DNA of 64,000 bases from Gracilibacillus salitolerans. GTDB lineage: Bacteria > Bacillota > Bacilli > Bacillales > Amphibacillaceae. Below are positions 1-64,000 of this stretch, piece by piece. The notes below the pieces were generated by a model, which was not told the origin of the DNA, did not search any database, and was given only the letters and a program-made list of their open reading frames with translations. Made by a program: the position numbers and the translations under genes. The stretch lies in assembly GCF_009650095.1 (NCBI RefSeq), contig NZ_CP045915.1:2728001-2792000 (forward strand). Reading direction: 5' to 3'. Every line of letters starts with the position of its first letter. Position 1 is the first letter of the stretch.

Positions 1-2
1 AT

Positions 3-62
3 CAGGAAAGCCACGAATTCATGAAAAACTTCCATAAAAACAAAGATCCAGATTCTAACTAG
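3..62 (+). CDS. possible 3' end of an unidentified gene
   Basis: An open frame enters from the left edge and ends at a TAG at 60-62, giving a hydrophilic, Asn/Lys/Asp-rich tail of 19 residues. The next clear signal is a repeat at 131. I do not recognise the product, and 19 codons are too few to prove coding. In B. subtilis the gene beyond spo0A differs between strains and species, so synteny does not help. It could be noncoding. Confidence 0.25.
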   Translation, partial: QESHEFMKNFHKNKDPDSN

Positions 63-130
63 ATGAAAACTGGAACTAATGGAAATTCAGACTTACTCTC
101 TTCCATCCTGATGAAAGGTGAGTGCTGTAA

Positions 131-264
131 TACCGCTCCGGCAGAATACTTCGCTTTCCGTGGGCACGGCTTCAGCTAACTTGGTAAAGAAAATCACTTT
201 ACCAAGTGGATCTTCAACTCGTGCTGTTCCCACAGGAGTCTCCGCATTCTGCCTACACTAGTAG
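131..264. repeat. dispersed palindromic repeat, copy 1
   Basis: Imperfect inverted repeat. The left arm starts GGCAGAATACTTCGC near 140 and runs to a CCGTGGG; the right arm runs from CCCACAGGAGTCTCC to ATTCTGCC near 252. A copy with about 90 percent matching arms lies at 40187-40281, and a diverged relative begins near 21369. Short open frames across these elements look noncoding. Elements of this kind are common between genes in halophilic Bacillaceae. The rest of the 1-677 gap holds a related reversed copy and one hairpin. Confidence 0.7.
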
Positions 265-344
265 TGATTCTTTGATTATTGGAAGAATAAAACTCATGGA
301 ATTATATTCTATGTTTCCACTTACCTGACCAGAAAACTACTCTA

Positions 345-475
345 AGCTTCAGAAAAAATGCGATACTCCTGTGGGAAAGGAACAGTCTGAAGAACCCACA
401 GTGAGCGTTCTTTGCTCGTGAGGAGGCTAAAGCGTAGAAAGTGTTTTTCCACAGCGTCGGACTAGCACTCATCTC
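345..475. repeat. dispersed palindromic repeat, reversed diverged copy
   Basis: Read on the minus strand, this stretch starts near a GCTGTGGAAAAACAC and ends with TTCCCACAGGAGTATCGCAT. That matches the right-hand arm of the copy at 131-264 in the opposite orientation. The two copies therefore face each other in the gap downstream of spo0A. The short open frames on both strands here have no ribosome binding site and no recognisable product. Confidence 0.5.
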
Positions 476-551
476 AAATAGAATGGGAGTAAGAAGCATA
501 AAAGTTAATTCGCAGTTTATGTATTTTGTGATCATTTATTATAATTTAAAT

Positions 552-593
552 AAAGTACCACCCGTTTCAATTTTAGGCAACGGATGGTACTTT
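552..593. terminator. bidirectional terminator downstream of spo0A
   Basis: A 15-bp stem (AAAGTACCACCCGTT with AACGGATGGTACTTT, one mismatch) and a 12-nt loop. A T-rich tract follows on the plus side and a shorter one on the minus side. It lies 85 bp past the spo0A stop codon and probably ends spo0A transcription. Confidence 0.75.
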
Positions 594-677
594 TTCTTGT
601 TATTTTATAAATCTTATTTGAATCTTGAGAAGGATTGCCACTTTGGATTTGTGACATGATGCGCTGTGTTCGTTAAT

Positions 678-1460
678 TTAGCTTGCGCGATGCTCTAGTC
701 TCAATCGATCTGCAACCATTGCGATAAATTCAGAGTTAGTCGGTTTCGCTTTTGAGACGCTGACTGTGTACCCGAATAAAGAAGATATGGAATCCATATT
801 ACCTCTACTCCATGCCACTTCAATCGCATGACGAATAGCTCTTTCTACTCGTGATGCAGTTGTATTGAATTTCGTTGCAATGTCTGGATACAAAACTTTA
901 GTTATCGATCCTAATAATTCAATATCGTTATACACCATTGTAATTGCTTCACGCAAATACATATAACCTTTAATGTGAGCTGGCACACCAATTTCATGTA
1001 TGATGTGTGTAATATTTGCCTCCAAATCGAACTTTTTGTTTTGACTGCTATTAGAAGATCTCTGATCATTATGTACCGCAGCTTGAATCCCGTGAACTTG
1101 CCTTATTTGCTCTGCAAGATGTTCTAAATCAAATGGTTTTAAGATGAAGTAGGACGCACCTAAACCAACCGCTTTTTTAGTTACTTCTTCCTGACCGAAT
1201 GCAGTAAGCATAATTACATTAATATGCTTTGTGTTTTCATTTCGTTTTAATTTAGAAAGTACTGCTAATCCATCTATATGAGGCATGATAATATCTAACA
1301 CCACAACATCCGGTTTCAATTCTTCCAAATTATCCAGACATTCCTTACCATTATATGCCTTACCTACTACCTCAATATCGCCCTGATCTAGTAAGTATTC
1401 ATCCATTAAATCCACAAGCTCTTGATTGTCATCAACTAACATAACCTTTGTCTTTTCCAC
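678..1460 (-). CDS. spo0A: Spo0A, sporulation master response regulator
   Basis: Phosphorelay-driven transcription factor that commits the cell to sporulation. The 260-residue protein has a receiver domain (about 1-125) with the acidic pocket D10/D11 and the phosphate acceptor at D56 in VVLDIIMP, then a C-terminal DNA-binding domain (about 150-260) with the highly conserved [14 protein letters not shown] and [14 protein letters not shown] stretches. I place the start at the GTG at 1458-1460, 6 nt after AGGAGGA. The longer open frame to 1520 would run through the promoter. A sigma-H type promoter and Spo0A boxes lie upstream, and spoIVB precedes it as in B. subtilis. Confidence 0.98.
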
Positions 1461-1510
1461 AAAAAGTCCTCCTTCAATTCTAATGCTCACAATTTTGATC
1501 CCACCTAATA

Positions 1511-1590
1511 AATTCGACAAAAGGAAGAAAAATCCTTCTTATCTTTTCTAAAAAATTTATTTTTCTTTTAAATAATGGAAATGTCGAAAA
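1511..1590 (-). promoter_or_regulatory. spo0A promoter: sigma-H type element with Spo0A boxes
   Basis: On the minus strand AGGATTT (about 1530-1536), 13 nt and CGAAT (about 1512-1516) match the sigma-H pattern, about 45 nt before the GTG start. A TGTCGAA box (1513-1519) overlaps the -10 element, and a second TGTCGAAAA (1582-1590, opposite orientation) lies about 70 nt further upstream. This matches known Spo0A autoregulation of its sigma-H promoter; which box activates and which represses is not visible. Confidence 0.75.
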
Positions 1591-1631
1591 ATCTTTATTT
1601 TAGCATAGCAAAATTATTCCAATACATCAAT

Positions 1632-1680
1632 CTTTTTTTAAAAAAGAAAAGCCCGGTTTCTCATTTGATGAAACGGGCTT
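1632..1680 (-). terminator. terminator of spoIVB
   Basis: Minus-strand hairpin AAGCCCGTTTC / GAAACCGGGCTT with a 9-nt loop, followed by a T-rich run. It separates spoIVB from the spo0A promoter. Confidence 0.85.
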
Positions 1681-1776
1681 TGATAATGAATGAATTGATA
1701 TAAATCCTCTAAGAAAGTGAGGATTGTATCCTAATCGACGTATTTTTCTATTTTTATGACCATATCTTCTTTTGGA

Positions 1777-3063
1777 TTAACTTGCTTTTTTATTCTCTTG
1801 CTTGTAAATATTTATCCCTGCTTCATTCAACATCCATTCGATGTGTACACCATACCCGCTAGTTGGATCATTAACAAAAACATGAGTAACCGCGCCAATA
1901 ATTTTATCATTTTGGATAATTGGGCTACCGCTCATTCCTTGTACTATTCCTCCAGTTGCATCTAATAATCGCTTATCTGTTATTTCTAATATTAACCCTT
2001 TGGTTGCAGGAGCTGATTGTTCAACACTGTTAACAATCTCTACATCAAATGCTTCCACTTTTTCCCCATCTATAACGGTTAATATTTGAGCTGGTCCTTC
2101 TTCTACTTCATTTGGTAAAGCTATTGGCATCGGTTCTGACCACTTTCCTTTTTCAGGTAGCTCTTTTAATGTACCAAAAATACCGAAAGGTGAATTTTTG
2201 GTTATATTACCTAATTGAACATCATTGAATTTAAAATCTGCTCGCTTTTCACCTGGAACTCCATTTTCACCTTTTTTAATATCAGTTATTTCGGAACGGA
2301 CAATGGATCCATCATTGATTTCTACCGGCTTTCTTGTGTCCATGTCTGAAATAATATGTCCTAACGCACCATATTTTTCTGTATTTGGATCATAAAAAGT
2401 CATGGTCCCGATACCCGCAGCTGAATCACGAATGTATAATCCGATACGGTAATCCTCTTCTTTGATATCATATTGAGGTGTTAGATCCGTTTCAATGGTC
2501 TGCTTTCCACGTTTAATTTCTACATCTAATGGTTTATTATTCTCACCGGCTTCCTTGACTATCGGTGCTACTTCTTCCATGTCTGAAATGGATTTATCAT
2601 TGATCGATACGATACTATCTCCGACTTGAATATTTGCCTCTTCACCTGGAGATTTTGTCCCATCATCAGTTGTTACTAAATGGTGTCCAACTACTAATAC
2701 TCCTTGGGTTTGCAGATTAATTCCTATCGACTGACCACCAGGAATAATACGGAAATCATCATATACTTCGACATTGACTTTTTTTACTGGCACTTGTCCT
2801 AAAGTATATGTGACTTCATCACTTCCACTGTCTTCAATTGAATAATTCATTAAATCTGTAGCATAATGAACAGATTCTCCATTCATTGCGGATACCGTGA
2901 CATTATCACCTAATGTTGGTAATGGAACCGATTCTGACTGAGAAAAGGTTTTAATCTGGTTTGGGATGGAAAGGTATATTTGAAATGGTGAATACCATGG
3001 GAGTACAAATAATATGACAAGGAGTATTAATCCTATACTTTTTCTTATATAATCATTTTTCAC
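1777..3063 (-). CDS. spoIVB: SpoIVB, sporulation signalling serine peptidase
   Basis: Forespore-made peptidase secreted into the intermembrane space, where it triggers pro-sigma-K processing by cleaving SpoIVFA. The 428-residue protein has one N-terminal membrane anchor, a PDZ domain in the middle (around [10 protein letters not shown] to VEIKRG) and an S55 peptidase domain containing the GHII histidine and the catalytic serine in GMSGSPI. The likely start is the GTG at 3061-3063, 7-8 nt after AAGGAGGG; the upstream in-frame start lacks such a site. It sits between recN and spo0A as in B. subtilis. In that species it is made from a sigma-G promoter, but I could not place one with confidence. 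Confidence 0.95.
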
Positions 3064-3198
3064 AACATCGCCCTCCTTGTAGTACAGACTATTTTTGATC
3101 TGTATCATTAATTTGACCTTAAGGAGGGCTTTTTAAACCCGTTAAACATAACAAAATCGGGTGAAGTTTTCCACTTGTAGAAATGATTTGCCGGGATA

Positions 3199-4914
3199 TT
3201 ATTTTTTATGATTCATTTCAATTAATTCTTTTGCATGCGTTCTAGATGTATCTGTTAATTCAGCACCTGTAATCATCTTTCCAATTTCATCAATTCGTTC
3301 CTCAAAAGATAATTCTTGGATCGTTGTATGTGTCCTGTTTCCTGTTATAACTTTTTCAATTTTTAATTGTGTATCAGCAATGGAAGCTACCTGAGGTAAA
3401 TGTGTAATACAAAGGACTTGTGATCCGATTGAAATATTATAAATTTTATCAGCCATTGACTGCGCTACTCGTCCACTAACTCCTGTATCTACTTCATCAA
3501 ATATAACACTTGTAACTCCTTGATGCTTTGAAAAAATATTTTTTAGTGCTAGCATGATCCTTGACATTTCACCACCTGAAGCAATCCGATCTAGTTCTTT
3601 TACGGGTTCCCCGGGATTTGTTGAAATTAAAAATTTCACTTGATCCATCCCATCTTCATGTGGTGTTACTTTTTTCCCTTCAAAAGGTATGCCTTTTTCT
3701 TTATTAGGAATGAATACATCGACTTGAAAATCTGTTTTATCTAAATAAAGATCCTTTAGTTCCGTCAAAACTGCTTTTTCTAGTTGTTTAGCAGCTTTTT
3801 TTCTATTGTTGTGTAATTCTTTTGCTTCTAACAATAAATCATTTGCTGCTTCCTGTACCATTTCTGCCAAATTTGCAAGATGTTGATCTCGATTTTTTAT
3901 TTCGTCCAACTCTTCTTCAATTTTAGCACTATATGTCATGATTTCTTCAACATTCTGACCATATTTTCTTTTCAATTGATCAATTTCATGCAACCTTGAC
4001 TCAATTAATTCTAACCGTCCTGGTTGATAATCCATTTGATCAAGGTGTTGTCTAATTTGATAAGATATTTCTTCAATTAAGTAATAATGGTCAACATATT
4101 GTTGATGCAATGTTTGAATTTCTTTATTATGTTCTCCCGCCTCTTCAAGGTTATTAGCAGCATGCGATAACCAATCTAAACCTTTTTGTTCACCATGCAA
4201 CGCGTTATAGGCATCGTTTAAGTTTTTATGGATCGTTTCAAAATGATGCAATTCATTACGTTCATCAGTTAGAGCTTCATCTTCATTCGGTTGTAAGTTA
4301 GCATTTTGAATTTCATTTAATTGAAATTCCAACAAATCCATGCGTTGAGCCAATTCCTGTTCATTTTTATTGTTGGCTTCATATTTATATTTAAGTTCTT
4401 TCCACTGCTGATATAACTTTTGATAGTGCTTCTTAAAATGGGCATGCTTGGACTGATAAAAATAATCCAACAACTCCATATGTTTATCCTGATTCAATAA
4501 TGCTTGTGTTTCGTGTTGGCTATGTATATCTAAGACAGATTGTCCAATTTCCTTCAATATAGCTAAAGTAATCAACTTCCCGTTAATACGGCAAATACTT
4601 TTTCCTGAATGGGAAATTGTTCGGTGGAGAACAAGCATATGATCCTCCATTATTTCAATTCCTAATTCCCTTGCCTTTTGATAAACAGGGTGCTCAGTAT
4701 CATCAATGATAAACAAACCTTCTAATTCTGCCTTTTTTTCGCCGTGTCGAACATATTCAACCGATCCTCTTCCACCAATCAATAGACCCACCGCATCGAT
4801 GATGATTGATTTACCTGCACCTGTTTCACCAGTTAATACCGTTAGGCCATTTTGAAATGGAATATGAAGTTCATCAATAATAGCAAAATTTTTAATGGAT
4901 AATTCGGTTAACAT
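3199..4914 (-). CDS. recN: RecN, SMC-like DNA repair ATPase
   Basis: Early double-strand-break repair protein that gathers DNA ends before RecA loading. The 571-residue protein has Walker A GETGAGKS near residue 30, two coiled-coil arms rich in Glu/Gln/Leu (about 150-370), and a C-terminal half with the ABC signature region LDRIASGGEMSR and Walker B VIFDEVDTGVSG. It follows argR by 13 bp, so it is probably co-transcribed with dxs-yqxC-argR. Length is normal for the family. Confidence 0.97.
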   Translation of the reverse strand: MLTELSIKNFAIIDELHIPFQNGLTVLTGETGAGKSIIIDAVGLLIGGRGSVEYVRHGEKKAELEGLFIIDDTEHPVYQKARELGIEIMEDHMLVLHRTISHSGKSICRINGKLITLAILKEIGQSVLDIHSQHETQALLNQDKHMELLDYFYQSKHAHFKKHYQKLYQQWKELKYKYEANNKNEQELAQRMDLLEFQLNEIQNANLQPNEDEALTDERNELHHFETIHKNLNDAYNALHGEQKGLDWLSHAANNLEEAGEHNKEIQTLHQQYVDHYYLIEEISYQIRQHLDQMDYQPGRLELIESRLHEIDQLKRKYGQNVEEIMTYSAKIEEELDEIKNRDQHLANLAEMVQEAANDLLLEAKELHNNRKKAAKQLEKAVLTELKDLYLDKTDFQVDVFIPNKEKGIPFEGKKVTPHEDGMDQVKFLISTNPGEPVKELDRIASGGEMSRIMLALKNIFSKHQGVTSVIFDEVDTGVSGRVAQSMADKIYNISIGSQVLCITHLPQVASIADTQLKIEKVITGNRTHTTIQELSFEERIDEIGKMITGAELTDTSRTHAKELIEMNHKK

Positions 4915-4927
4915 ATGCTCACCACCT

Positions 4928-5377
4928 TTATAACATATCTAAAAACTTGTTTTTAAGTTCATCTGCTTCTTCTGCTGTCTTACAAATGATAAGAATAGTA
5001 TCATCACCACAAATACACCCTACAATTTCTTCCCAACCTAAATTATCAATTAATGCTCCCATTGCCTGAGCGTTCCCTGGTAATGTTTTCATGACAATGA
5101 AATGTGTAGCTGTATCTAAACTAATAAACGCATCCATAATAAATCGTTTGAGTTTGTTTAATGGATTAAACTTTTGATCAGCAGGCAAACTATACTTATA
5201 TTTATCATCTGTAGTAGGAACCTTCACTAAATGTAATTCCTTAATATCACGTGAAATAGTTGCTTGAGTAATGCCATACCCTTGACTTCTAAGTTCCTCA
5301 ACTAAATCATCTTGTGTTTCAATTTCATTTTCTGTAATGATCTCACGAATTTTAATGTGTCGTTGAGCTTTATTCAT
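4928..5377 (-). CDS. argR: ArgR/AhrC arginine repressor
   Basis: Hexameric regulator that represses arginine synthesis and activates its breakdown when arginine is bound. The 149 residues divide into a winged-helix domain (about 1-70, with [13 protein letters not shown] as recognition helix) and a C-terminal oligomerisation/arginine-binding domain with GDDTILIIC. Start ATG at 5377 follows AGGAGGAAGAGCC. A hairpin lies between it and yqxC upstream. The gene is called ahrC in B. subtilis. Confidence 0.95.
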
Positions 5378-5411
5378 GGCTCTTCCTCCTGGTTAATTGT
5401 TCATATGAAAA

Positions 5412-5433
5412 TGGACTACTTAACGGTAGTCCA
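5412..5433 (-). terminator. intercistronic hairpin between yqxC and argR
   Basis: The perfect stem TGGACTAC / GTAGTCCA with a short loop is followed on the minus strand by ATTTTCA. The T-run is weak, so it may attenuate transcription or mark an RNA end rather than terminate fully. Confidence 0.45.
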
Positions 5434-5440
5434 ATCGATT

Positions 5441-6262
5441 CTAGCGATCTAATGCCTGGTGGGATTCTGTTACTACTTTTTCCGATAAAGTCGAAAAGTC
5501 GATTTCCTCACTTAACTCGCTATCTGATTTCCCCAATAACCCTAGATATTCAATATTGCCATCACCGCCAGTAATTGGAGAAAATGTCACATCTAATATC
5601 TGAAAACCTGTTTCTTCCGCAAAAGACAATATATTTCTTAATACTTGTAAGTGCACGGAAGGATCTCTTACAATCCCTTTCTTACCTACTTGTTCTCTTC
5701 CCGCTTCAAATTGAGGTTTGATTAAGATAACGGCTTGACTGTCTAATGATAACAAATGGAAAAGGGGTGGTAGAATTAATCGTAGAGATATGAAAGAAAC
5801 ATCCACTGTAGCAAAATTGGGTGTCTCTTCTGTTAGCATGTCTGGTGTAACGTATCGAAAGTTAGTTCTTTCCATGACAACTACTCTTGGATCATTTCGT
5901 AATTTCCAATCTAATTGATTGTAGCCAACATCGATCGCATAACTTAAATGGACACCGTTTTGTAATGCGCAATCGGTAAATCCGCCAGTAGAAGAACCTA
6001 CATCAACCATGACTTTACCATTTAAATCTAACGAAAAATATTCAATCGCTTTTTCTAATTTTAATCCACCACGTCCTACGTATGGTATCGCCTTTCCTTT
6101 TATATCAATCGGTATATCTATGTTCACCTTTGTACCAGGCTTGTCCATGCGTTGTTCTTCAGAGAAGACAAGACCAGCCATGATTGTTCTTTTTGCCTTC
6201 TCCCTAGATTCACTCAAGCCACGATCAACTATTAATTGATCTAATCTAATTTTTTTACTCAT
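5441..6262 (-). CDS. yqxC: YqxC, TlyA-family RNA methyltransferase
   Basis: Predicted S4-domain RNA methyltransferase of the TlyA/hemolysin-A family, whose mycobacterial member 2'-O-methylates 16S and 23S rRNA. An S4 RNA-binding domain occupies about residues 5-65 and an FtsJ-like Rossmann fold follows, with the SAM motif DVGSSTGGFTDC and the VTFSPITGGDGNIEYL region near the end. Length (273) is normal. It overlaps the dxs operon layout: its start is 6 bp after the dxs stop. The rRNA target in this lineage is inferred only. Confidence 0.93.
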   Translation of the reverse strand: MSKKIRLDQLIVDRGLSESREKAKRTIMAGLVFSEEQRMDKPGTKVNIDIPIDIKGKAIPYVGRGGLKLEKAIEYFSLDLNGKVMVDVGSSTGGFTDCALQNGVHLSYAIDVGYNQLDWKLRNDPRVVVMERTNFRYVTPDMLTEETPNFATVDVSFISLRLILPPLFHLLSLDSQAVILIKPQFEAGREQVGKKGIVRDPSVHLQVLRNILSFAEETGFQILDVTFSPITGGDGNIEYLGLLGKSDSELSEEIDFSTLSEKVVTESHQALDR

Positions 6263-6268
6263 TCTTCA

Positions 6269-8167
6269 TCATGCCCTTTTTTGCTCATCATTACTTACGG
6301 CTAATAATTTTTTTAGTTCTACAACAATTTGCTCTTTTGTCAAATTTATTTCTTCAAGCAATTCTTTCACATTACCGTGCTCAATATACTGATCAGGAAT
6401 ACCCATTCTTTTCATTTGAGGGTGATATCTATTTTCTTCTGCAAACTCTAGAACAGCAGAACCAAATCCACCTTTAAGTACTGCTTCTTCCACAGTTAAG
6501 ATCGGGATATTTTTACGCATTCTGTCATGCAACATTTGTTCATCTAACGGCTTAATAAACCTTGCGTTAATTACTTCTACATGTATACCTTGTTTTTTCA
6601 TATATTCACTCGCTGCAAGAGACATGGCAATCGTAGTTCCAAACGTTAAAATAACTGCATCAGTCCCTTGTTTTAACACTTCCCATTTACCAATAGGCAA
6701 TGTTTTTAACTCTTGATCCATTTCTACACCTAACCCGTTTCCTCTTGGGAAGCGAACAGCAATAGGACCTTCATTATAAGAAATAGCTGTGTTCACCATA
6801 TGTTGGCACTCATTTTCGTCTTTCGGCATCATAATCACCATATTAGGTAAATGGCGTAAGAAGGCAATATCAAAAACTCCTTGATGCGTTTCACCATCAG
6901 CCCCTACTAGTCCTGCACGGTCGATACCAAATGCAACATTCAAGTTTTGGCGACAGACATCATGAACTAATTGATCATACGCTCTTTGTAAGAAGGTAGA
7001 ATATATCGCAAGAAAAGGCTTCATACCCTGCGTTGCCAGGCCAGCTGATAACGTAGTAGCATGTTGTTCTGCGATTCCTACGTCAAATAAACGATCAGGA
7101 TATTTTTCCTGAAATTTATCTAACTTTGAGCCAAGTATCATTGCGGGTGTGATCACTGCAAGTCGTTCTTCTTGTCCAGCAATATTTTCTAATGTATCAC
7201 TTACAACTTGGCTCCAAGCGGGCGCTGCATTAGCAGGCTTAATTTTTTCACCTGAGTCAATTTTATAAGGACCTACACCATGCCATTTATCTTTTTTATC
7301 TGATTCAGCAGGGTAATATCCTTTTCCTTTTTGCGTGATAACATGAACAAGTACAGGACCTTGTGTTTTCTTAGCGTATTCAATATTTTCTTCTAAATCT
7401 TTAAAATCATGACCGTCAACCGGTCCGAAATAAGTAAAGCCGAATTCTTCAAACAACATACCTGGAACCATAAAATATTTCATACTATCCTTTACTCGTT
7501 CTGCTGTTTGAGCGATCATACCACCGACCGCAGGAATTCTTTTTAACAGGATTTCTAATTCATCCTTGACACGATTATACTTTCCGGCACTTCTCATCCT
7601 TCCCAATGCATTGTGTAATGCCCCGACATTGCCTGCAATTGACATTTCATTATCATTGAGAATAACCGTGATATTTTTCTTCTCATGACCAATATGATTT
7701 AATGCTTCCAACGCCATACCACCTGTTAAAGCACCATCACCTATGATTGGTACAACATAATTACTATCTTTTTTCATATCACGAGCGATCGCCATACCCA
7801 TAGCTGCTGATAGTGACGTTGAACTATGGCCTGTTTCCCAAACATCATGTTCGCTTTCCGTCATTTTAGGAAAACCACACAGTCCTTTATACTGTCTAAG
7901 CGTATCAAATTGGTCTGTACGCCCTGTCAGCATTTTATGAATATAGGATTGGTGTCCGACATCAAAGATTAATTTATCTTCCGGACTATTAAATTGCTTG
8001 TGTAACGCGAGTGTCAGTTCTACTACTCCTAGATTAGCGCCTAAATGGCCACCGGTTACGGATAATTTTTTAATCAAAAATTGACGAATTTCACCGGCTA
8101 AGACTTCTAGTTCTTCCGCGTTTAATTGTTTTAGAAATGTTGGATTTTTTATCTTGGTTAGATCCAT
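6269..8167 (-). CDS. dxs: Dxs, 1-deoxy-D-xylulose-5-phosphate synthase
   Basis: Thiamine-diphosphate enzyme that condenses pyruvate and glyceraldehyde-3-phosphate, the first step of the MEP isoprenoid pathway. The 632-residue protein shows the TPP/Mg motif [15 protein letters not shown] with the paired N of NDNEMSI, and the transketolase central domain (about 315-480) containing [10 protein letters not shown] and the [15 protein letters not shown] segment. The start ATG at 8165-8167 follows GGAGGATTCCTTC; nine more upstream codons are open but lack a ribosome site. ispA and ispG, later steps in isoprenoid synthesis, are also in this window. Confidence 0.98.
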
Positions 8168-8202
8168 GAAGGAATCCTCCCTACTATTATTCAAGATTCG
8201 CC

Positions 8203-8781
8203 TTATTTATTAGACAATACTTTTATTTTAAATTTTTCTTCTAAAAATGCAATTATTTTACCAACAATAAAAATGATATTGGTTGATGAATGAATGGCTA
8301 AAAACTTACCCAATGCCTTTCCACCGACAGTTAAAGCGGCGACAAGGCTTGTAAGAATTACGTTTAAGGATAAATGAAAGGAGGTCCCTTCACCATATCC
8401 AAATCCATTCGAAAGTTGCAGTACTACGATAGCAGATGCTGTTCCACTTATTATACCAGAAATATCTCCAATTACATCATTACAAAAGCTGGCAAACCGA
8501 TCTGCATTTCTGACAATCTGTATCGCTTGTTTGGAACCGCTTACCCTCTCTGCTGCCATTGCATGAAATGGAACTTCATCTGCAGCAGTTGCTGCTATCC
8601 CTAGCATATCAAAAAACACGCCTATAAATACAATAATAAATACGATCACTAATCCAATGATCGACATTACTCCACTTAAGATGGATGAAGATACTATTGA
8701 AAAAATAGCCGCTAACACAAACGTGATAACGGCAATGCTTAAACTAAATTTCATCGACTTTTGCAGTTGTTGTTTATTCAT
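8203..8781 (-). CDS. oapA: OapA, membrane partner protein of OLE RNA
   Basis: A 192-residue integral membrane protein with three or four hydrophobic segments (about 15-35, 38-62, 105-125, 135-155). A motif after the second segment, [20 protein letters not shown], resembles the DUF21/CNNM region of magnesium transporters. Its position directly downstream of the OLE RNA and upstream of dxs is the diagnostic arrangement known from Bacillus halodurans, where OapA (OAP) binds OLE RNA and anchors it at the membrane. Work in that species links the complex to ethanol, cold and magnesium stress. Start ATG with GAGG 7 nt upstream. The family call rests on both sequence and context. Confidence 0.88.
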
Positions 8782-8811
8782 ATAAAAACCTCGTTAATTG
8801 GTTACATTATG

Positions 8812-9438
8812 TATACAGGAATGGAATGGTCATTTTCAAGGTAAAAACTGCGGCTTAGGTCCAGTAGGTTTTCCCAGACAGATACCGAGTGTTGCCACTC
8901 TGGCGGTTCCCCTTTAAACCTGTCTTAGCGCAGTCACCCAACGCTAGACTGGATTACCACTCAGTCCGCACTATAATCCCTTTTAAATGTCCTTACTTGG
9001 AACAGTCTAGGAGATTTCCTCAACAACCCTTAACCGTTTCCTAGCCTCTTTTGCAGTACGAATTTCATACAGAAAAACATGTCCTTAACTAGTGGCCATC
9101 CAGTTAGGAACACTTTGTTACCTGTAATCCCCTTCGCACCACTCAAGGCAGGCTACGCTACAAATAAGGATTCCCTGACCCTTATTACATAGGTTCATAC
9201 CCCATTCCATACTTCATTCTTGGCTAAGAATAAAATACAGAGATGGGCCTCCGCGGAAGAAGGGTCGTCGCCCACATGCCTTTGTGGATCGCCCTTCAAC
9301 CTTAACTCCCAGCATCGACCCAAGGCTGGGCGCCTCAAGCCGACACAAGGAACTTCATCGATGTGCCCTTTGGCGGATTTTTAGGCCCGCCTTCAGAAAC
9401 GGAGGATTGACTAGAATACTGCACCATCCCATTTACAT
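8812..9438 (-). ncRNA. ole: OLE RNA (ornate, large, extremophilic)
   Basis: A 630-bp stretch between ispA and oapA has no usable reading frame but is clearly more GC-rich than its surroundings and full of local hairpins. On the minus strand these include GGCGG/CCGCC near the 5' end, CCCAGC/GCTGGG, CCAGTCTAG-type stems in the middle, and a long 3' hairpin closed by AGACAG/CTGTCT that contains GCCAGAGTGGC. Length, GC-rich conserved 5' domain, and placement before oapA and dxs match the OLE RNA of extremophilic Firmicutes. The 5' end is inferred from the promoter at 9445-9473; the 3' end is approximate because the transcript may run into oapA. OLE forms a membrane ribonucleoprotein with OapA and other proteins. 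Confidence 0.9.
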
Positions 9439-9444
9439 ACTTTA

Positions 9445-9473
9445 AATATAACATGTTTCTTGTATTTTCACAA
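9445..9473 (-). promoter_or_regulatory. sigma-A promoter for OLE RNA/oapA
   Basis: On the minus strand TTGTGA (9468-9473), exactly 17 nt, then TATATT (9445-9450). It begins only 5 bp past the ispA stop codon, and the predicted start (near 9438) coincides with the beginning of the structured RNA. OLE can thus be made independently of the upstream nusB-ispA operon. Confidence 0.7.
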
Positions 9474-9478
9474 TATTA

Positions 9479-10363
9479 TTACTGGTTTCGCTCGCTTAAA
9501 TAATGACTTATCAAGGCCAAATCTGTATTTGCTAAACCTACCTCTTTCAAACATCGAACAGCCTCATTAACATATTTAGTTTTATATTGCTTAGCTCCCT
9601 CTAATCCTAGAATGCTTGGATAAGTGCTTTTCTCATTATCAATATCACTGCCAACACGCTTACCAATAAGTGTTTGATCACCCTCTATGTCTAAAATATC
9701 ATCTTGAATTTGAAATATGATGCCAAGATAATCCCCATAATTCTTTAAAATTTCCATTCTTTCTGATGATACACCCGCTAAGAGTCCACCAATTTCTACT
9801 GCAAATGAAATAAGTCTTCCTGTTTTCAAATGATGAATTCTTTCCAGCTTTGAAATGGAAATAGTCTGATTTTCTGCTTCCATATCCAAATATTGCCCGG
9901 CTACCATTCCTTCTAATCCACTTGCTTTCGATAACTTGGCAACAATGTTAACTTTCTCCTGATCTGTATATAAATCAGTAGTAGTAATAACGTGAAAACT
10001 ATTCGTGAGTAGACCGTCTCCAGCTAAGATAGCGGTTGCTTCGTCATACTTTTTATGATTAGTTAATTGTCCCCTACGGTACATATCATCATCCATAGAA
10101 GGAAGATCATCATGTATCAGGGAGTATGTATGAATCATTTCTAAAGCAACTGCAGCAGGATATACCTTCTGTGGATCTCCACCTAATCCTTGACACGTTA
10201 ATTTCATCAAAAGCGGACGTAATCTTTTTCCTCCTGCTTGAATGGAATATAGAACAGATTCTCTTAGTCGATTCGGCATATCTAATTCTGAAATGTAAGA
10301 CGTTAAAGCGGTATTTAATTGTTGTTGTTCTTTATCTAACAAATTTTGTAATGATTGATCCAC
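9479..10363 (-). CDS. ispA: IspA, farnesyl diphosphate synthase
   Basis: Prenyl transferase making farnesyl diphosphate from IPP and DMAPP or GPP. The 294-residue all-helical protein has the first Asp-rich motif DDLPSMDDD and the second QDDILD. The GTG start abuts the xseB stop (TAA then GTG) with AGGAGG 8 nt upstream, so translation is probably coupled. It ends the nusB/folD/xseA/xseB run; the OLE promoter starts just beyond its stop codon. Confidence 0.97.
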   Translation of the reverse strand: MDQSLQNLLDKEQQQLNTALTSYISELDMPNRLRESVLYSIQAGGKRLRPLLMKLTCQGLGGDPQKVYPAAVALEMIHTYSLIHDDLPSMDDDMYRRGQLTNHKKYDEATAILAGDGLLTNSFHVITTTDLYTDQEKVNIVAKLSKASGLEGMVAGQYLDMEAENQTISISKLERIHHLKTGRLISFAVEIGGLLAGVSSERMEILKNYGDYLGIIFQIQDDILDIEGDQTLIGKRVGSDIDNEKSTYPSILGLEGAKQYKTKYVNEAVRCLKEVGLANTDLALISHYLSERNQ

Positions 10364-10600
10364 TTAATTTTCCTCCTGAATTTCAAAGCTCGAACGCTCA
10401 TTATCCTCACGTAAAATTTCTTTCATTTGTTTCTCGGCATTTACTAATTTATCATGACATATTTTTGATAATTTGGATCCTTCTGCATAATACTCCATCG
10501 CCTTTTCTAAAGGAACTTCCCCTTCTTCCATTTTATTGACAATCGTTTCCAATTGTTCTAACGCTTCTTCAAATGATAATTCTTTCTTTTCCTCACTCAT
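10364..10600 (-). CDS. xseB: XseB, exonuclease VII small subunit
   Basis: Small helical subunit (78 aa) of exonuclease VII, which degrades single-stranded DNA with XseA. It has the typical SFEEALEQLETIV and MEEGEVPLEKAMEYYAEG segments. The start overlaps the end of xseA by 4 bp, as usual for this pair, and the stop touches the ispA start. Confidence 0.96.
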   Translation of the reverse strand: MSEEKKELSFEEALEQLETIVNKMEEGEVPLEKAMEYYAEGSKLSKICHDKLVNAEKQMKEILREDNERSSFEIQEEN

Positions 10601-11946
10601 TTATTATCTCCCCTTCTAATTTCTTGTGCTCTACATTCTACAAGACCATCTGAAAGTTGGATTGTTAATTGATCATCCATTTCCACCTGATTAACACTTC
10701 GAATAATTTCATTTTCCTCAGAATATGTAATCGAATATCCTCTGCTCATAATGCGAGTTGGATTTAATAAGTTAAGCTGTGTTAAGTTCTTACTAAATAG
10801 ATTTCCCTTCTGATCCACCTGTTGTTTGCTTGCACGATATAACCGCTTTAACAGATCTTGTACATGATCGTTTTGTTTTTCCAGCTGTTTATCGAGATTT
10901 AGACGTTGATAACGTTGATCCAAATATTTAAAATAGTCTCTTTTTACTTGAACTGTACGGTGTAATTGTTTCGTCAACTGATCCACTGCTCGGTCAAGTC
11001 TTTGTTCTTTTTCTTCTACTAAACGTTCAGGATATTTGAATACATATGAACTCTCCATTGAATCTAACTTTTCACGAGAGCGCTCTATCTTATTCCGAAT
11101 ATTGTTCTCAATAAATTGATTCATTTTCTTAAGTTTATCTAGTAATTCTAGTTGCGATGGCACAGCTAATTCAGCGGCTGCTGTTGGAGTCGGCGCACGT
11201 AAATCAGCCACCATATCACTAATCGTTACATCTGTTTCGTGTCCAACAGCTGATATGACGGGAAGTTCTGATTGAAAGATTGCTCTGACAACTTCTTCGT
11301 CATTAAAACTCCATAATTCTTCTAACGATCCGCCACCACGACCCACGATAATAAGGTCCAAGCTATCGATTTGATTTGCTTTTTTAATACCGTTTACGAT
11401 AGAGGCTGGTGCCTGTTTCCCTTGTACTAAAACAGGAATAATTAAGACATTTGCAATAGGATAACGTCTTTCCATCGTTGTTAATATATCACGGATAGCA
11501 GCCCCAGTTGGTGAAGTCAATACCGCAATATGCTCAGGGTATTTCGGGAATGTCTTTTTATGTATTGGATCGAAAATTCCTTCCTTAGAGAGCTTTTTCT
11601 TTAATTGTTCGAAAGCTAAATGAAGTGCTCCGATTCCGTCTGGCTGTAATTCCTGTATATATAACTGATACTGTCCCTGTGATTCAAAGACACTGACATA
11701 ACCACTTATTAATACTTTCATGCCATCCTCTGGTCGAAAAGATAGATCTTGATTCTGTCTATGGAACATTACTGCACGAATACTGGCATGATCGTCTTTA
11801 ATTGTCATATACATATGACCTCTGGTATGGTGCTTAAAATTCGATATTTCACCTCGTAACCAAATGTGATTAAGATGCCTGTCTACGTCAAATTTCTTCT
11901 TTATGTATTTTGTTAGTGCAGACACCGATAAATATTTATCTTCCAC
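10597..11946 (-). CDS. xseA: XseA, exonuclease VII large subunit
   Basis: Catalytic subunit of exonuclease VII. The 449 residues contain an N-terminal OB-fold (about 5-100, opening with YLSVSALTKYIKKKFD), the nuclease domain with GRGGGSLEELWSFN and GHETDVTISDMVADLRAPTPTAAAE, and a C-terminal coiled-coil that carries XseB subunits. Start is a GTG, 8 nt after AAGGG. A strong hairpin separates it from folD upstream, so its expression may depend partly on read-through. Confidence 0.97.
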   Translation of the reverse strand: MEDKYLSVSALTKYIKKKFDVDRHLNHIWLRGEISNFKHHTRGHMYMTIKDDHASIRAVMFHRQNQDLSFRPEDGMKVLISGYVSVFESQGQYQLYIQELQPDGIGALHLAFEQLKKKLSKEGIFDPIHKKTFPKYPEHIAVLTSPTGAAIRDILTTMERRYPIANVLIIPVLVQGKQAPASIVNGIKKANQIDSLDLIIVGRGGGSLEELWSFNDEEVVRAIFQSELPVISAVGHETDVTISDMVADLRAPTPTAAAELAVPSQLELLDKLKKMNQFIENNIRNKIERSREKLDSMESSYVFKYPERLVEEKEQRLDRAVDQLTKQLHRTVQVKRDYFKYLDQRYQRLNLDKQLEKQNDHVQDLLKRLYRASKQQVDQKGNLFSKNLTQLNLLNPTRIMSRGYSITYSEENEIIRSVNQVEMDDQLTIQLSDGLVECRAQEIRRGDNK

Positions 11947-11979
11947 AACATCATCCCTTTGAATGAATTCTCTTGCAAG

Positions 11980-12012
11980 AAAAGGTCATTCCAATGATAA
12001 GAATGACCTTTT
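11980..12012. terminator. hairpin between folD and xseA
   Basis: Perfect 12-bp stem AAAAGGTCATTC / GAATGACCTTTT with a 9-nt loop, followed by T-rich sequence on both strands. On the minus strand it lies past folD and before xseA, so it probably ends part of the nusB-folD transcript. Confidence 0.7.
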
Positions 12013-12055
12013 CTTTCCATATTAAAATAACTGAAGCTGTGACACAAGTTAATTC

Positions 12056-12913
12056 TTATAATAATTCGTTCGCTTTTTTAGCGGATTTAATGGTGTTATG
12101 CATTAGCATAGTAATCGTCATTGGTCCAACACCTTTTGGAACTGGAGTGATATAGCTAGCTTTTTCCTTAGCAGAATCAAAGTCAACATCTCCCGTAAGC
12201 GAGCCATCCTCAGTTCTATTTACACCCACATCAATAACAATGGCACCATCTTTTATATGATCACCATTGATAAAATGTGCTTTCCCGACAGCAACAATTA
12301 AGATGTCAGCAGATGCTATGTATTGTTCCATATTTTTCGTACGTGAATGGCAATAGGTTACTGTTGCATTTTCACTTAAAAGCAATTGTCCTACAGGCTT
12401 CCCTACAATATTACTTCTCCCAATTACTACAGCATGCTTTCCTTCTAATGAAATATTTTTTGATTTCATCATTTGAATAATACCATATGGTGTACATGGA
12501 TAGAAGGTATCTTTTCCAGTCATCATACGACCAATACTTATCGGGTGAAAGCCATCGACATCTTTCTCTGGTGAAATAGCTTCTATGATTACTTCTTCAT
12601 CGATATGTGCCGGTAAGGGTAACTGAACTAAGATTCCATGGACCGAATCTTTTTTATTTAGTGTATCAATTAAGGATAATAACTCCTCTTGTGTAGTTGA
12701 ATCTGGTAATTCAATTAATTCTGAGTCAACTCCTACATAATTAGACGCTTTTTGCTTTCCTTTTACGTATGATTTCGAGGCAGGATCATCACCGATCAAG
12801 ACTACAGTCAACCCTGGAATAATTCCTTTACTATGAAGACCGATTACTTCTTCCTTCATTTCATCTCTTAATGATTGTGCTAACTCACTGCCGTAAATAA
12901 CTTCTGCAGACAC
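12056..12913 (-). CDS. folD: FolD, methylenetetrahydrofolate dehydrogenase/cyclohydrolase
   Basis: Bifunctional one-carbon enzyme converting 5,10-methylene-THF to 10-formyl-THF. The 285-residue protein has the catalytic region SYVKGKQKASNYVGV with the active-site lysine, the QLPLPAH motif, and the Rossmann segment VVIGRSNIVGKPVGQLLL. Family length is normal. It follows nusB by 12 bp. Another folate enzyme, 5-formyl-THF cyclo-ligase, is at 44640-45218. Confidence 0.98.
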   Translation of the reverse strand: MSAEVIYGSELAQSLRDEMKEEVIGLHSKGIIPGLTVVLIGDDPASKSYVKGKQKASNYVGVDSELIELPDSTTQEELLSLIDTLNKKDSVHGILVQLPLPAHIDEEVIIEAISPEKDVDGFHPISIGRMMTGKDTFYPCTPYGIIQMMKSKNISLEGKHAVVIGRSNIVGKPVGQLLLSENATVTYCHSRTKNMEQYIASADILIVAVGKAHFINGDHIKDGAIVIDVGVNRTEDGSLTGDVDFDSAKEKASYITPVPKGVGPMTITMLMHNTIKSAKKANELL

Positions 12914-12925
12914 AAAATCTCCCCC

Positions 12926-13306
12926 TTATTTTATCATTTTTGATAATACACCATTGATAAACTTACCTGATTTTTCATCACCGAAAACATGAGCAATCTC
13001 AATTGCTTCATTGATTACTACACTTTCGGGGGCATCTTTCATATAAAATAATTCGTAAACGGCCATACGAAGTAGCGTTCTCTCTACTATGGCTACTCTT
13101 TCTAGTGACCATTTTTCTAAATGTCCTTTGATTTTTTCGTCAATTTCTTGTTTATTTGCAGCAACACCATTCACAAGGTCCAAAATAAACGAATCATGTT
13201 CATTCTCATCTAATGTATGTTCAATGGTAGTTGCTAAATCATATTCCTCTGTGTCCAACGAAAATAAAATTTGTAATGATTTCTCACGTGCAGTTCTTCG
13301 TTTCAT
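12926..13306 (-). CDS. nusB: NusB, transcription antitermination factor
   Basis: RNA-binding factor that, with S10 and NusA/NusG, promotes antitermination on rRNA operons. The 126-residue helical protein opens with the typical KRRTAREKSLQILFSLD and ends with the conserved FGDEKSGKFINGVLSK. It is the first gene of the nusB-folD run; the region before it (13307-13454) holds only a 26-codon open frame that I did not accept, and then the palindrome after yqhY. Confidence 0.96.
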   Translation of the reverse strand: MKRRTAREKSLQILFSLDTEEYDLATTIEHTLDENEHDSFILDLVNGVAANKQEIDEKIKGHLEKWSLERVAIVERTLLRMAVYELFYMKDAPESVVINEAIEIAHVFGDEKSGKFINGVLSKMIK

Positions 13307-13454
13307 GTACTTCTACTTCTCCTTATCACGGTCATATTCTTCACTTTCAAATGATACCATGTTATCTTTTGGAATGCCATTAAATATTATCATCCCTCGA
13401 CAAAAAAAATTGATACCATCAAGATAAGGTGATTACTTATTTGGAACATTGTGA

Positions 13455-13503
13455 AAAGGAATAAAAGTCCTTACAGATTAATCTGTAGGACTTTTATTCC
13501 TTT
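13455..13503 (-). terminator. long near-perfect palindrome ending the accB-accC-yqhY operon
   Basis: Arms AAAGGAATAAAAGTCC... and ...GGACTTTTATTCCTTT pair over about 24 bp with a single bulged T. The hairpin touches the yqhY stop codon. It has no long T-run beyond it on the minus strand, so it may serve as terminator, RNA stabiliser or both. Confidence 0.65.
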
Positions 13504-13900
13504 AATATTGCTCTTCTTTTTCATCATTTACATGTTCCATTTGAACGCCAACAACATGCACATTAATTTCTTTAATTTGAATGGCAGTCATATTTTCTAT
13601 TGCTTGCCTTACATTCAATTGGATTTTTTCAGCGACAGTAGGAACAGAATGGCCATAATCGACAACGATGTAAACATCAATAGACACAGTGTCTTCTTTG
13701 AGCTCTACTTTAATTCCTTTACCATGTGCTTTCTTCCCTAATCGTTCTGCTACTCCTGTTGCAAAGTTACCTCTCATGCTAGATACACCTGATACTTCAG
13801 TAGTTGCAATACCTGCAATCACCTCTAATACATCTGGTGCAATTTCTACTTTTCCTAAAGGAGTAGATTCACTCACGTTAAGTAATTGGTTTTCAGGCAT
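13502..13900 (-). CDS. yqhY: YqhY, Asp23/Gls24 family protein
   Basis: Asp23-family protein of 132 residues with the GKVEIAPDVLEVIAG opening and a GHSVPTVAEKIQ helix. In B. subtilis YqhY is encoded with accB-accC, and its loss disturbs acetyl-CoA carboxylase activity; the exact role is unsettled. The start ATG at 13898-13900 has AAGGGG 8 nt upstream, and the earlier in-frame GTG lies in that ribosome site. It lies 30 bp after accC. Confidence 0.93.
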   Translation of the reverse strand: MPENQLLNVSESTPLGKVEIAPDVLEVIAGIATTEVSGVSSMRGNFATGVAERLGKKAHGKGIKVELKEDTVSIDVYIVVDYGHSVPTVAEKIQLNVRQAIENMTAIQIKEINVHVVGVQMEHVNDEKEEQY

Positions 13901-13930
13901 GATAAACACCCCTTTTGACTAAAATTAGTC

Positions 13931-15286
13931 TTACTCATCTTCCATTATACTATATTTCTCTAAAAAACTTGTATTAAAATCACCATCGACAAACACAGGG
14001 TGTACCATCATTTTTCGATGGAATGGGATTGTAGTATAAACACCTTCTACGGCAAATTCATCCAGTGCTCGTTTCATTCGATCAACCGCTTCTTTTCTTG
14101 TTTTACCATAGGTAATTAATTTTGCAATCATCGAATCGTAATATGGCGGAATTTGATAGCCAGGATATGCTGCTGAATCGACCCTTACGCCTAAACCACC
14201 AGGTGGTAAATACATTTCTATCTTACCTGCTGACGGCATAAAATCTTTTTCAGGGTTTTCTGCATTGATGCGGCACTCCATCGCCCAACCATTAAATGTA
14301 ATATCTTCCTGTTTATAGTTTAATTTGTCATTATTGGCGATGTTGATTTGTTCCTTGATTAAATCTACACCTGTAACCATTTCAGTAACGGGATGCTCTA
14401 CTTGGATACGAGTATTCATTTCCATAAAATAAAACTTATTTTCTTTTTGATCGAAAATAAACTCAATTGTTCCTGCACCAGAGTATTGCACAGCTTTTGC
14501 AGCCTTAACTGCAGCTTCACCCATCGTCTTACGCATATCTTCATCAATTGCAGGAGATGGTGTTTCTTCAATTAATTTTTGTAACCTTCTTTGTACAGTA
14601 CAATCGCGTTCTCCAAGGTGTATTACATTGCCATGATTATCTGCTAGAACCTGGATTTCTACATGACGGAAATCTTCGATGAATTTTTCTAAATACACGC
14701 CTGGGTTACCAAATGCTTTTTCTGCTTCATTTTGGGTTACACGGATACCTTTTGTTAATTCTTCCTCTGTACGGGCAACACGAATACCTTTACCCCCGCC
14801 ACCAGCAGTTGCTTTAATAATAACAGGAAAACCTATTTCTTTGGCCACCTTAAGTCCTTCTTCTTCATCCTCAATGATACCATTTGAACCCGGTACTACT
14901 GGCACACCAGCTTCTCTCATAGTTTCTCTTGCTACATCTTTTGTACCCATTTTTTGAATAGCATAGGCACTAGGACCAACGAATGTTATATTACACGCAT
15001 CACAGATCTCAGCAAAATCTGCATTCTCTGATAAGAATCCGTAACCAGGATGAATTGCATCGGTATCAGTTAATGTTGCAACACTCATAATATTAGTAAA
15101 GTTTAAATAACTGTCCGTGCTTAATTTCGGTCCAATACAATAAGCTTCATCCGCTAACTGTACATGCAATGCATCACTATCAGCTTCTGAGTATACTGCT
15201 ACCGTGTCTATTCCCATTTCTTTTGCAGATCGGATAATTCTGACTGCTATTTCTCCACGGTTAGCAATTAACAGTTTCTTAATCAC
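13931..15286 (-). CDS. accC: AccC, biotin carboxylase
   Basis: ATP-dependent carboxylation of biotin on AccB, the first half-reaction of acetyl-CoA carboxylase in fatty acid synthesis. The 451-residue protein has the N-terminal [16 protein letters not shown], the ATP-grasp glycine loop [14 protein letters not shown], the [12 protein letters not shown] segment and [14 protein letters not shown]. It is 12 bp after accB. The accDA subunits are not in the window. Confidence 0.98.
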
Positions 15287-15298
15287 AATGTCATCCCC

Positions 15299-15796
15299 TT
15301 ATGCCTTCTTAATTCGGAATAATGGTTGTCCATATTCCACTAATTCACCATTTTCTGCTAATATTTCTGTTATCGTTCCTGTTACATCTGCTTCAATTTC
15401 ATTAAATAATTTCATCGCTTCTACGATACATACAATGGTATCATCACTTACTTGATCACCAACTTGAACATATACTGGTTTATCTGGTGATGGTGAACTA
15501 TAGAAAGTTCCTACCATAGGTGAGACAATTTCGTGATCATAATCCGCTTTTGCTTGTGGTTCTTCATTTGATTCAGTTTCTTCAGTTGGAATTTCTGATT
15601 TTGCTGTTGCTTCCACTTTTGCTTGTGGTACTGTTTCTTCCGAATGTACTACAGGTTGTGGAGCTACATGTGTTGTAGTAACACCTGTATTTTTCTTCAG
15701 TTTAATTTTACCACCATTAGCCTCGTAAGTGAATTCTTCAATAGTCGATTGATCTAATTTGTCAATTAATTGATTGATTTCTTGTATTGTTAACAT
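15299..15796 (-). CDS. accB: AccB, biotin carboxyl carrier protein
   Basis: Carrier of the biotin for acetyl-CoA carboxylase. An N-terminal helix is followed by a long Glu/Pro/Ala/Thr linker (about 40-85) and the biotinyl domain with the modified lysine in EAMKLFNE (often EAMKMMNE in relatives). The length of 165 is normal. A well-formed sigma-A promoter lies 60 bp upstream. Confidence 0.97.
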
Positions 15797-15855
15797 TTTT
15801 GCACCCCTTCAACATTTGTTCCAATTAATAACAGGTACTAATAACTCCTTATAAC

Positions 15856-15884
15856 ATTTTACGCAATAGATATAAAAACTGCAA
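15856..15884 (-). promoter_or_regulatory. sigma-A promoter of accB-accC-yqhY
   Basis: Minus strand TTGCAG (15879-15884), 17 nt, TAAAAT (15856-15861). It lies between the spoIIIA terminator and accB, so the acc operon is separated from the sporulation operon. Confidence 0.75.
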
Positions 15885-15895
15885 CCTTTGAAGTA

Positions 15896-15929
15896 AAAAT
15901 AAAAAAAGTCCTCGAGAAGTCTCAAGGAC
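15896..15929 (-). terminator. terminator of the spoIIIA operon
   Basis: Minus-strand stem GTCCTTGAG / CTCGAGGAC with a 4-nt loop, followed by seven T and more T-rich sequence. Confidence 0.9.
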
Positions 15930-15963
15930 AAGTCAAAATATATTGAAACGAAAAATGTTAGAA

Positions 15964-16569
15964 TTAACTTGGCTTATAGCTAACATCAATTTTTATTTCC
16001 CCAAATTCATCTTTTGCATGTTGAATTATCTCATTTGCTTCTGTCGTTGAAAGGCTGTCAGCTTGAACTGTGATCACGACATTATTGTCTGATACATTGC
16101 GAACAAGCACTTCTTCATAACCATTTAAAGATTTCAATGTGCCCTCCAGAATACTTTCTTTTTTATCTAACGATTCTATTTCTTTCATTGCTTCATAAGC
16201 TTCATTCTTCTCGTCTGAACTTGTTTCACTTGAAGCAACAATATCTTCCAGTCTTTCTTTTTCCATACTTCTTTGATTGGAAATTTCCATACGGACTGCT
16301 GCGAAATATTGGTCCGAATTAATCGATGATGTATTTAAGTTTTCTGTTTCTTCCATTTCTGTTTCTTCCATTCCTGTTTCTTCTTGCTCCTCTAAAATCG
16401 ATTCATCCGTTAATTGGTCCACATTGGATGATGATGTCGTTTGATCCTGCTCCTGATCTTCATCAAAATATGCCAAATCTCCTTCAGTTGGTGCATTCAG
16501 ATAATACACACTTAACACAATCATTAAACTTAACATCGTTAATAACCATACTGTTTGCTTTTTTAACAT
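15964..16569 (-). CDS. spoIIIAH: SpoIIIAH, mother-cell half of the SpoIIQ-AH channel
   Basis: Mother-cell membrane protein that docks to forespore SpoIIQ and forms a ring across the septum, part of the feeding-tube apparatus needed for sigma-G activity. The 201 residues hold one N-terminal membrane segment (about 7-25), a variable acidic linker and a YscJ/FliF-like ring-building domain at the C-terminus (about 85-200). The linker contains three tandem 5-residue units (EETGM, EETEM, EETEN) encoded by a 15-bp repeat at 16342-16386, which is not general for the family. Confidence 0.95.
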   Translation of the reverse strand: MLKKQTVWLLTMLSLMIVLSVYYLNAPTEGDLAYFDEDQEQDQTTSSSNVDQLTDESILEEQEETGMEETEMEETENLNTSSINSDQYFAAVRMEISNQRSMEKERLEDIVASSETSSDEKNEAYEAMKEIESLDKKESILEGTLKSLNGYEEVLVRNVSDNNVVITVQADSLSTTEANEIIQHAKDEFGEIKIDVSYKPS

Positions 16570-16590
16570 AGTTTTCCCCTCCTAATAATT

Positions 16591-17235
16591 CTATGTGTTT
16601 TTCGGCATAACCGAAACTCTATGAGCCGGTACATCCAACACTTTGGATACGGCTTCTAATACCCATTTTTTAACTTCCAGGTTGTCCACACCATCCGCAA
16701 CTACAAGTACACCTCTTACTTGTGGTTTTTTTGTCTGGACTAATAATGGAATTTCTTGTTCGCCCTGACGAATAACAACAACGGTTTGTTCTCTAGTTTC
16801 ATCATCAATTTTTCTTGTACCACCATTTTGATCTGATTCATTTGTTATTTGTGAACCAATTACTAAATTTTTCTCGTACACTTGTTCATTTGTAGCATCA
16901 AGATTGACCATGACCTCTACTCCTGATACACCTGTAATTTTTTCGAGTAATTGGACTAGGTTTGTTTCATATGCTGTCTCTAAATCCCCTATCTTTGAGG
17001 TTGCATCAGACACATCTGACTGTTTCCATGTTTCATTTTCTTCATTGCCTGATGATGATTCAATCATTCTTGGAGGATCCGTTAATTGATTATCCGATTG
17101 ATTGGAGCTGAATACATTACTAATTAACAATATGAAAACTGCTATTAACACGAGCAAAGCAATATACTGCATTTTAGTTGGTTTTTTATCTTTCACTTTT
17201 AGATTTGACAAAAACTTTTCCATCCATTTAGGCAC
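16591..17235 (-). CDS. spoIIIAG: SpoIIIAG, stage III sporulation ring protein
   Basis: Component of the SpoIIIA-SpoIIQ complex; B. subtilis SpoIIIAG forms large rings. The 214-residue protein has one membrane segment (about 22-42), an Asn/Glu/Ser-rich linker and a ring-building domain ending RGVLVVADGVDNLEVKKW and DVPAHRVSVMPKN. It starts at a GTG with GGAGG 6 nt upstream, directly after the spoIIIAF stop codon. Confidence 0.95.
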   Translation of the reverse strand: MPKWMEKFLSNLKVKDKKPTKMQYIALLVLIAVFILLISNVFSSNQSDNQLTDPPRMIESSSGNEENETWKQSDVSDATSKIGDLETAYETNLVQLLEKITGVSGVEVMVNLDATNEQVYEKNLVIGSQITNESDQNGGTRKIDDETREQTVVVIRQGEQEIPLLVQTKKPQVRGVLVVADGVDNLEVKKWVLEAVSKVLDVPAHRVSVMPKNT

Positions 17236-17236
17236 C

Positions 17237-17848
17237 TTATTCCTCCTTCCATCCGATATGAATTATATCTCCCTCAACTCCCCACTGTTCAGCTAAGAAA
17301 TTTTTTATTTCTGTTATATCCTGTGGTGGAGATTCAGAAGTTTGAGGTAATGAGTCGCCAATTTGTATATTCACCTCTTCAACTCTGGCAGAAGTATCAT
17401 CCTTTATGGCAAGTTGCACATATATACGCTCTAGCTCATTTTCTTCAGAAGTCGGATGACTCGCCCAATTTACTTCCAGGTCCGCAATTTGATAATTGTA
17501 CGTTTCTTGCAACTCCTCCTCTACTATATTTTCCATTTGGACAACCATCTCTTCTAATACATATGCAGCTTGTATCTGTTCTATTTCACTTTTCTGCTGA
17601 TTCATTCCATTTTCTATTTTGGATTCAACCGATGGGTCACTATTTGTCACAATTAGTTGATCCACCATTTTATGAACATCCACATTAAAAATAGAGAGCA
17701 ATGGTTGCAAAATAATTAAAATAAGTAATAATCCCACTACTAATTTTACATATTGTTTGAGTGTGGAACTGGGAAGAATGAGATCAACTATCATTGCTAG
17801 AATCATATAGATAATAATTTGCAATATCCAACCTGATAGGTATTCAAT
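17237..17848 (-). CDS. spoIIIAF: SpoIIIAF, stage III sporulation protein with apparent ATT start
   Basis: Membrane subunit of the SpoIIIA complex, with two N-terminal hydrophobic segments and a soluble domain. The frame has no ATG, GTG or TTG near the expected start. An ATT at 17846-17848 gives IEYLSGWI..., which lines up residue for residue with the B. subtilis N-terminus (MSFLTEWL..., from memory) and follows an AGGGGGGGAGA ribosome site. The next usable codon is a TTG at 17824, which would remove eight residues of the first membrane segment. An ATT start is rare (infC is the known example). At 203 residues it matches the family. Confidence 0.9.
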   Translation of the reverse strand: MEYLSGWILQIIIYMILAMIVDLILPSSTLKQYVKLVVGLLLILIILQPLLSIFNVDVHKMVDQLIVTNSDPSVESKIENGMNQQKSEIEQIQAAYVLEEMVVQMENIVEEELQETYNYQIADLEVNWASHPTSEENELERIYVQLAIKDDTSARVEEVNIQIGDSLPQTSESPPQDITEIKNFLAEQWGVEGDIIHIGWKEE

Positions 17849-17860
17849 GATTCTCCCCCC

Positions 17861-19024
17861 CTATCTCACCATCATAGTCAAATTACTGGATATAATAAGA
17901 ATTACAATAGTAAAGAAAAACATAAATGTAACTAATAATAGCGCTGCAAATAGGTAAAGAATATGTTTCCCAATAATATCCAAACATTCGATTACTGGAC
18001 CATCACCAATAGGTTGTAAAATGGCTGTAGCTACTTTATACATCAAAGAGATAGTAAAAATCTTGATCGCTGGGAACAATACGATACCAATTAAAATCAC
18101 TACACCAATCATGCCAATACCATTCTTAATTAAAATGGTTGCACTTAATACAGTATCAGTGGCATCTGTGAAAATCCTACCAATTACCGGGATAAAATTA
18201 CCGGTTACAAATTTAGCAGTCTTCATCGCAATACCATCTTGAATCGCACTCGCCGCCCCTTGCACTGATATTACACCAAGAAATACCGTCAGAAGGATCC
18301 CCATCAAGCTAATCGCTATATTTTTGATTAAATTTGCTAATTTTGTTGCTTTATATTCTGTACTAATAGTACTTACAATTTGAAGAATCGCTGAAATTAA
18401 GATTAATGGTATGACAATTTTGGAAATAACAAACACACTAGTGTGAATCAGAAAAATAATGATAGGATGAAAAAAAGATATTGTAACCAGGTGTCCAAGA
18501 GAAGCTAATATGCCTAACAACAAAGGCAACAAGGAAATTAAAAAGTTTTGGGCCATTTCCACAGTATCAAGTACATAACTAGATGCCAGTTGAAAGCTTT
18601 TCAAAGCTATAATAATCAGCATTGTATATACAATCGCGTATGCCACTTTACTAACGACTTGTTTTTCAAAAGCATTTTGAATGGTTTGTAAAACCAAACA
18701 AAATAATGTTAGCAACATTAATGTCGCCAGTAACTTTCCATTCTCTACAATCTCATAAAAGAAGAAGCGGAGAAATCCTTCTAACCATTCTTTGATTGAG
18801 AGACTTCCCTCTCCTTTTACTATGGACCATATATTTTCTTTATTAAGTTCTGGAAGTGCATCTTGATATTCATCTCCTAAATAATCCCAATAACCCTCTA
18901 ATTCACTCCCTTCAATCATCTGTTGGTAGGCATCTGTTTGATGGGTGACATCAGCTGTAAGTTGTATTGGAATAATAAAAAAGAAAAGTGCAATAATGAA
19001 ACTAAGTTTTCTAGTAAATCCCAT
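17861..19024 (-). CDS. spoIIIAE: SpoIIIAE, polytopic sporulation membrane protein
   Basis: Largest SpoIIIA protein and candidate transporter core of the mother-cell complex. The 387 residues include a signal-like N-terminal segment, an extracellular acidic stretch (about 25-80) and about seven membrane segments, with conserved VTGNFIPVIGRIFTDATDTVL. It lies 15 bp after spoIIIAD. Confidence 0.96.
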   Translation of the reverse strand: MGFTRKLSFIIALFFFIIPIQLTADVTHQTDAYQQMIEGSELEGYWDYLGDEYQDALPELNKENIWSIVKGEGSLSIKEWLEGFLRFFFYEIVENGKLLATLMLLTLFCLVLQTIQNAFEKQVVSKVAYAIVYTMLIIIALKSFQLASSYVLDTVEMAQNFLISLLPLLLGILASLGHLVTISFFHPIIIFLIHTSVFVISKIVIPLILISAILQIVSTISTEYKATKLANLIKNIAISLMGILLTVFLGVISVQGAASAIQDGIAMKTAKFVTGNFIPVIGRIFTDATDTVLSATILIKNGIGMIGVVILIGIVLFPAIKIFTISLMYKVATAILQPIGDGPVIECLDIIGKHILYLFAALLLVTFMFFFTIVILIISSNLTMMVR

Positions 19025-19039
19025 GTATATCCTTCCTAA

Positions 19040-19432
19040 CTATGTGATCGGGAAAATATTTATTATCGTTTCAATTAATGATTTGAATATTGGAATAGCT
19101 AAAATGAGGATAAACACTTTTCCTATCATTTCAATTTTGACGGCTACCGATTCTAAACCAGCATCTTTCACAATGTTTGCTCCAATTTCTGTAATATAAG
19201 ATATCCCAATGATTTGAAGTATCGTCTTTATATATACTTCATTAATATTTGCCTGATCACCTAAATAAGTAATGAGATGAAGAATTTCTTGCACATACTG
19301 AATGACAAAAATGAAAAAATAGAGAACGGTTAGAACAATAATTAGAAAAGCAATACTGGGCTGCTTGTCCTTTAACAATAAAAATAGTACGGATGCTATA
19401 ATTCCTACACTGATTACTTCAAAGATTTCCAT
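19040..19432 (-). CDS. spoIIIAD: SpoIIIAD
   Basis: Small polytopic membrane protein (130 aa) with three to four membrane helices, including the GISYITEIGANIVKDAGL segment conserved in the family. It resembles SpoIIIAC and type III secretion-like export subunits by family literature. It lies 6 bp after spoIIIAC in the operon. Confidence 0.94.
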   Translation of the reverse strand: MEIFEVISVGIIASVLFLLLKDKQPSIAFLIIVLTVLYFFIFVIQYVQEILHLITYLGDQANINEVYIKTILQIIGISYITEIGANIVKDAGLESVAVKIEMIGKVFILILAIPIFKSLIETIINIFPIT

Positions 19433-19438
19433 AAACCA

Positions 19439-19645
19439 TTATCCTTTTAGAAAAAATACAGCTCTAATCTGCTGGAATAGATCCGAAATACTGTTAAGCA
19501 CAAATAATAGAACGATAATAAAACCAACCAAACTTACAAATTGAGCATACTCTTCTTTCCCCATTTGCTTTAATATAGTATGAATCATCGCAACGATAAT
19601 TCCGATGCCTGCAATTTGAAATAAAACACTTGTATCTCCAATCAC
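19439..19645 (-). CDS. spoIIIAC: SpoIIIAC
   Basis: A 68-residue protein with two membrane helices separated by the conserved KQMGKEEYAQFVSL loop, ending in an amphipathic LFQQIRAVFFLKG. The start is a GTG after GAGGAGATATCAC. The family member in B. subtilis is essential for the SpoIIIA channel. Confidence 0.94.
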   Translation of the reverse strand: MIGDTSVLFQIAGIGIIVAMIHTILKQMGKEEYAQFVSLVGFIIVLLFVLNSISDLFQQIRAVFFLKG

Positions 19646-19659
19646 GTGATATCTCCTCT

Positions 19660-20175
19660 CTATAGCAAGAGTAAAACGATAAATGTACCAACCAGAAATC
19701 CAACACTTCTTGACATTTTTCCATAGCGATGATTCTTTTCTTCTGCCTCTGTCAGCTTTCTCTCTAAATGGTTAATCGTTAAACGAATATATTTTTGTTG
19801 CTGAATAACATCATGCTGTCCCAATGTTCTGCCAAATTGTTGAAGAATTTCTTTGTCTTCTAATTGGAGCGGATGTTTGTGATAAAACTTATCCACGTGC
19901 CTTTCCCAAATTGGAAAAAGTTGCTCTTTATCTTGCTGAATATCTTCTGCAATATTCTTAAAAAGAGTAGAAATCGGGTTTGGAATTTGTTCTGCTACAA
20001 TAGTTAAAGACTCCTTAATTGTTGCCTGGCTATAAACAATTTCAGCCTCTAGTATTTGTAATGCATTTTTGAATAATCTTATGAATCTGGGACGATTAGC
20101 AAGGTTTTTGGCATACTCATGTCCTATCCAAGTTAAAGATCCTATGATGAACAAACATGCCAGAAGTTTGATCAT
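19660..20175 (-). CDS. spoIIIAB: SpoIIIAB
   Basis: A 171-residue protein with a membrane segment at each end and a helical soluble domain between, related to GspF-type inner-membrane platform proteins. Its start overlaps the spoIIIAA stop by 4 bp, which suggests coupled translation. The conserved LQILEAEIVYSQATIKESL and EEKNHRYGKMSRSVGFL segments support the call. Confidence 0.94.
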   Translation of the reverse strand: MIKLLACLFIIGSLTWIGHEYAKNLANRPRFIRLFKNALQILEAEIVYSQATIKESLTIVAEQIPNPISTLFKNIAEDIQQDKEQLFPIWERHVDKFYHKHPLQLEDKEILQQFGRTLGQHDVIQQQKYIRLTINHLERKLTEAEEKNHRYGKMSRSVGFLVGTFIVLLLL

Positions 20176-21089
20176 AGCATCACACTTCTTTGATAAAGAG
20201 GTTGTCCTTTATCATTTAAAATTTCTGTTACTTCTCCAGCCTGATTCTGGTTCGAAAGGACAACAAATCTCTGAAATATGTTTTTTTGGAGTATCTTTTG
20301 AATCGTTGGTCGTTGGCTAATATCAGACAATGATCTTCCATGGGCGGTACAGACTAGTTGAACACCTGCATGGATGACTTCATCAATTGCTTCTGCATCC
20401 CGCTCACTTCCAATCTCATCAACAATAATGACATCAGGTGACATGGAACGAACAAACATCATCATCCCTTCCGCCTTTGGACAACGATCTAATACATCAA
20501 TTCTTGGTGCTAATAAATGTTGTGGGACACCATTAATAGAAGCACATATTTCAGACCGCTCATCGACAATAGCAGTTTTTAGTTCCAGCTTCGAACTAGC
20601 ACTTGCACAATAATTGGCAAGATCTCTTAAAAATGTAGTTTTACCTGATTGCGGAGGACCTATGATTAATGTGTTTTGAATGGTATCTGTCATAAGATAA
20701 GATAGATAAGGCTGAATAATGCCGAATTGAGGTTTAGCAATCCTAATATTAAAGGAACTTACGTGATGTATCGCCTTTACTTGTTTATTTTCTAATATAA
20801 CAGAACCCGAAATACCAATTCGGTGACCACCTTGTATTGTAATAAATCCATGTCTTAACTCTTCTTCTAGTCGATATAAAGAAAAGTCACTTATTTTGTT
20901 TAGAAACATTTTTGCATCTGATTGACTGAAAAATGTCTGTTTTAACCACGTTACATGTCTGCCATCATTTAATTCAATTGGTTGATTCACCCTTAGTCTA
21001 ATCTCCTGTATATCTATATCTTCCTTTACCAGGAAAAAGTCAATTTGTTCAGAGATATGGTTGGGAAGTATTTTCAAAACGCTATCCAT
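20172..21089 (-). CDS. spoIIIAA: SpoIIIAA, ATPase of the SpoIIIA complex
   Basis: Secretion-type ATPase thought to power the mother-cell SpoIIIA apparatus. Walker A is GPPQSGKTTFLRD, with DERSEI and Walker B VIIVDEIGSERDAEAI following. The start ATG at 21087-21089 has AGAGG 8 nt upstream and gives 305 residues, close to 307 in B. subtilis. The longer open frame adds a hydrophobic stretch without a ribosome site and overlaps the promoter, so I rejected it. First gene of the spoIIIAA-AH operon. Confidence 0.96.
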   Translation of the reverse strand: MDSVLKILPNHISEQIDFFLVKEDIDIQEIRLRVNQPIELNDGRHVTWLKQTFFSQSDAKMFLNKISDFSLYRLEEELRHGFITIQGGHRIGISGSVILENKQVKAIHHVSSFNIRIAKPQFGIIQPYLSYLMTDTIQNTLIIGPPQSGKTTFLRDLANYCASASSKLELKTAIVDERSEICASINGVPQHLLAPRIDVLDRCPKAEGMMMFVRSMSPDVIIVDEIGSERDAEAIDEVIHAGVQLVCTAHGRSLSDISQRPTIQKILQKNIFQRFVVLSNQNQAGEVTEILNDKGQPLYQRSVML

Positions 21090-21126
21090 AAACATTGCCT
21101 CTTTTCCATAAGCTATTTCTATAAAC

Positions 21127-21155
21127 ATTCTATGCGAGACACTAATAGATATAAC
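21127..21155 (-). promoter_or_regulatory. sigma-E type promoter of the spoIIIA operon
   Basis: Minus strand TTATATC (about 21149-21155), 13 nt, then CATAGAAT (21127-21134), 37 bp before the spoIIIAA start. This fits the mother-cell sigma-E pattern, and the operon is known to be sigma-E dependent in B. subtilis. Confidence 0.6.
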
Positions 21156-21189
21156 CAAAGATAGATAAGAGCATATGAAAAACTTGGCC

Positions 21190-21710
21190 AATTACCAAGT
21201 CCTTCAAGCAAAAACCTTTATACCATGGCCTATAAAAAAGCAAAAGAACCGAACACAAATCCCCCGTCCCCGTTTCTTTCATATGAAGTATTAGTAGATA
21301 ACAATTGCGAACTAATGGAGATTTTCAGAGTGGGGTTTTCTTCCATTCATTACATAGAGATTGCTTGAATACCGCTCCGGCAGAATACTGAGCTTTCCAA
21401 AGGCTCAGCTTCGTAGACACACACAAAGCTTCCTCGGTGCAAGGGAGCTAGAGTTATTTCAAGAATTCCCTAGCTGAAGCGTTCCCCGACGGCATAGAAA
21501 ACACTAAGAAAGCTGTGCTTGAGTAGATGTTGCACATATGCCCTTGGGTGAAAGGGAGCGGGTGTATTTTTCCACAGCGACGAATCTAAATTCAACTCCA
21601 AAAGATTGGAAGAAAGCAAATTATTATGAAGTTATGTCGCAGTTTATGTATTATGAACTTTGTTGTGTGTTTATTAGATAGTTGTAAAAAAGGGGCGTCT
21701 GTACAAAAAG
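21190..21710. repeat. gene-free gap with a diverged palindromic repeat
   Basis: No gene is visible between spoIIIAA and efp. A weak minus-strand hairpin (ACTTGG/CCAAGT) lies near 21181-21202. From about 21369 the sequence TACCGCTCCGGCAGAATACT repeats the left arm of the elements at 131 and 40187, but the middle differs and extends to about 21600, ending TTTTTCCACAGCGACG, which also occurs near 441-466. It looks like two relics joined. Confidence 0.5.
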
Positions 21711-21711
21711 A

Positions 21712-21744
21712 AAACTACTAAGTGATGTCACTTAGTAGTTTTTC
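21712..21744 (-). terminator. terminator of yqhT-efp
   Basis: Perfect stem AAACTACTAAGTGA / TCACTTAGTAGTTT with a 2-nt loop as written and a TTTTCTTTTTG tail on the minus strand, 14 bp after the efp stop. Confidence 0.92.
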
Positions 21745-21757
21745 TTTCTATCGTATA

Positions 21758-22315
21758 TTAAGCCCGAGAGACGTATTTACCGTCTGAAGTGGAGATTACT
21801 AGTACATCTCCTTCATTAACAAAGAAAGGAACTTGAACGGATAATCCTGTTTCTAGTGTTGCCGGTTTGGTTCCTCCACTTGCTGTATCACCTTTAATTC
21901 CAGGTTCTGTTTCTGTGACAGTAAGTTCTACGTTATTAGGTAAGTCTACCCCGATAGTTTCTCCTTCATATGTTAAAATATTTACTTCCATATTTTCTTT
22001 AATAAATTGTAGTTCTCGTTCAATCTGGTTTGCTTGTAGCTCTGTTTGTTCGAATGAATTGGTATCCATAAATGTGTGAGCATCACCAGAAGCATATAAG
22101 TACTGCATTTTACGATTTTCAATATGTGCTCTGTTTACTTTTTCCCCACCACGGAATGTTTTTTCCTGGATATTACCACTACGGAGGTTACGTAATTTGG
22201 AACGAACAAATGCAGCACCTTTACCTGGTTTGACATGTTGGAATTCCATCACTTGCCAAATACCTCCATCTACTTCGATTGTTAAACCTGTTTTAAAATC
22301 ATTTACTGAAATCAT
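21758..22315 (-). CDS. efp: EF-P, translation elongation factor P
   Basis: Relieves ribosome stalling at polyproline stretches. The 185 residues form the usual KOW and two OB domains. K32 in [10 protein letters not shown] lies at the tip that B. subtilis modifies with 5-aminopentanol. It follows yqhT, a proline-peptide hydrolase, by 21 bp, as in B. subtilis. Confidence 0.98.
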
Positions 22316-22336
22316 CTTATTCCTCCTCTAAAATGT

Positions 22337-23407
22337 TTACGATACTGGTAAGCGAATTAAGTCCTTCGGTGAATGCGTCAATCGCTCATTGCCATCTTCC
22401 GTTATTAAAATGTCATCTTCAATTCGGCATCCCCCAACGTTTGGAACATAGATACCTGGTTCAACAGTTACTACCATGCCTGGTTCAAGCACTGCATCAG
22501 AGCGAAATGATAAACCTGGCATTTCGTGTACATCTAATCCCAGTCCATGACCTGTTGAGTGACCAAAGTATTTACCGTAGCCTTTATGATCAATATGGTC
22601 TCTTGTTAAAGCATCAGCTTTTTTTGCAGTTATTCCCGCCTTTATTCCTTCTAGACCTTTTAACTGTGCTTGAAGAACTGTATTATAGATTGTCTCTAAT
22701 TCTTCTGATATATCGCCAACAGCTAGCGTTCTCGTAATATCTGAGGCATACCCTTTATACAGCGCACCAAAATCCAATGTTACTAATTCGCCTGACTGAA
22801 TTTCTTTTGATGATGCTACACCATGCGGTAATGCAGAACGGTAACCGGAGGCTACAATAATATCAAAGCTTGATGAAGTAGCACCTTGCTTTCTCATAAA
22901 GAATTCTAATTCATTGGATATGTCGATCTCTTTTATTCCCGGTTTTATGTAATCTAAAATATGGTCAAACGCATCATCGGCAATTTTACAAGCATCTTTA
23001 ATTATATTAAGCTCATCTTGATCTTTAATCAAGCGTAATTTCTCAATTAGTCCATCTGAGGGAATCAATTTTGCTTTTACTGATTTATTATATTTTTCAT
23101 ATAGACCGTAAGTCAGATCATTCTTTTCAAATCCAACCGATTCAATCTGCAGTAACTCTATTAATTCCGCGATTTTGTCTTGAATCGGTCCTTTATGTTC
23201 TTTAATATCAAATCCTTTTACTTGTTCACTCGCTTGCTCAGTGTAGCGGAAATCGGTAACAAAGAACGCATCTTTATTAGTAACAAGTGCTACACCCGCC
23301 GTACCCGTGAAACCAGTAAGGTATTGTCTGTTAATCGAACTGGTGATTAATAATCCATCCATTTTTTCTTGTTTAATTAAGTTTCTTAGTTTCTCAAGAC
23401 GTTTCAT
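22337..23407 (-). CDS. yqhT: YqhT, Xaa-Pro aminopeptidase family (M24)
   Basis: Predicted metallopeptidase cleaving N-terminal residues before proline. An N-terminal creatinase-like domain (about 1-125) precedes the pita-bread domain with metal-binding positions in VTLDFGALYKGYASDITRT, the histidine of GHSTGHGLGLDVHE, and the glutamates of VVTVEPGIYVP and GGCRIEDDIL. At 356 residues it has normal length. It is between aroQ and efp and probably co-transcribed. Confidence 0.95.
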   Translation of the reverse strand: MKRLEKLRNLIKQEKMDGLLITSSINRQYLTGFTGTAGVALVTNKDAFFVTDFRYTEQASEQVKGFDIKEHKGPIQDKIAELIELLQIESVGFEKNDLTYGLYEKYNKSVKAKLIPSDGLIEKLRLIKDQDELNIIKDACKIADDAFDHILDYIKPGIKEIDISNELEFFMRKQGATSSSFDIIVASGYRSALPHGVASSKEIQSGELVTLDFGALYKGYASDITRTLAVGDISEELETIYNTVLQAQLKGLEGIKAGITAKKADALTRDHIDHKGYGKYFGHSTGHGLGLDVHEMPGLSFRSDAVLEPGMVVTVEPGIYVPNVGGCRIEDDILITEDGNERLTHSPKDLIRLPVS

Positions 23408-23423
23408 CCTAAACTCCCCTTTC

Positions 23424-23858
23424 TCAAAGATTACTTTCTAAAAAATATAGCGCTGCTAATCGATATCCTGTTGAACCTAGGCCCACAATTTGTCCGCTAC
23501 AAACTGGAGCTAACATGGAAGTATGACGAAATGACTCTCTTTTATGTACATTAGATATGTGTACCTCAATAACTGGAACAGTAACAGAGCTAATCGCATC
23601 TCTTAATGCAATACTTGTATGTGTATATGCCCCAGGATTAAATATAATTCCATGATATTTTCCTTCTGCTTCATGGATCCAGTCAATTAACTCTCCCTCG
23701 TGATTAGACTGCTTGGCATCTAATTGATATTGATACGGTTCCAGCACATTCCGTACATTTTTCTCAATATCCTGTAATGTCTCACTGCCGTATACTTCAG
23801 GTTCTCTTTTACCTAAACGATTTAAATTCGGACCATTTAATAATAGTAAGTTCCCCAT
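23424..23858 (-). CDS. aroQ: AroQ, type II 3-dehydroquinate dehydratase
   Basis: Third step of the shikimate pathway. The 144-residue protein opens MGNLLLLNGPNLNRLGKREP and has the catalytic tyrosine of EVYGS, the NPGAYTHTSIALRDA motif and the HISNVHKRESFRH motif. The ATG at 23856-23858 matches the B. subtilis YqhS start; an upstream GTG adds three residues. Shikimate kinase is at 30085-30582. Confidence 0.96.
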   Translation of the reverse strand: MGNLLLLNGPNLNRLGKREPEVYGSETLQDIEKNVRNVLEPYQYQLDAKQSNHEGELIDWIHEAEGKYHGIIFNPGAYTHTSIALRDAISSVTVPVIEVHISNVHKRESFRHTSMLAPVCSGQIVGLGSTGYRLAALYFLESNL

Positions 23859-23909
23859 TTCCCTCACTCCATCTCCAACAAGCTTTCTTCCTCATATTAA
23901 CATAATTAG

Positions 23910-24398
23910 TTAATTATTTTCATCAATATGTTGCTGATAAGCAAAAGAAATAGAATACCCGATAAATACACTATATAAAATAAATAAGCAAACAGTAGTC
24001 ACTACTGTATCACTATCTAACATATAAAAGGGTGGTATGTTCGTGAAAATCGGTTCAAATAACCAAAAAACAATAAACCATAAGACAATTCCAGTCAATA
24101 TGCCCGGTAATATTCCTGGGAACTTTTTTAAGATAATATAATATAGAAATGCTAAACCTATGGATAATAAACTTATAATTAATATAGAAATAACTTCCCC
24201 TAACCATTGATCAGACCATGTTGTTTGCAACCATGAACGTAACACAAAACTTTTTGGAGTTACCTTGGTAAAATTAAAATATCCGGCTAACGCCGCTATC
24301 GTCCCCCAAATAAGCCCAGCAAAAAACCCGATACTAATTGTTTTGGGAATTAATGAAGTTTTATCCTTTTGATTTCCTCTATTATTCACACGTCTCAA
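23910..24398 (-). CDS. yqhR: YqhR/FigP, spore membrane protein
   Basis: A 162-residue membrane protein with four predicted helices (about 23-45, 70-92, 95-118, 130-155) and a basic N-terminus, matching YqhR in position and layout. As I recall, YqhR was renamed FigP after it was shown to work with SpoVAF as an ion channel that boosts germination. A SpoVAF-type protein is encoded at 40340-41809. The start is a TTG with GAGG 8 nt upstream; the GTG three codons earlier is part of that site. Confidence 0.85.
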   Translation of the reverse strand: MRRVNNRGNQKDKTSLIPKTISIGFFAGLIWGTIAALAGYFNFTKVTPKSFVLRSWLQTTWSDQWLGEVISILIISLLSIGLAFLYYIILKKFPGILPGILTGIVLWFIVFWLFEPIFTNIPPFYMLDSDTVVTTVCLFILYSVFIGYSISFAYQQHIDENN

Positions 24399-24620
24399 TA
24401 TTATCACCTCAAAAATAGGCTAACCAAAATCAATTTTTTCATGCTAAATGTACTTTTAGATCTAGTTATTTTGCTTTTTTTTTAATACAATAAAAGAAAG
24501 CGCTTTAATTTCATTGATAAAGTATTTAAAAAAATTTTGTATAAAATCCAACAAATAACGGGTATAACTATAGAAAGGACTTTAATTCGTGTATACTTTA
24601 ATATAAAGGAGGACGTTTAA

Positions 24621-25010
24621 ATGAATCGAAACATAGGTTCTATCGCTGTGTATGCTTTAATCGGTTTAGCTGTGTTCGGTTTTATCTCTTTCTTAATCAC
24701 AGACACACTCGGTTTACTTAAATTTCTATTTATATCCTTGGTAATTGGTGCAGCGGTTTTTGGTTTAGTGTATTTCTTCTTTCTAAGAAGACGAACACCA
24801 AATGAACTAAGAAAATACCGGAAAGCTGTGAAACAATCGAAACAAAAATATAAATACCAACAGAAAAATAATCGTATGCAACCTAGTCCAGTCAAACATA
24901 ATGTAGTGACCAAGAAATCTACACGACCTTTAAAAACTAGAAAGAATCACACGCACCTGAGGGTCATTGAGGGAAATAAACAAAAGAAAAAGAACAGAGC
25001 GTCATTATAA
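24621..25010 (+). CDS. yqhP: YqhP, SA1362-family membrane protein
   Basis: A 129-residue protein with two membrane helices (about 8-28, 32-53) followed by a basic, Lys/Arg/Gln-rich cytoplasmic tail from about residue 55. AAAGGAGG lies 8 nt before the ATG. Function is unknown. It converges on yqhO with a shared terminator. yqhQ, which lies between yqhP and yqhR in B. subtilis, is absent; 24408-24620 shows only an AT-rich promoter region. Confidence 0.9.
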   Translation: MNRNIGSIAVYALIGLAVFGFISFLITDTLGLLKFLFISLVIGAAVFGLVYFFFLRRRTPNELRKYRKAVKQSKQKYKYQQKNNRMQPSPVKHNVVTKKSTRPLKTRKNHTHLRVIEGNKQKKKNRASL

Positions 25011-25027
25011 CACGCTCTGTTCTTTTT
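24991..25027. terminator. bidirectional terminator yqhP/yqhO
   Basis: Stem AGAACAGAGCGT / ACGCTCTGTTCT with a short loop. T-rich tract TTTTTATA on the plus side and A-rich sequence on the left, so it works in both directions. It overlaps the end of both genes. Confidence 0.88.
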
Positions 25028-25919
25028 ATATTGACCACTTAGATAAAAATTGCAAAGTCCGTTGATAACCTAATTCCATTAATTCATGTTTTTTTTTCAA
25101 TGAAATATTAAAATCTGTAGCACTGACATCGTCAATAGGAAAAAATAAAATATCTTTCGCTACATTTTCTTCAATATATCTCGTATCATAGGCTTTTCTC
25201 ATCGTCCCTATAACTGCCTTTAACATATCAATAGAATTTTTAATTTTTTGATTATAATAATATTGTGCAGGATCTGTTAATTGCATTCCTAATATCGGAC
25301 GTTCGCGTTTATTATTACCTCTTTCAAATAACCATAATGGGAAATTACTTAAAATCATGCCATCGACAATAATGCTTCTTTGTCTTGTTAGAGGATTTAT
25401 AATTTTAGAAGGGCGGAAAAAATAAGGGATGGAGATACTGCTACGGACTGCTCTTGCGATGGGAAAATAACTTGGTTCAATATGATAATTTTTCATTAGA
25501 TCATCCGGAAAGACCACAACACGATTTAACGTTAAATCTGCTGCAACAATCTTTAGTTTTTCAGCCGGCAGATCTGAGAAAGAGGTCAATCCTTTATCCT
25601 GCAGTTTTTCATTCAACCAATCTTCAAAATAATTACCTCGATATAATCCCATGGTGTTATATAATGTTAGCCATTTTAAAAAAGGGATCATACTACTCCA
25701 TTTCGATTGATCAAGGAAATTATCAAGTGGTAACTCTAAAAAAATATCTTTCATTTCTTTTGCTGTATAACCAGCCGCAATAAACGTTGCCAATAGGGCT
25801 CCAGCAGATGTACCAGCTACTCTTTCAAACTGTATATTCTTTTCTTCAAATGCCTGGAACGCACCTAAAAATGCAAAAGCTTTAACACCCCCACCTGAGA
25901 AAACCCCGTCAATTTTCAT
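25026..25919 (-). CDS. yqhO: YqhO, patatin-like phospholipase
   Basis: Predicted lipid acyl hydrolase with a Ser-Asp dyad. Motifs in order are GVFSGGGVKAFAFLGA (oxyanion glycines), GTSAGALLATF with the nucleophilic serine near residue 39, and the aspartate of VDGMILSNFPLW near residue 190. Length 297. Substrate is not known. Neighbour of mntR as in B. subtilis. Confidence 0.93.
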   Translation of the reverse strand: MKIDGVFSGGGVKAFAFLGAFQAFEEKNIQFERVAGTSAGALLATFIAAGYTAKEMKDIFLELPLDNFLDQSKWSSMIPFLKWLTLYNTMGLYRGNYFEDWLNEKLQDKGLTSFSDLPAEKLKIVAADLTLNRVVVFPDDLMKNYHIEPSYFPIARAVRSSISIPYFFRPSKIINPLTRQRSIIVDGMILSNFPLWLFERGNNKRERPILGMQLTDPAQYYYNQKIKNSIDMLKAVIGTMRKAYDTRYIEENVAKDILFFPIDDVSATDFNISLKKKHELMELGYQRTLQFLSKWSI

Positions 25920-25988
25920 GATATCACCCTATCTAACTGGTATCACATTATATATATACATCTGTACCAGTAGATAGAACTTGTTAAG

Positions 25989-26402
25989 CTAATCCTTTTT
26001 AGACTGGAAATCCTTTAACTCGCTGACGCGTTCAGGATCTTCTAAAAATTGCACAACATTACCAATACGATCAATGGAATTCCAACTCAGATGATGTTCT
26101 ATTCCTTCAACATCAGTGTAAATATTCTCTTCGTCAACACCAATAATCCTTAGAAATTTCTCCAATAATTCATGACGATATACTAATCTTTCTCCTACTT
26201 TTTTGCCTTTCGAAGTTAAGATAAGTCCTTGGTACTTTTCATAATTTAAATAGTCATCCCTGTCTAATTTTTGTACCATTTTCGTCACAGATGACGGTTG
26301 TACTTGCAAAGCTTCAGCTATCGCCGATACTCTTGCATATCCTTTAGTTTCCATTAAGATATAAATTTGTTCTATGTAATCTTCCATTGTAGGTGTAGGC
26401 AT
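25989..26402 (-). CDS. mntR: MntR, manganese transport regulator
   Basis: DtxR-family Mn(II) repressor of manganese uptake genes. The winged helix occupies about 5-70 ([22 protein letters not shown]). The metal site includes the N-terminal Asp of TMEDY, E99/E102-type residues in [11 protein letters not shown] and the paired histidines. The ATG at 26400-26402 has GGAGG 6 nt upstream and aligns with the B. subtilis start; the annotated frame has two more upstream codons. A Mn-type SodA is encoded elsewhere in the window. Confidence 0.96.
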
Positions 26403-26579
26403 ATACATCCTCCATTACTATATATATTATGTAAATAAAAGCATACAATAGAATGACAGGTGAGACAAGATATCTTTCTTAAAATCCAACTTTCAAAATT
26501 TTTTTCTTTATTTCATACTATTAAATGGTATAATCCTTTTTAGAGGATTTAATAGAAAAACATTGGGGGATTCAAAAAA

Positions 26580-26975
26580 ATGACAGAATTATACATTCTA
26601 ATTGGTATATTAATTGCCTTTATTCTATTCACCGTATACCGTTATTTTAAACAAAAAAAAATACTAAAAGCCCTAACGGATAAAGAATTTCGTGAAGGAT
26701 ATCGTAAAGCTCAGCTTATAGATGTAAGAGAACCGAAGGAATATGATGGTGGTCACATTCTTGGTGCCAGAAACATTCCGTTAACGCAATTAAAACAACG
26801 TTTAACAGAATTGAGAAAAGATAAACCTGTTTATCTTTATTGCCAGAATGGTTCACGCTCCATGAGAGCGGCATTAATCCTGGATAAACAAGGATATAAA
26901 GACCTCTATCAATTACAGGGCGGATACAAAAAATGGACAGGCAAAATTAAGAAAACCAAAAGATTGGATTATTAA
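26580..26975 (+). CDS. yqhL: YqhL, membrane-anchored rhodanese
   Basis: One N-terminal membrane helix (about 4-22) is followed by a rhodanese domain with the RKAQLIDVREPKEYDGGHI segment and the active-site cysteine in LYCQNGSRS. Sulfur carrier or sulfurtransferase activity is inferred from the family. A good -10 (TATAAT at 26529-26534) lies upstream. In B. subtilis it neighbours gcvPB and lipM, which are both missing here. Confidence 0.93.
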   Translation: MTELYILIGILIAFILFTVYRYFKQKKILKALTDKEFREGYRKAQLIDVREPKEYDGGHILGARNIPLTQLKQRLTELRKDKPVYLYCQNGSRSMRAALILDKQGYKDLYQLQGGYKKWTGKIKKTKRLDY

Positions 26976-26980
26976 GCAAA

Positions 26981-27010
26981 AGTCGAGTGCTAAACTCGGC
27001 TTTTTTTATT
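26981..27010 (+). terminator. terminator of yqhL
   Basis: Stem AGTCGAG / CTCGGCT with a 7-nt loop and seven T, 5 bp past the stop. The remaining gap to yqhH (27011-27246) shows an arm-like GCGAGAAGACCCCACTG stretch typical of the dispersed repeats but no gene. Confidence 0.85.
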
Positions 27011-27246
27011 TCTTAATCATATAATTGAATTATATCTTATATTACAAATTAATATTTACTAACTTCTATCTTTTTTGGGCGAGAAGACCCCACTGAGGGA
27101 AGTCTCACTTTATATTCAATTATGAAGAGGGTGCTTATAACCGTAATTTTACTTAATAAGAGTAATTCCTTTCATTCGAAATGTATAACTCTGGCTAATC
27201 TGTCCACAATAACAATACAAAATGTATTAATGATAGGATGGGTGTT

Positions 27247-28899
27247 ATGAGTATACCAATTACAAGAGATGAAACATTTATACATGAGTATGAAGAAGCA
27301 ATCAAAACCCCGTCTCAGTTAGCAGATTGGCAATTATTTAAGCAATCTTATCAAATTGCAGAAACCATGAAAGTACCTAGTTTCAAAGATCTTGTTGCAC
27401 CACAGTTTTTACCACATTTAGAATTTTTGCCTCATCAAGTAAAATGCGCAGAAAAAGTAATTCAACATATGAACGGTAGAGCCTTGTTAGCAGACGAAGT
27501 AGGCCTAGGGAAAACTATTGAAGCTGGCTTGGTTTTGAAAGAATATATGTTAAGAGGTTTAGTTCAAAAAGTACTTATTTTAGTCCCTGCTTCACTAGTT
27601 AATCAATGGGCATTGGAATTAAATCAGAAATTTCTAATCCCAGCAGTTACATCAGGTAAACGAGTCGACTGGCAAAATACTAACATCCTTATTAGTACTT
27701 TAGATACTGCAAAATCAGCTAGGCATCGCCAAACAATTCTTGAACAGGACTATGACTTTGTTATTGTCGATGAAGCACATAAATTAAAAAACCATAAAAC
27801 GAAAAATTTCCAATTTGTACAACAACTATCTAAAAAATATTGCTTGTTATTAACTGCTACACCTGTTCAAAATAAATTAACCGATATCTTTAATTTAATC
27901 AGTCTATTAAAACCTGGTTATCTTGGAACTTATGAAGATTTCATCAAACAATACCGTGAACAAAAAAGAAATGTGGATGAAGATCCTTATTTAAAGCAAT
28001 TAATTAGTAAAGTAATGGTCCGTAATCGTAGATCTGATACTGGAGTTCATTGGACCAAACGTGAAATTGAAACCATTTGGGTGCCTTTTACAGACCAAGA
28101 GTTGGATACTTATCACCAAGTTGAAAGTTTCTTTAAACAGAACACTGGTATATCTTCCATCACCTATGTACGGGAATTCTGCAGTTCTCGAGAAGCATGT
28201 TACCTATCTATAAAAAAATGGATTCAGCAACAAGAAAACGTTGACCTTCCTAAAACAAAAGAATTATTATCATCCATTGAGCAGCTGCCACATCACGCTA
28301 AAGCATTAAAATTAGTAGAGTTAATCAAATCATCAGATGAAAAATTTATTGTATTTACAGAATATCGAGCTACCCAGATATATTTACAGTGGCTCTTACA
28401 AAAAGAAAAAATTCCGGTTGTCATCTATCGAGGAGGATTTAAAAAAGGCAAAAAAGATTGGATGCGCCAGTTATTTCAACATCACGCACAAGTAATGATC
28501 GCAACAGAAGCTGCCGGCGAAGGAATTAATCTTCAATTTTGCCATCGTTTAATTAACTATGACTTGCCTTGGAACCCTATGCGTCTGGAACAGAGAATTG
28601 GACGAATTCACCGATTCGGCCAGGAAAATGATGTAAAAATATATAATTTCGCCTTAAAAAATACCGTGGAAGAGCATGTAATGAATTTGCTATACAGTAA
28701 GATTCAATTATTTGAAAATGTGATCGGCCATCTTGAACAAATTTTAAGTGATTTGAATCTCCCCAATTTAGAAAGAGAAGTGGAACAGATTTTTGAAGAA
28801 TCGAAATCTGTTGGTGAATCCAAAATAAAATTAAACAACTTAACGTCTGTGATTCAATCCTATCAAGAAGATAACGAAGCCAAGGAGCATTTACAATGA
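27247..28899 (+). CDS. yqhH: YqhH, SNF2-family helicase-like ATPase
   Basis: Superfamily 2 DNA/RNA-dependent ATPase of 550 residues. Motif I is LLADEVGLGKTIEAGLVL, motif II VDEAHKLKN, motif III LLLTATPVQN, and motifs V-VI include ATEAAGEGINLQF and RLEQRIGRIHRFGQ. Target is unknown; in B. subtilis it is paired with yqhG as here (4-bp overlap). The ATG at 27247 has AGGATGGG upstream; an ATG three codons earlier falls within that site. The gcv operon that lies divergent from it in B. subtilis is not present. Confidence 0.92.
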   Translation: MSIPITRDETFIHEYEEAIKTPSQLADWQLFKQSYQIAETMKVPSFKDLVAPQFLPHLEFLPHQVKCAEKVIQHMNGRALLADEVGLGKTIEAGLVLKEYMLRGLVQKVLILVPASLVNQWALELNQKFLIPAVTSGKRVDWQNTNILISTLDTAKSARHRQTILEQDYDFVIVDEAHKLKNHKTKNFQFVQQLSKKYCLLLTATPVQNKLTDIFNLISLLKPGYLGTYEDFIKQYREQKRNVDEDPYLKQLISKVMVRNRRSDTGVHWTKREIETIWVPFTDQELDTYHQVESFFKQNTGISSITYVREFCSSREACYLSIKKWIQQQENVDLPKTKELLSSIEQLPHHAKALKLVELIKSSDEKFIVFTEYRATQIYLQWLLQKEKIPVVIYRGGFKKGKKDWMRQLFQHHAQVMIATEAAGEGINLQFCHRLINYDLPWNPMRLEQRIGRIHRFGQENDVKIYNFALKNTVEEHVMNLLYSKIQLFENVIGHLEQILSDLNLPNLEREVEQIFEESKSVGESKIKLNNLTSVIQSYQEDNEAKEHLQ

Positions 28900-29690
28900 T
28901 TACTAATTTAAACGACTTCTTACATCAGTACTTCACAATACATGATTGTGAAATTACTACAGAAAACAAAACAGAAATGACGATAAGACTTACTCGTGAA
29001 CTAGACCAAGTATTAATGAATCGCCCCTTTTATTGGCATTATATGGACAAAATAGGTCGTGAAGGTGAACCGATGTCCTTATATTTGGATACAAGCACGG
29101 AGAAAAAAGATAATAATAAAGAATGGATTCATTTTGGAAGTCCTCGGCTTCAGCAAATATTTCATCACATTAAGAATAATGCCCGCTTTACGATTTTATA
29201 TGAAGAAACCAGTGGTGATAATAAGACCGCATTACACCCATGGTTAGTTACTAATATTATGGTGCATTATTGTGGAAAGCAAAAGAAAGAATCAATACAT
29301 TCGATGGGGCTTCAATTAATAAACGGTATGATGAAATCAGATATGATGAATCACATGGAAGGATTATCAATGGATCTTAGAATGAGTGATTACAGTTTTA
29401 CCATATCACCGATCATCAAACCAGCAAGTGGATTTAGAAGGATATTTCACTATTTAGAAAATAATTTACTCGAAGAAGATATGCAGTGGGTAAAAGATTC
29501 CAGGAATGCCTTAAATGAGGAAATTCAATTGCTAGACTATTTCTTTCATCAGCAGGAAGAGAATAAAGAAATACTTGAAAAAGAAAAAGAAAGGCTAACT
29601 GAACGTTTAGAACCCCGTATCGAAATAGAGATTATTAATGCTGGACTTTTTTATCTAACTGAGGAATCCAGTCGGCATATAATACAATAA
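28896..29690 (+). CDS. yqhG: YqhG family protein
   Basis: A 264-residue soluble protein, translationally coupled to yqhH by a 4-bp overlap. It has no recognisable catalytic motif. The C-terminal third contains a long charged helix (about 215-245, rich in Glu/Lys) likely to form a coiled coil. The constant pairing with the ATPase YqhH suggests a partner or substrate adaptor, which is inference. Confidence 0.9.
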   Translation: MITNLNDFLHQYFTIHDCEITTENKTEMTIRLTRELDQVLMNRPFYWHYMDKIGREGEPMSLYLDTSTEKKDNNKEWIHFGSPRLQQIFHHIKNNARFTILYEETSGDNKTALHPWLVTNIMVHYCGKQKKESIHSMGLQLINGMMKSDMMNHMEGLSMDLRMSDYSFTISPIIKPASGFRRIFHYLENNLLEEDMQWVKDSRNALNEEIQLLDYFFHQQEENKEILEKEKERLTERLEPRIEIEIINAGLFYLTEESSRHIIQ

Positions 29691-29691
29691 G

Positions 29692-29840
29692 AAAAGGGCT
29701 GGGACAGAAGTACTTGTTTCATGACAAAACACGAACATCAAAATTGATGCTCGTGTTTTTGTTCCTTGGAAAAGTATCCTTCTTCCTTGGATAAAGGCAT
29801 ATATCCAAGGAAGAGCGGTAATCGATCCATTTTTCAGTAC
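29692..29840 (+). terminator. terminator of yqhH-yqhG with a GGGCTGGGACA repeat
   Basis: The hairpin AAAACACGAACATCAA / TTGATGCTCGTGTTTT (29726-29759, one mismatch, T-run after) ends yqhG transcription. It is preceded by AAAAGGGCTGGGACAGAAG, whose core GCTGGGACA recurs inverted at 40314-40328. Similar sequences are scattered in Staphylococcus and Oceanobacillus. A second hairpin-forming stretch with TTCCTTGGA repeats follows to about 29815. Confidence 0.75.
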
Positions 29841-29850
29841 TCCATCCTCT

Positions 29851-30033
29851 TTAGTCTTTTCTTTTTTGGATGAATAGTCGAAATGCAAATGGCAGTACAC
29901 CGAACCACTTATTAGAGTACGCTATATCTTGTTGCTTTCTTTCAATTTTTTGTTTTTTCCGTTCATTTTTCGGTGTATCCATATATTTCACAATTCTTTG
30001 TGTCATGTATTTTACATAATCATCGCTGGACAA
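29851..30033 (-). CDS. yqzE: YqzE family protein
   Basis: Sixty residues, basic and amphipathic, with SSDDYVKYMTQRIVKYMDTP at the start and KWFGVLPFAFRLF near the end, typical of YqzE. In B. subtilis yqzE lies next to the comG operon; function is unknown. The TTG at 30031-30033 aligns with the B. subtilis start and has AAAGG 10 nt upstream; the GTG three codons earlier lies too close to that site. Confidence 0.85.
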   Translation of the reverse strand: MSSDDYVKYMTQRIVKYMDTPKNERKKQKIERKQQDIAYSNKWFGVLPFAFRLFIQKRKD

Positions 30034-30084
30034 CAGAATCACACCTTTATCATTTTACTGTCATTTTTTCCAGCAACCAATTTT

Positions 30085-30582
30085 TTATGCATTAATTTTT
30101 GAAATAATTTCAGAAGCAATTTCTTCCACACTTTTACCATCTGTATAAATTACGTAATCTGCCACTTCAAGATATTTTGGTAATCGTTCTTCCAGCAATC
30201 TTTGTTTATCTCGTGATTTATTGTTCCAAATCGGTCGTGAGACATCATCCATTAATCTTCTTTCTATTTCTTCCCAGGATGTTTGCAGAAAAACAACTGT
30301 CCCATTTGTTTGTAACCATTTCCGATTCATTTCTTTTTCTATGATTCCCCCACCTGTAGCAACAATCGTTTTCTCTTGTTTTGTCATATGTAAAATATTG
30401 GTCTCGTACTCTCTGAACGTTTCTTCCCCTTTTTCTTTAAAAATCGATGGGATATTCATTTGATAATGTTCCTCAATCATTTGATCTGTATCTTGAACAG
30501 GCCATTCTAATCTGGACTGCAGATATGTTGCAATACTTGTTTTTCCACTACCCATAAAACCAACTAAATAAATACTTTTCAT
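30085..30582 (-). CDS. aroK: AroK, shikimate kinase
   Basis: Phosphorylates shikimate with ATP. The 165-residue protein has the P-loop GFMGSGKTSIA, the substrate-binding D of DTDQMIE, the TGGGII motif and the lid arginine in DVSRPIW. Start ATG at 30580-30582 has GGAGG 8 nt upstream; five earlier codons are open but lack a site. It is transcribed away from comGA. Confidence 0.96.
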   Translation of the reverse strand: MKSIYLVGFMGSGKTSIATYLQSRLEWPVQDTDQMIEEHYQMNIPSIFKEKGEETFREYETNILHMTKQEKTIVATGGGIIEKEMNRKWLQTNGTVVFLQTSWEEIERRLMDDVSRPIWNNKSRDKQRLLEERLPKYLEVADYVIYTDGKSVEEIASEIISKINA

Positions 30583-30696
30583 ATCAATGTCCTCCATATT
30601 TTTTTCTGAAAAATTTATTATATTTTGCAGGAATAAACCAATTGATGTCGAATATAAGTTATTGTACCATGATAAAAAATGGAGGTGAATAATTAT

Positions 30697-31683
30697 TTGA
30701 ATAAAGCTTCAGCTATTTCCAATCGTATTCTTCAAGCTGCGATCGAGGATCACGCTTCAGACATCCACTTTATCCCCCAAACTAATGATATCCAAATCTT
30801 TTTTCGGTGTAATGGTAAGCGAATTTTTCATACTTCTTTAACCAAGAAACAATATATGATGATGATTTCTTATTATAAATTCACAGGAAAAATGGATATT
30901 GGTGAAAATAGAACTCCACAGCAAGGAGCAATTCACTATCATTACCGGGATCAGACCTATTCATTACGTTTATCTACATTACCTGCTAACAACTTAGAAA
31001 GCTTAGCTATTCGTATTTTACCTCAGCAAAACATACATTCCTTAAACCAATTATTTTTGTTTCCACAACAACTCCAAATCATTCAAAGTTGGTTACATTT
31101 TCATTCTGGGCTCGTTTTGCTTACCGGTGCAACCGGATCAGGAAAGACAACAACTTTATACGCTATTATTAAAGCATTTATGGAGACTTACCATTATCAG
31201 ACAATAACATTGGAGGATCCAATTGAAAAACCTTTAGATAATGTGTTGCAAGTGCAAATTAATGAAAAAGCAGGTATGACCTATGATGTGGGATTAAAAG
31301 CAGCATTACGACATGATCCGGATATTATTATGGTTGGAGAGATCAGAGATCAAACAACTGCAAAATTTGCTTTTCGTGCTTCGAATACAGGACATTTAGT
31401 CTTATCAACATTACATGCCAACAGTGCACAAGGCACTATTCACCGACTGCTTGAAATGGGGATTAAACCAATTGATTTGGAACATAATTTGGTGGCAGTT
31501 GCCTCCATTCAATTATTATCTCTTGATTTATGCAAGGTAATTAATCAAAGAGCAGCAATATTAGAAATTTTAGAAGAAAAGCATATTCACCAAATATTAA
31601 AGAAAAAATCGTTTGTTGAGCCGATTCGTTTTAATCATTTAAGGAGAAAAGCCTATGCTTATGGTTTCATTAAAGATCTTTAG
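30697..31683 (+). CDS. comGA: ComGA, competence pseudopilus ATPase
   Basis: GspE/PilB-type ATPase that drives assembly of the DNA-uptake pseudopilus. Walker A is GATGSGKTTTLY, Asp box LEDPIE, Walker B PDIIMVGEIRD, and a His box follows (STLHANSAQGTIHRLLEMG). The C-terminal segment that carries the CPFC-type cysteines in B. subtilis is reduced to a single cysteine and about 35 residues are missing, so the zinc finger is absent. The likely start is a TTG, 9 nt after GGAGGTG; the ATG at 30679 would be part of the ribosome site. Confidence 0.95.
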   Translation: MNKASAISNRILQAAIEDHASDIHFIPQTNDIQIFFRCNGKRIFHTSLTKKQYMMMISYYKFTGKMDIGENRTPQQGAIHYHYRDQTYSLRLSTLPANNLESLAIRILPQQNIHSLNQLFLFPQQLQIIQSWLHFHSGLVLLTGATGSGKTTTLYAIIKAFMETYHYQTITLEDPIEKPLDNVLQVQINEKAGMTYDVGLKAALRHDPDIIMVGEIRDQTTAKFAFRASNTGHLVLSTLHANSAQGTIHRLLEMGIKPIDLEHNLVAVASIQLLSLDLCKVINQRAAILEILEEKHIHQILKKKSFVEPIRFNHLRRKAYAYGFIKDL

Positions 31684-32704
31684 GTGGAAGCAAAATCTTT
31701 CCACACATGATCAATACCAGATACTGAACCGTTTTGAACAACTATTTCACCATGGTTACAGCCTTAATGATGCGTTGGATGTTTTAATGTGGGATAACCA
31801 ATACACAGTAGTAGTGACTACGCTTAAAAAAGCATTGCAGCGTGGAGAAACATTTATCAAATCGTTAGAACAAGTGAATTTTAACCCTGAAGTAATTAGT
31901 TACTTAAACATCGCTATCCAACATGGCAACCTTTCCCAAGGATTACAGCATTGTTGCCAGATGCTGAAGCAACGCAAAGAATTTCTTTCGAAACTAAACA
32001 AACTATCACGTTATCCACTTTTTCTCTTCACTTTCTTTTTATTGATTTTATACTTCATGAAAAAGTCAATTTTTCCATCATTCTCGCAATTACTTGGCTC
32101 TAATACTAAAACCAATGGTGTCTTTCAAAATGCCGAGATTGCCATTAATATGATCTATTATGGTACGATCACATCTTTATTGTTTCTGATTTTGCTAACC
32201 GTATGCAGCATCAGACTGAAGCAACATGTTACGATCGAATCGAAGATCCGACTTATTATACGAACCCCTATTTACAGTAAATACAAACGAATGCAGACCA
32301 CTTACCTGTTTGTTACCCATCTTTCCAGCTTGTTAACGAGTGGCCTCACCATAAAAGATAGCTTAGAAGTAATTACTTCAGAACCAAAAGCTGACTTGAT
32401 CCATTATTATTCCAATTTGATTAGTGACCATTTAGCACAAGGATATGACTATTCCACCATATTACCTCAATGTCAATTGTTACAAGATCAACTAACACAA
32501 ATTATGTCTAAAGATCGGAATCAAGACCAACTACAAAAAGAATTGACTATCTACGCAGAACATTTAATCTTATCAATTGAAAGTTATCTAAAAAAGTGGA
32601 TTAGTTTTTTACAACCCTTTCTATTAAGTATTTTAGCGCTATTTATTGTCTTTGTTTATTTAGCTTTAATGTTGCCAATGTTTGACTATATGAATTCTAT
32701 GTAA
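31655..32704 (+). CDS. comGB: ComGB, pseudopilus platform membrane protein
   Basis: GspF/PilC-like polytopic inner-membrane platform for pseudopilin assembly. The 349 residues hold two T2SF domains, each ending with hydrophobic segments (about 120-140, 165-190, 315-345). The start lies inside the 3' end of comGA (29-bp overlap) with GGAG 8 nt upstream. Essential for competence in B. subtilis. Confidence 0.93.
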   Translation: MLMVSLKIFRWKQNLSTHDQYQILNRFEQLFHHGYSLNDALDVLMWDNQYTVVVTTLKKALQRGETFIKSLEQVNFNPEVISYLNIAIQHGNLSQGLQHCCQMLKQRKEFLSKLNKLSRYPLFLFTFFLLILYFMKKSIFPSFSQLLGSNTKTNGVFQNAEIAINMIYYGTITSLLFLILLTVCSIRLKQHVTIESKIRLIIRTPIYSKYKRMQTTYLFVTHLSSLLTSGLTIKDSLEVITSEPKADLIHYYSNLISDHLAQGYDYSTILPQCQLLQDQLTQIMSKDRNQDQLQKELTIYAEHLILSIESYLKKWISFLQPFLLSILALFIVFVYLALMLPMFDYMNSM

Positions 32705-32718
32705 AAGGAGAGAAAATA

Positions 32719-33033
32719 ATGAGAAATAACAAAGGTTTTACCTTGATAGAAATGCTCATTGTCCTAGCTGTCATAAGTATCCTGTTAATTTTATTTATTC
32801 CTAATTTAGCAAATAAGAGTGAAAATATAAATGAACAAGGGTGTGATGCACTATTAAAAATGGCTGAGAATCAACTTATTGCATATGAACTAGATAATGG
32901 AAGCGAACCTACAGAACTTGAGGACCTTGTAAGCGAAGATTATTTAGAAACATTAGAATGTAGTAATGGTGCTAAAATCATCGCTTATAGTACTGATGGT
33001 GAATTAGCAGTATTAGAAAATGATGCTTCATAA
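32719..33033 (+). CDS. comGC: ComGC, major pseudopilin
   Basis: Major subunit of the DNA-uptake pseudopilus. Prepilin leader MRNNKG is cut before the phenylalanine of GFTLIEMLIVLAVI, with E5 of the mature protein conserved. The 104-residue protein has two cysteines (CDALLK and LECSN) in the C-terminal domain, as in B. subtilis, where they form a disulfide. Strong AAAGGAG site upstream. Confidence 0.96.
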   Translation: MRNNKGFTLIEMLIVLAVISILLILFIPNLANKSENINEQGCDALLKMAENQLIAYELDNGSEPTELEDLVSEDYLETLECSNGAKIIAYSTDGELAVLENDAS

Positions 33034-33460
33034 TCAAAGAGGGTTTACATTAACTGAATTATTAATTGCATTGTCTGTATGTTCCATTATTATTGCTATA
33101 AGTAGCAGTTATGCAATAAAAACTTATGACACGCTACAGTACAAGCAATTTACCAAGCAATTTCATCAGGACATCCTTTATTTACAACAACTCGCTTTCT
33201 CTCAGAATGAAAATTTTTATCTTCATTTTGAACGGCAACACAACCGATATCACATTCGTCAAGGTGGATTCGGTCGAAAATTATTCGTCCGTAATTATCC
33301 AGAACATTGGGTTATAGAACCTAATACACTAGAGCTTCCTATTGAATTTTCTCATAAAGGTAATATAAAAAAGCCCGGTACAATGCAAATTAGAACAAGA
33401 TTCCAAACATTTTCTATTATATGCCCATTTGGTAAAGGTAGATGTTACGATGCAACATAA
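33020..33460 (+). CDS. comGD: ComGD, minor pseudopilin
   Basis: Type IV prepilin-like protein of 146 residues with cleavage site in QRGFTLTELLIALSV and a conserved glutamate at mature position 5. It starts 14 bp before the comGC stop, so translation is coupled. The C-terminal region is variable. Confidence 0.93.
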   Translation: MMLHNQRGFTLTELLIALSVCSIIIAISSSYAIKTYDTLQYKQFTKQFHQDILYLQQLAFSQNENFYLHFERQHNRYHIRQGGFGRKLFVRNYPEHWVIEPNTLELPIEFSHKGNIKKPGTMQIRTRFQTFSIICPFGKGRCYDAT

Positions 33461-33794
33461 AAATAATCAAGCGGGTTTCTACATGTTGGAAACCCTGCTT
33501 TCCATTATGATTTTCTTTACAACTTGTCTCACTTTATTGCCGATTCAACATCAACTAATGATCGAGAAAAAAATGGTCAGAGAAGAAGATAAAGCAACCT
33601 ATTTTCTCTCCAACAAGATGCATGAAGCTTTGTTAGGAGAATCAAATTCAGGCACAAGAGTATATAAAGATATTATAAGTTCGCCATTGGCCTTAACCAT
33701 TACTCATTCAGACTCATTGATAGAAGGATGTGTCAGTTGGAATAATGTTAAACAAAAGAAAACAACCAAATGTCAATATGCAATATCACAATGA
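33450..33794 (+). CDS. comGE: ComGE, minor pseudopilin-like protein
   Basis: A 114-residue protein with an N-terminal hydrophobic helix (QAGFYMLETLLSIMIFF) that fits a pseudopilin-type signal. I chose the ATG at 33450, 11 bp before the comGD stop, over the upstream TTG. It overlaps both neighbours, which supports a single tightly coupled operon. Assigned by position and hydrophobic signature. Confidence 0.85.
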   Translation: MQHKNNQAGFYMLETLLSIMIFFTTCLTLLPIQHQLMIEKKMVREEDKATYFLSNKMHEALLGESNSGTRVYKDIISSPLALTITHSDSLIEGCVSWNNVKQKKTTKCQYAISQ

Positions 33795-34197
33795 AAGTGG
33801 TTATATATTGCTGGAAGTACTACTGTCAGTACTATTTTTGTTTATGTTAGTGTCATGGTACATACAAATTTCACTTATGTGGACACAAGACGAAAGGGAA
33901 CAGTTACCGATGGTCTATCATTTTCATCATGTAATCGAATTTGAGTCTCAAACAGCCCTTTCAATTGAAACAAACAATAACCAGCTTTATTTTTCGCAAA
34001 CCAACGGTGATCTAGTCACTATCTCTTTTCACAATAATAAAATACGCAGGCAGGTTAATGGTAGTGGACATGAAGAAATATTACGGAACATAAAAAACTT
34101 TAAATTAACTAGCAGTGAAGATGATATCAATATAGAACTTACTACAGATAGTGGTGAAAAAATTGAAAAAATATTACTTAAAAAAGTTCAAAAATGA
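33745..34197 (+). CDS. comGF: ComGF, minor pseudopilin-like protein
   Basis: About 150 residues with a hydrophobic segment (NESGYILLEVLLSVLFLFM) and a C-terminal domain bearing the IRRQVNGSGHEEIL motif that matches the RKRVDGKGHV region of B. subtilis ComGF. A glycine and glutamate stand in a prepilin-like context. The ATG at 33745 is chosen, though a GTG at 33730 is possible. It overlaps comGE by about 50 bp. Confidence 0.88.
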   Translation: MLNKRKQPNVNMQYHNESGYILLEVLLSVLFLFMLVSWYIQISLMWTQDEREQLPMVYHFHHVIEFESQTALSIETNNNQLYFSQTNGDLVTISFHNNKIRRQVNGSGHEEILRNIKNFKLTSSEDDINIELTTDSGEKIEKILLKKVQK

Positions 34198-34516
34198 GAA
34201 AGGATACATTTTTCCATTAACGAGCTTTATTATTTTACTATTATTGTTATTTACGTATCATCAGATTCTACAAATTCAAAATCTGAAAAGGATACATCAA
34301 TTAAATGATGAACAGTACAAGTTGGAATTGCTCTATCAGAAAGCATATGGATCTATTCTTAAAGAAGAGAAAGCACCGCCCTATTCTTATACATTCCCGG
34401 ATGGAACAATAAATATAACCGCATCCCCAAATCAGCAGGACCGTAGTATTTATAAAATTAAAATGAGCACGGACACCGGTGGCTATAGAGAAGTACATGT
34501 TGAAATTCCAGATTAA
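34151..34516 (+). CDS. comGG: ComGG, minor pseudopilin
   Basis: Last gene of the comG operon, 121 residues, with a pseudopilin-like N-terminus (NEKGYIFPLTSFIILLLLLF). It overlaps comGF by 47 bp. The GTG start at 34151 is uncertain because no clear ribosome site precedes it. The family is poorly conserved, so the name rests on position and the N-terminal helix. Confidence 0.82.
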   Translation: MVKKLKKYYLKKFKNEKGYIFPLTSFIILLLLLFTYHQILQIQNLKRIHQLNDEQYKLELLYQKAYGSILKEEKAPPYSYTFPDGTINITASPNQQDRSIYKIKMSTDTGGYREVHVEIPD

Positions 34517-34589
34517 ATGTATAAAATGTTCTGATTTCAAACATATTATGAACAATTACGAATAATTTCATTTCAACTGCTTAGAATAA

Positions 34590-34618
34590 TTTACATTTTT
34601 GCAATACTCGTATATAAT
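34590..34618 (+). promoter_or_regulatory. sigma-A promoter of yqgY
   Basis: TTTACA (34590-34595), 17 nt, TATAAT (34613-34618), giving a 5' leader of about 32 nt before the yqgY ATG. Confidence 0.75.
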
Positions 34619-34656
34619 ATGTTTGATACATAGTGATTTAAAAAGGAGGGGGAACA

Positions 34657-34899
34657 ATGGATCGAGTTTTCCGTATGCTTGCTTTTTGGACAGGTATATT
34701 TACAGTAATGTTTTATGTTGGTCATATGGAAACAATGGCATATCTATTCCTTGCACAAACGATCTTTTTCCTTGGTGTCGGGTACTTAAAATTGTCTGAA
34801 AGAATGTATATGTACTTATTCGCTGCTTATTGTACAGTATTCTTTATAGGATTTACTTTCTATACCAACTTCATTCTTGTTCCTGGATTTGGCCATTAA
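34657..34899 (+). CDS. yqgY: YqgY, DUF2626 membrane protein
   Basis: An 80-residue protein with two or three membrane helices (about 5-22, 27-45, 53-75), matching DUF2626 in length and in the MYVGHMETMAYLFLAQ-type region (here FYVGHMETMAYLFLAQ). AAAGGAGGGGG lies close upstream of the ATG. It has its own promoter. Function is unknown. Confidence 0.92.
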   Translation: MDRVFRMLAFWTGIFTVMFYVGHMETMAYLFLAQTIFFLGVGYLKLSERMYMYLFAAYCTVFFIGFTFYTNFILVPGFGH

Positions 34900-34905
34900 A
34901 ATGAC

Positions 34906-34938
34906 AAACGCTCTGATCTTTTAAGATCAGAGCGTTTT
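34906..34938. terminator. bidirectional terminator yqgY/yqgX
   Basis: Perfect 15-bp stem AAACGCTCTGATCTT / AAGATCAGAGCGTTT with a 2-nt loop between two converging genes. Confidence 0.9.
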
Positions 34939-34940
34939 GA

Positions 34941-35564
34941 CTATGGTTGAACGAATGGATTTGTTTCCTTTTCTTTTATAATATTCGTTTCCGGTCCATG
35001 ACCAGGATATACGATATAATCATCTGGCAAAGTATAAAATTGTTGTCTGATACTCTCTTCTAATTGCTCAAAACTACCACCCGGCAAATCAGTTCGACCG
35101 ATTGCTCCAGCAAATAAACTGTCTCCACCTATAACAAATTGATCTTTGTAAAAGACGAAAGCTACCCCACCTGGTGAATGACCAGGTGTATGTCGAATTT
35201 CTATAGATATGCTGCCAAATTGGTGCACTCCAGTATGCAGAAATTGATCAGCTTTTTTTGCCTTTACATGGCTGGCACCAAATAATGATGATCCGTTCAA
35301 ATTTGGATCTTCTAACCATTCGCTTTCCAGTTCATGAATATATACTGGTACTTGGTAATGGTTTCGAACCTGCTCTAATGCACCTATATGATCGAAATGG
35401 GCATGTGTTAATAAAACAGCAAGAGGTTTCACTTTCATTTCTGCAACTTTATTGATTATCCTATCTCCATCACCAGCAGGATCAATGATAATGGCTTGCT
35501 CTTCGAATGCCACTATATAGCAATTGGTTGATAATGGACCTAAAGGCATCTGTTCTACTCTCAT
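34941..35564 (-). CDS. yqgX: YqgX, metallo-beta-lactamase fold hydrolase
   Basis: Glyoxalase II-like hydrolase of 207 residues. Metal-binding motif THAHFDHIGAL, then GHSPGGVAF, GGDSLFAGAIGRTDLPGG and the final histidine in YPGHGPET. Glyoxalase-II-type thioester hydrolysis is the inferred activity; Bacillaceae use bacillithiol, so a bacillithiol conjugate is a possible substrate. Single gene facing yqgY. Confidence 0.92.
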   Translation of the reverse strand: MRVEQMPLGPLSTNCYIVAFEEQAIIIDPAGDGDRIINKVAEMKVKPLAVLLTHAHFDHIGALEQVRNHYQVPVYIHELESEWLEDPNLNGSSLFGASHVKAKKADQFLHTGVHQFGSISIEIRHTPGHSPGGVAFVFYKDQFVIGGDSLFAGAIGRTDLPGGSFEQLEESIRQQFYTLPDDYIVYPGHGPETNIIKEKETNPFVQP

Positions 35565-35709
35565 CTTATGTACGACTCCTTCTCATTTATATTTTAATAG
35601 ACAAATCATTCTTTTTGATTTAAAATAAGTATGGATTAGCTTTGTATACATATTATAACGTTAATAGTCGATAATGAAAATGGATTGACCGTATGTAAGG
35701 AGGATGAAA

Positions 35710-35889
35710 ATGGAATTAGCATTAATTATTCTTGTGATAACGATTTTATGTGTCTTTGCAGTCGTTCGCGAATTGAAATCCCAAAATATCTTTGGAGTAG
35801 CTTTCGCAGCTATTTCTGCACTCGTTTTCGGATTCTTCTCTATTGCAACTATATATTGGGAATTAATTCACCCATTATTACAAAGCTAA
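35710..35889 (+). CDS. yqgW: YqgW, DUF2759 membrane protein
   Basis: A 59-residue protein with two membrane helices (about 2-19 and 30-50) separated by the RELKSQNIFG loop. The ATG at 35710 has AAGGAGG 6 nt upstream. It matches YqgW in size and position near yqgX/yqgY. Unknown function. Confidence 0.88.
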   Translation: MELALIILVITILCVFAVVRELKSQNIFGVAFAAISALVFGFFSIATIYWELIHPLLQS

Positions 35890-35915
35890 AAACGCCTTTA
35901 TAAAGGCGTTTTTTT
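35890..35915 (+). terminator. terminator of yqgW
   Basis: Stem AACGCCTTTA / TAAAGGCGTT followed by seven T, directly after the yqgW stop codon. Confidence 0.92.
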
Positions 35916-36728
35916 GTGAGGTAAGAAAGTATATATCCATTGGTATCACAACTTTTATAAACAAGTAAGATAGGAAAAGGTTGATTCAAAACATGTCATA
36001 AAAAAAGCAAGGATAGCTATTCAAATGGAGTTGTCATTTTGAAAGATAGCTTGTGCAAGCCAACCGCTGTGGCTGACCGTTTCGCTATACCTTTTACTAC
36101 AACGAATATCAGAAAAAGCATATTGGTTTTATAACCATTATTAGTGATTTCCAATGCCATATCTTGCACTTTCACAGGGATAATAACCCAAGTTGCAAGG
36201 TCTGACATATGTTGTAGCGCATGCATAAAGCGAAGGCCGCCCACTTCAACTCCTGTGGAAATCGTTTGGCCTGAAGATCCACTTTTTCGAGCGGTATTTG
36301 CTCGGAAAAGTTAGCTGAAGGACAAAACCCCACGGGAAGGGAAGTGGGCAGCCGGAGTGGTGGTCATACGGTCTATATATTTCATAATGGCTACTAAAGC
36401 AATCGCAGATCAACTTTGCATGTAGTGAAAAGGACCGGCGGGGTTTGCCGGTTTTTCTAATATATAAAGGATCAAATTATACACACAATACAACAAACTA
36501 AGTGTAAGCGTACTAAAGAAAATTTGCTTACTTCCATTCTGTTTATTGTATGGTGCTTGTATTCGCTGCTGCAAAAAACTTCTCTGATATTTTAGTACTG
36601 ATTATTTCGAGAATAGAACTAATGGAATTATATTTCTTCGTTGGGTAAAAGAGAGTATTTTTTCACAGAGCCTACCAGTTTTTATCTATTTTGAATCAGA
36701 TAACATCATTGTTTATACTTATTATAAA
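35916..36728. repeat. gene-free gap with inverted repeats
   Basis: About 810 bp between yqgW and the LTA-synthase gene with no gene I can support. A 24-bp imperfect inverted pair (GCCGCCCACTTC at 36235-36259 and GAAGTGGGCAGCCGG at 36328-36356) encloses CCTGAAGATCCAC...CCCCACGGG, a second repeat type unlike that at 131. A terminator-like hairpin ACCGGC/GCCGGT with T-run lies at 36432-36458. The minus-strand open frame at 36017-36244 has no ribosome site. Confidence 0.45.
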
Positions 36729-36763
36729 TAAAAGGGATGAACGATATCGTTCATCCCTTTTAT
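36729..36763 (-). terminator. terminator of the LTA-synthase gene
   Basis: A 34-bp perfect palindrome around AACGATATCGTT, flanked by AAAAGGGATG / CATCCCTTTT, 6 bp past the stop codon. Confidence 0.9.
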
Positions 36764-36768
36764 CTTAT

Positions 36769-38655
36769 TTATTCATTTTCGAAATCATAGAAACGGAATA
36801 GATCTCCGAAAATAATCTCATCTGAATAATTTAATTCTTTATCAACTTGTTCTACATATGGTTGGCAAACAGAATCTTCACCTTCACCGGCTAATTGATT
36901 CGTACTGTCAATCAATTCACCTGATTCGCGGTTATAACATTGATCTTTCGTATAAACATAATCTTCTGTAATAAAACTACCATCACGAAGTGCAATAAAA
37001 TCTTTACGCTCTTCATCAAATAAATCTGTACCAAATGATAGATCATTACTATCTTCAATACCTAATAGATTCAATATAGTAGGCTTCACATCAATTTGAC
37101 CGGCAACCTTAGATATTACTTCTCCATCTTGCCCAGGAATATGAACAAAGAATGGAACTCTTTGCAATTGAACGTGAAGATAATCCGTATATTCTTCTTC
37201 ATCTAAATATTGAGTCATTGCTTTTTTATGAAAATCACTAATTCCGTAATGATCACCCATTAAGATGATAATGGAATCCTCATATATTCCAGCTTCTTTT
37301 AGATAATCAAAATATTCTTCTACTGCCTCATCCATGTATCTAACGGTTTGGAAATATTTATTTAACGTATTCGAATTAGAATCATACGGATCGATTGTAG
37401 CATCTTCTTCATCTAAATCGAACGGGTAGTGATTTGTTAAGGTAATAAACTTAGAATAATATGGTTCTTCCATCTGTTGCATATATTTAATTGATTGCTT
37501 AAAGAAATCCTTATCTTTTAAACCCCATCCAATAGAGTTTTCATCAGTTACTTCATACGCATTTTCATCATAGAAATGATCATAACCAATATTGTCATAC
37601 ATCACATCACGGTTCCAGAAACTTTTATTATTTGGATGGAATACTGCTGAATTATACCCATTCTCCCCAATTATTTCTGGTAAGGAATGATAATCATTCT
37701 GAGCGTGGGTGAAGTACACCGCACCTCTTGGAGAAGGATATAAAGAGTTTTCAACAATAAATTCTGAGTCCGATGTTTTCCCCTGTTCTGTTTGATGATA
37801 GAAGTTTTCAAAATAATAGCTTTCATCAATCAAACTGTTCAGGAACGGTGTTACTTCTTCTCCGTGAAGTGTATTATTTATAACAAAGCTTTGTAGAGAC
37901 TCCAATGAAATAAAGATGACATTTTTATCTTCCGCGATACCACGTAACTCTTCGTTACCTTCAGTGGTTGTTTCATCCTTAATATAATCAGAAATCTCAG
38001 TTAATTCATTACCATCAGCAAACACACGTTGTGCTTTTGATTTGGAATGCAATACAGCATCATAGACATGGTAAGAAAATACACCAATATTTTTAACTAA
38101 ATACTCGCGGTCAAATGTTCTTTGTAACAATTGAGGACGCTCAGCCTCAGCTAATGCATAGTTTCCAATTAGGAACAAGATAGATAATGCAAAAGCCATT
38201 TTTTTATACCGCTTAGTAAATGAAGCTGTTAATTCAGCTCCGTATTTCTTCGCTAGAACCCAAATGATGATAACATCAAAGAATAATGCAACATCCCATA
38301 ACTTTAATAAACCTAGTACACTACTACCAAGGTCAGCAGCATTGCTTCCTTGGAACAGGAGAGGTATGGTTATAAAATCTGAAAAGTTACGATAAAAAAC
38401 GATATTAAAATACAATATCAATGATCCTAAAAGTATACCATATTTAATATATTTCAATTGTCTTCTTTGGTTAAAGAAAATACTCAATACAAAGATAAAA
38501 AAGGCAGTTACAAATGGATTGATTAATAAAATAAACTCTTGCATAACATTTTCTAATGATATATCAAATACAAATCGATACACGATGTAAGTTTTCAATC
38601 CAAATAATAATGCTGCGATTACATATAAAGGCATGTGCAGCTTTTTATTTAACAT
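36769..38655 (-). CDS. yqgS: LtaS-family lipoteichoic acid synthase (YqgS type)
   Basis: Glycerol-phosphate transferase that builds lipoteichoic acid outside the membrane. The 628-residue protein has five N-terminal membrane helices (to about residue 170) and an extracellular sulfatase-fold domain with metal-binding E252 (LESLQSF), the nucleophile T294 in QGKTSDSE, and the later DHYGISD site. The ATG at 38653-38655 has GAGGAGG 8 nt upstream. By locus it corresponds to B. subtilis YqgS, one of several LtaS paralogs; whether it is the main synthase or a primase-like paralog cannot be told. Confidence 0.94.
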   Translation of the reverse strand: MLNKKLHMPLYVIAALLFGLKTYIVYRFVFDISLENVMQEFILLINPFVTAFFIFVLSIFFNQRRQLKYIKYGILLGSLILYFNIVFYRNFSDFITIPLLFQGSNAADLGSSVLGLLKLWDVALFFDVIIIWVLAKKYGAELTASFTKRYKKMAFALSILFLIGNYALAEAERPQLLQRTFDREYLVKNIGVFSYHVYDAVLHSKSKAQRVFADGNELTEISDYIKDETTTEGNEELRGIAEDKNVIFISLESLQSFVINNTLHGEEVTPFLNSLIDESYYFENFYHQTEQGKTSDSEFIVENSLYPSPRGAVYFTHAQNDYHSLPEIIGENGYNSAVFHPNNKSFWNRDVMYDNIGYDHFYDENAYEVTDENSIGWGLKDKDFFKQSIKYMQQMEEPYYSKFITLTNHYPFDLDEEDATIDPYDSNSNTLNKYFQTVRYMDEAVEEYFDYLKEAGIYEDSIIILMGDHYGISDFHKKAMTQYLDEEEYTDYLHVQLQRVPFFVHIPGQDGEVISKVAGQIDVKPTILNLLGIEDSNDLSFGTDLFDEERKDFIALRDGSFITEDYVYTKDQCYNRESGELIDSTNQLAGEGEDSVCQPYVEQVDKELNYSDEIIFGDLFRFYDFENE

Positions 38656-38798
38656 GTGATTATCCTCCTCAAAATGACTCAACCCTAATTCTATATTTCT
38701 CTCTCTATTTATTATAGACGATAAACATCACATAGAAGTTTCATCAATCTTAAAAAAAGTTACAATTAATTTACATTATTCATATAAATCTATAATTG

Positions 38799-39758
38799 TT
38801 AACTATTTTGTAATACTAGGTACGCACCACCATAAACACCCGCATCATTACCTAATTGAGCGATAACAAATTCACATGCTTCATTGGTACGTGGTAATGT
38901 ATATTTTTCAAATGCTTTTTTTAATGGGTCCAATAATGCGTTTCCTGCCTGTGAAACTCCACCACCAATTACAACCTTCGCAGGATTAACCGTGATTGCA
39001 ACAGTAGCCAGTGTAAATCCAAGTACATCAAATACATGGTCTAATATCGCCTTACTATCCTTATCACCGTCGGCAGCTAATTCAAATATATCTTTTGTTG
39101 TGATAACTCCATTTGCATCTTTTCGTTTCTTCAACGAAGCAGCTTTGCCCTCCGCTATTAATTCCTCAGCCTGTCGGACAATCCCTGTTGCAGATGTTAC
39201 AGTTTCCAGACAGCCATTTCTCCCGCAATTACATGCTGCACCATTTTGTTCAACAGTTATATGACCTATTTCCGCACCAGTACCATTTGCACCACTAACG
39301 ATCTGCCCATTCGAAATGATGCCTCCTCCAACACCAGTACCTAGTGTCACTGCTAACATATTTTCCACTTGATTACCTGAACCTTTCCAATTCTCACCTA
39401 ATGCAGCGATATTAGCATCGTTGTCGACATATACGTTTAAGCCGGATGATTTTTCCAGGATTTCTTTGAGCTGAAAATTTTTCCAGCCAATATTAACTGC
39501 TATAGCTACTTTACCCGTTTCTGGCTCAATAAAACCTGGAGCACCTACACCCATTCCTGCGCAACGTTCTTTCTTGAGATTTAATTCAGCAAGTTTATTC
39601 TCGATCGACGACCAAATATCTTTCGGAACATTTTCCCCTTGATTATCCAAGTCCGTTGGTATTTCCCACTTCGCAATCAGTTCACCCTGATTGGAAATAA
39701 TCGCATTTTTTACCGTTGTCCCTCCAATATCAATGCCAATTAGTAAATCCTTCTCCAT
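38799..39758 (-). CDS. glcK: GlcK, ROK-family glucokinase
   Basis: Phosphorylates glucose with ATP. The 319-residue protein has the phosphate loop GIDIGGTTVKNAI, the sugar-binding GAEIGHITVEQNG and the ROK zinc motif CNCGRNGCLE. The ATG at 39756-39758 follows GGTGGAG, and a GTG three codons earlier is possible. It lies 12 bp after yqgQ. Confidence 0.95.
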   Translation of the reverse strand: MEKDLLIGIDIGGTTVKNAIISNQGELIAKWEIPTDLDNQGENVPKDIWSSIENKLAELNLKKERCAGMGVGAPGFIEPETGKVAIAVNIGWKNFQLKEILEKSSGLNVYVDNDANIAALGENWKGSGNQVENMLAVTLGTGVGGGIISNGQIVSGANGTGAEIGHITVEQNGAACNCGRNGCLETVTSATGIVRQAEELIAEGKAASLKKRKDANGVITTKDIFELAADGDKDSKAILDHVFDVLGFTLATVAITVNPAKVVIGGGVSQAGNALLDPLKKAFEKYTLPRTNEACEFVIAQLGNDAGVYGGAYLVLQNS

Positions 39759-39770
39759 TTTCTCCACCCT

Positions 39771-39962
39771 TTATTTTATTTTTTCTTTCTCTTTTGTGAT
39801 GATTATTTTTGCTTGAAGAAACTCATCTTTTGTGATCATCTTCACTTGAAACAGTTCGTTAATTTCTTCTTCCATTAGTTCTAAATCAGCTAAACGATCA
39901 CCTATATAGATGATCGTTCCAAATTTTAATAGTAATTTTCTTATATCATAGACACTATCCAT
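39771..39962 (-). CDS. yqgQ: YqgQ, DUF910 protein
   Basis: A 63-residue helical protein with VYDIRKLLLKFGTIIYIGDR, the hallmark of YqgQ (DUF910). A structure of the B. subtilis member suggested nucleic acid binding; function is unknown. Always beside glcK, as here. Confidence 0.92.
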   Translation of the reverse strand: MDSVYDIRKLLLKFGTIIYIGDRLADLELMEEEINELFQVKMITKDEFLQAKIIITKEKEKIK

Positions 39963-40126
39963 TCTTTATCACCTAAAATATTATAACAAAGACCTGTCTA
40001 AAAAGGAATAAAAAACTTTTTATCACGGTGCTAATCGTCTGTAACTCCCCCACATTAAGCTTCAAATAACACAAAGAAGTTAGATGGGGTATAACAGTCG
40101 CTAATACCCTGATAAGTTTCGCTAAT

Positions 40127-40328
40127 GAGGTTGGGGCAAAAGAGTAAGTAAATAGGAAAAATCCGAACATTAATGCCTGAGCTAATTTACCGCTTCGGCA
40201 AAATACTTCGCTTTCCGTGGGCACGGATTCAGCTCGTGTGAGTTCCCACAGGAGTCTGCGTATTTTGCCTACGCTAAGTTCAGATTGTTCGGATTCTCGT
40301 TCTTCTTATTTAGTTATGTCCCAGCCTC
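40127..40328. mobile_element. MITE-like element with 45-50 bp terminal inverted repeats
   Basis: The left end (GAGGTTGGGGCAAAA...ATCCGAACA, 40127-40169) and the right end read backwards (GAGGCTGGGACATAA...ATCCGAACA) match at about 70 percent. Between them lies a copy of the dispersed palindrome (40187-40281) with arms CGGCAAAATACTTCGC and GCGTATTTTGCC. There is no open frame for a transposase and no clear target duplication. The terminal GGGACA/TGTCCC core also occurs at 29698. The rest of the gap 39963-40126 is AT-rich with no gene. Confidence 0.6.
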
Positions 40329-40339
40329 TGAGTCTCACT

Positions 40340-41809
40340 TTATTGTCGGTCCGGATCTTGCGGATTTAAAAACGAAGGTCGCTTGTGATCATTAGGTACA
40401 GGCTGACGAATTAATACCTGAAGAAAGGCTTTTGCATCAAAGGGCATGAATGGCCAAAAATACCCTATATAGAATGTTTTAAGATTTGTCAAATATAATA
40501 TATAGCATGTTACCCCAATAATAAAACCTTTCAAACCAAAAATTGCTGTAATAATTAGTAAAATAATTCTTGTGACTCGATTGGCAAGGCTCAATTCATA
40601 ACTTGGGGTCGCAAAAGTACCCATGACCACCGCTGCAAGATATAATACTACTTCATTTGAAAACCAGCCTACCTCAACTGCTATTTGACCAATAATAATC
40701 GCGGATACTAAACCTAGTGCTGTTGCTAGTGCTGTCGGTGTATGTATGGCGGCCATCCGCAATACATCTATGCCGATTTCCGCTACTAAAAATTGGACAA
40801 TTAACGGTATTAAACCAACCTCTTTTGGTCCAATAAATGCTAATTCTTCTGGCAGTAATCCCATCTCAGTTGACAACAAATAATAGAACGGTAATAAAAA
40901 AATAGACGCAAAGACAGCAATAAAACGTGCCATTCTTAAATAAACGCCAATAAACGGTTTTTGACGATATTCTTCAGCATGTTGTAAATGATGCCAAAAA
41001 GTTGCCGGTGTGATCATGACACTCGGAGAACCATCAATAATGATTAAAATATGTCCCTCATATAAATGTTCTGAAGCAGTATCTGGTCTTTCCGTATATC
41101 TGATCGTCGGATACGGATTCCATGCTTTTCCACTTAAATACTCTTCAATCGTTTTTTCAGCCATTGGTAGTCCATCTGTATCGATTCTGTCAAGGTGCTT
41201 CTTCAACATTTCTACTCTACGTGGATCAGCAATATCCTCAAGATAACAAATACAGACATCTGTTTTAGACCTGCGACCGATAGAGGTATATTCCATCCGT
41301 AATGATTTGTCTCTTACCTTTCTTCTAGTTAAAGCAGTGTTGAAAACAATCGTTTCCACATAACCATCTCTGGAACCTCTAACAACTCTTTCTAGGTCAG
41401 GTTCTTCAGGGCCTCTGACGGGATATGTTCTTGCATCGATCAATATGACCCGATCAAGCCCCTCTACCACTAAAGCAGTTGGACCTGCCAGTACCATCTC
41501 AGCTGCTTTATGTAAGTCCTTTTCTACATCAATTTCTACATATGGAATATATCGTTTAATTAATTTATCCAGCGTATCCTCATCTAAGTCCTCTTCTTCT
41601 AGCTCTGCTAAAAACCACATTATACGGTGTAACATTTCATCCTTCACTAAACCATCAATTAAAAATAATGCCATCTTTTTCCCTGCATATTCCACATCCA
41701 GGTGAATAAGATCAAAGCTTTTATCTATCTTTAAATAATCATGTATATATTGAACATTTGCATCATAATTATGATACAAACGTTTCTCTTGTTCCATGCT
41801 CATTCCCAC
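40340..41809 (-). CDS. SpoVAF-type spore germination protein
   Basis: GerA-family membrane protein closest to SpoVAF. The N-terminal half (about 1-280) has YPVRGPEEPDLERVVRGSRDG, DVCICYLEDIADP and YTERPDTASEHLYEGH, followed by SPSVMITPATFWHHLQHAEE and five membrane helices (about 300-455). Length (489) is close to B. subtilis SpoVAF (493). SpoVAF is normally the last gene of the spoVA operon; here it stands alone, between yqgQ and a small hypothetical gene. It may be an extra paralog. The start is uncertain: a GTG at 41809 has AAAGGTG 9 nt upstream, and ATGs at 41803 and 41797 are alternatives. Confidence 0.88.
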   Translation of the reverse strand: MGMSMEQEKRLYHNYDANVQYIHDYLKIDKSFDLIHLDVEYAGKKMALFLIDGLVKDEMLHRIMWFLAELEEEDLDEDTLDKLIKRYIPYVEIDVEKDLHKAAEMVLAGPTALVVEGLDRVILIDARTYPVRGPEEPDLERVVRGSRDGYVETIVFNTALTRRKVRDKSLRMEYTSIGRRSKTDVCICYLEDIADPRRVEMLKKHLDRIDTDGLPMAEKTIEEYLSGKAWNPYPTIRYTERPDTASEHLYEGHILIIIDGSPSVMITPATFWHHLQHAEEYRQKPFIGVYLRMARFIAVFASIFLLPFYYLLSTEMGLLPEELAFIGPKEVGLIPLIVQFLVAEIGIDVLRMAAIHTPTALATALGLVSAIIIGQIAVEVGWFSNEVVLYLAAVVMGTFATPSYELSLANRVTRIILLIITAIFGLKGFIIGVTCYILYLTNLKTFYIGYFWPFMPFDAKAFLQVLIRQPVPNDHKRPSFLNPQDPDRQ

Positions 41810-41903
41810 TTTCTTTAGCACCTTTTATCTATAGTCTTCTCTATATATTCTGTTTAATGCGGGATGATTTTGGACAAGTTGAAATCAATAAATGAGGGAT
41901 ATC

Positions 41904-42773
41904 ATGATTAAATCGAGGAAAGTACATATTATTACATGCTTATTAATGATGTTGGCTGTGATATTGTTATTGTTATCACAACGGACTGCCGAAGAAACAA
42001 TAAAGTATTTCCCTCCAGATTCCTCTATTTCATTTTCGGCTGTTGGAACAAATTTAAATTTACTTAAAGAAACCGGAAATGACCAATATATGGTGAAATG
42101 GATTGCTACAAGCAGTTTAGACAAAGAAATTTATCTTAGACAAGATGTTTCTCTCTTATATATGGATGGTCGTCTGAAAGGGATGAAAGGTTTGTGGAAA
42201 GAATCGGAGAAAGATATTGATTTAGAAGTTGTTTTTGAGGAAAGTGATAGCAGTCATTTTCAAGCGATTAGCTTCCATCATGGTGAAATACACTATCCAA
42301 ATGATGAAATTAAAAGCATTCATCAAATGTCGGACGATCATTTATATGTAATAGACTCTCCTCATACAGCATTGGAATCGTTTCGAGAGCCTAATTCGCA
42401 TATGCAACTAGAATGGAAAGAAACCATTGATAAAACTACATCACAGCAGTTACAGTTTGCGTGGAAAGAATGGATAGATGCGGCAAACATAGAGATAAAT
42501 GATTATGATTTGTATCCTCTAACAAGCATCATTCAACTTCAGGAAAAACCCATTAATGGATTAACGCAAGAACAAACAGATCGTATTATCGGACAACTTT
42601 GGGAAGGCCTATATAAAAATTATATATTGCCAATTGCTAACCAATCCGAAACGAACAATCAAATAATGCCTCTTATTTTAATTAATAAAAATAATGATCA
42701 TCTAATTGTGCTTTTCAATAATGAAGCTAACCAACTTGAAACATTATATCAACAATTATCCATACAAAACTAA
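41904..42773 (+). CDS. unrecognised single-pass secreted/membrane protein
   Basis: I do not recognise this 289-residue protein. It has an N-terminal hydrophobic segment (about 7-25) after KSRK, which fits a membrane anchor or signal without a lipobox or clear cleavage site. The rest is soluble, rich in Asp/Glu/Gln, and predicted extracellular. The ATG at 41904 has GAGGG 5 nt upstream. It is the only plus-strand gene between yqgW and 45644 and converges on gluP with a shared hairpin. No cysteine pairs or enzyme motifs are visible. Confidence 0.8.
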   Translation: MIKSRKVHIITCLLMMLAVILLLLSQRTAEETIKYFPPDSSISFSAVGTNLNLLKETGNDQYMVKWIATSSLDKEIYLRQDVSLLYMDGRLKGMKGLWKESEKDIDLEVVFEESDSSHFQAISFHHGEIHYPNDEIKSIHQMSDDHLYVIDSPHTALESFREPNSHMQLEWKETIDKTTSQQLQFAWKEWIDAANIEINDYDLYPLTSIIQLQEKPINGLTQEQTDRIIGQLWEGLYKNYILPIANQSETNNQIMPLILINKNNDHLIVLFNNEANQLETLYQQLSIQN

Positions 42774-42800
42774 AGAGCAGAGATTAATTTTCTGCTCTTT
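42772..42800. terminator. shared terminator of the hypothetical gene and gluP
   Basis: Stem AAAGAGCAGA / TCTGCTCTTT with an 8-nt loop in the 10-bp gap between convergent genes; it overlaps the gluP stop codon. Confidence 0.75.
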
Positions 42801-44334
42801 GCAATTCTTGGAATAATTCTTGATAACTATTATTTTCGCTATCTAAATCTAACAATTGCTCCGTGGCATGCATTGCTTTATTATATTCATCTTCTTGTTG
42901 ATACAATAAAGCTAAATTATACCACGCTTCTTCAAATTCAGACTTTTGCTCCACTGCTTTTTCTAAATCCCTTTTAGCTTGATCAAATGATTCTAAATGA
43001 ATGTTAGCAAAGGATCGATAAAATAATAATTCTGCTTCTAATTGATCTGCGTATGGCAAGGTCTCTGTGACAATCTCTGTTACTTCATTATATTGTTCAG
43101 CTTCCACAAGTTGTTGCACTCGCTGAATTTGCAGCGTTTCGTTATACTGTACCTCATCATTGGTTAATCCATATGCCAAAAGGCCGAATACATAAAAAAC
43201 AAAGATGACTACTGCAATAAGTTGTTGCATAAACGCTTTCGATTTTGGCAGCATTACAATACCAGAAGCAATAAATCCCCCAATTAACCCGCCAATATGT
43301 GCACCATTGTCAACTTGTGGTACAAACACGCCAAAAATAATATTTAAGATAACAATAAAGATGACATTCATACCCATTGTCTTGAAGAAAATTCTCGGAT
43401 TTTTCATTCCGAAGAAAAGCAATGCCCCGAACAGACCAAATAATGCCCCCGACGCTCCGGCAGCAATACTTGGATTCAATGCAAAACTTGCCATTCCTCC
43501 AGCAAGACCAGCAAGGAAATATATTATGATAAACCGAATATTTCCGTAAATTCTTTCTACCAGAGTACCAATAAAATATAAGGCAAGCATATTTAGAGCT
43601 AAATGAAATATTCCAATATGTAAAAACATGGAGGTAATGATGCGCCACCATTCGCCCTCCATCATACCCACATTATATTTGGCTCCAAATTGAATGAGTG
43701 TTTCTGGATTTGTCGACCCACCTCTATACTCTAATAGAAAAAACAAAATAATATTAATCGCTATTAATATATAAGAAAGACGCGGTTTTCCTCTATTAAA
43801 AACAGCTAAGATTTCTTTTTCAGCATTTTTATGTATTTGTTGAATTCGGTGTTTTAATAATTCTGTTTGATATTCTAATTCAAATAAATTTTCTGGAATA
43901 GAAAAAGTTAACGCGTGATTTAGTTGTGCTTTCTGAAAAAATCGAGAGAATTCTTCCTCATGATGTTGACTCCATATATAAACAAATGAAGTATCAATTT
44001 TAGGAACTGATGAGTCTCTTTTCATGAGATCACTCCAGCTATCAACAGGTTCATATTCTGCAATAAAAATATGATGAAATGAAATATTTTGCTGAAATAA
44101 AGGCAGTTGGATATTTTGTATAACTTTTTTTTCAACCTGTTGTACAGATGCTTCAAGTTCCCTTTTCCAGTCATATTGTTTTAATGATACTCTCACTATA
44201 TCTGTATTTCTTTTATTTCTCTTCCACAACAAATATTCTTCTTGATTAGAGGAAGTTGTTAAGAGTTCATATTCCTCTTTCTCCATTAAATGAAGTACCA
44301 GTTTATTTTGAACAAATTGATTCCTGATAAACAT
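42784..44334 (-). CDS. gluP: GluP (YqgP), rhomboid protease with TPR repeats
   Basis: Intramembrane serine protease. The 516 residues comprise a cytoplasmic domain (to about 180), a rhomboid core with catalytic S295 in GASGALFG and H346 in GAHIGG, and C-terminal TPR repeats (about 395-510, e.g. EEAWYNLALLYQQEDEYNKAM). B. subtilis GluP with FtsH clears the magnesium transporter MgtE under manganese stress. Interesting here because OapA, another magnesium-linked protein, lies in the same window. Length and order match B. subtilis YqgP. Confidence 0.95.
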   Translation of the reverse strand: MFIRNQFVQNKLVLHLMEKEEYELLTTSSNQEEYLLWKRNKRNTDIVRVSLKQYDWKRELEASVQQVEKKVIQNIQLPLFQQNISFHHIFIAEYEPVDSWSDLMKRDSSVPKIDTSFVYIWSQHHEEEFSRFFQKAQLNHALTFSIPENLFELEYQTELLKHRIQQIHKNAEKEILAVFNRGKPRLSYILIAINIILFFLLEYRGGSTNPETLIQFGAKYNVGMMEGEWWRIITSMFLHIGIFHLALNMLALYFIGTLVERIYGNIRFIIIYFLAGLAGGMASFALNPSIAAGASGALFGLFGALLFFGMKNPRIFFKTMGMNVIFIVILNIIFGVFVPQVDNGAHIGGLIGGFIASGIVMLPKSKAFMQQLIAVVIFVFYVFGLLAYGLTNDEVQYNETLQIQRVQQLVEAEQYNEVTEIVTETLPYADQLEAELLFYRSFANIHLESFDQAKRDLEKAVEQKSEFEEAWYNLALLYQQEDEYNKAMHATEQLLDLDSENNSYQELFQELQRAEN

Positions 44335-44409
44335 ATCAACACCTGCCTTATCACTATTCTAATCTTATCATGAATATTTGCGGTTAGAATAATAATAAGG
44401 ATTAGAAAT

Positions 44410-44586
44410 TTATTTAAACATAGATCCTATCATTTTATGACGGATAAACGGGATACTCATAGCAATTCGTACCCCCCATTTTCTTAATACCGGTACAGTA
44501 GTGATCACCCTAGTAATACTATTACGAAATACAAAGACAATGGATACGAGTGCAGTTAAAAAGAAAAAAACTTTTGTTACTTTCAT
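44410..44586 (-). CDS. yqgO: YqgO-like small membrane protein
   Basis: A 58-codon gene between gluP and yqgN, starting at an ATG with AGGAG 8 nt upstream. The product starts MKVTKVFFFLTALVSIVFVF, a membrane helix, and ends with a basic amphipathic tail (about 24-58). Size and position equal B. subtilis YqgO, although that protein is poorly conserved. Function unknown. Confidence 0.75.
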   Translation of the reverse strand: MKVTKVFFFLTALVSIVFVFRNSITRVITTVPVLRKWGVRIAMSIPFIRHKMIGSMFK

Positions 44587-44639
44587 CAATATTCACTCCT
44601 ACTGTTTGTTATTAATAGTTTTTTCTTTTCTTAGCAATT

Positions 44640-45218
44640 TTATGTATGCTTACAATAAATTTTGCCGAAGTTTGATATCAGGATATCGACTGGCTTATCG
44701 TGTTTTTCTAGCATTATCGTTTCAACAATCTGAAAATCAGCAGCAAGTGACAATGTAATACCTGTATAGTTCTGTAAAAAACGATCATAAAAGCCACCAC
44801 CATACCCAATTCTAAAACCTTTCTTATTAAATACAACTCCTGGCACAATCATAAGATCTATTTGTTTTTTCTCAACAAATAATGCATTTGATATGGAAGG
44901 TTCCCATATATCAGCCCAAACATTTTCTAACTGATCTCCTGCTTGGTATTGGTAAAATGCCATTGAACTATCCTTAGGATTACATTTTGGAATGACGATC
45001 CTTTTTTCTTGTTGCCAAGCTTTATGGATTAAATATTCGGTATCCCATTCTAATCCCTTAGAAATTGTTACACCAATAGTCTGTGCTTGGCGCCAAGTAT
45101 CTGTCTGCAATAATTTCGTCTGAATAGCATGCTCAATTAATTCCCGATTCATTAATTGCTGCCATTGCCTCAATGTATTTTTTCGTTGTTGTTCTTTTAT
45201 AAATGGTAACTTTTCCAT
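44640..45218 (-). CDS. yqgN: YqgN, 5-formyltetrahydrofolate cyclo-ligase
   Basis: Converts 5-formyl-THF to 5,10-methenyl-THF using ATP. The 192-residue protein has the ATP-binding region MIVPGVVFNKKGFRIGYGGGFYDRFL and an N-terminal KNTLRQWQQLM region of the family. Start ATG 45218. It belongs with folD to folate one-carbon metabolism. Confidence 0.95.
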   Translation of the reverse strand: MEKLPFIKEQQRKNTLRQWQQLMNRELIEHAIQTKLLQTDTWRQAQTIGVTISKGLEWDTEYLIHKAWQQEKRIVIPKCNPKDSSMAFYQYQAGDQLENVWADIWEPSISNALFVEKKQIDLMIVPGVVFNKKGFRIGYGGGFYDRFLQNYTGITLSLAADFQIVETIMLEKHDKPVDILISNFGKIYCKHT

Positions 45219-45281
45219 CCATCTGCACCGCCTTCTTAATCATCATTGTTCGGATTCAAATTTAACTACTTGTTATATAAG

Positions 45282-45317
45282 AAAAACTCTTACCTATATA
45301 TTGTGGTAAGAGTTTTT
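45282..45317. terminator. terminator between rpmG and yqgN
   Basis: Stem AAAACTCTTACC / GGTAAGAGTTTT with a 10-nt loop and T-rich tails on both sides; on the minus strand it ends rpmG. Confidence 0.88.
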
Positions 45318-45329
45318 CCATTCATTTCA

Positions 45330-45479
45330 TTATTTGGTTTCACGGTGTAACGTATGTCGTTTCAAGCGTGGGCTATATTTTTTAAGCTCTAAACGCTCTG
45401 GATGTTTACGTTTATTTTTAGTCGTAATATAATTACGGTCACCTGTTTCAGTACAAGCTAAAGTAATGTTAACGCGCAT
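45330..45479 (-). CDS. rpmG: RpmG, ribosomal protein L33 (zinc-free type)
   Basis: A 49-residue L33 with [19 protein letters not shown] at the start and HTLHRETK at the end. B. subtilis RpmGA at this locus has two CxxC pairs; here only one cysteine (C9) remains, with T, Y-S-P-R and similar in the other positions. It should not bind zinc, so this is a C-minus form. Such paralogs usually cover zinc starvation and are Zur-regulated; I see no clear Zur box. It lies between yqgN and an unnamed gene pair. Confidence 0.95.
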
Positions 45480-45643
45480 GGTTTTCCCTCCAAACTAAAT
45501 CATACATCATTCTTTTCAATATCGAATCATTACCTAGAATATAATAGCAAAAAGCGGCGATAATTTCAAGTATATGTTTTATTGTAATCTAAAATATGGT
45601 ATAACTATATATGTAGATTATGGTCAGAACTAGGAGGAAAGTC

Positions 45644-45991
45644 ATGTTATATGCAATAATAGGTACTGTTATTAGTATAGCCGTAATATTGTGGGTTATA
45701 TCCTTTTTTATGCAAGATAAATTTAAACAACTAGAAGATCAATTTGAGCAATTCTCCATTTCTTCTTTACAAGAAACATATCAGTTAAAAAAGAAAATAA
45801 ATATTCTTGAAGAAGAATTATTAATTGATGATTTCTCAGTGGAACAAACGATAAGCTCTACAAACAATCAACAAACTCCAATCATGAGAAGAGTGAAAGA
45901 ATTATATAATCAAGGATATGAGACAGATTATATTGCTGAACAGGTTAATATGAACGAATATGATGTCATTTCAATGATTAAACAATTTTAA
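45644..45991 (+). CDS. small membrane protein with C-terminal helix-turn-helix-like segment
   Basis: A 115-residue protein with an N-terminal membrane helix (about 3-22), a coiled-coil stretch (about 25-55) and a C-terminal [20 protein letters not shown] segment with a DNA-binding-like helix pair. It resembles the DUF6115 type. In B. subtilis the comparable place beside pst holds yqzD. AGGAGG lies 6 nt before the ATG. It is probably co-transcribed with the next gene, 26 bp downstream. Confidence 0.78.
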
Positions 45992-46017
45992 ACTAGCTTA
46001 AAGAATGAGGGATTACA

Positions 46018-46506
46018 TTGAAGCAAATCACGAGAGCATTCTCTCTTGGATTATTAGTTGCAGCTGTTATAATAGGGGTTACATATTATCTTGAAAAGCC
46101 GGAACAGGCTCAATCTACCACTTCTCCAACAATATATGAATCTATTCAACAAATAGAAGATGATGGTTATTATGTATATGATGAAGATTTGGAGTCTAAG
46201 GTAGATGAATTAGAACAAAAAATAGAAGGTTTACAACAAAATACTGATAATGAACTAGATGGAATGGAAGATGATACAGAGGATCAAACGGAAGAAACTA
46301 CAATCACTATAGAGTCAGGTATGACAATTCAAGAGATTGTTGAATTATTGGATGATAATGAACTACTTTCTGATGAGAATGCATTTATCACCTATTTGGA
46401 AGAAAATGAACTGGGTAGATTTATTCAAACAGGTGAATTTAGTCTCCATAACGATATGACTATCGAAGAACTAGCTAATACATTAACGAGACAAACTGAG
46501 GAGTAG
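46018..46506 (+). CDS. short MltG/YceG-like membrane protein
   Basis: A 162-residue protein with an N-terminal membrane helix (about 8-25), an acidic coiled linker and a C-terminal domain (about 100-160: IESGMTIQEIVELLDDNELL) that resembles the LysM-like region found at the start of MltG endolytic transglycosylases. The catalytic transglycosylase domain is missing, so enzymatic activity is unlikely. Starts at a TTG after GAGGGATTACA. In B. subtilis the neighbouring gene is yqzC, which may be the equivalent. Confidence 0.75.
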   Translation: MKQITRAFSLGLLVAAVIIGVTYYLEKPEQAQSTTSPTIYESIQQIEDDGYYVYDEDLESKVDELEQKIEGLQQNTDNELDGMEDDTEDQTEETTITIESGMTIQEIVELLDDNELLSDENAFITYLEENELGRFIQTGEFSLHNDMTIEELANTLTRQTEE

Positions 46507-46533
46507 ATTTTATATCTACTCCTCTTCTAGTTT
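46498..46533 (+). terminator. terminator of the plus-strand pair
   Basis: Stem GAGGAGTAGA / TCTACTCCTC with a 7-nt loop and a following TTCTAGTTTATTT tract; it spans the stop codon. Confidence 0.8.
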
Positions 46534-46535
46534 AT

Positions 46536-47195
46536 TTAGTTATTTAAGTCTAAGGATTCACCTTTTACTAAATACATGACGTCTTCTCCAATATTTGTTG
46601 CATGATCACCAATTCGTTCTACATACCTACCGCTAAACGCCATTTGCATGATATGCTGAATTTTTTGTGGATTTGTTGCGGTCTCTTCCAGTAATTCACG
46701 TAACATGGTTGAATACATATTATCAACAACATCGTCCAACTGGGATAATTTTCTTGCTAAAGTAATATCTTCATTTTCATATGACAATATGGCTAAATCA
46801 ATCATTTCTACCGCTATCTTTTTCATTTCCTTAATAGAAGGATGTACTTGTATACCATGATTCTCACCTAAGTGAATAGTGGATTTCGCCACATTTTTTG
46901 CGTTATCTGCCATTCGTTCCAGATCATTTGAAATTCGAAGAGCTACAACTAGTCTGCGCAAATCTGTCGCAACTGGTTGTTGTCTTGCAATCAATACAAT
47001 CGCTTCTTCATTTATTTTCATATCTAACTCATCGAGCTCTTTATCATTCTGAATGACTTGCTCTGCTTGTAATACATCTGACCGATATAGAGTCTCGATA
47101 GCTAATTGTAATTGTTCTTTTGTTTTTTTTGCTAATTCAATTATAAGTCCCTCTAAATGTTGCAACTCACCTTGGAAAGCTTCTCTACCTACCAT
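46536..47195 (-). CDS. phoU: PhoU, phosphate uptake regulator
   Basis: Dimeric helical protein of 219 residues with two PhoU repeats (about 15-100 and 120-205), each with the DLRRLVVALRISNDLERMADN or YVERIGDHATNIGEDVMY pattern that binds metal. It tunes Pst transport and, where present, PhoR signalling. Last gene of the pst operon. B. subtilis lacks a PhoU in its pst operon. Confidence 0.95.
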   Translation of the reverse strand: MVGREAFQGELQHLEGLIIELAKKTKEQLQLAIETLYRSDVLQAEQVIQNDKELDELDMKINEEAIVLIARQQPVATDLRRLVVALRISNDLERMADNAKNVAKSTIHLGENHGIQVHPSIKEMKKIAVEMIDLAILSYENEDITLARKLSQLDDVVDNMYSTMLRELLEETATNPQKIQHIMQMAFSGRYVERIGDHATNIGEDVMYLVKGESLDLNN

Positions 47196-47246
47196 CTTGT
47201 ACTCCCTTTCCCTATCAATCTCTTGATATATTAAAATTCTGTTAAA

Positions 47247-48080
47247 TTAGCCAAAACGACCAGTAATATAATCTTCCGTACGCTTATCTTTTGGATTTGA
47301 AAATAGTTGATCTGTTTCAGAAAATTCAACTACTTCCCCATTCAACATAAAAACGGTTCTATCAGAAATTCTTGCTGCCTGTTGCATATTATGAGTAACA
47401 ATGATTATCGTGTAATTTTGCTTTAATTCCTTAATTAATTCTTCAACTTTTAATGTGGAAATAGGATCTAAAGCTGATGTTGGCTCATCCATAAGAATCA
47501 CATCTGGTTCTATCGCTAAACAACGGGCTATACAAATTCTTTGTTGTTGACCTCCTGAAAGCCCATAAGCATTCTCGTTTAAACGGTCTTTTACTTCATC
47601 CCAAATAGCTGCGCCACGTAAGCTCTTTTCCACGATTTCATCCAATAAAGCTTTCTTTTTAATCCCATGAATTTTTGGCCCATAAGCAACGTTCTCATAT
47701 ATCGACTTCGGAAAAGGATTAGGTTTTTGAAAAACCATTCCCACTCGCGTTCGCAAATCTTCTACTTTCATAGATTTATCTAGTATATTTTTTCCTTTAT
47801 AAGCAATCGAACCTGTTGTACTAACAACTGGTACAAGTTCAACCATACGATTTAGTGTTTTAATATAGGTCGATTTGCCGCAACCTGATGGTCCGATAAT
47901 TGCGGTTACCTCATTTTCCTTCATTTCCAAATTAATATCTTTTAGTGCATGGTTTTGAGCGTACCATAAGTTTAAATTTTTTGTATCGTAAACAACACGT
48001 TTTTGAGTTGTATTATTTTCAATAGTTGTATTATCACTACTTATATCAATTTGCACTTTATTTTCCGTAGCTATACTCAT
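47247..48080 (-). CDS. pstB: PstB, phosphate ABC transporter ATPase
   Basis: Nucleotide-binding subunit of the Pst high-affinity phosphate importer. Walker [10 protein letters not shown], signature LSGGQQQR, Walker [13 protein letters not shown], and the switch histidine in [11 protein letters not shown] at 48078-48080 has AAGGAG 8 nt upstream. B. subtilis has two pstB copies here; this genome has one. Confidence 0.97.
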
Positions 48081-48131
48081 TTTTTCCACTCCTTAACTAT
48101 GGTCTTGTTGAACAATTGAATCAAATAGCTG

Positions 48132-49016
48132 TTAATATCTCTGTTGGTACTTATTACGAATGAAAATCGCAACAGAATTTAAAATAAACAAAATTAGTAA
48201 TAAAACAATGATAGTTGCTGCAGCTAAATTTGCATATTCAGCAACTAATGATGCATCAATAGTCCAATAATATATTTGCATTGGTAGTGCAGTAAAGGTA
48301 TCAAATATACCGTTTGGAAAAGGAATCAATAATGCCGGTATTCCCAATACTGTTAAAGGTGCTGTTTCTCCAATTGCACGAGAAAGTGATAAAATCGAGC
48401 CGGTTAGTATACTTGGTATAGCAGCGGGTAAAATGATTCTTCGAATTGTCTGCCATTTGGTTGCACCCATTCCATAAGAAGCCTCAGGTAAATGACCAGG
48501 AACGGCTCTTAAAGCTTCTTGAGCAGATACAATAAGGATCGGTAAAACAAGCAAGGCTAAAGTTAAACCACCTGCTAAAACCACATTTCCGAAATCCATT
48601 AATCGAACAAAAACGGTTAGCCCTAATAAACCATATACAATCGAAGGTACTCCTGCTAAATTAGAAATATTCGTCTCGATAAAAGATTGAATAATACCTT
48701 TTTTTGAATATAATTCAAGGTAGATAGCTGAACCAACTCCTATAATGAGTGTGACAGGAATAACAACTAACATCACCCATACGGTTCCGAGAATCGCCCC
48801 CATAATACCTGCAATATCAGCATTTGTCGATAAACGCCCCGTGATGAAATCCATGTCTATCCATGATAACCCCTGAAATAATACACGCGTTATTAATACA
48901 ACAAGTACCACTAGTCCAAATAAAGTAGAGAGGAAAAATATAGACTTCCAAATGCTGTTTTTTCGCACACGTGCGTTAATCTTATTATTGTTGTGTAAGA
49001 CTTCTAACTTTTCCAT
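48132..49016 (-). CDS. pstA: PstA, phosphate permease subunit
   Basis: Polytopic permease of 294 residues with six membrane helices and the EAA loop EASYGMGATKWQTIRRIILP. It begins within the last bases of pstC (1-bp contact). Confidence 0.97.
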   Translation of the reverse strand: MEKLEVLHNNNKINARVRKNSIWKSIFFLSTLFGLVVLVVLITRVLFQGLSWIDMDFITGRLSTNADIAGIMGAILGTVWVMLVVIPVTLIIGVGSAIYLELYSKKGIIQSFIETNISNLAGVPSIVYGLLGLTVFVRLMDFGNVVLAGGLTLALLVLPILIVSAQEALRAVPGHLPEASYGMGATKWQTIRRIILPAAIPSILTGSILSLSRAIGETAPLTVLGIPALLIPFPNGIFDTFTALPMQIYYWTIDASLVAEYANLAAATIIVLLLILFILNSVAIFIRNKYQQRY

Positions 49017-49972
49017 TAATATTCCTCCCTAAATTTACGAGAGATATATTTCGCAAGTAAATTCATGATCATCGTAAATACAAATAATGTTAATGCAACT
49101 GCATATAAACTGTAGTGTAAAGTAGAACCTGCAGGAGCTTCCCCACCAGAAACTTCTACGATATATGCTGTCATTGTTTGCATGGATTGTGTCAAGTCAA
49201 AAGTGAAATTTTTTGAACTTCCACTTGCTATCGTTACGATCATTGTTTCTCCAATTGCTCTTGATATCGCTAAAACGAATGATGCCATTATTCCTGAAAA
49301 TGCTGCAGGAATAACAACTTTGATAGTTGTTTCTAATTTAGTTGTTCCCATCGCTAGTGACCCCTCACGCATTCCATTAGGAACAGAAGTCATGGCGTCT
49401 TCAGATAGGGATGCAATCATAGGAATGATCATAACCCCCATTACAATTCCAGGACTTAGAATATTTGTAGCCTCAACCTGTGGCCAAATGCTACGAATTA
49501 AAGGAGTTACAAATGTGAATGCAAAAAAACCATAAACAATTGTTGGAATACCTGCCAAAACTTCTAACAATGGTTTTAATATTCTTCTCACCCTATCTGA
49601 AGCATATTCACTTAAATAAATAGCTGACATAATACCAATTGGGCCTGCAACAAGGATTGCAACAAGAGACGAAATAATAGTCCCGTTTAACAATGGTAAA
49701 ATACCAAATTCAGGATTTTGACTAAGTGGCTTTAATTCCGTTCCTGTAAAGAAATCTAATATCGGAACTTCCATAAAGAAATGTACTGCTTGACTGATTA
49801 GTGTATATAAAATTCCGATTGTAGTCAGAACCGTAATTGATGCGAGCAAGAAAAGAATAGTAGGAACTAACTTTTCCATATAATTGTTTATGCTTTTCTT
49901 TTTCTTGTTTTGGGCAATCAATTCACTGACATTGACAGCACTGTTTAAATTTGATTCGCTGTTCGTTGCCAT
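49016..49972 (-). CDS. pstC: PstC, phosphate permease subunit
   Basis: Partner permease of PstA, 318 residues with six membrane helices and the EAA-type loop MREGSLAMGTTKLETTIKVV. The ATG at 49970-49972 has AAGGAG 11 nt upstream; a GTG four codons earlier is too close to that site. A hairpin separates it from pstS. Confidence 0.97.
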   Translation of the reverse strand: MATNSESNLNSAVNVSELIAQNKKKKSINNYMEKLVPTILFLLASITVLTTIGILYTLISQAVHFFMEVPILDFFTGTELKPLSQNPEFGILPLLNGTIISSLVAILVAGPIGIMSAIYLSEYASDRVRRILKPLLEVLAGIPTIVYGFFAFTFVTPLIRSIWPQVEATNILSPGIVMGVMIIPMIASLSEDAMTSVPNGMREGSLAMGTTKLETTIKVVIPAAFSGIMASFVLAISRAIGETMIVTIASGSSKNFTFDLTQSMQTMTAYIVEVSGGEAPAGSTLHYSLYAVALTLFVFTMIMNLLAKYISRKFREEY

Positions 49973-49999
49973 TTCTTGGAGCACTCCTTCTTTAACTCA

Positions 50000-50035
50000 C
50001 AATAAGATGAGAGCATAGATGCCCCCATCTTATTG
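50000..50035 (-). promoter_or_regulatory. intercistronic hairpin between pstS and pstC
   Basis: Stem CAATAAGATG / CATCTTATTG with a long inner loop, without a T-run. It probably stabilises the pstS message or reduces read-through, which would give more PstS than permease. Confidence 0.5.
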
Positions 50036-50076
50036 AAGCCATTATATTGAAAATACTTTTAAATACTGTTCCACCA

Positions 50077-51108
50077 TTATTGGATAGCTTGAATTTCCTC
50101 TAGTTGTGCTTGTTGTTCGTCATCTGGAAGTGGTGCAAATCCAGTTTCACCAGCAAACTCATTAATGCTTTCACCTACATAAACTGCATAATCATATACT
50201 TCAGGTTTTTCTTGAGCATTATTAACATTTAAGTATGTGAATACTGGACGAGTATAGTCAGCATAAGGACCTTCTTCTCCAATTGTTTCAAGAGATGGAA
50301 CAACTGCACCATCACCAAAATCGATACCTACAGCTTGTACTTGATCCTGATTATTGTCATAGTATCCAAATCCAAAGTAGCCGATAGCATTTTTGTCTTC
50401 TGAAACTAGAGTTACTAAAGTAGAATATTCTTGTTGTAAATCAATACTATCTACTAGATCTTGTTCTTCTAAAATCACTTCATAAAAGAATTCGTACGTA
50501 CCATGATTCTCGTTAGGACCATAAGTTTGAATTTCTTCATCTGGCCACTCAGAGTCAATTTCAGACCATTTTGTTACATTACCTAAGAAAATGTCCTCTA
50601 CTTGTTCTGCAGTAAGTTCTTTTGCCCAGTCATTTTCAGGGTTAATGACGATTGTTAAACCGTCTAATGCTGTTTTAATTTCCATTACTTCGATTCCAAG
50701 TTCATCTGCTTTAGCTTGTTCTTCTTCTTTAATTGGACGAGAAGCGTCATTGAAATCTGTACCATCTTCCGCTAAGAACTTTTCGAAGCCTGCACTAGTA
50801 CCTGCGCGACTTACTTCAACAGATACATTTGGTTGTTCGTTTACCATGTACTCTTCAGCTAACTTTGACATTAATGGGTACACAGTACCTGAACCATCGA
50901 TAGCAACAGTTCCTTCTAGTTCATCTGAAACTTCTGAATCTTCTTCAGTAGAAGTATCTTCTGTTTCATCTGATCCATCATCTGTTTCACTTGCATTTGC
51001 TTCTTCATTGTTGTCAGTTTCTTCTTCTGAGTCACTTCCACATGCAGCTAACACCCCAATTGTAAGGATAGCTATTAAAGCTAACAACATGATTTTGAAC
51101 TTGCTCAT
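50077..51108 (-). CDS. pstS: PstS, phosphate-binding lipoprotein
   Basis: Extracellular phosphate receptor of the Pst importer. A lipoprotein signal peptide with lipobox LAAC (cysteine at about 23) is followed by an acidic Glu/Asp/Ser-rich tether (about 25-60) and the periplasmic-binding fold with SGTVYPLMSKLAEEY and RAGTSAGFEKF contacts. The acidic tether fits a halophilic lifestyle. Strong PhoP box upstream. Confidence 0.97.
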   Translation of the reverse strand: MSKFKIMLLALIAILTIGVLAACGSDSEEETDNNEEANASETDDGSDETEDTSTEEDSEVSDELEGTVAIDGSGTVYPLMSKLAEEYMVNEQPNVSVEVSRAGTSAGFEKFLAEDGTDFNDASRPIKEEEQAKADELGIEVMEIKTALDGLTIVINPENDWAKELTAEQVEDIFLGNVTKWSEIDSEWPDEEIQTYGPNENHGTYEFFYEVILEEQDLVDSIDLQQEYSTLVTLVSEDKNAIGYFGFGYYDNNQDQVQAVGIDFGDGAVVPSLETIGEEGPYADYTRPVFTYLNVNNAQEKPEVYDYAVYVGESINEFAGETGFAPLPDDEQQAQLEEIQAIQ

Positions 51109-51169
51109 TTTTTGTTTCCCCCTATATAGACGATGTGATTTAGAAGCTTGTCAATTAAGCTTCTATTAC

Positions 51170-51223
51170 ATCATAACTCACAACTATTAACCTACTATTA
51201 ACCCAATGTAAAGACATTGTAAA
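51170..51223 (-). promoter_or_regulatory. PhoP-regulated promoter of the pst operon
   Basis: On the minus strand four hexamers (TTTACA, TTTACA, TTAATA, TTAATA at 51218, 51207, 51196 and 51185) are spaced exactly 11 bp apart, the classic PhoP box. A -10 element TATGAT follows at 51170-51175, about 60 bp before the pstS ATG. Confidence 0.85.
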
Positions 51224-51313
51224 TTCGACATTTTTAATGCAATCGAGACAAAGAATATACTAATAAAGAAATCCTTGAGTAGTTTAATCTAAAAACTATC
51301 TTCTTTTTCAACA

Positions 51314-51353
51314 ATAAAAAAAATCGGAACTAGATTACTAGTTCCGATTTTTT
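51314..51353 (-). terminator. terminator of pbpA
   Basis: Stem AAATCGGAACTAG / CTAGTTCCGATTT with a 4-nt loop and a T-rich tail, 7 bp past the pbpA stop. It insulates pbpA from the pst promoter. Confidence 0.92.
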
Positions 51354-51359
51354 ATCCTC

Positions 51360-53504
51360 TTACTCATCATCGTTTTCCACTTGCTCTTGTTTTTCTTCGT
51401 CACTTTTATCTTTAAAATCATAGTATGCTTCAATAATTCTTTTACCAATTGCATGATGGACACTATGTCTGCTATTATTTGTCCCATTTTCAGGAACGAT
51501 GACGGCAAAAGCAACCTCTGGATTTTCAGCTGGACTGTAACCGACTAATGATAAATTTTCAGTCTCATCCACTTGTACGAAGTCATCATTGACATAATCA
51601 TATTTTGGTTTCTGTGCTGTACCTGTCTTACCAGCTACTTCATAAGGGAAGTTATTCCATTGGCTTTGAGCTGTTCCATTGGTAAATACACGTCTAAACC
51701 CGGTTTGTACTTGTTCTATATATTTATCGTCCATATCAACACGATTTAATACCTCTGGACTGAAGGACTCAATAACTTTACCTGGTGATCCATCTCCATT
51801 ACCAGGTTCCCTGATTTCTTTAACCAGACGGGGCTTCATTCTATATCCGTCATTTGCAATAGTTGAAACATACTGTGCCAACTGTAAAGTAGTATACGTA
51901 TCATATTGACCAATAGATAAGTGAAGCAAATTCCCCTGAGCAGGATCAACACCAGTTACACCACTTGCTTCAAATGGTAAATCAATGCCAGTTTCCACTC
52001 CTAGCCCAAATTGACTGTAATAATTTCTCATCGTGTCAAAGGCACTGTAATCAAAATTATAAAGAGGCTCTTCGTAACGATAAGTAGCTCCAGCTATCTT
52101 CATCGCAATTCTTGCCATATAGACGTTGGAGGATTCTTGGATAGCATGTATATCAGAAATGCTCGGCCCTAAGTCTCTGTGAGATTTAAATGGTGGTGTT
52201 GATTTAATTTTGATCATTCCATCAGCCATATGTGTGCCAATATCAATCACACCCTCTTGATAACCAGCTAAAACTGTCGCACCTTTAATGGCAGAACCTG
52301 GCTCATGAGAATCATAGATAGTTCTATATGCCTGATTAACATATTCATCGTTCTCATCATCATAACGTATACCAGATAATGCTAAAATATCACCAGTTTG
52401 CGGGTCCATTACAACAGCCAATGCATCCTTAAGGTAACCGGTATTGTTTGCAGGATTGTTTATCGCTGTACGAAGCTCTTCTTCAACTATTTTATCCACT
52501 TCAGACTGATATTCCATATCGACAGCAAGAACAAGGTCTTTTCCTCTTTCACCCTCAACGACAACATCAGAATTAATCACGTCTCCATTCGAATTCGTAG
52601 TATATTGTACTTTTTCCTTTCTTCCTCTAAGGACATGTTCATATTGTTCTTCAAGTCCACTAGTACCTACCCGATCATTCCATGTGTAACCATTTGATAA
52701 ATAAAAATCGCTATTCTCACGAGGTATTCCTTCATCTGAGGATGTTAAATTCCCAAAAAAAGAACTTAATGTTCCATCATACAAAGGTTCTCTATCCCAA
52801 TCAATTACTGCGTCTATACCTGACAAATCATTTAAGTGTTCTGCCACTTGAGCATATTCCTCATCCGTTAAACCTTCATTTACTACAACATGTGGAGATA
52901 ATTCGTAAGCAGAATCTAGTTCTTTTTTAATTGCAAGTACATTCAATAGTTCGGGTGTCCAATCAAATTCATCCAAATGTTCTTCCGTAATTGCATCAAG
53001 TTCTGCTTGATACTGATCTCCCGTGTCAAGATTTTCCCTTTCTTCTTCTGTTAATAGGTCAGGAACTTCCTCTCTGTTTTTTAAGTACCAGTATTCTTTC
53101 TTATCACGCTCTCGAATTGTTTTATCAAGTTCATCATCATCTTTAATAATCGTTATATATTCTGCTAAATCTTCAGCTAACTCAAGCCGACCTTCTGCGG
53201 AATCACCGTTTTTTGGAGGTGTATAGGTGATCGACTTGACCGCTTTATTATCTAATATCAGATCATGATCACTGTCATACATTTTCCCTCTTGGTACTGG
53301 TTTTTCAGATGGAGTATTTTCTGTTTGATTAATCTGTCGCTGGGCTTCCTCCCCATTAAGTATCTGAACAACACCTAATTGTACAATTAACAATGAAAAA
53401 ACAAGAAATACGGTCACGAATAATATATTTAATCGAAAAGGCAGTTGAGCCTTTTTCTTTTTTAATTTTTTCTTCTTCTTTTTTAAATCCGGATGCTGGT
53501 CCAT
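51360..53504 (-). CDS. pbpA: PbpA (PBP2A), class B penicillin-binding protein
   Basis: Transpeptidase for cell-elongation or spore-outgrowth peptidoglycan. A lysine-rich cytoplasmic tail, one membrane helix (about 24-46), a long dimerisation domain to about residue 320 and a transpeptidase domain with S404-x-x-K407 (SAIK), SSN and AGKTGTAQ. At 714 residues it matches B. subtilis PBP2A, encoded at the same place (yqgF). It follows yqgE by 63 bp. Confidence 0.95.
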   Translation of the reverse strand: MDQHPDLKKKKKKLKKKKAQLPFRLNILFVTVFLVFSLLIVQLGVVQILNGEEAQRQINQTENTPSEKPVPRGKMYDSDHDLILDNKAVKSITYTPPKNGDSAEGRLELAEDLAEYITIIKDDDELDKTIRERDKKEYWYLKNREEVPDLLTEEERENLDTGDQYQAELDAITEEHLDEFDWTPELLNVLAIKKELDSAYELSPHVVVNEGLTDEEYAQVAEHLNDLSGIDAVIDWDREPLYDGTLSSFFGNLTSSDEGIPRENSDFYLSNGYTWNDRVGTSGLEEQYEHVLRGRKEKVQYTTNSNGDVINSDVVVEGERGKDLVLAVDMEYQSEVDKIVEEELRTAINNPANNTGYLKDALAVVMDPQTGDILALSGIRYDDENDEYVNQAYRTIYDSHEPGSAIKGATVLAGYQEGVIDIGTHMADGMIKIKSTPPFKSHRDLGPSISDIHAIQESSNVYMARIAMKIAGATYRYEEPLYNFDYSAFDTMRNYYSQFGLGVETGIDLPFEASGVTGVDPAQGNLLHLSIGQYDTYTTLQLAQYVSTIANDGYRMKPRLVKEIREPGNGDGSPGKVIESFSPEVLNRVDMDDKYIEQVQTGFRRVFTNGTAQSQWNNFPYEVAGKTGTAQKPKYDYVNDDFVQVDETENLSLVGYSPAENPEVAFAVIVPENGTNNSRHSVHHAIGKRIIEAYYDFKDKSDEEKQEQVENDDE

Positions 53505-53567
53505 CCCACATTCCCCCTAATGAAAAACATCCCATTTATTATAACATGATCCCAAAACCTTTACTAT

Positions 53568-54797
53568 CTATTTACCAGTATAAATAGAGGAATCTGTTTT
53601 TTGTACGAAATAATAAGCAAATAAGTTACCGCCACCAATAGTTAATAACAGAATCGGAATCATGATTTTGGGGTCAACCAAAGAAACACTGATAATAAAA
53701 ATCACAATCGCTGACACCCTGCCAAAGTTAACAAATAATTCCCTGATAATTATATACTCTATTCTAAAATCTCTTGCACCTTTTGCTTTTCCAATAATAT
53801 CGTACGTCAATGAAATGAAAGGAACATTGAAAATAGGGTATGCAAATCCTACGACTACTCCATATACTAGTAACATCCAATAACCTGTCTGGAAAACAAA
53901 TAGCCCAACACCTATATATAACAAAACTCCACCAAGTAAGATTGCATGTTTTCTATGTTCGACCTTTAAGAATTTAGTTACCATAAAATAACCGATAAAC
54001 GAACACAATGAAACAGTTAAATTAAACCCGCCTAACGCAAATTCACTATTAGTTGCGATGTATACCCAAATGGCCACCATGAAAATAAATAATCCTTCTC
54101 TTAACCCTTGAAAAATATGAGCATACAAAATATTTCGCCAGTTTTGGTTAGTTTTTCTTTCAAACACTACATGCTTAAAGAAGAATTTTCCAGTCGCTTT
54201 TCTTTTCTTTAAAAAAAACGAACATATTACTGCAATTAAAAATAAAAAAAAGGATATAAAGAAAATCAAACTATATCCCTGGAAATTGTCAAGCCTCGTA
54301 ATTATATAACCAGCAGAGAATGGACCGATCATCCCACCTAAGGATTGTAACGTGCCTAGAATTCCATTAAAAAAATCTCTTGTTTCAGGCTCAGTAACTT
54401 CGAAGGTTAATACATTAAATGCCAACCAATAAAAACCGTAACCTATCCCTAAGATAGCACCTAACACATAAGGAAAGCGTGAAGCGTTATCACCTGCTAA
54501 CAAAACGGTCACATAGAAAATCGATAAAAAAATAACACCCGTTCTGATAATAATGGTTCGATCGACTTTCTTTGCAAACTTTCCAGCAATAACAAAAGAT
54601 ATTGGCTGCAGGATATAAACAAACAAATTATATATGGCGATATCAATATAATTTCCTGACTGTTTCCACAAGAAAATATTAACAAAAGTATTAGATAAAA
54701 ATGTGGCTAGAGCATATAAACCACCTATTGTTAATAATAACTTTAGGTCTTTACTATTCGGCATTGTTTTTTTCGATCTTTTCACCATTTCGCTCAT
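53568..54797 (-). CDS. yqgE: YqgE, major facilitator superfamily transporter
   Basis: Twelve predicted membrane helices in 409 residues with a central cytoplasmic loop (about 195-220, RKATGKFFFKHVVFER). It matches B. subtilis YqgE by position before pbpA. Substrate unknown. Start ATG 54797 with GAGGTG 6 nt upstream. Confidence 0.9.
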   Translation of the reverse strand: MSEMVKRSKKTMPNSKDLKLLLTIGGLYALATFLSNTFVNIFLWKQSGNYIDIAIYNLFVYILQPISFVIAGKFAKKVDRTIIIRTGVIFLSIFYVTVLLAGDNASRFPYVLGAILGIGYGFYWLAFNVLTFEVTEPETRDFFNGILGTLQSLGGMIGPFSAGYIITRLDNFQGYSLIFFISFFLFLIAVICSFFLKKRKATGKFFFKHVVFERKTNQNWRNILYAHIFQGLREGLFIFMVAIWVYIATNSEFALGGFNLTVSLCSFIGYFMVTKFLKVEHRKHAILLGGVLLYIGVGLFVFQTGYWMLLVYGVVVGFAYPIFNVPFISLTYDIIGKAKGARDFRIEYIIIRELFVNFGRVSAIVIFIISVSLVDPKIMIPILLLTIGGGNLFAYYFVQKTDSSIYTGK

Positions 54798-54978
54798 TAT
54801 TTACACCTCACTACAATCTAACCTTTATTTTGGTCTAGAAAGTAGCAGATATACATTTATCAACTAAAGAAAGTCATTTCAACTTTATGTAAGAAAAGTG
54901 CCATGTCCAAATTAGAAAAAAAGGAAAGAACAAATACTAGGAGATATCACGAGGAAAAAAGCGTTAGAAGCTCAAAAT

Positions 54979-55009
54979 AACAGGGCCATAGTTTTAAACC
55001 ATAGCCCCT
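54979..55009 (-). terminator. terminator of sodA
   Basis: Stem GGGGCTATGG / CTATGGCCC (one bulge) with a 7-nt loop, ending in a TGTTATTTTG tract on the minus strand. The gap 54798-54978 shows nothing else. Confidence 0.75.
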
Positions 55010-55026
55010 CATTTGATTTATTTTTA

Positions 55027-55638
55027 TTATTTCGCTTCGTTATATAAGCTTGCTACTTTATCCCAGTCTACAACATTCCAAAAAGCAGCGATGTAGTCAG
55101 GACGTTTGTTTTGATATTTAAGATAGTATGCATGTTCCCAAACGTCTAATCCTAAAATCGGTGTTTTACCTTCTGAAATAGGAGTGTCTTGGTTAGGTGT
55201 ACTAGTAATTTCAAGGTTACCATTATTTACTACGAGCCAAGCCCAACCTGAACCAAATCGACCTGCTCCAGCTGCTGCAAATTCTTCTTTGAATTTATCA
55301 AAGCTACCAAAAGCAGAGTTGATATTGTCCGCAAGTTCGCCTAATGGTTCACCGCCACCATTTGGTGATAGCAAAGTCCAGAACAAGCTATGGTTAGCAT
55401 GTCCACCGCCATTGTTTCTAACTGCAGTACGGATGTTTTCTGGAACGGCATCTAGATTTGCAAGAATGTCCTCAATTGATTTGTTTGCTAAATCATCGTG
55501 ACCTTCCAGTGCAGCATTTAATTTGGTGACATAAGTATTGTGGTGTTTGGTGTGATGAATGTTCATTGTCTCCTTATCAATATGAGGCTCTAATGCATCA
55601 TATGCATAAGGTAATTCTGGTAATGTAAAGTTTGCCAT
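55027..55638 (-). CDS. sodA: SodA, manganese superoxide dismutase
   Basis: Removes superoxide. The 203-residue protein has metal ligands H28, H83 (HANHS), D165 and H169 (DVWEHAYY), and Gly79 plus surrounding residues that favour manganese. AGGAGG precedes the ATG. It is monocistronic. MntR, which controls Mn uptake, is elsewhere in the window. Confidence 0.97.
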
Positions 55639-55771
55639 GTTTCATTCCTCCTATTTTTTAATTAGAAAGTATAAAAATCTCTCTATGGCAAATGGTATCA
55701 AATCACTAAAATAAAATGCAAATATTTAGCATCTACAAGCTCATGTTTTCTTATGTCTTATTCATTAAATA

Positions 55772-55801
55772 TAAAAAAACAAGCTTTTTATGTTAGCTTG
55801 T
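55772..55801 (-). terminator. terminator of the tRNA operon
   Basis: Stem ACAAGCT / AGCTTGT with a 9-nt loop followed by seven T, 6 bp after the tRNA-Phe CCA end. Confidence 0.88.
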
Positions 55802-55806
55802 TAAAA

Positions 55807-55882
<76 letters not shown>

Positions 55883-55916
55883 AAACGATATGATGTTTTT
55901 CTACAATGATTATGTA

Positions 55917-56009
55917 TGGCGGAGGAGGAGGGATTCGAACCCCCGCGGGCCGTGAAGCCCCTGGCGGTTTTCAAGACCGCTCCCTTCAGCCGGACTTGGG
56001 TACTCCTCC
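55917..56009 (-). tRNA. tRNA-Ser (UGA)
   Basis: 93-nt gene with a long variable arm (CAGGGGCTTCACGGCCCGC), acceptor GGAGGAG / CTCCTCC, anticodon loop CTTGAAA and encoded CCA. Confidence 0.97.
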
Positions 56010-56013
56010 GCAA

Positions 56014-56090
56014 TGGTGGACCCTGCAGGATTCGAACCTGCGACCGATCGGTTATGAGCCGATAGCTCTAACCAACTGAGCTAAGGGTCC
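56014..56090 (-). tRNA. tRNA-Ile2 (CAU, lysidine type)
   Basis: 77 nt, anticodon loop CTCATAA. The body GGACCCTTAGCTCAGTTGG is nearly identical to B. subtilis tRNA-Ile2, whose C34 is changed to lysidine by TilS to read AUA. The true methionine tRNA is at 56201-56274 with a different body, so I call this one Ile2 rather than Met. CCA is encoded. Confidence 0.88.
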
Positions 56091-56107
56091 TTATAATATT
56101 TGTTATA

Positions 56108-56184
56108 TGGGGCGACCGATGGGGATCGAACCCACGCATGTCGGAACCACAATCCGATGTGTTAACCACTTCACCACGATCGCC
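56108..56184 (-). tRNA. tRNA-His (GUG)
   Basis: 77 nt with the extra 5' G (G-1) pairing with C73, typical of tRNA-His; anticodon loop TTGTGGT; CCA encoded. Confidence 0.97.
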
Positions 56185-56200
56185 ATCGTTATTTTTATAA

Positions 56201-56274
56201 TAGCGGCGGAGGGGATCGAACCCCCGACCTCACGGGTATGAACCGTACGCTCTAGCCAGCTGAGCTACACCGCC
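56201..56274 (-). tRNA. tRNA-Met elongator (CAU), CCA not encoded
   Basis: 74 nt, acceptor GGCGGTG / CGCCGCT, anticodon loop TTCATAC. It has elongator (G1-U72 wobble, D-loop as in B. subtilis), not initiator, features. The sequence after the discriminator A is TTATAA, so CCA must be added by the CCA-adding enzyme. The other five tRNA genes here encode it. Confidence 0.95.
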
Positions 56275-56278
56275 AAAA

Positions 56279-56353
56279 TGGCTCCACAGGTAGGATTCGA
56301 ACCTACGACCGATCGGTTAACAGCCGATTGCTCTACCACTGAGCTACTGTGGA
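56279..56353 (-). tRNA. tRNA-Asn (GUU)
   Basis: 75 nt, acceptor TCCACAG / CTGTGGA, anticodon loop CTGTTAA, CCA encoded. First gene of the operon. Confidence 0.97.
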
Positions 56354-56387
56354 ATGAAATTATGTAATCACTGAAGCGACATTTAAT

Positions 56388-56416
56388 AATTTAACACAGC
56401 AAGATTTATTCGTCAA
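56388..56416 (-). promoter_or_regulatory. sigma-A promoter of the tRNA operon
   Basis: Minus strand TTGACG (56411-56416), 17 nt, TAAATT (56388-56393), 35 bp before the tRNA-Asn gene. Confidence 0.8.
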
Positions 56417-56464
56417 TAGTTTTGTGTGTTTTTTTAAAATAAAATTTCTGGAAACCAGTATATT

Positions 56465-56511
56465 CAAGAATGAAACATGGAGGAAGCAGTCAGAAGACTA
56501 CTTCCAACATG
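56465..56511 (-). terminator. terminator of nptA
   Basis: Stem GGAAGTAGTC / GACTGCTTCC with flanking CATG pair and a TTTCATTCTTG tail on the minus strand, 7 bp after the stop. Confidence 0.8.
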
Positions 56512-56518
56512 ATCGTAA

Positions 56519-58150
56519 TTAATGTTTTTCGCCTAGTACTTCATCAGTTATGTTGACAGCGTGGTCACCAATTCGTTCAAGGTTACTGATAATATCAGCA
56601 AATACAATACCGGCTGCACCATTACAAGCTCCTTCATTTAAACGAATTATATGTTTTTTGCGATATCTTCTTTCCATTTTATCTATTTCGTTTTCTTTTT
56701 GCACAACATTTAATGCTGCTTCTCTATCCATGTTTTCTAATGCCTTAATAGCCTCTTTCACTGTACTGATCGTTAAATCAAACATCTCGTTTAGGTCTAT
56801 CATACCTTGCTCTGTAATATCAACTTTGTTAGATATTTTGTAATTAACTAATTCTGTGATGTTTTCAAAATGATCTCCAATTCGTTCAATATCACGTACA
56901 GAATTAATCAATGCTGAATGATTGTTACGTTCTGCTTCTGAAAAATTCGTACCTGATAATTCAACTAAGTAAGACGTTATTTCACGGTCTAAATTATTTA
57001 ATGCTCCTTCTAATTGCACAGCCATTTCCGCATTTTTCTGACTGTTATTATTTAGGAACATACTTGTTTCTTCAAGCCCTTTAATCGCATATTTACCCAT
57101 ATGAATAACTTCTAATTTTGCCTGATCTAAGGCAACAGATGGTGATTGGTTAATGAATATTGGATCTAAATGCTGTGGCTTATATTTTACTGCTGTATCT
57201 TCACCTGGAATAATCTTAGTTACTAACAAGGCTAAAAACCCAATAAACGGAAATTGAATGATCGTGTTACTAAAGTTAAAAATACCATGCGCAAACGCTA
57301 TTGTCATAGCCGGATTAAGATCTAACCATCCTTGTAAATTATCAATAAAGATTGTGTAGAACCCAAGGAAACTTACCACAATAACCGTTCCAATTAAATT
57401 AAAAATAACATGAGTTAGTGCTGCACGGCGAGCGGCTACAGTTGCACCGATTGAAGCGATGACTGCTGTTATTGTAGTTCCAAGATTATCCCCGAATAAC
57501 ACTGGCAGTGCTGCCTTTAGTTCAATAGCCCCTTCTGTCATAAGGCTTTGTAAAATACCAATGGTTGCACTTGAACTTTGTACAATTACAGTGAACACTG
57601 TACCTATCACAACACCTAAGATAGGTGTTTCTGACATACTTAGTGTTAAATCATGGAACATTTGAACTTCTCTTAAGGGCTTAAGCCCAGAGCCCATTAA
57701 ATCAAGCCCAAAGAATAAGGAACCGAATCCGAATATCGTTAAACCAATATTAGATAATTTATTATTTTTTAAGAAAAATAACATAAGTGCACCAACTGCA
57801 AGGATTGGTAACGCATATTCTTTAATTTCAATACCAATAATGAATGCGGTCATCGTCGTACCAATGTTTGCCCCCATAATTACACCGATAGACTGTCTTA
57901 ACGTCATGAATCCTGCATTTACTAAGCCTACTGTTAGTACCGTTGTTCCTGTACTGGTTTGCAATAGAACTGTTACAAAGATACCTGCTAGTACACCCAT
58001 AAATGGATTACTTGTTGTCTTATCCAAGATTTCCTGCAAACGGTCTCCAGCAGTTTTTTGAAGCCCCTCTCCCATATACTTGATACCTAGAAGAAATATC
58101 CCCAAACCACCGATAAACTCAAAAATCATAGCTTGTACATTTACATCCAA
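56519..58150 (-). CDS. nptA: Na+/phosphate cotransporter with PhoU-like domain
   Basis: NptA/YjbB-type transporter of 543 residues. Eight or so membrane helices carry two QSS-containing Na/Pi repeats (LLQTSTGTTVLTVGLVNAG and IVQSSSATIGILQSL), followed by a C-terminal PhoU-like helical domain (about 355-540, with RIGDHFENITEL and RIGDHAVNITDE). It starts at a TTG. With Pst this makes two phosphate carriers within 12 kb. Import or export direction cannot be read from the sequence. Confidence 0.94.
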   Translation of the reverse strand: MDVNVQAMIFEFIGGLGIFLLGIKYMGEGLQKTAGDRLQEILDKTTSNPFMGVLAGIFVTVLLQTSTGTTVLTVGLVNAGFMTLRQSIGVIMGANIGTTMTAFIIGIEIKEYALPILAVGALMLFFLKNNKLSNIGLTIFGFGSLFFGLDLMGSGLKPLREVQMFHDLTLSMSETPILGVVIGTVFTVIVQSSSATIGILQSLMTEGAIELKAALPVLFGDNLGTTITAVIASIGATVAARRAALTHVIFNLIGTVIVVSFLGFYTIFIDNLQGWLDLNPAMTIAFAHGIFNFSNTIIQFPFIGFLALLVTKIIPGEDTAVKYKPQHLDPIFINQSPSVALDQAKLEVIHMGKYAIKGLEETSMFLNNNSQKNAEMAVQLEGALNNLDREITSYLVELSGTNFSEAERNNHSALINSVRDIERIGDHFENITELVNYKISNKVDITEQGMIDLNEMFDLTISTVKEAIKALENMDREAALNVVQKENEIDKMERRYRKKHIIRLNEGACNGAAGIVFADIISNLERIGDHAVNITDEVLGEKH

Positions 58151-58632
58151 CAGTGTTCATCCCTTCTCACAAAACTTTGTCTTTCTTTAGTATGACCAAT
58201 GTGTCGAAAGTATTGCTTTTTCTCTTTTTATTTTTCTATATCTATATAAGACAACGACAAAATTAGACAAATTCTTTCGCACACCATTCATTATTAATGA
58301 TTTGTTGAGGATTTGTAAAGGACTTTCTTGAAAATTTACAAAACCTTAACAAACAATTTCATTATAACAATATTTGGACATAATAATAGTCTTTTTGACA
58401 AAAATTTATGATATTTTTACTTGAAGAACCTTCATGAAACTGCAAGTGTCCGAAGTCCGCGATAGAATCGTTTTTTGCTCCAAGGAAACGAGTGATAATC
58501 GTAGGAAGCTTGCTAAAGCAGATGTAGACTTATTCCTTGGATGAAAACGAAGTATCTTGCCGGAGTACTTGTACAAACTCATTTCGTTAGAGGAAAGTGA
58601 AACTAATCCACTTGATTAGATTATTATGACAA
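58151..58632. repeat. gene-free gap with PhoP-like repeats and a repeat relic
   Basis: Upstream of nptA the plus strand carries TTTCTT, TTTACA, TTAACA and TTTCAT (58324-58362) at 11-bp spacing, like a PhoP box but on the strand opposite to nptA. From about 58440 to 58600 lies a GC-richer stretch with TCCAAGGAAACGAGTG and TTCCTTGGATGAAAACG, an inverted pair that also resembles the TTCCTTGGA motifs near 29762-29815. No gene seen. Confidence 0.4.
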
Positions 58633-58663
58633 AAGAAAAAAGCCTGCTTTTAGTCAACAGACT
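58633..58663 (-). terminator. terminator of the NfeD gene
   Basis: Stem AGTCTG / CAGGCT with a T-rich TTTTTTCTTTTG tail on the minus strand; it overlaps the last codons of the gene. Confidence 0.7.
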
Positions 58664-59303
58664 TTTCTTTTACTATTTTTCTATCCTTTACTAGAATTTT
58701 TGTTCCGTCTACATCTACAATCTCCACTTCAGTATCTTTGGTGATCCATTTCCCTTGTGTAATTGCACTATATTCTTTCTCATCGATTAATACCATTCCA
58801 ATCGGTCTCATATCCGTTGTCGTTATTCCCGTTTTACCGACTAATTCTTTATAGGATTGATTGATACTGGAGTACCCTGCTTCATCTGTAAGTTGATCAA
58901 ACAACGTTATCTTTGTCCACATCTGACGTTTCTTAAAAACTTTTAAAAATCCAAACGAACTGACGCCACCAATAAATACACCAATAATTGCATATGAGCC
59001 AGCAATCCAGTTAGGAGCGGTGAATCCAACAGAAACGATCATACATACAAGACCGATTACTGCCAATGTTCCATCATTTAAAACTTTACCATCAATCACC
59101 ATTAACATTAATCCAAAGAAATAAATAATAATCATGATAAAAAACATACCAGGATCTAAAAATGAAGCAAAATAAATGGTAATAAATCCAATACCTAAAA
59201 GACTAAAAATGCCTTTTGCATTGACGAGTAGTTCACCAATAAGAAAAAGTGTTGCTAGAGCAACGATGACAAAACTCATCCAATCAGCAGTTATCGTAAA
59301 CAT
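58650..59303 (-). CDS. NfeD-family membrane protein (short form)
   Basis: A 217-residue protein with four to five membrane helices (about 8-28, 30-48, 53-70, 80-95, 100-120) and a C-terminal OB-fold (about 150-215, ELVGKTGITTTDMRPIGMVLI). It lacks the N-terminal ClpP-like protease domain of long NfeD proteins. Short NfeD proteins usually pair with a flotillin/stomatin; no such gene adjoins it here. Role in membrane microdomains is inferred. Confidence 0.88.
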   Translation of the reverse strand: MFTITADWMSFVIVALATLFLIGELLVNAKGIFSLLGIGFITIYFASFLDPGMFFIMIIIYFFGLMLMVIDGKVLNDGTLAVIGLVCMIVSVGFTAPNWIAGSYAIIGVFIGGVSSFGFLKVFKKRQMWTKITLFDQLTDEAGYSSINQSYKELVGKTGITTTDMRPIGMVLIDEKEYSAITQGKWITKDTEVEIVDVDGTKILVKDRKIVKEKSVD

Positions 59304-59553
59304 TTGCTCACCTCATATCGGCTTTTTTTTATCTATCATAACATACGATAAGAAGTATCGATTAGTTTCAAATTATTATTTTTTCTTTAAGATTAAGGTT
59401 TGATACTTCTCTTTTCTTATTTTAACCTTTATAATGGACAATGGTAATGAATTTCTGACACTGATTATTGTTGATTTAGAAGGTTCTAACAGCAATTTAC
59501 CATTTTATATGTATGGAATTTTTGGAAACTGAATTAAAGGAGCGATTTTATTT

Positions 59554-60657
59554 ATGGCTTTAATACATCGAAAAAATACACGACCTCTAAAAGTAGGAAA
59601 TGTGATGGTTGGAGGTAAGGATGAAGTAGTTATCCAATCCATGACAACTACAAAAACACACGATGTCGATGCAACCGTTAAGGAAATTGAACGGCTTGAG
59701 GAAGCTGGTTGCCAAATAGTTCGTGTAGCATGTCCAGACGAACGTGCAGCTAACGCAATTCCTGAAATCAAAAAAAGAATCAATATTCCTTTAGTAGTTG
59801 ATATTCACTTTAATTATAAACTTGCGCTAAAAGCAATTGAAGGTGGCGCAGATAAAATTCGTATTAACCCAGGTAATATTGGAAAGAGAGATAAAGTGGA
59901 AGCAGTAGTAAATGCTGCAAAAGATAAAGGTATTCCTATTCGAATTGGTGTAAACGCTGGCTCTCTTGAACGCCACATTTTGGAAAAATATGGTTATCCA
60001 ACCGCTGACGGTATGGTTGAAAGTGCACTTCATCATATAAAAATTTTAGAAGATCTAGATTTTCATGACATTGTTGTATCCTTAAAGGCATCAGATGTTA
60101 AGCTAGCAATTGAAGCATACGAAAAAGCAGCTGAAGTTATTCCATATCCTTTACATTTAGGAATTACTGAATCAGGAACACTTTTTGCTGGGAGTATAAA
60201 AAGTGCTGCTGGTATGGGTGCAATTCTAAGTAAAGGCATAGGAAGCACCATGCGTATTTCTTTAAGTGCTGATCCTGTAGAAGAAGTAAAAGTTGCCAAA
60301 GAATTATTAAAAACCTTTGGCTTAGCATCAAACGCTGCAACATTAATTTCCTGCCCAACTTGTGGTCGAATTGAAATTGATCTTATCAAGATTGCAAATG
60401 AAGTGGAAGAGTATATTTCCACCATTAAAGCGCCGATCAAAGTAGCAGTACTTGGTTGTGCTGTAAATGGCCCAGGGGAAGCCCGTGAAGCAGATATTGG
60501 TATCGCAGGTGCTCGTGGAGAAGGTTTATTATTCCGACATGGAGAAATTATTCGAAAAGTACCAGAAGATACGATGGTAGAAGAACTAAAAGTCGAAGTA
60601 GATAAAATAGCTGAAGAATATATACAAAAACAAAAAGAAGAAACACAAGAAGTATAA
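59554..60657 (+). CDS. ispG: IspG, 4-hydroxy-3-methylbut-2-enyl diphosphate synthase
   Basis: Penultimate step of the MEP pathway, converting MEcPP to HMBPP with a [4Fe-4S] cluster. The 367-residue protein has a TIM barrel and a cluster-binding domain with C267, C270 (CPTCG), C302 and E309 (CAVNGPGEA). AAAGGAG lies 11 nt before the ATG. Together with dxs and ispA it supplies isoprenoids. Monocistronic, own terminator. Confidence 0.98.
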
Positions 60658-60665
60658 TATTTTAA

Positions 60666-60696
60666 AAAGGCAAGCCATTAAAGGCTTGCCTTTATT
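60666..60696. terminator. bidirectional terminator ispG/yqfX
   Basis: Perfect stem AAAGGCAAGCC / GGCTTGCCTTT with a 6-nt loop and a T-rich tail on both sides. Confidence 0.92.
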
Positions 60697-60698
60697 AT

Positions 60699-61118
60699 TT
60701 ATAACGGTATAAATATCAGCGAAATTAATATAGAAACAATCGCCGTTACAATAGCCGCATTACCTAGGGTATTGGCACCTTGTCGTCTAGAAATGAACCC
60801 TAAGACGATACCACCAATAGCCAGAATTAGTGGCCAAACAAAAAAGGAAGCTAATGCTAAAACTAAACCAGCCCAACCATATGCAGTATTGACATCTGAC
60901 TGCATTTCGGTTTCTTGTTCTTCAGACTCAATCGGACGATTAAATTCATTTGCTGATAACTCAGCAGACGCTTCAGCTTCCCTCTTATATGCCTCATCTA
61001 CTGAATATAATTCATCAGTATTTACAAATTGTTTCGACTGCGGTGCTTCATCGATATGTCCATTATCGATTTTGGGTGCATTCTCAACACGTCGTTGTGG
61101 ATCCTGATGTTCTGGCAT
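60699..61118 (-). CDS. yqfX: YqfX-like membrane protein
   Basis: A 139-residue protein: an acidic soluble N-terminal half (about 1-80) and two membrane helices at the C-terminus (about 80-102 and 115-138) with GGIVLGFISRRQGA between them. It faces ispG, as yqfX does in B. subtilis. Function unknown. Confidence 0.85.
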   Translation of the reverse strand: MPEHQDPQRRVENAPKIDNGHIDEAPQSKQFVNTDELYSVDEAYKREAEASAELSANEFNRPIESEEQETEMQSDVNTAYGWAGLVLALASFFVWPLILAIGGIVLGFISRRQGANTLGNAAIVTAIVSILISLIFIPL

Positions 61119-61203
61119 ACTATAAACCCTCCCTTTCTTTTAGAGGTACATTTTTAGTATGCCTTATTTCATTTCGCTCTTACGTGGTAAATTCTACTTC
61201 CAA

Positions 61204-61911
61204 TTACGGCGCGTATGCAACAAACTCTTTATATTTTTTGGCATTTGTCTGAATACGTGTGGAATATTCACTATTCGCATGGCCATTTTTTAGCTTATAT
61301 TGCTCTAAGCCTGCCATACCACGGTGATAGGCTGTCAACGTTTCGTCCCAATTGTCATATTGATCATACAAATAATCAATATAAACTAAAGATAATTTTA
61401 TGGAATAATACGGATCAAATAAAAGATCATCTTCATATGGCATATCCGCCATATCCGCTATCCATGGTGCTGTATTTTTCATAAACTGAGCCATTCCATA
61501 TGCATGACCATATTTTGTTTCCGGACCAACTAATTCCGGATCAAAACTGTTGCCTGTTTCAATTTTTAACAGTTCATAGACAATAAATGGATCGATGCCA
61601 TACGTTTCAGCTTCTTTCACTAAATAAATTGCCCATGGTCTCATGAATTTTCCGTCACTTTCATCGACCATGACTTCTGCTATATCAAAATATTTTGGCC
61701 ATGTTTCATGTGTTAATTCAATTTCTCTTTGATTAGCCTGATTTAAGATATATTGAGCTTGAGATTCTACATTTTGCACCTCTTGCTCTAATTCGACTTT
61801 ATCTTTCTTCAGTGCTTGCATTTCTGATTTATATGAATTTACTTGATAATAGCTCCAACCTACAAGCACCAAAGCCAATACAATGCTAATCCATTGCATC
61901 TTTTCTGTCAT
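61204..61911 (-). CDS. lytic transglycosylase (SLT domain) membrane protein
   Basis: Peptidoglycan-cleaving enzyme of 235 residues, anchored by one N-terminal helix (about 6-22), then a coiled coil (about 25-65) and an SLT/lysozyme-like domain (about 90-225) with catalytic E118 in KIETGNSF and the GMAQFMKNTAPW motif. The ATG at 61909-61911 has AAGGAG 11 nt upstream. I cannot assign a B. subtilis name with certainty. Confidence 0.85.
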   Translation of the reverse strand: MTEKMQWISIVLALVLVGWSYYQVNSYKSEMQALKKDKVELEQEVQNVESQAQYILNQANQREIELTHETWPKYFDIAEVMVDESDGKFMRPWAIYLVKEAETYGIDPFIVYELLKIETGNSFDPELVGPETKYGHAYGMAQFMKNTAPWIADMADMPYEDDLLFDPYYSIKLSLVYIDYLYDQYDNWDETLTAYHRGMAGLEQYKLKNGHANSEYSTRIQTNAKKYKEFVAYAP

Positions 61912-62094
61912 GTAACTATACACTCCTTTGTTGTCAAAGCATTGCTCGACATTGTAGTTATATCTACAGCGCTACATGTTAGCGAAAAATGTCGATTAAT
62001 GCAAGTGATTCACACTCTACTCTTATTACCCTTATGCACAACACTTAAACATTATTGCATAAAATAATTGAAACAAAAAATAAAGGAGTTTTTT

Positions 62095-62382
62095 ATGATG
62101 AACGGTTTAACGAAACGTATTATAATTAGTAAATTGAAGAATATCAGTGCAAAGGAAATAACGGAATACGCCCACAAATATCATATTTCAGTTACGGAAG
62201 ATCAGGCGAAATTAATATCCAGCCATTTACAACGGAGCAGTTATGATCCAACGATTGCAGAAGATCGAGCACAAATGTTGAAAAAATTAGCTCAAATCAC
62301 AGATATCAAAACAGCCAAAGCTTGCCAACAGCTATTTCACAAAATGATAAAAGAGTATGGGGTAGAAAATTATTTCAAATAA
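62095..62382 (+). CDS. yqfT: YqfT, DUF2624 protein
   Basis: A 95-residue helical soluble protein with ISKLKNISAKEITEYAHKYH and a conserved DQAKLISSHL segment. The ATG at 62095 has AAAGGAG 6 nt upstream; nine earlier open codons were dropped. Function unknown. It matches YqfT, which lies next to nfo in B. subtilis. Confidence 0.88.
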   Translation: MMNGLTKRIIISKLKNISAKEITEYAHKYHISVTEDQAKLISSHLQRSSYDPTIAEDRAQMLKKLAQITDIKTAKACQQLFHKMIKEYGVENYFK

Positions 62383-62462
62383 TAAAGTATTATACTAACG
62401 AAAAAAACCCATTCCATCGTAACTGAAACGGGCTGATAATATAACTTATTTTATACATTTTT

Positions 62463-62541
62463 CAACTGGAATATACAACACTTATGGTGACAGTGAACTT
62501 TAAAGAGAATTCATCCATGGAGAGCAAGTATATTCCAGTTG
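62463..62541. repeat. 14-bp perfect inverted repeat around 51 bp
   Basis: CAACTGGAATATAC (62463-62476) and GTATATTCCAGTTG (62528-62541) flank 51 bp lacking an open frame. It may be a long hairpin past nfo or a small insertion. A weak hairpin (AAAACCCATTCC...) for yqfT precedes it at 62403-62433. Confidence 0.6.
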
Positions 62542-62562
62542 CTTAATATTTTTGAGTATAAA

Positions 62563-63456
62563 TTACTGATTTACAATATGTTCTTTCAAATCTGTAACAA
62601 AAGAACCATTTTTCAACATTTCGATCTCAAATTTATATGGAGGTTTTTTATTTTTCTTATCTTCTCCAACGTAAGGAGTTTCTAAAATCTTCGGCAGTTC
62701 TGTTAATTGATCATGATGGACAATTTTATGAATCGTCTCGAATCCAATATGCCCAAATCCAATATTTTCATGTCGATCTTTTCCTGCACCTTGTACATTT
62801 TTACTGTCATTTATATGAACTACTTTCAAACGATCAAGACCAATTATTTTGTCAAATTCATTTAAAACACCATCAAAATCATCCACAATCGGATATCCAG
62901 CATCATGGATGTGACAAGTATCCATACAAATGGAAAGCTTCTCATTATGTGTTACTCCATCGATAATTCTTGCTAGTTCATCAAAACTTCGACCAATTTC
63001 TGATCCTTTACCTGCCATTGTTTCCAATGCAATTTGAACATCTTGTTTTGGATCCAGTACTTCATCTAACCCTTCAATAATTTTGGCGATACCTTTATCA
63101 ACACCCTCCCCAACGTGTGCACCTGGATGAAGTACGATTTGTTTAGCTCCAATTGCTTCGGTACGATCAATTTCATTCTTTAAAAAGGTTACACCTAGTT
63201 CAAATGTTTCTTTCTTTGTCGTATTTCCAATATTAATAATATATGGCGCATGTACGACAATATCATCAATACCATTATCCTTCATGTGTTGACGGCCTGC
63301 TTCGATATTTAACTCTTCAATCGGTTTTCTTCTAGTATTTTGTGGAGCTCCAGTATAAATCATAAAAGCAGTTGAACCGTATGATACCGCTTCTTCACTT
63401 GAACCCAAAAGCATTTTCTTTCCACTCATTGATACATGTGATCCAATCTTTACCAT
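62563..63456 (-). CDS. nfo: Nfo, endonuclease IV
   Basis: AP endonuclease for base excision repair, important in spores. The 297-residue TIM barrel has zinc ligands in the [40 protein letters not shown] and VVHINDSKN motifs. The ATG at 63454-63456 aligns with B. subtilis YqfS, which is also 297 residues; four upstream codons were dropped. Confidence 0.96.
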
Positions 63457-63473
63457 AATACCTCTCACCTTTT

Positions 63474-64000
63474 CTATTTTTTCTTATATTTATCTCTTTC
63501 TATTTTCTTCTTTACTTTTTGTTGTTGTTTTTTCATTTTTTTCTTATATCCTGGCTTCACTTTTTTCGGTTTTCTTATTTGTTGCCATGCTTTTTTCTCA
63601 ACTTCATTTTCAACTCTTTCACGCTTTTGCCTTACATTCCATGCTTTAGCTTCACGCCATTCCCCTTTGACGACATCATAAAACGTAAAGGTTAATCCTT
63701 TTTTCTCTAATTTCTTAATAAGTGAAATATCTTCTTCATGGTAAAGGCTAATCGCTGTGCCTTCCATACCTGCACGAGCGGTTCTGCCTACTCTATGCAA
63801 GTAGAATGATTCTTCTTTTGGTAATTGCGCATTAATCACATGGCTGACACCTTTAATATCAATACCACGGGCTGCGAGATCAGTAGCGACAATATATTGA
63901 TATTTCAACTGCTGAATTTCTTTTAGGACTCTCTTACGTTCTCGTTGGTTAAGACCACCATGAATGAGCCCAACTTCTAACCCTTTAGCCTGTAATTTTT
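63474..64000 (-). CDS. cshB: CshB-type DEAD-box RNA helicase, 5' end missing
   Basis: C-terminal 174 residues of an ATP-dependent RNA helicase, cut by the right edge. Helicase motif IV ([13 protein letters not shown]), motif V ([11 protein letters not shown]) and motif VI ([12 protein letters not shown]) are present, and the tail is very lysine-rich ([12 protein letters not shown]). B. subtilis CshB (YqfR) lies beside nfo and takes part in ribosome assembly and cold adaptation. The reading frame continues past 64000. Confidence 0.94.

Follow-up and report, generated by a model that had tools for sequence, protein, structure and literature searches.

The window, the stretch of DNA analysed here, comprises 64,000 nucleotides of the Gracilibacillus salitolerans contig NZ_CP045915.1 (positions 2,728,001 to 2,792,000). 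On its minus strand a full-length OLE RNA of 634 nt (8810-9443), identified by a match to RF01071 and by covariation over 81 sequences, has as its upstream neighbour ispA, the farnesyl diphosphate synthase gene (9479-10363, minus strand; NF045485, 385.5 bits). The downstream neighbour is dxs, which encodes 1-deoxy-D-xylulose-5-phosphate synthase (6269-8194, minus strand; TIGR00204, 930.4 bits), and between the RNA and dxs is the ORF oapA (8203-8781, minus strand) for the 192-residue OLE-associated membrane protein A. A sequence-only reading had noted that between ispA and dxs a hairpin-dense stretch without coding function precedes a multi-pass protein, and had taken the two for OLE RNA and OapA, intact and functional, to be checked with the Rfam model. 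The observation is confirmed and the model matches end to end (526.5 bits, E 1.4e-151, gathering threshold 50, model positions 1-616 of 616, not cut off); the published division for full-length RNAs at 390 bits (PMC11332333) was made with another model and is a guide only to the reading of this score.

Scanning the whole window with all Rfam families gave seven matches, six to tRNAs and one to OLE at 9443-8810 on the minus strand. A cluster of six tRNA genes occupies 55810-56353, also on the minus strand. The genome, a single contig of 5.09 Mb that is 99.68% complete, holds one OLE match, that in the window. The G+C fraction of the OLE stretch is 0.47, compared with 0.32-0.40 in segments not touching it, and the 634 nt folded alone give -240.3 kcal/mol against -194.2 kcal/mol for shuffled sequences (z -6.1, 20 shuffles).

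Conservation of the structure was assessed over 81 distinct rows, namely the window and 80 relatives that are 69-95% identical to it. The relatives come from the loci nearest to the window OapA, the best 80 among the matches listed and not a sample of the class, and in all 80 nhmmer places OLE before oapA. The Rfam alignment maps 159 pairs onto the window, 158 of them with letters on both sides, of which 150 are standard and 8 are not. Over the 81 rows 92.4% of pair cells are standard. Shuffling the partners lowers this to 80.5% (maximum of 200 shuffles 81.1%), a test inflated by the relatedness of the rows, and sliding the partners by 1-3 columns lowers it to 39-45%, a test in which relatedness is retained but a structure that was fitted to one row has an advantage. 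Double-sided changes are seen at 105 of the 158 pairs, against at most 86 in the shuffles. This covariation indicates that the OLE RNA is under strong structural constraint.

Six of the eight non-standard pairs of the window fall at places that are non-standard in 42 to 66 of the 81 rows, gaps counted. Two adjacent mismatches, A460-A608 (A-A) and A461-G607 (A-G), interrupt the long-range closing helix of 11 pairs, which is 97.5% paired across the set; their 5' side lies at OLE 460-461 (8983-8984, minus strand) and their 3' side at OLE 607-608 (8836-8837). These two combinations occur in the window alone among the 81 rows. Each of the two pairs is non-standard in 3/81 rows, the window included, with other letters at one pair in L031 and L043 and at the other in L012 (Gracilibacillus) and L057. 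The condition set for refuting the earlier claim of an intact RNA, no match or stems broken without compensation, did not arise overall, and these two uncompensated closing-helix mismatches are a small exception. Although two adjacent uncompensated changes in one helix are what a recent pseudogene might display, such a status for the window copy is extremely improbable in view of the 526.5-bit match, the intact OapA and the 150 of 158 standard pairs, just 10 of the 81 rows having a smaller non-standard fraction.

The helices at RNA positions 197-243, 252-286 and 295-400, to which we assign the numbers P7, P8 and P9, are present at full size; in the two variant OLE classes they are absent or short. 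A conserved A-rich loop with CUAAAAAU (9376-9384, minus strand) corresponds to the P4 loop of the cryo-EM papers, where it forms the dimer contact of the RNA (PMC12265935; PMC12286853), and CUAAAAAU is present in 81/81 rows. In the P9 loop the sequence has the palindrome GGCC (9094-9097, minus strand), the kissing loop of the OLE dimer (PMC12286853). All eight of the commonest P9 loop forms contain GGCC; they make up 55/81 rows, and the count covers those 55 only.

Between the ispA stop and the RNA we identified a candidate OLE promoter (9445-9473, minus strand), in which TTGTGA is followed at 17 nt by the extended -10 element TGTTATATT, that is, TATATT with a preceding TG. Our scan gave seven promoter-like sites where 7.9 were expected, so that the site alone is no evidence for a promoter. 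Comparison with the 80 relatives, which are not independent in these counts, is more informative: in the 115 nt that surround the OLE 5' end TGnTAnnnT is present in 80/80, compared with 17% of random stretches of this length drawn from these loci, and TTGnnn-16..18-TAnnnT is present in 66/80, compared with 8% of random stretches. Relative to GGTGCAGTA, a conserved sequence of the RNA, the element begins 24-31 nt upstream in 73/80 relatives and 35-36 nt upstream in three, placement by GGTGCAGTA not being possible in the other four. In Halalkalibacterium halodurans the cluster is reported to be transcribed as one polycistronic RNA (PMC12265935), and a private OLE promoter is for that reason unproven. 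Where PMC12054373 mentions promoters it deals with cloning and T7 constructs, and no report of an extended -10 element before OLE was found in the parts of the more recent OLE promoter literature covered. We infer that OLE is transcribed both from this extended -10 promoter of its own and by read-through from ispA.

The protein encoded by oapA is 82-96% identical to its twelve best named matches, all from Gracilibacillus. Fold comparison gives a CNNM-like fold, while the CNNM family PF01595 scores 18.6 bits, below the Pfam cut-off of 28.4, and no CBS or CorC_HlyC domain was found in the protein. At E 0.1 a sequence profile of 18 OapA proteins had no match among solved structures, the fold comparison alone giving one. 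The DxxxD motif (D102 and D106; 8464-8478, minus strand), described as a distinctive feature of OapA (PMC11332333), is conserved in the homologues, being present in 88/88 OLE-adjacent proteins, the window included, and in 10/10 OLE-free relatives. The previous interpretation of the locus, with the multi-pass protein as OapA, is supported. Elsewhere, OapA is apparently split by a frame change at G109:C1:2176544-2177108 and has one stop at G115:C61:69353-69916, OLE being full length in both cases, and either could be a sequencing error. Three genomes of the order sample (G190, G234 and G260) have more than one OapA-like match each, the best of G190 (L113) adjoining OLE.

Genes for OapB and OapC, the two further partners that had been proposed for a genome check, are both present in this genome. 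An L7Ae-like protein of 88 residues lies just before an rpsL-like ORF, and in a PDB search its top row is 3v7e (75.1 bits), with a YbxF entry at 74.7 and YlxQ at 27.8; by these scores we assign it as OapC/YbxF and not merely as the paralogue YlxQ. Its description as a broken ORF ('1 TAA inside') was rejected, the ORF being whole and the stop its own end. OapB was not listed by a KOW model search of the genome and was found through gene order and a PDB search, as a protein of 111 residues between adk-like and infA-like ORFs with 'OLE-associated protein B' as its best match (E 1.7e-32). The rpsL-like, other ribosomal, adk-like and infA-like labels are our reading of ORF translations. With the RNA present alongside all three of the protein partners described as essential in the literature, the OLE-OapA locus in the window is complete and ordinary, and belongs to the known full-length class. 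It is one more well-kept OLE system within the known class, in a single-contig genome.

We consider it likely that this is a complete ribonucleoprotein locus, in working order, that operates by the following mechanism as a whole. OLE RNA, made from its own promoter and from ispA read-through, would fold into the conserved structure and pair with a second copy through the A-rich loop and the GGCC kissing loop. OapA would hold the RNA at the membrane, OapC would occupy the k-turn close to P5, and OapB would occupy P12.2/P13. OapA itself would be a stripped-down membrane domain of a CNNM metal transporter, devoid of the CBS and CorC parts; the RNA would replace these regulatory parts and adjust Mg2+/Mn2+ handling, and hence stress tolerance. 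The RNA, its conserved structure, OapA and its fold, OapB, OapC and the conserved promoter-like element were observed directly. Dimerisation, membrane binding, the partner sites and the stress and Mn2+/Mg2+ phenotypes were described for H. halodurans in the OLE papers and would hold in this Gracilibacillus too. The RNA may control OapA, and the OLE-OapA system is probably functional in this organism.

Two other roles for the RNA bear on this mechanism. The start codon of oapA lies only 28 bases downstream of the Rfam match, an arrangement that would suit a chiefly cis-acting leader for the translation or transcription of oapA rather than a trans-acting RNA. We regard this as very improbable given the length and conservation of OLE, a distance from the aligned OLE end to the aligned OapA start that varies between about 24 and 231 nt among the 80 relatives (the best 80 among the matches listed), and the abundant, membrane-bound RNA that acts as a ribonucleoprotein in H. 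halodurans (PMC12265935). Size and conservation could also be those of a ribozyme, as the discoverers of OLE proposed (PMC11332333), with c-di-AMP synthase as the suggested activity and OapA as a mere anchor; catalytic activity was not found reported in the portions of the OLE literature covered, and we hold this reading to be unlikely.

Counting against the preferred reading of a working ribonucleoprotein are the two uncompensated mismatches in one helix, the polycistronic transcription reported for H. halodurans and the presence in the genome of three MpfA-type transporters (L091:813-2132, L092:189-1499 and L093:504-1895), each of which combines CNNM and CorC_HlyC with two CBS stretches. The occurrence of three such transporters in an OLE-bearing genome runs against the reported anticorrelation of OLE and MpfA. 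Among 159 genomes of the family that were searched, 111 have an OLE match. The mean number of CNNM matches at E 0.001 is 1.62 in genomes with OLE (n=111, the remnant in G078 included) and 2.52 in those without (n=48), with P 1.8e-8 when genomes are treated as unrelated; these counts are of matches, the full MpfA architecture being established for the three proteins of the window genome only. In the genus of the window all 17 genomes have OLE and the mean is 2.29, with up to five matches. The mixed genus g26 follows the trend (2.0 with OLE, n=3; 3.0 without, n=8), whereas in g24 the order is reversed (3.0 with OLE, n=7, G078 included; 2.52 without, n=21). The family as a whole therefore shows the trend, and some of its genera do not. 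The idea that OLE loss is matched by MpfA gain in every lineage was rejected on account of g24. The window genus, in which OLE is combined with up to five CNNM matches, is a test case against the reported trend.

These numbers would also fit an RNA that is expressed but largely redundant, the three transporters covering the metal role and OLE retaining a minor one or being on its way out. The genus mean over 17 genomes points the same way, as does the family relative G078, which has three CNNM matches and a decayed OLE-oapA pair. Its OLE remnant, 394 nt long and scoring 133.8 bits, has lost the greater part of P9 and of the 3' domain, many of its pairs are broken, and pieces of oapA with stops follow directly. 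In this locus (L102:3797-4758) OLE and oapA appear to be decaying together. Redundancy seems to us rather unlikely for the window, since both OLE and OapA are matched in 17/17 genomes of the genus and the RNA is under strong structural constraint.

We were led to a further question about OapA by a second full-length ORF, 42-47% identical to the window protein, that our family search with window OapA returned in five genomes (L095:5114-5707, L096, L097:5143-5739, L098 and L099:4924-5520, all intact), together with two broken copies (L100 and L101) and a fragment (L103). One of the genomes concerned, G034, belongs to the window genus. With one of these proteins, termed OapA2, as query, five more intact loci in an order sample of 397 genomes were taken as OapA2-like (L104:1501-2133, L105:1501-2118, L106, L107:1477-2070 and L109), and among the 120 matches listed from a protein collection, 27 clusters, that of the query included, reach an identity of 58% or higher. 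The ten intact proteins are 41-48% identical to window OapA. OLE is absent near oapA2 in 12/12 loci (within 10-11 kb for L095-L101 and about 1.5 kb on each side for L104-L107 and L109); it adjoins the OapA-type loci examined in 80/80 (the best among the matches listed), 7/7 and 9/9 cases. The seven family genomes with a whole or broken OapA2 each have one OLE match, elsewhere in the genome. In a FastTree phylogeny of 98 sequences the ten intact OLE-free proteins form one side of a split with support 0.88; this rises to 1.0 when L107 and L109 are left out, two more distant proteins that pair at 0.998.

The DxxxD motif is kept in all ten. At 16 positions, R91, D94 and G158 among them, the residue carried by 95% or more of the 88 OLE-adjacent proteins is shared by at most 20% of the OLE-free ones; these positions may mark RNA contact or simply descent. 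We found no mention of OapA2 in the portions of the literature on OapA paralogs and OLE RNA covered; in the text available, PMC11332333 uses 'paralog' for MpfA and YlxQ only and PMC12054373 has the word in a reference. In one genus, g38, a conserved leader precedes oapA2, consisting of a GGTAGTNCAGGTANTTCA stretch and a hairpin (L099:4829-4885, and likewise L098, L097, L096, L101 and L100, the stretch being changed in L097 and L101). The hairpin has 11 pairs, five with double changes, and an invariant loop (five sequences), and no Rfam family matches the leader at gathering level. Its core CCGGGGTGGTAGCCGG occurs in 6/115 loci compared, all from g38, and a 'mini-OLE' as a general RNA partner of OapA2 is accordingly not supported. 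The leader may be a local cis-regulator.

Upstream of oapA2 there is also a dyad, GTTKC-N6-GMAAC, placed in most cases right after a -10-like box. It is found within 1.1 kb at no more than one mismatch in 11/12 oapA2 loci, a count that was not blind, the dyad having first been noticed by eye. Background is 146 matches in 974 kb of all loci compared (oapA2 included) and 2/80 in the stretches before OLE, which are about 500 nt long as against 1100 nt before oapA2. Across the G140 genome the pattern is not enriched (10 sites, and 8 for the reversed pattern). A more independent test used the 16-base core of the MntR recognition sequence in the Bacillus subtilis mntH promoter (PMC9861239). L104 has a site with two mismatches at -72 (P 0.0003 for random 200 nt), L105 one with three at -73 (P 0.0008), L095 one with three at -81 (P 0.0008) and L106 one with four at -67 (P 0.023); the other 8/12 loci have no significant site within 200 nt (P 0.05). 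At 1000 nt L104, L105 and L095 remain at P 0.008 or below, L106 is no longer significant (P 0.11) and the broken copy L101 gives P 0.002. The oapA2 loci are not independent, those of g38 being related and L098 and L100 about 98% identical.

Such a dyad also precedes four copies of feoA in g38, differing from the core at 2, 4, 4 and 5 positions (with approximate gene starts), and is absent upstream of 4/8 copies found in five genomes. Nramp genes did not serve as a control, there being one strong match (L116, 329.7 bits), with no such site seen by eye in the upstream sequence. On poor carbon sources Mn2+ rescues H. halodurans cells that lack ole-oapA, and suppressors of the loss map to mntB, mntC and ykoY (PMC10898510). 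From the operator-like sites together with this rescue and these suppressors, a metal-regulated OapA that acts without OLE is plausible, and would, if true, support a metal role for OapA itself. We tentatively extend this to a proposal with slightly less than an even chance of being right: OapA would at root be a divalent-metal transporter (Mn2+/Fe2+ or Mg2+) able to work without OLE, and the OapA2 clade would have lost OLE, retained DxxxD and passed into the control of an MntR/DtxR-type metal operator similar in form to that of feoAB. The sharp differences between OapA and OapA2, such as R91, D94 and G158, would then mark what OLE requires of OapA, and comparison of the two could separate the metal handling of the protein from its service to the RNA.

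Comparison with known systems places these parts as follows. The B. subtilis mntH operator, bound by MntR, resembles the candidate sites (2-4 mismatches to its 16-base core) that four loci, each from a different lineage, have 67-81 nt upstream of oapA2; of the other eight loci, none of them with a significant match within 200 nt, several carry a diverged dyad with 4-5 mismatches, mostly further upstream. From the CNNM Mg2+ transporters MpfA, CorB and CorC, window OapA differs in having neither CBS nor CorC_HlyC parts and in a PF01595 score below the cut-off. With the OapA of H. halodurans, known to us from the papers, it shares four long helices, DxxxD, an adjoining ole and a CNNM-like fold (PMC11332333; PMC12265935), and would be expected to differ only by sequence divergence. 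The OLE class has 2,822 reported matches in Bacillota (PMC11332333). With its full-length members (RF01071) the window RNA has in common the whole model, the A-rich loop, the GGCC kissing loop and a position directly before oapA between isoprenoid genes, and it differs from them in species-level sequence change and the two closing-helix mismatches and in nothing else.
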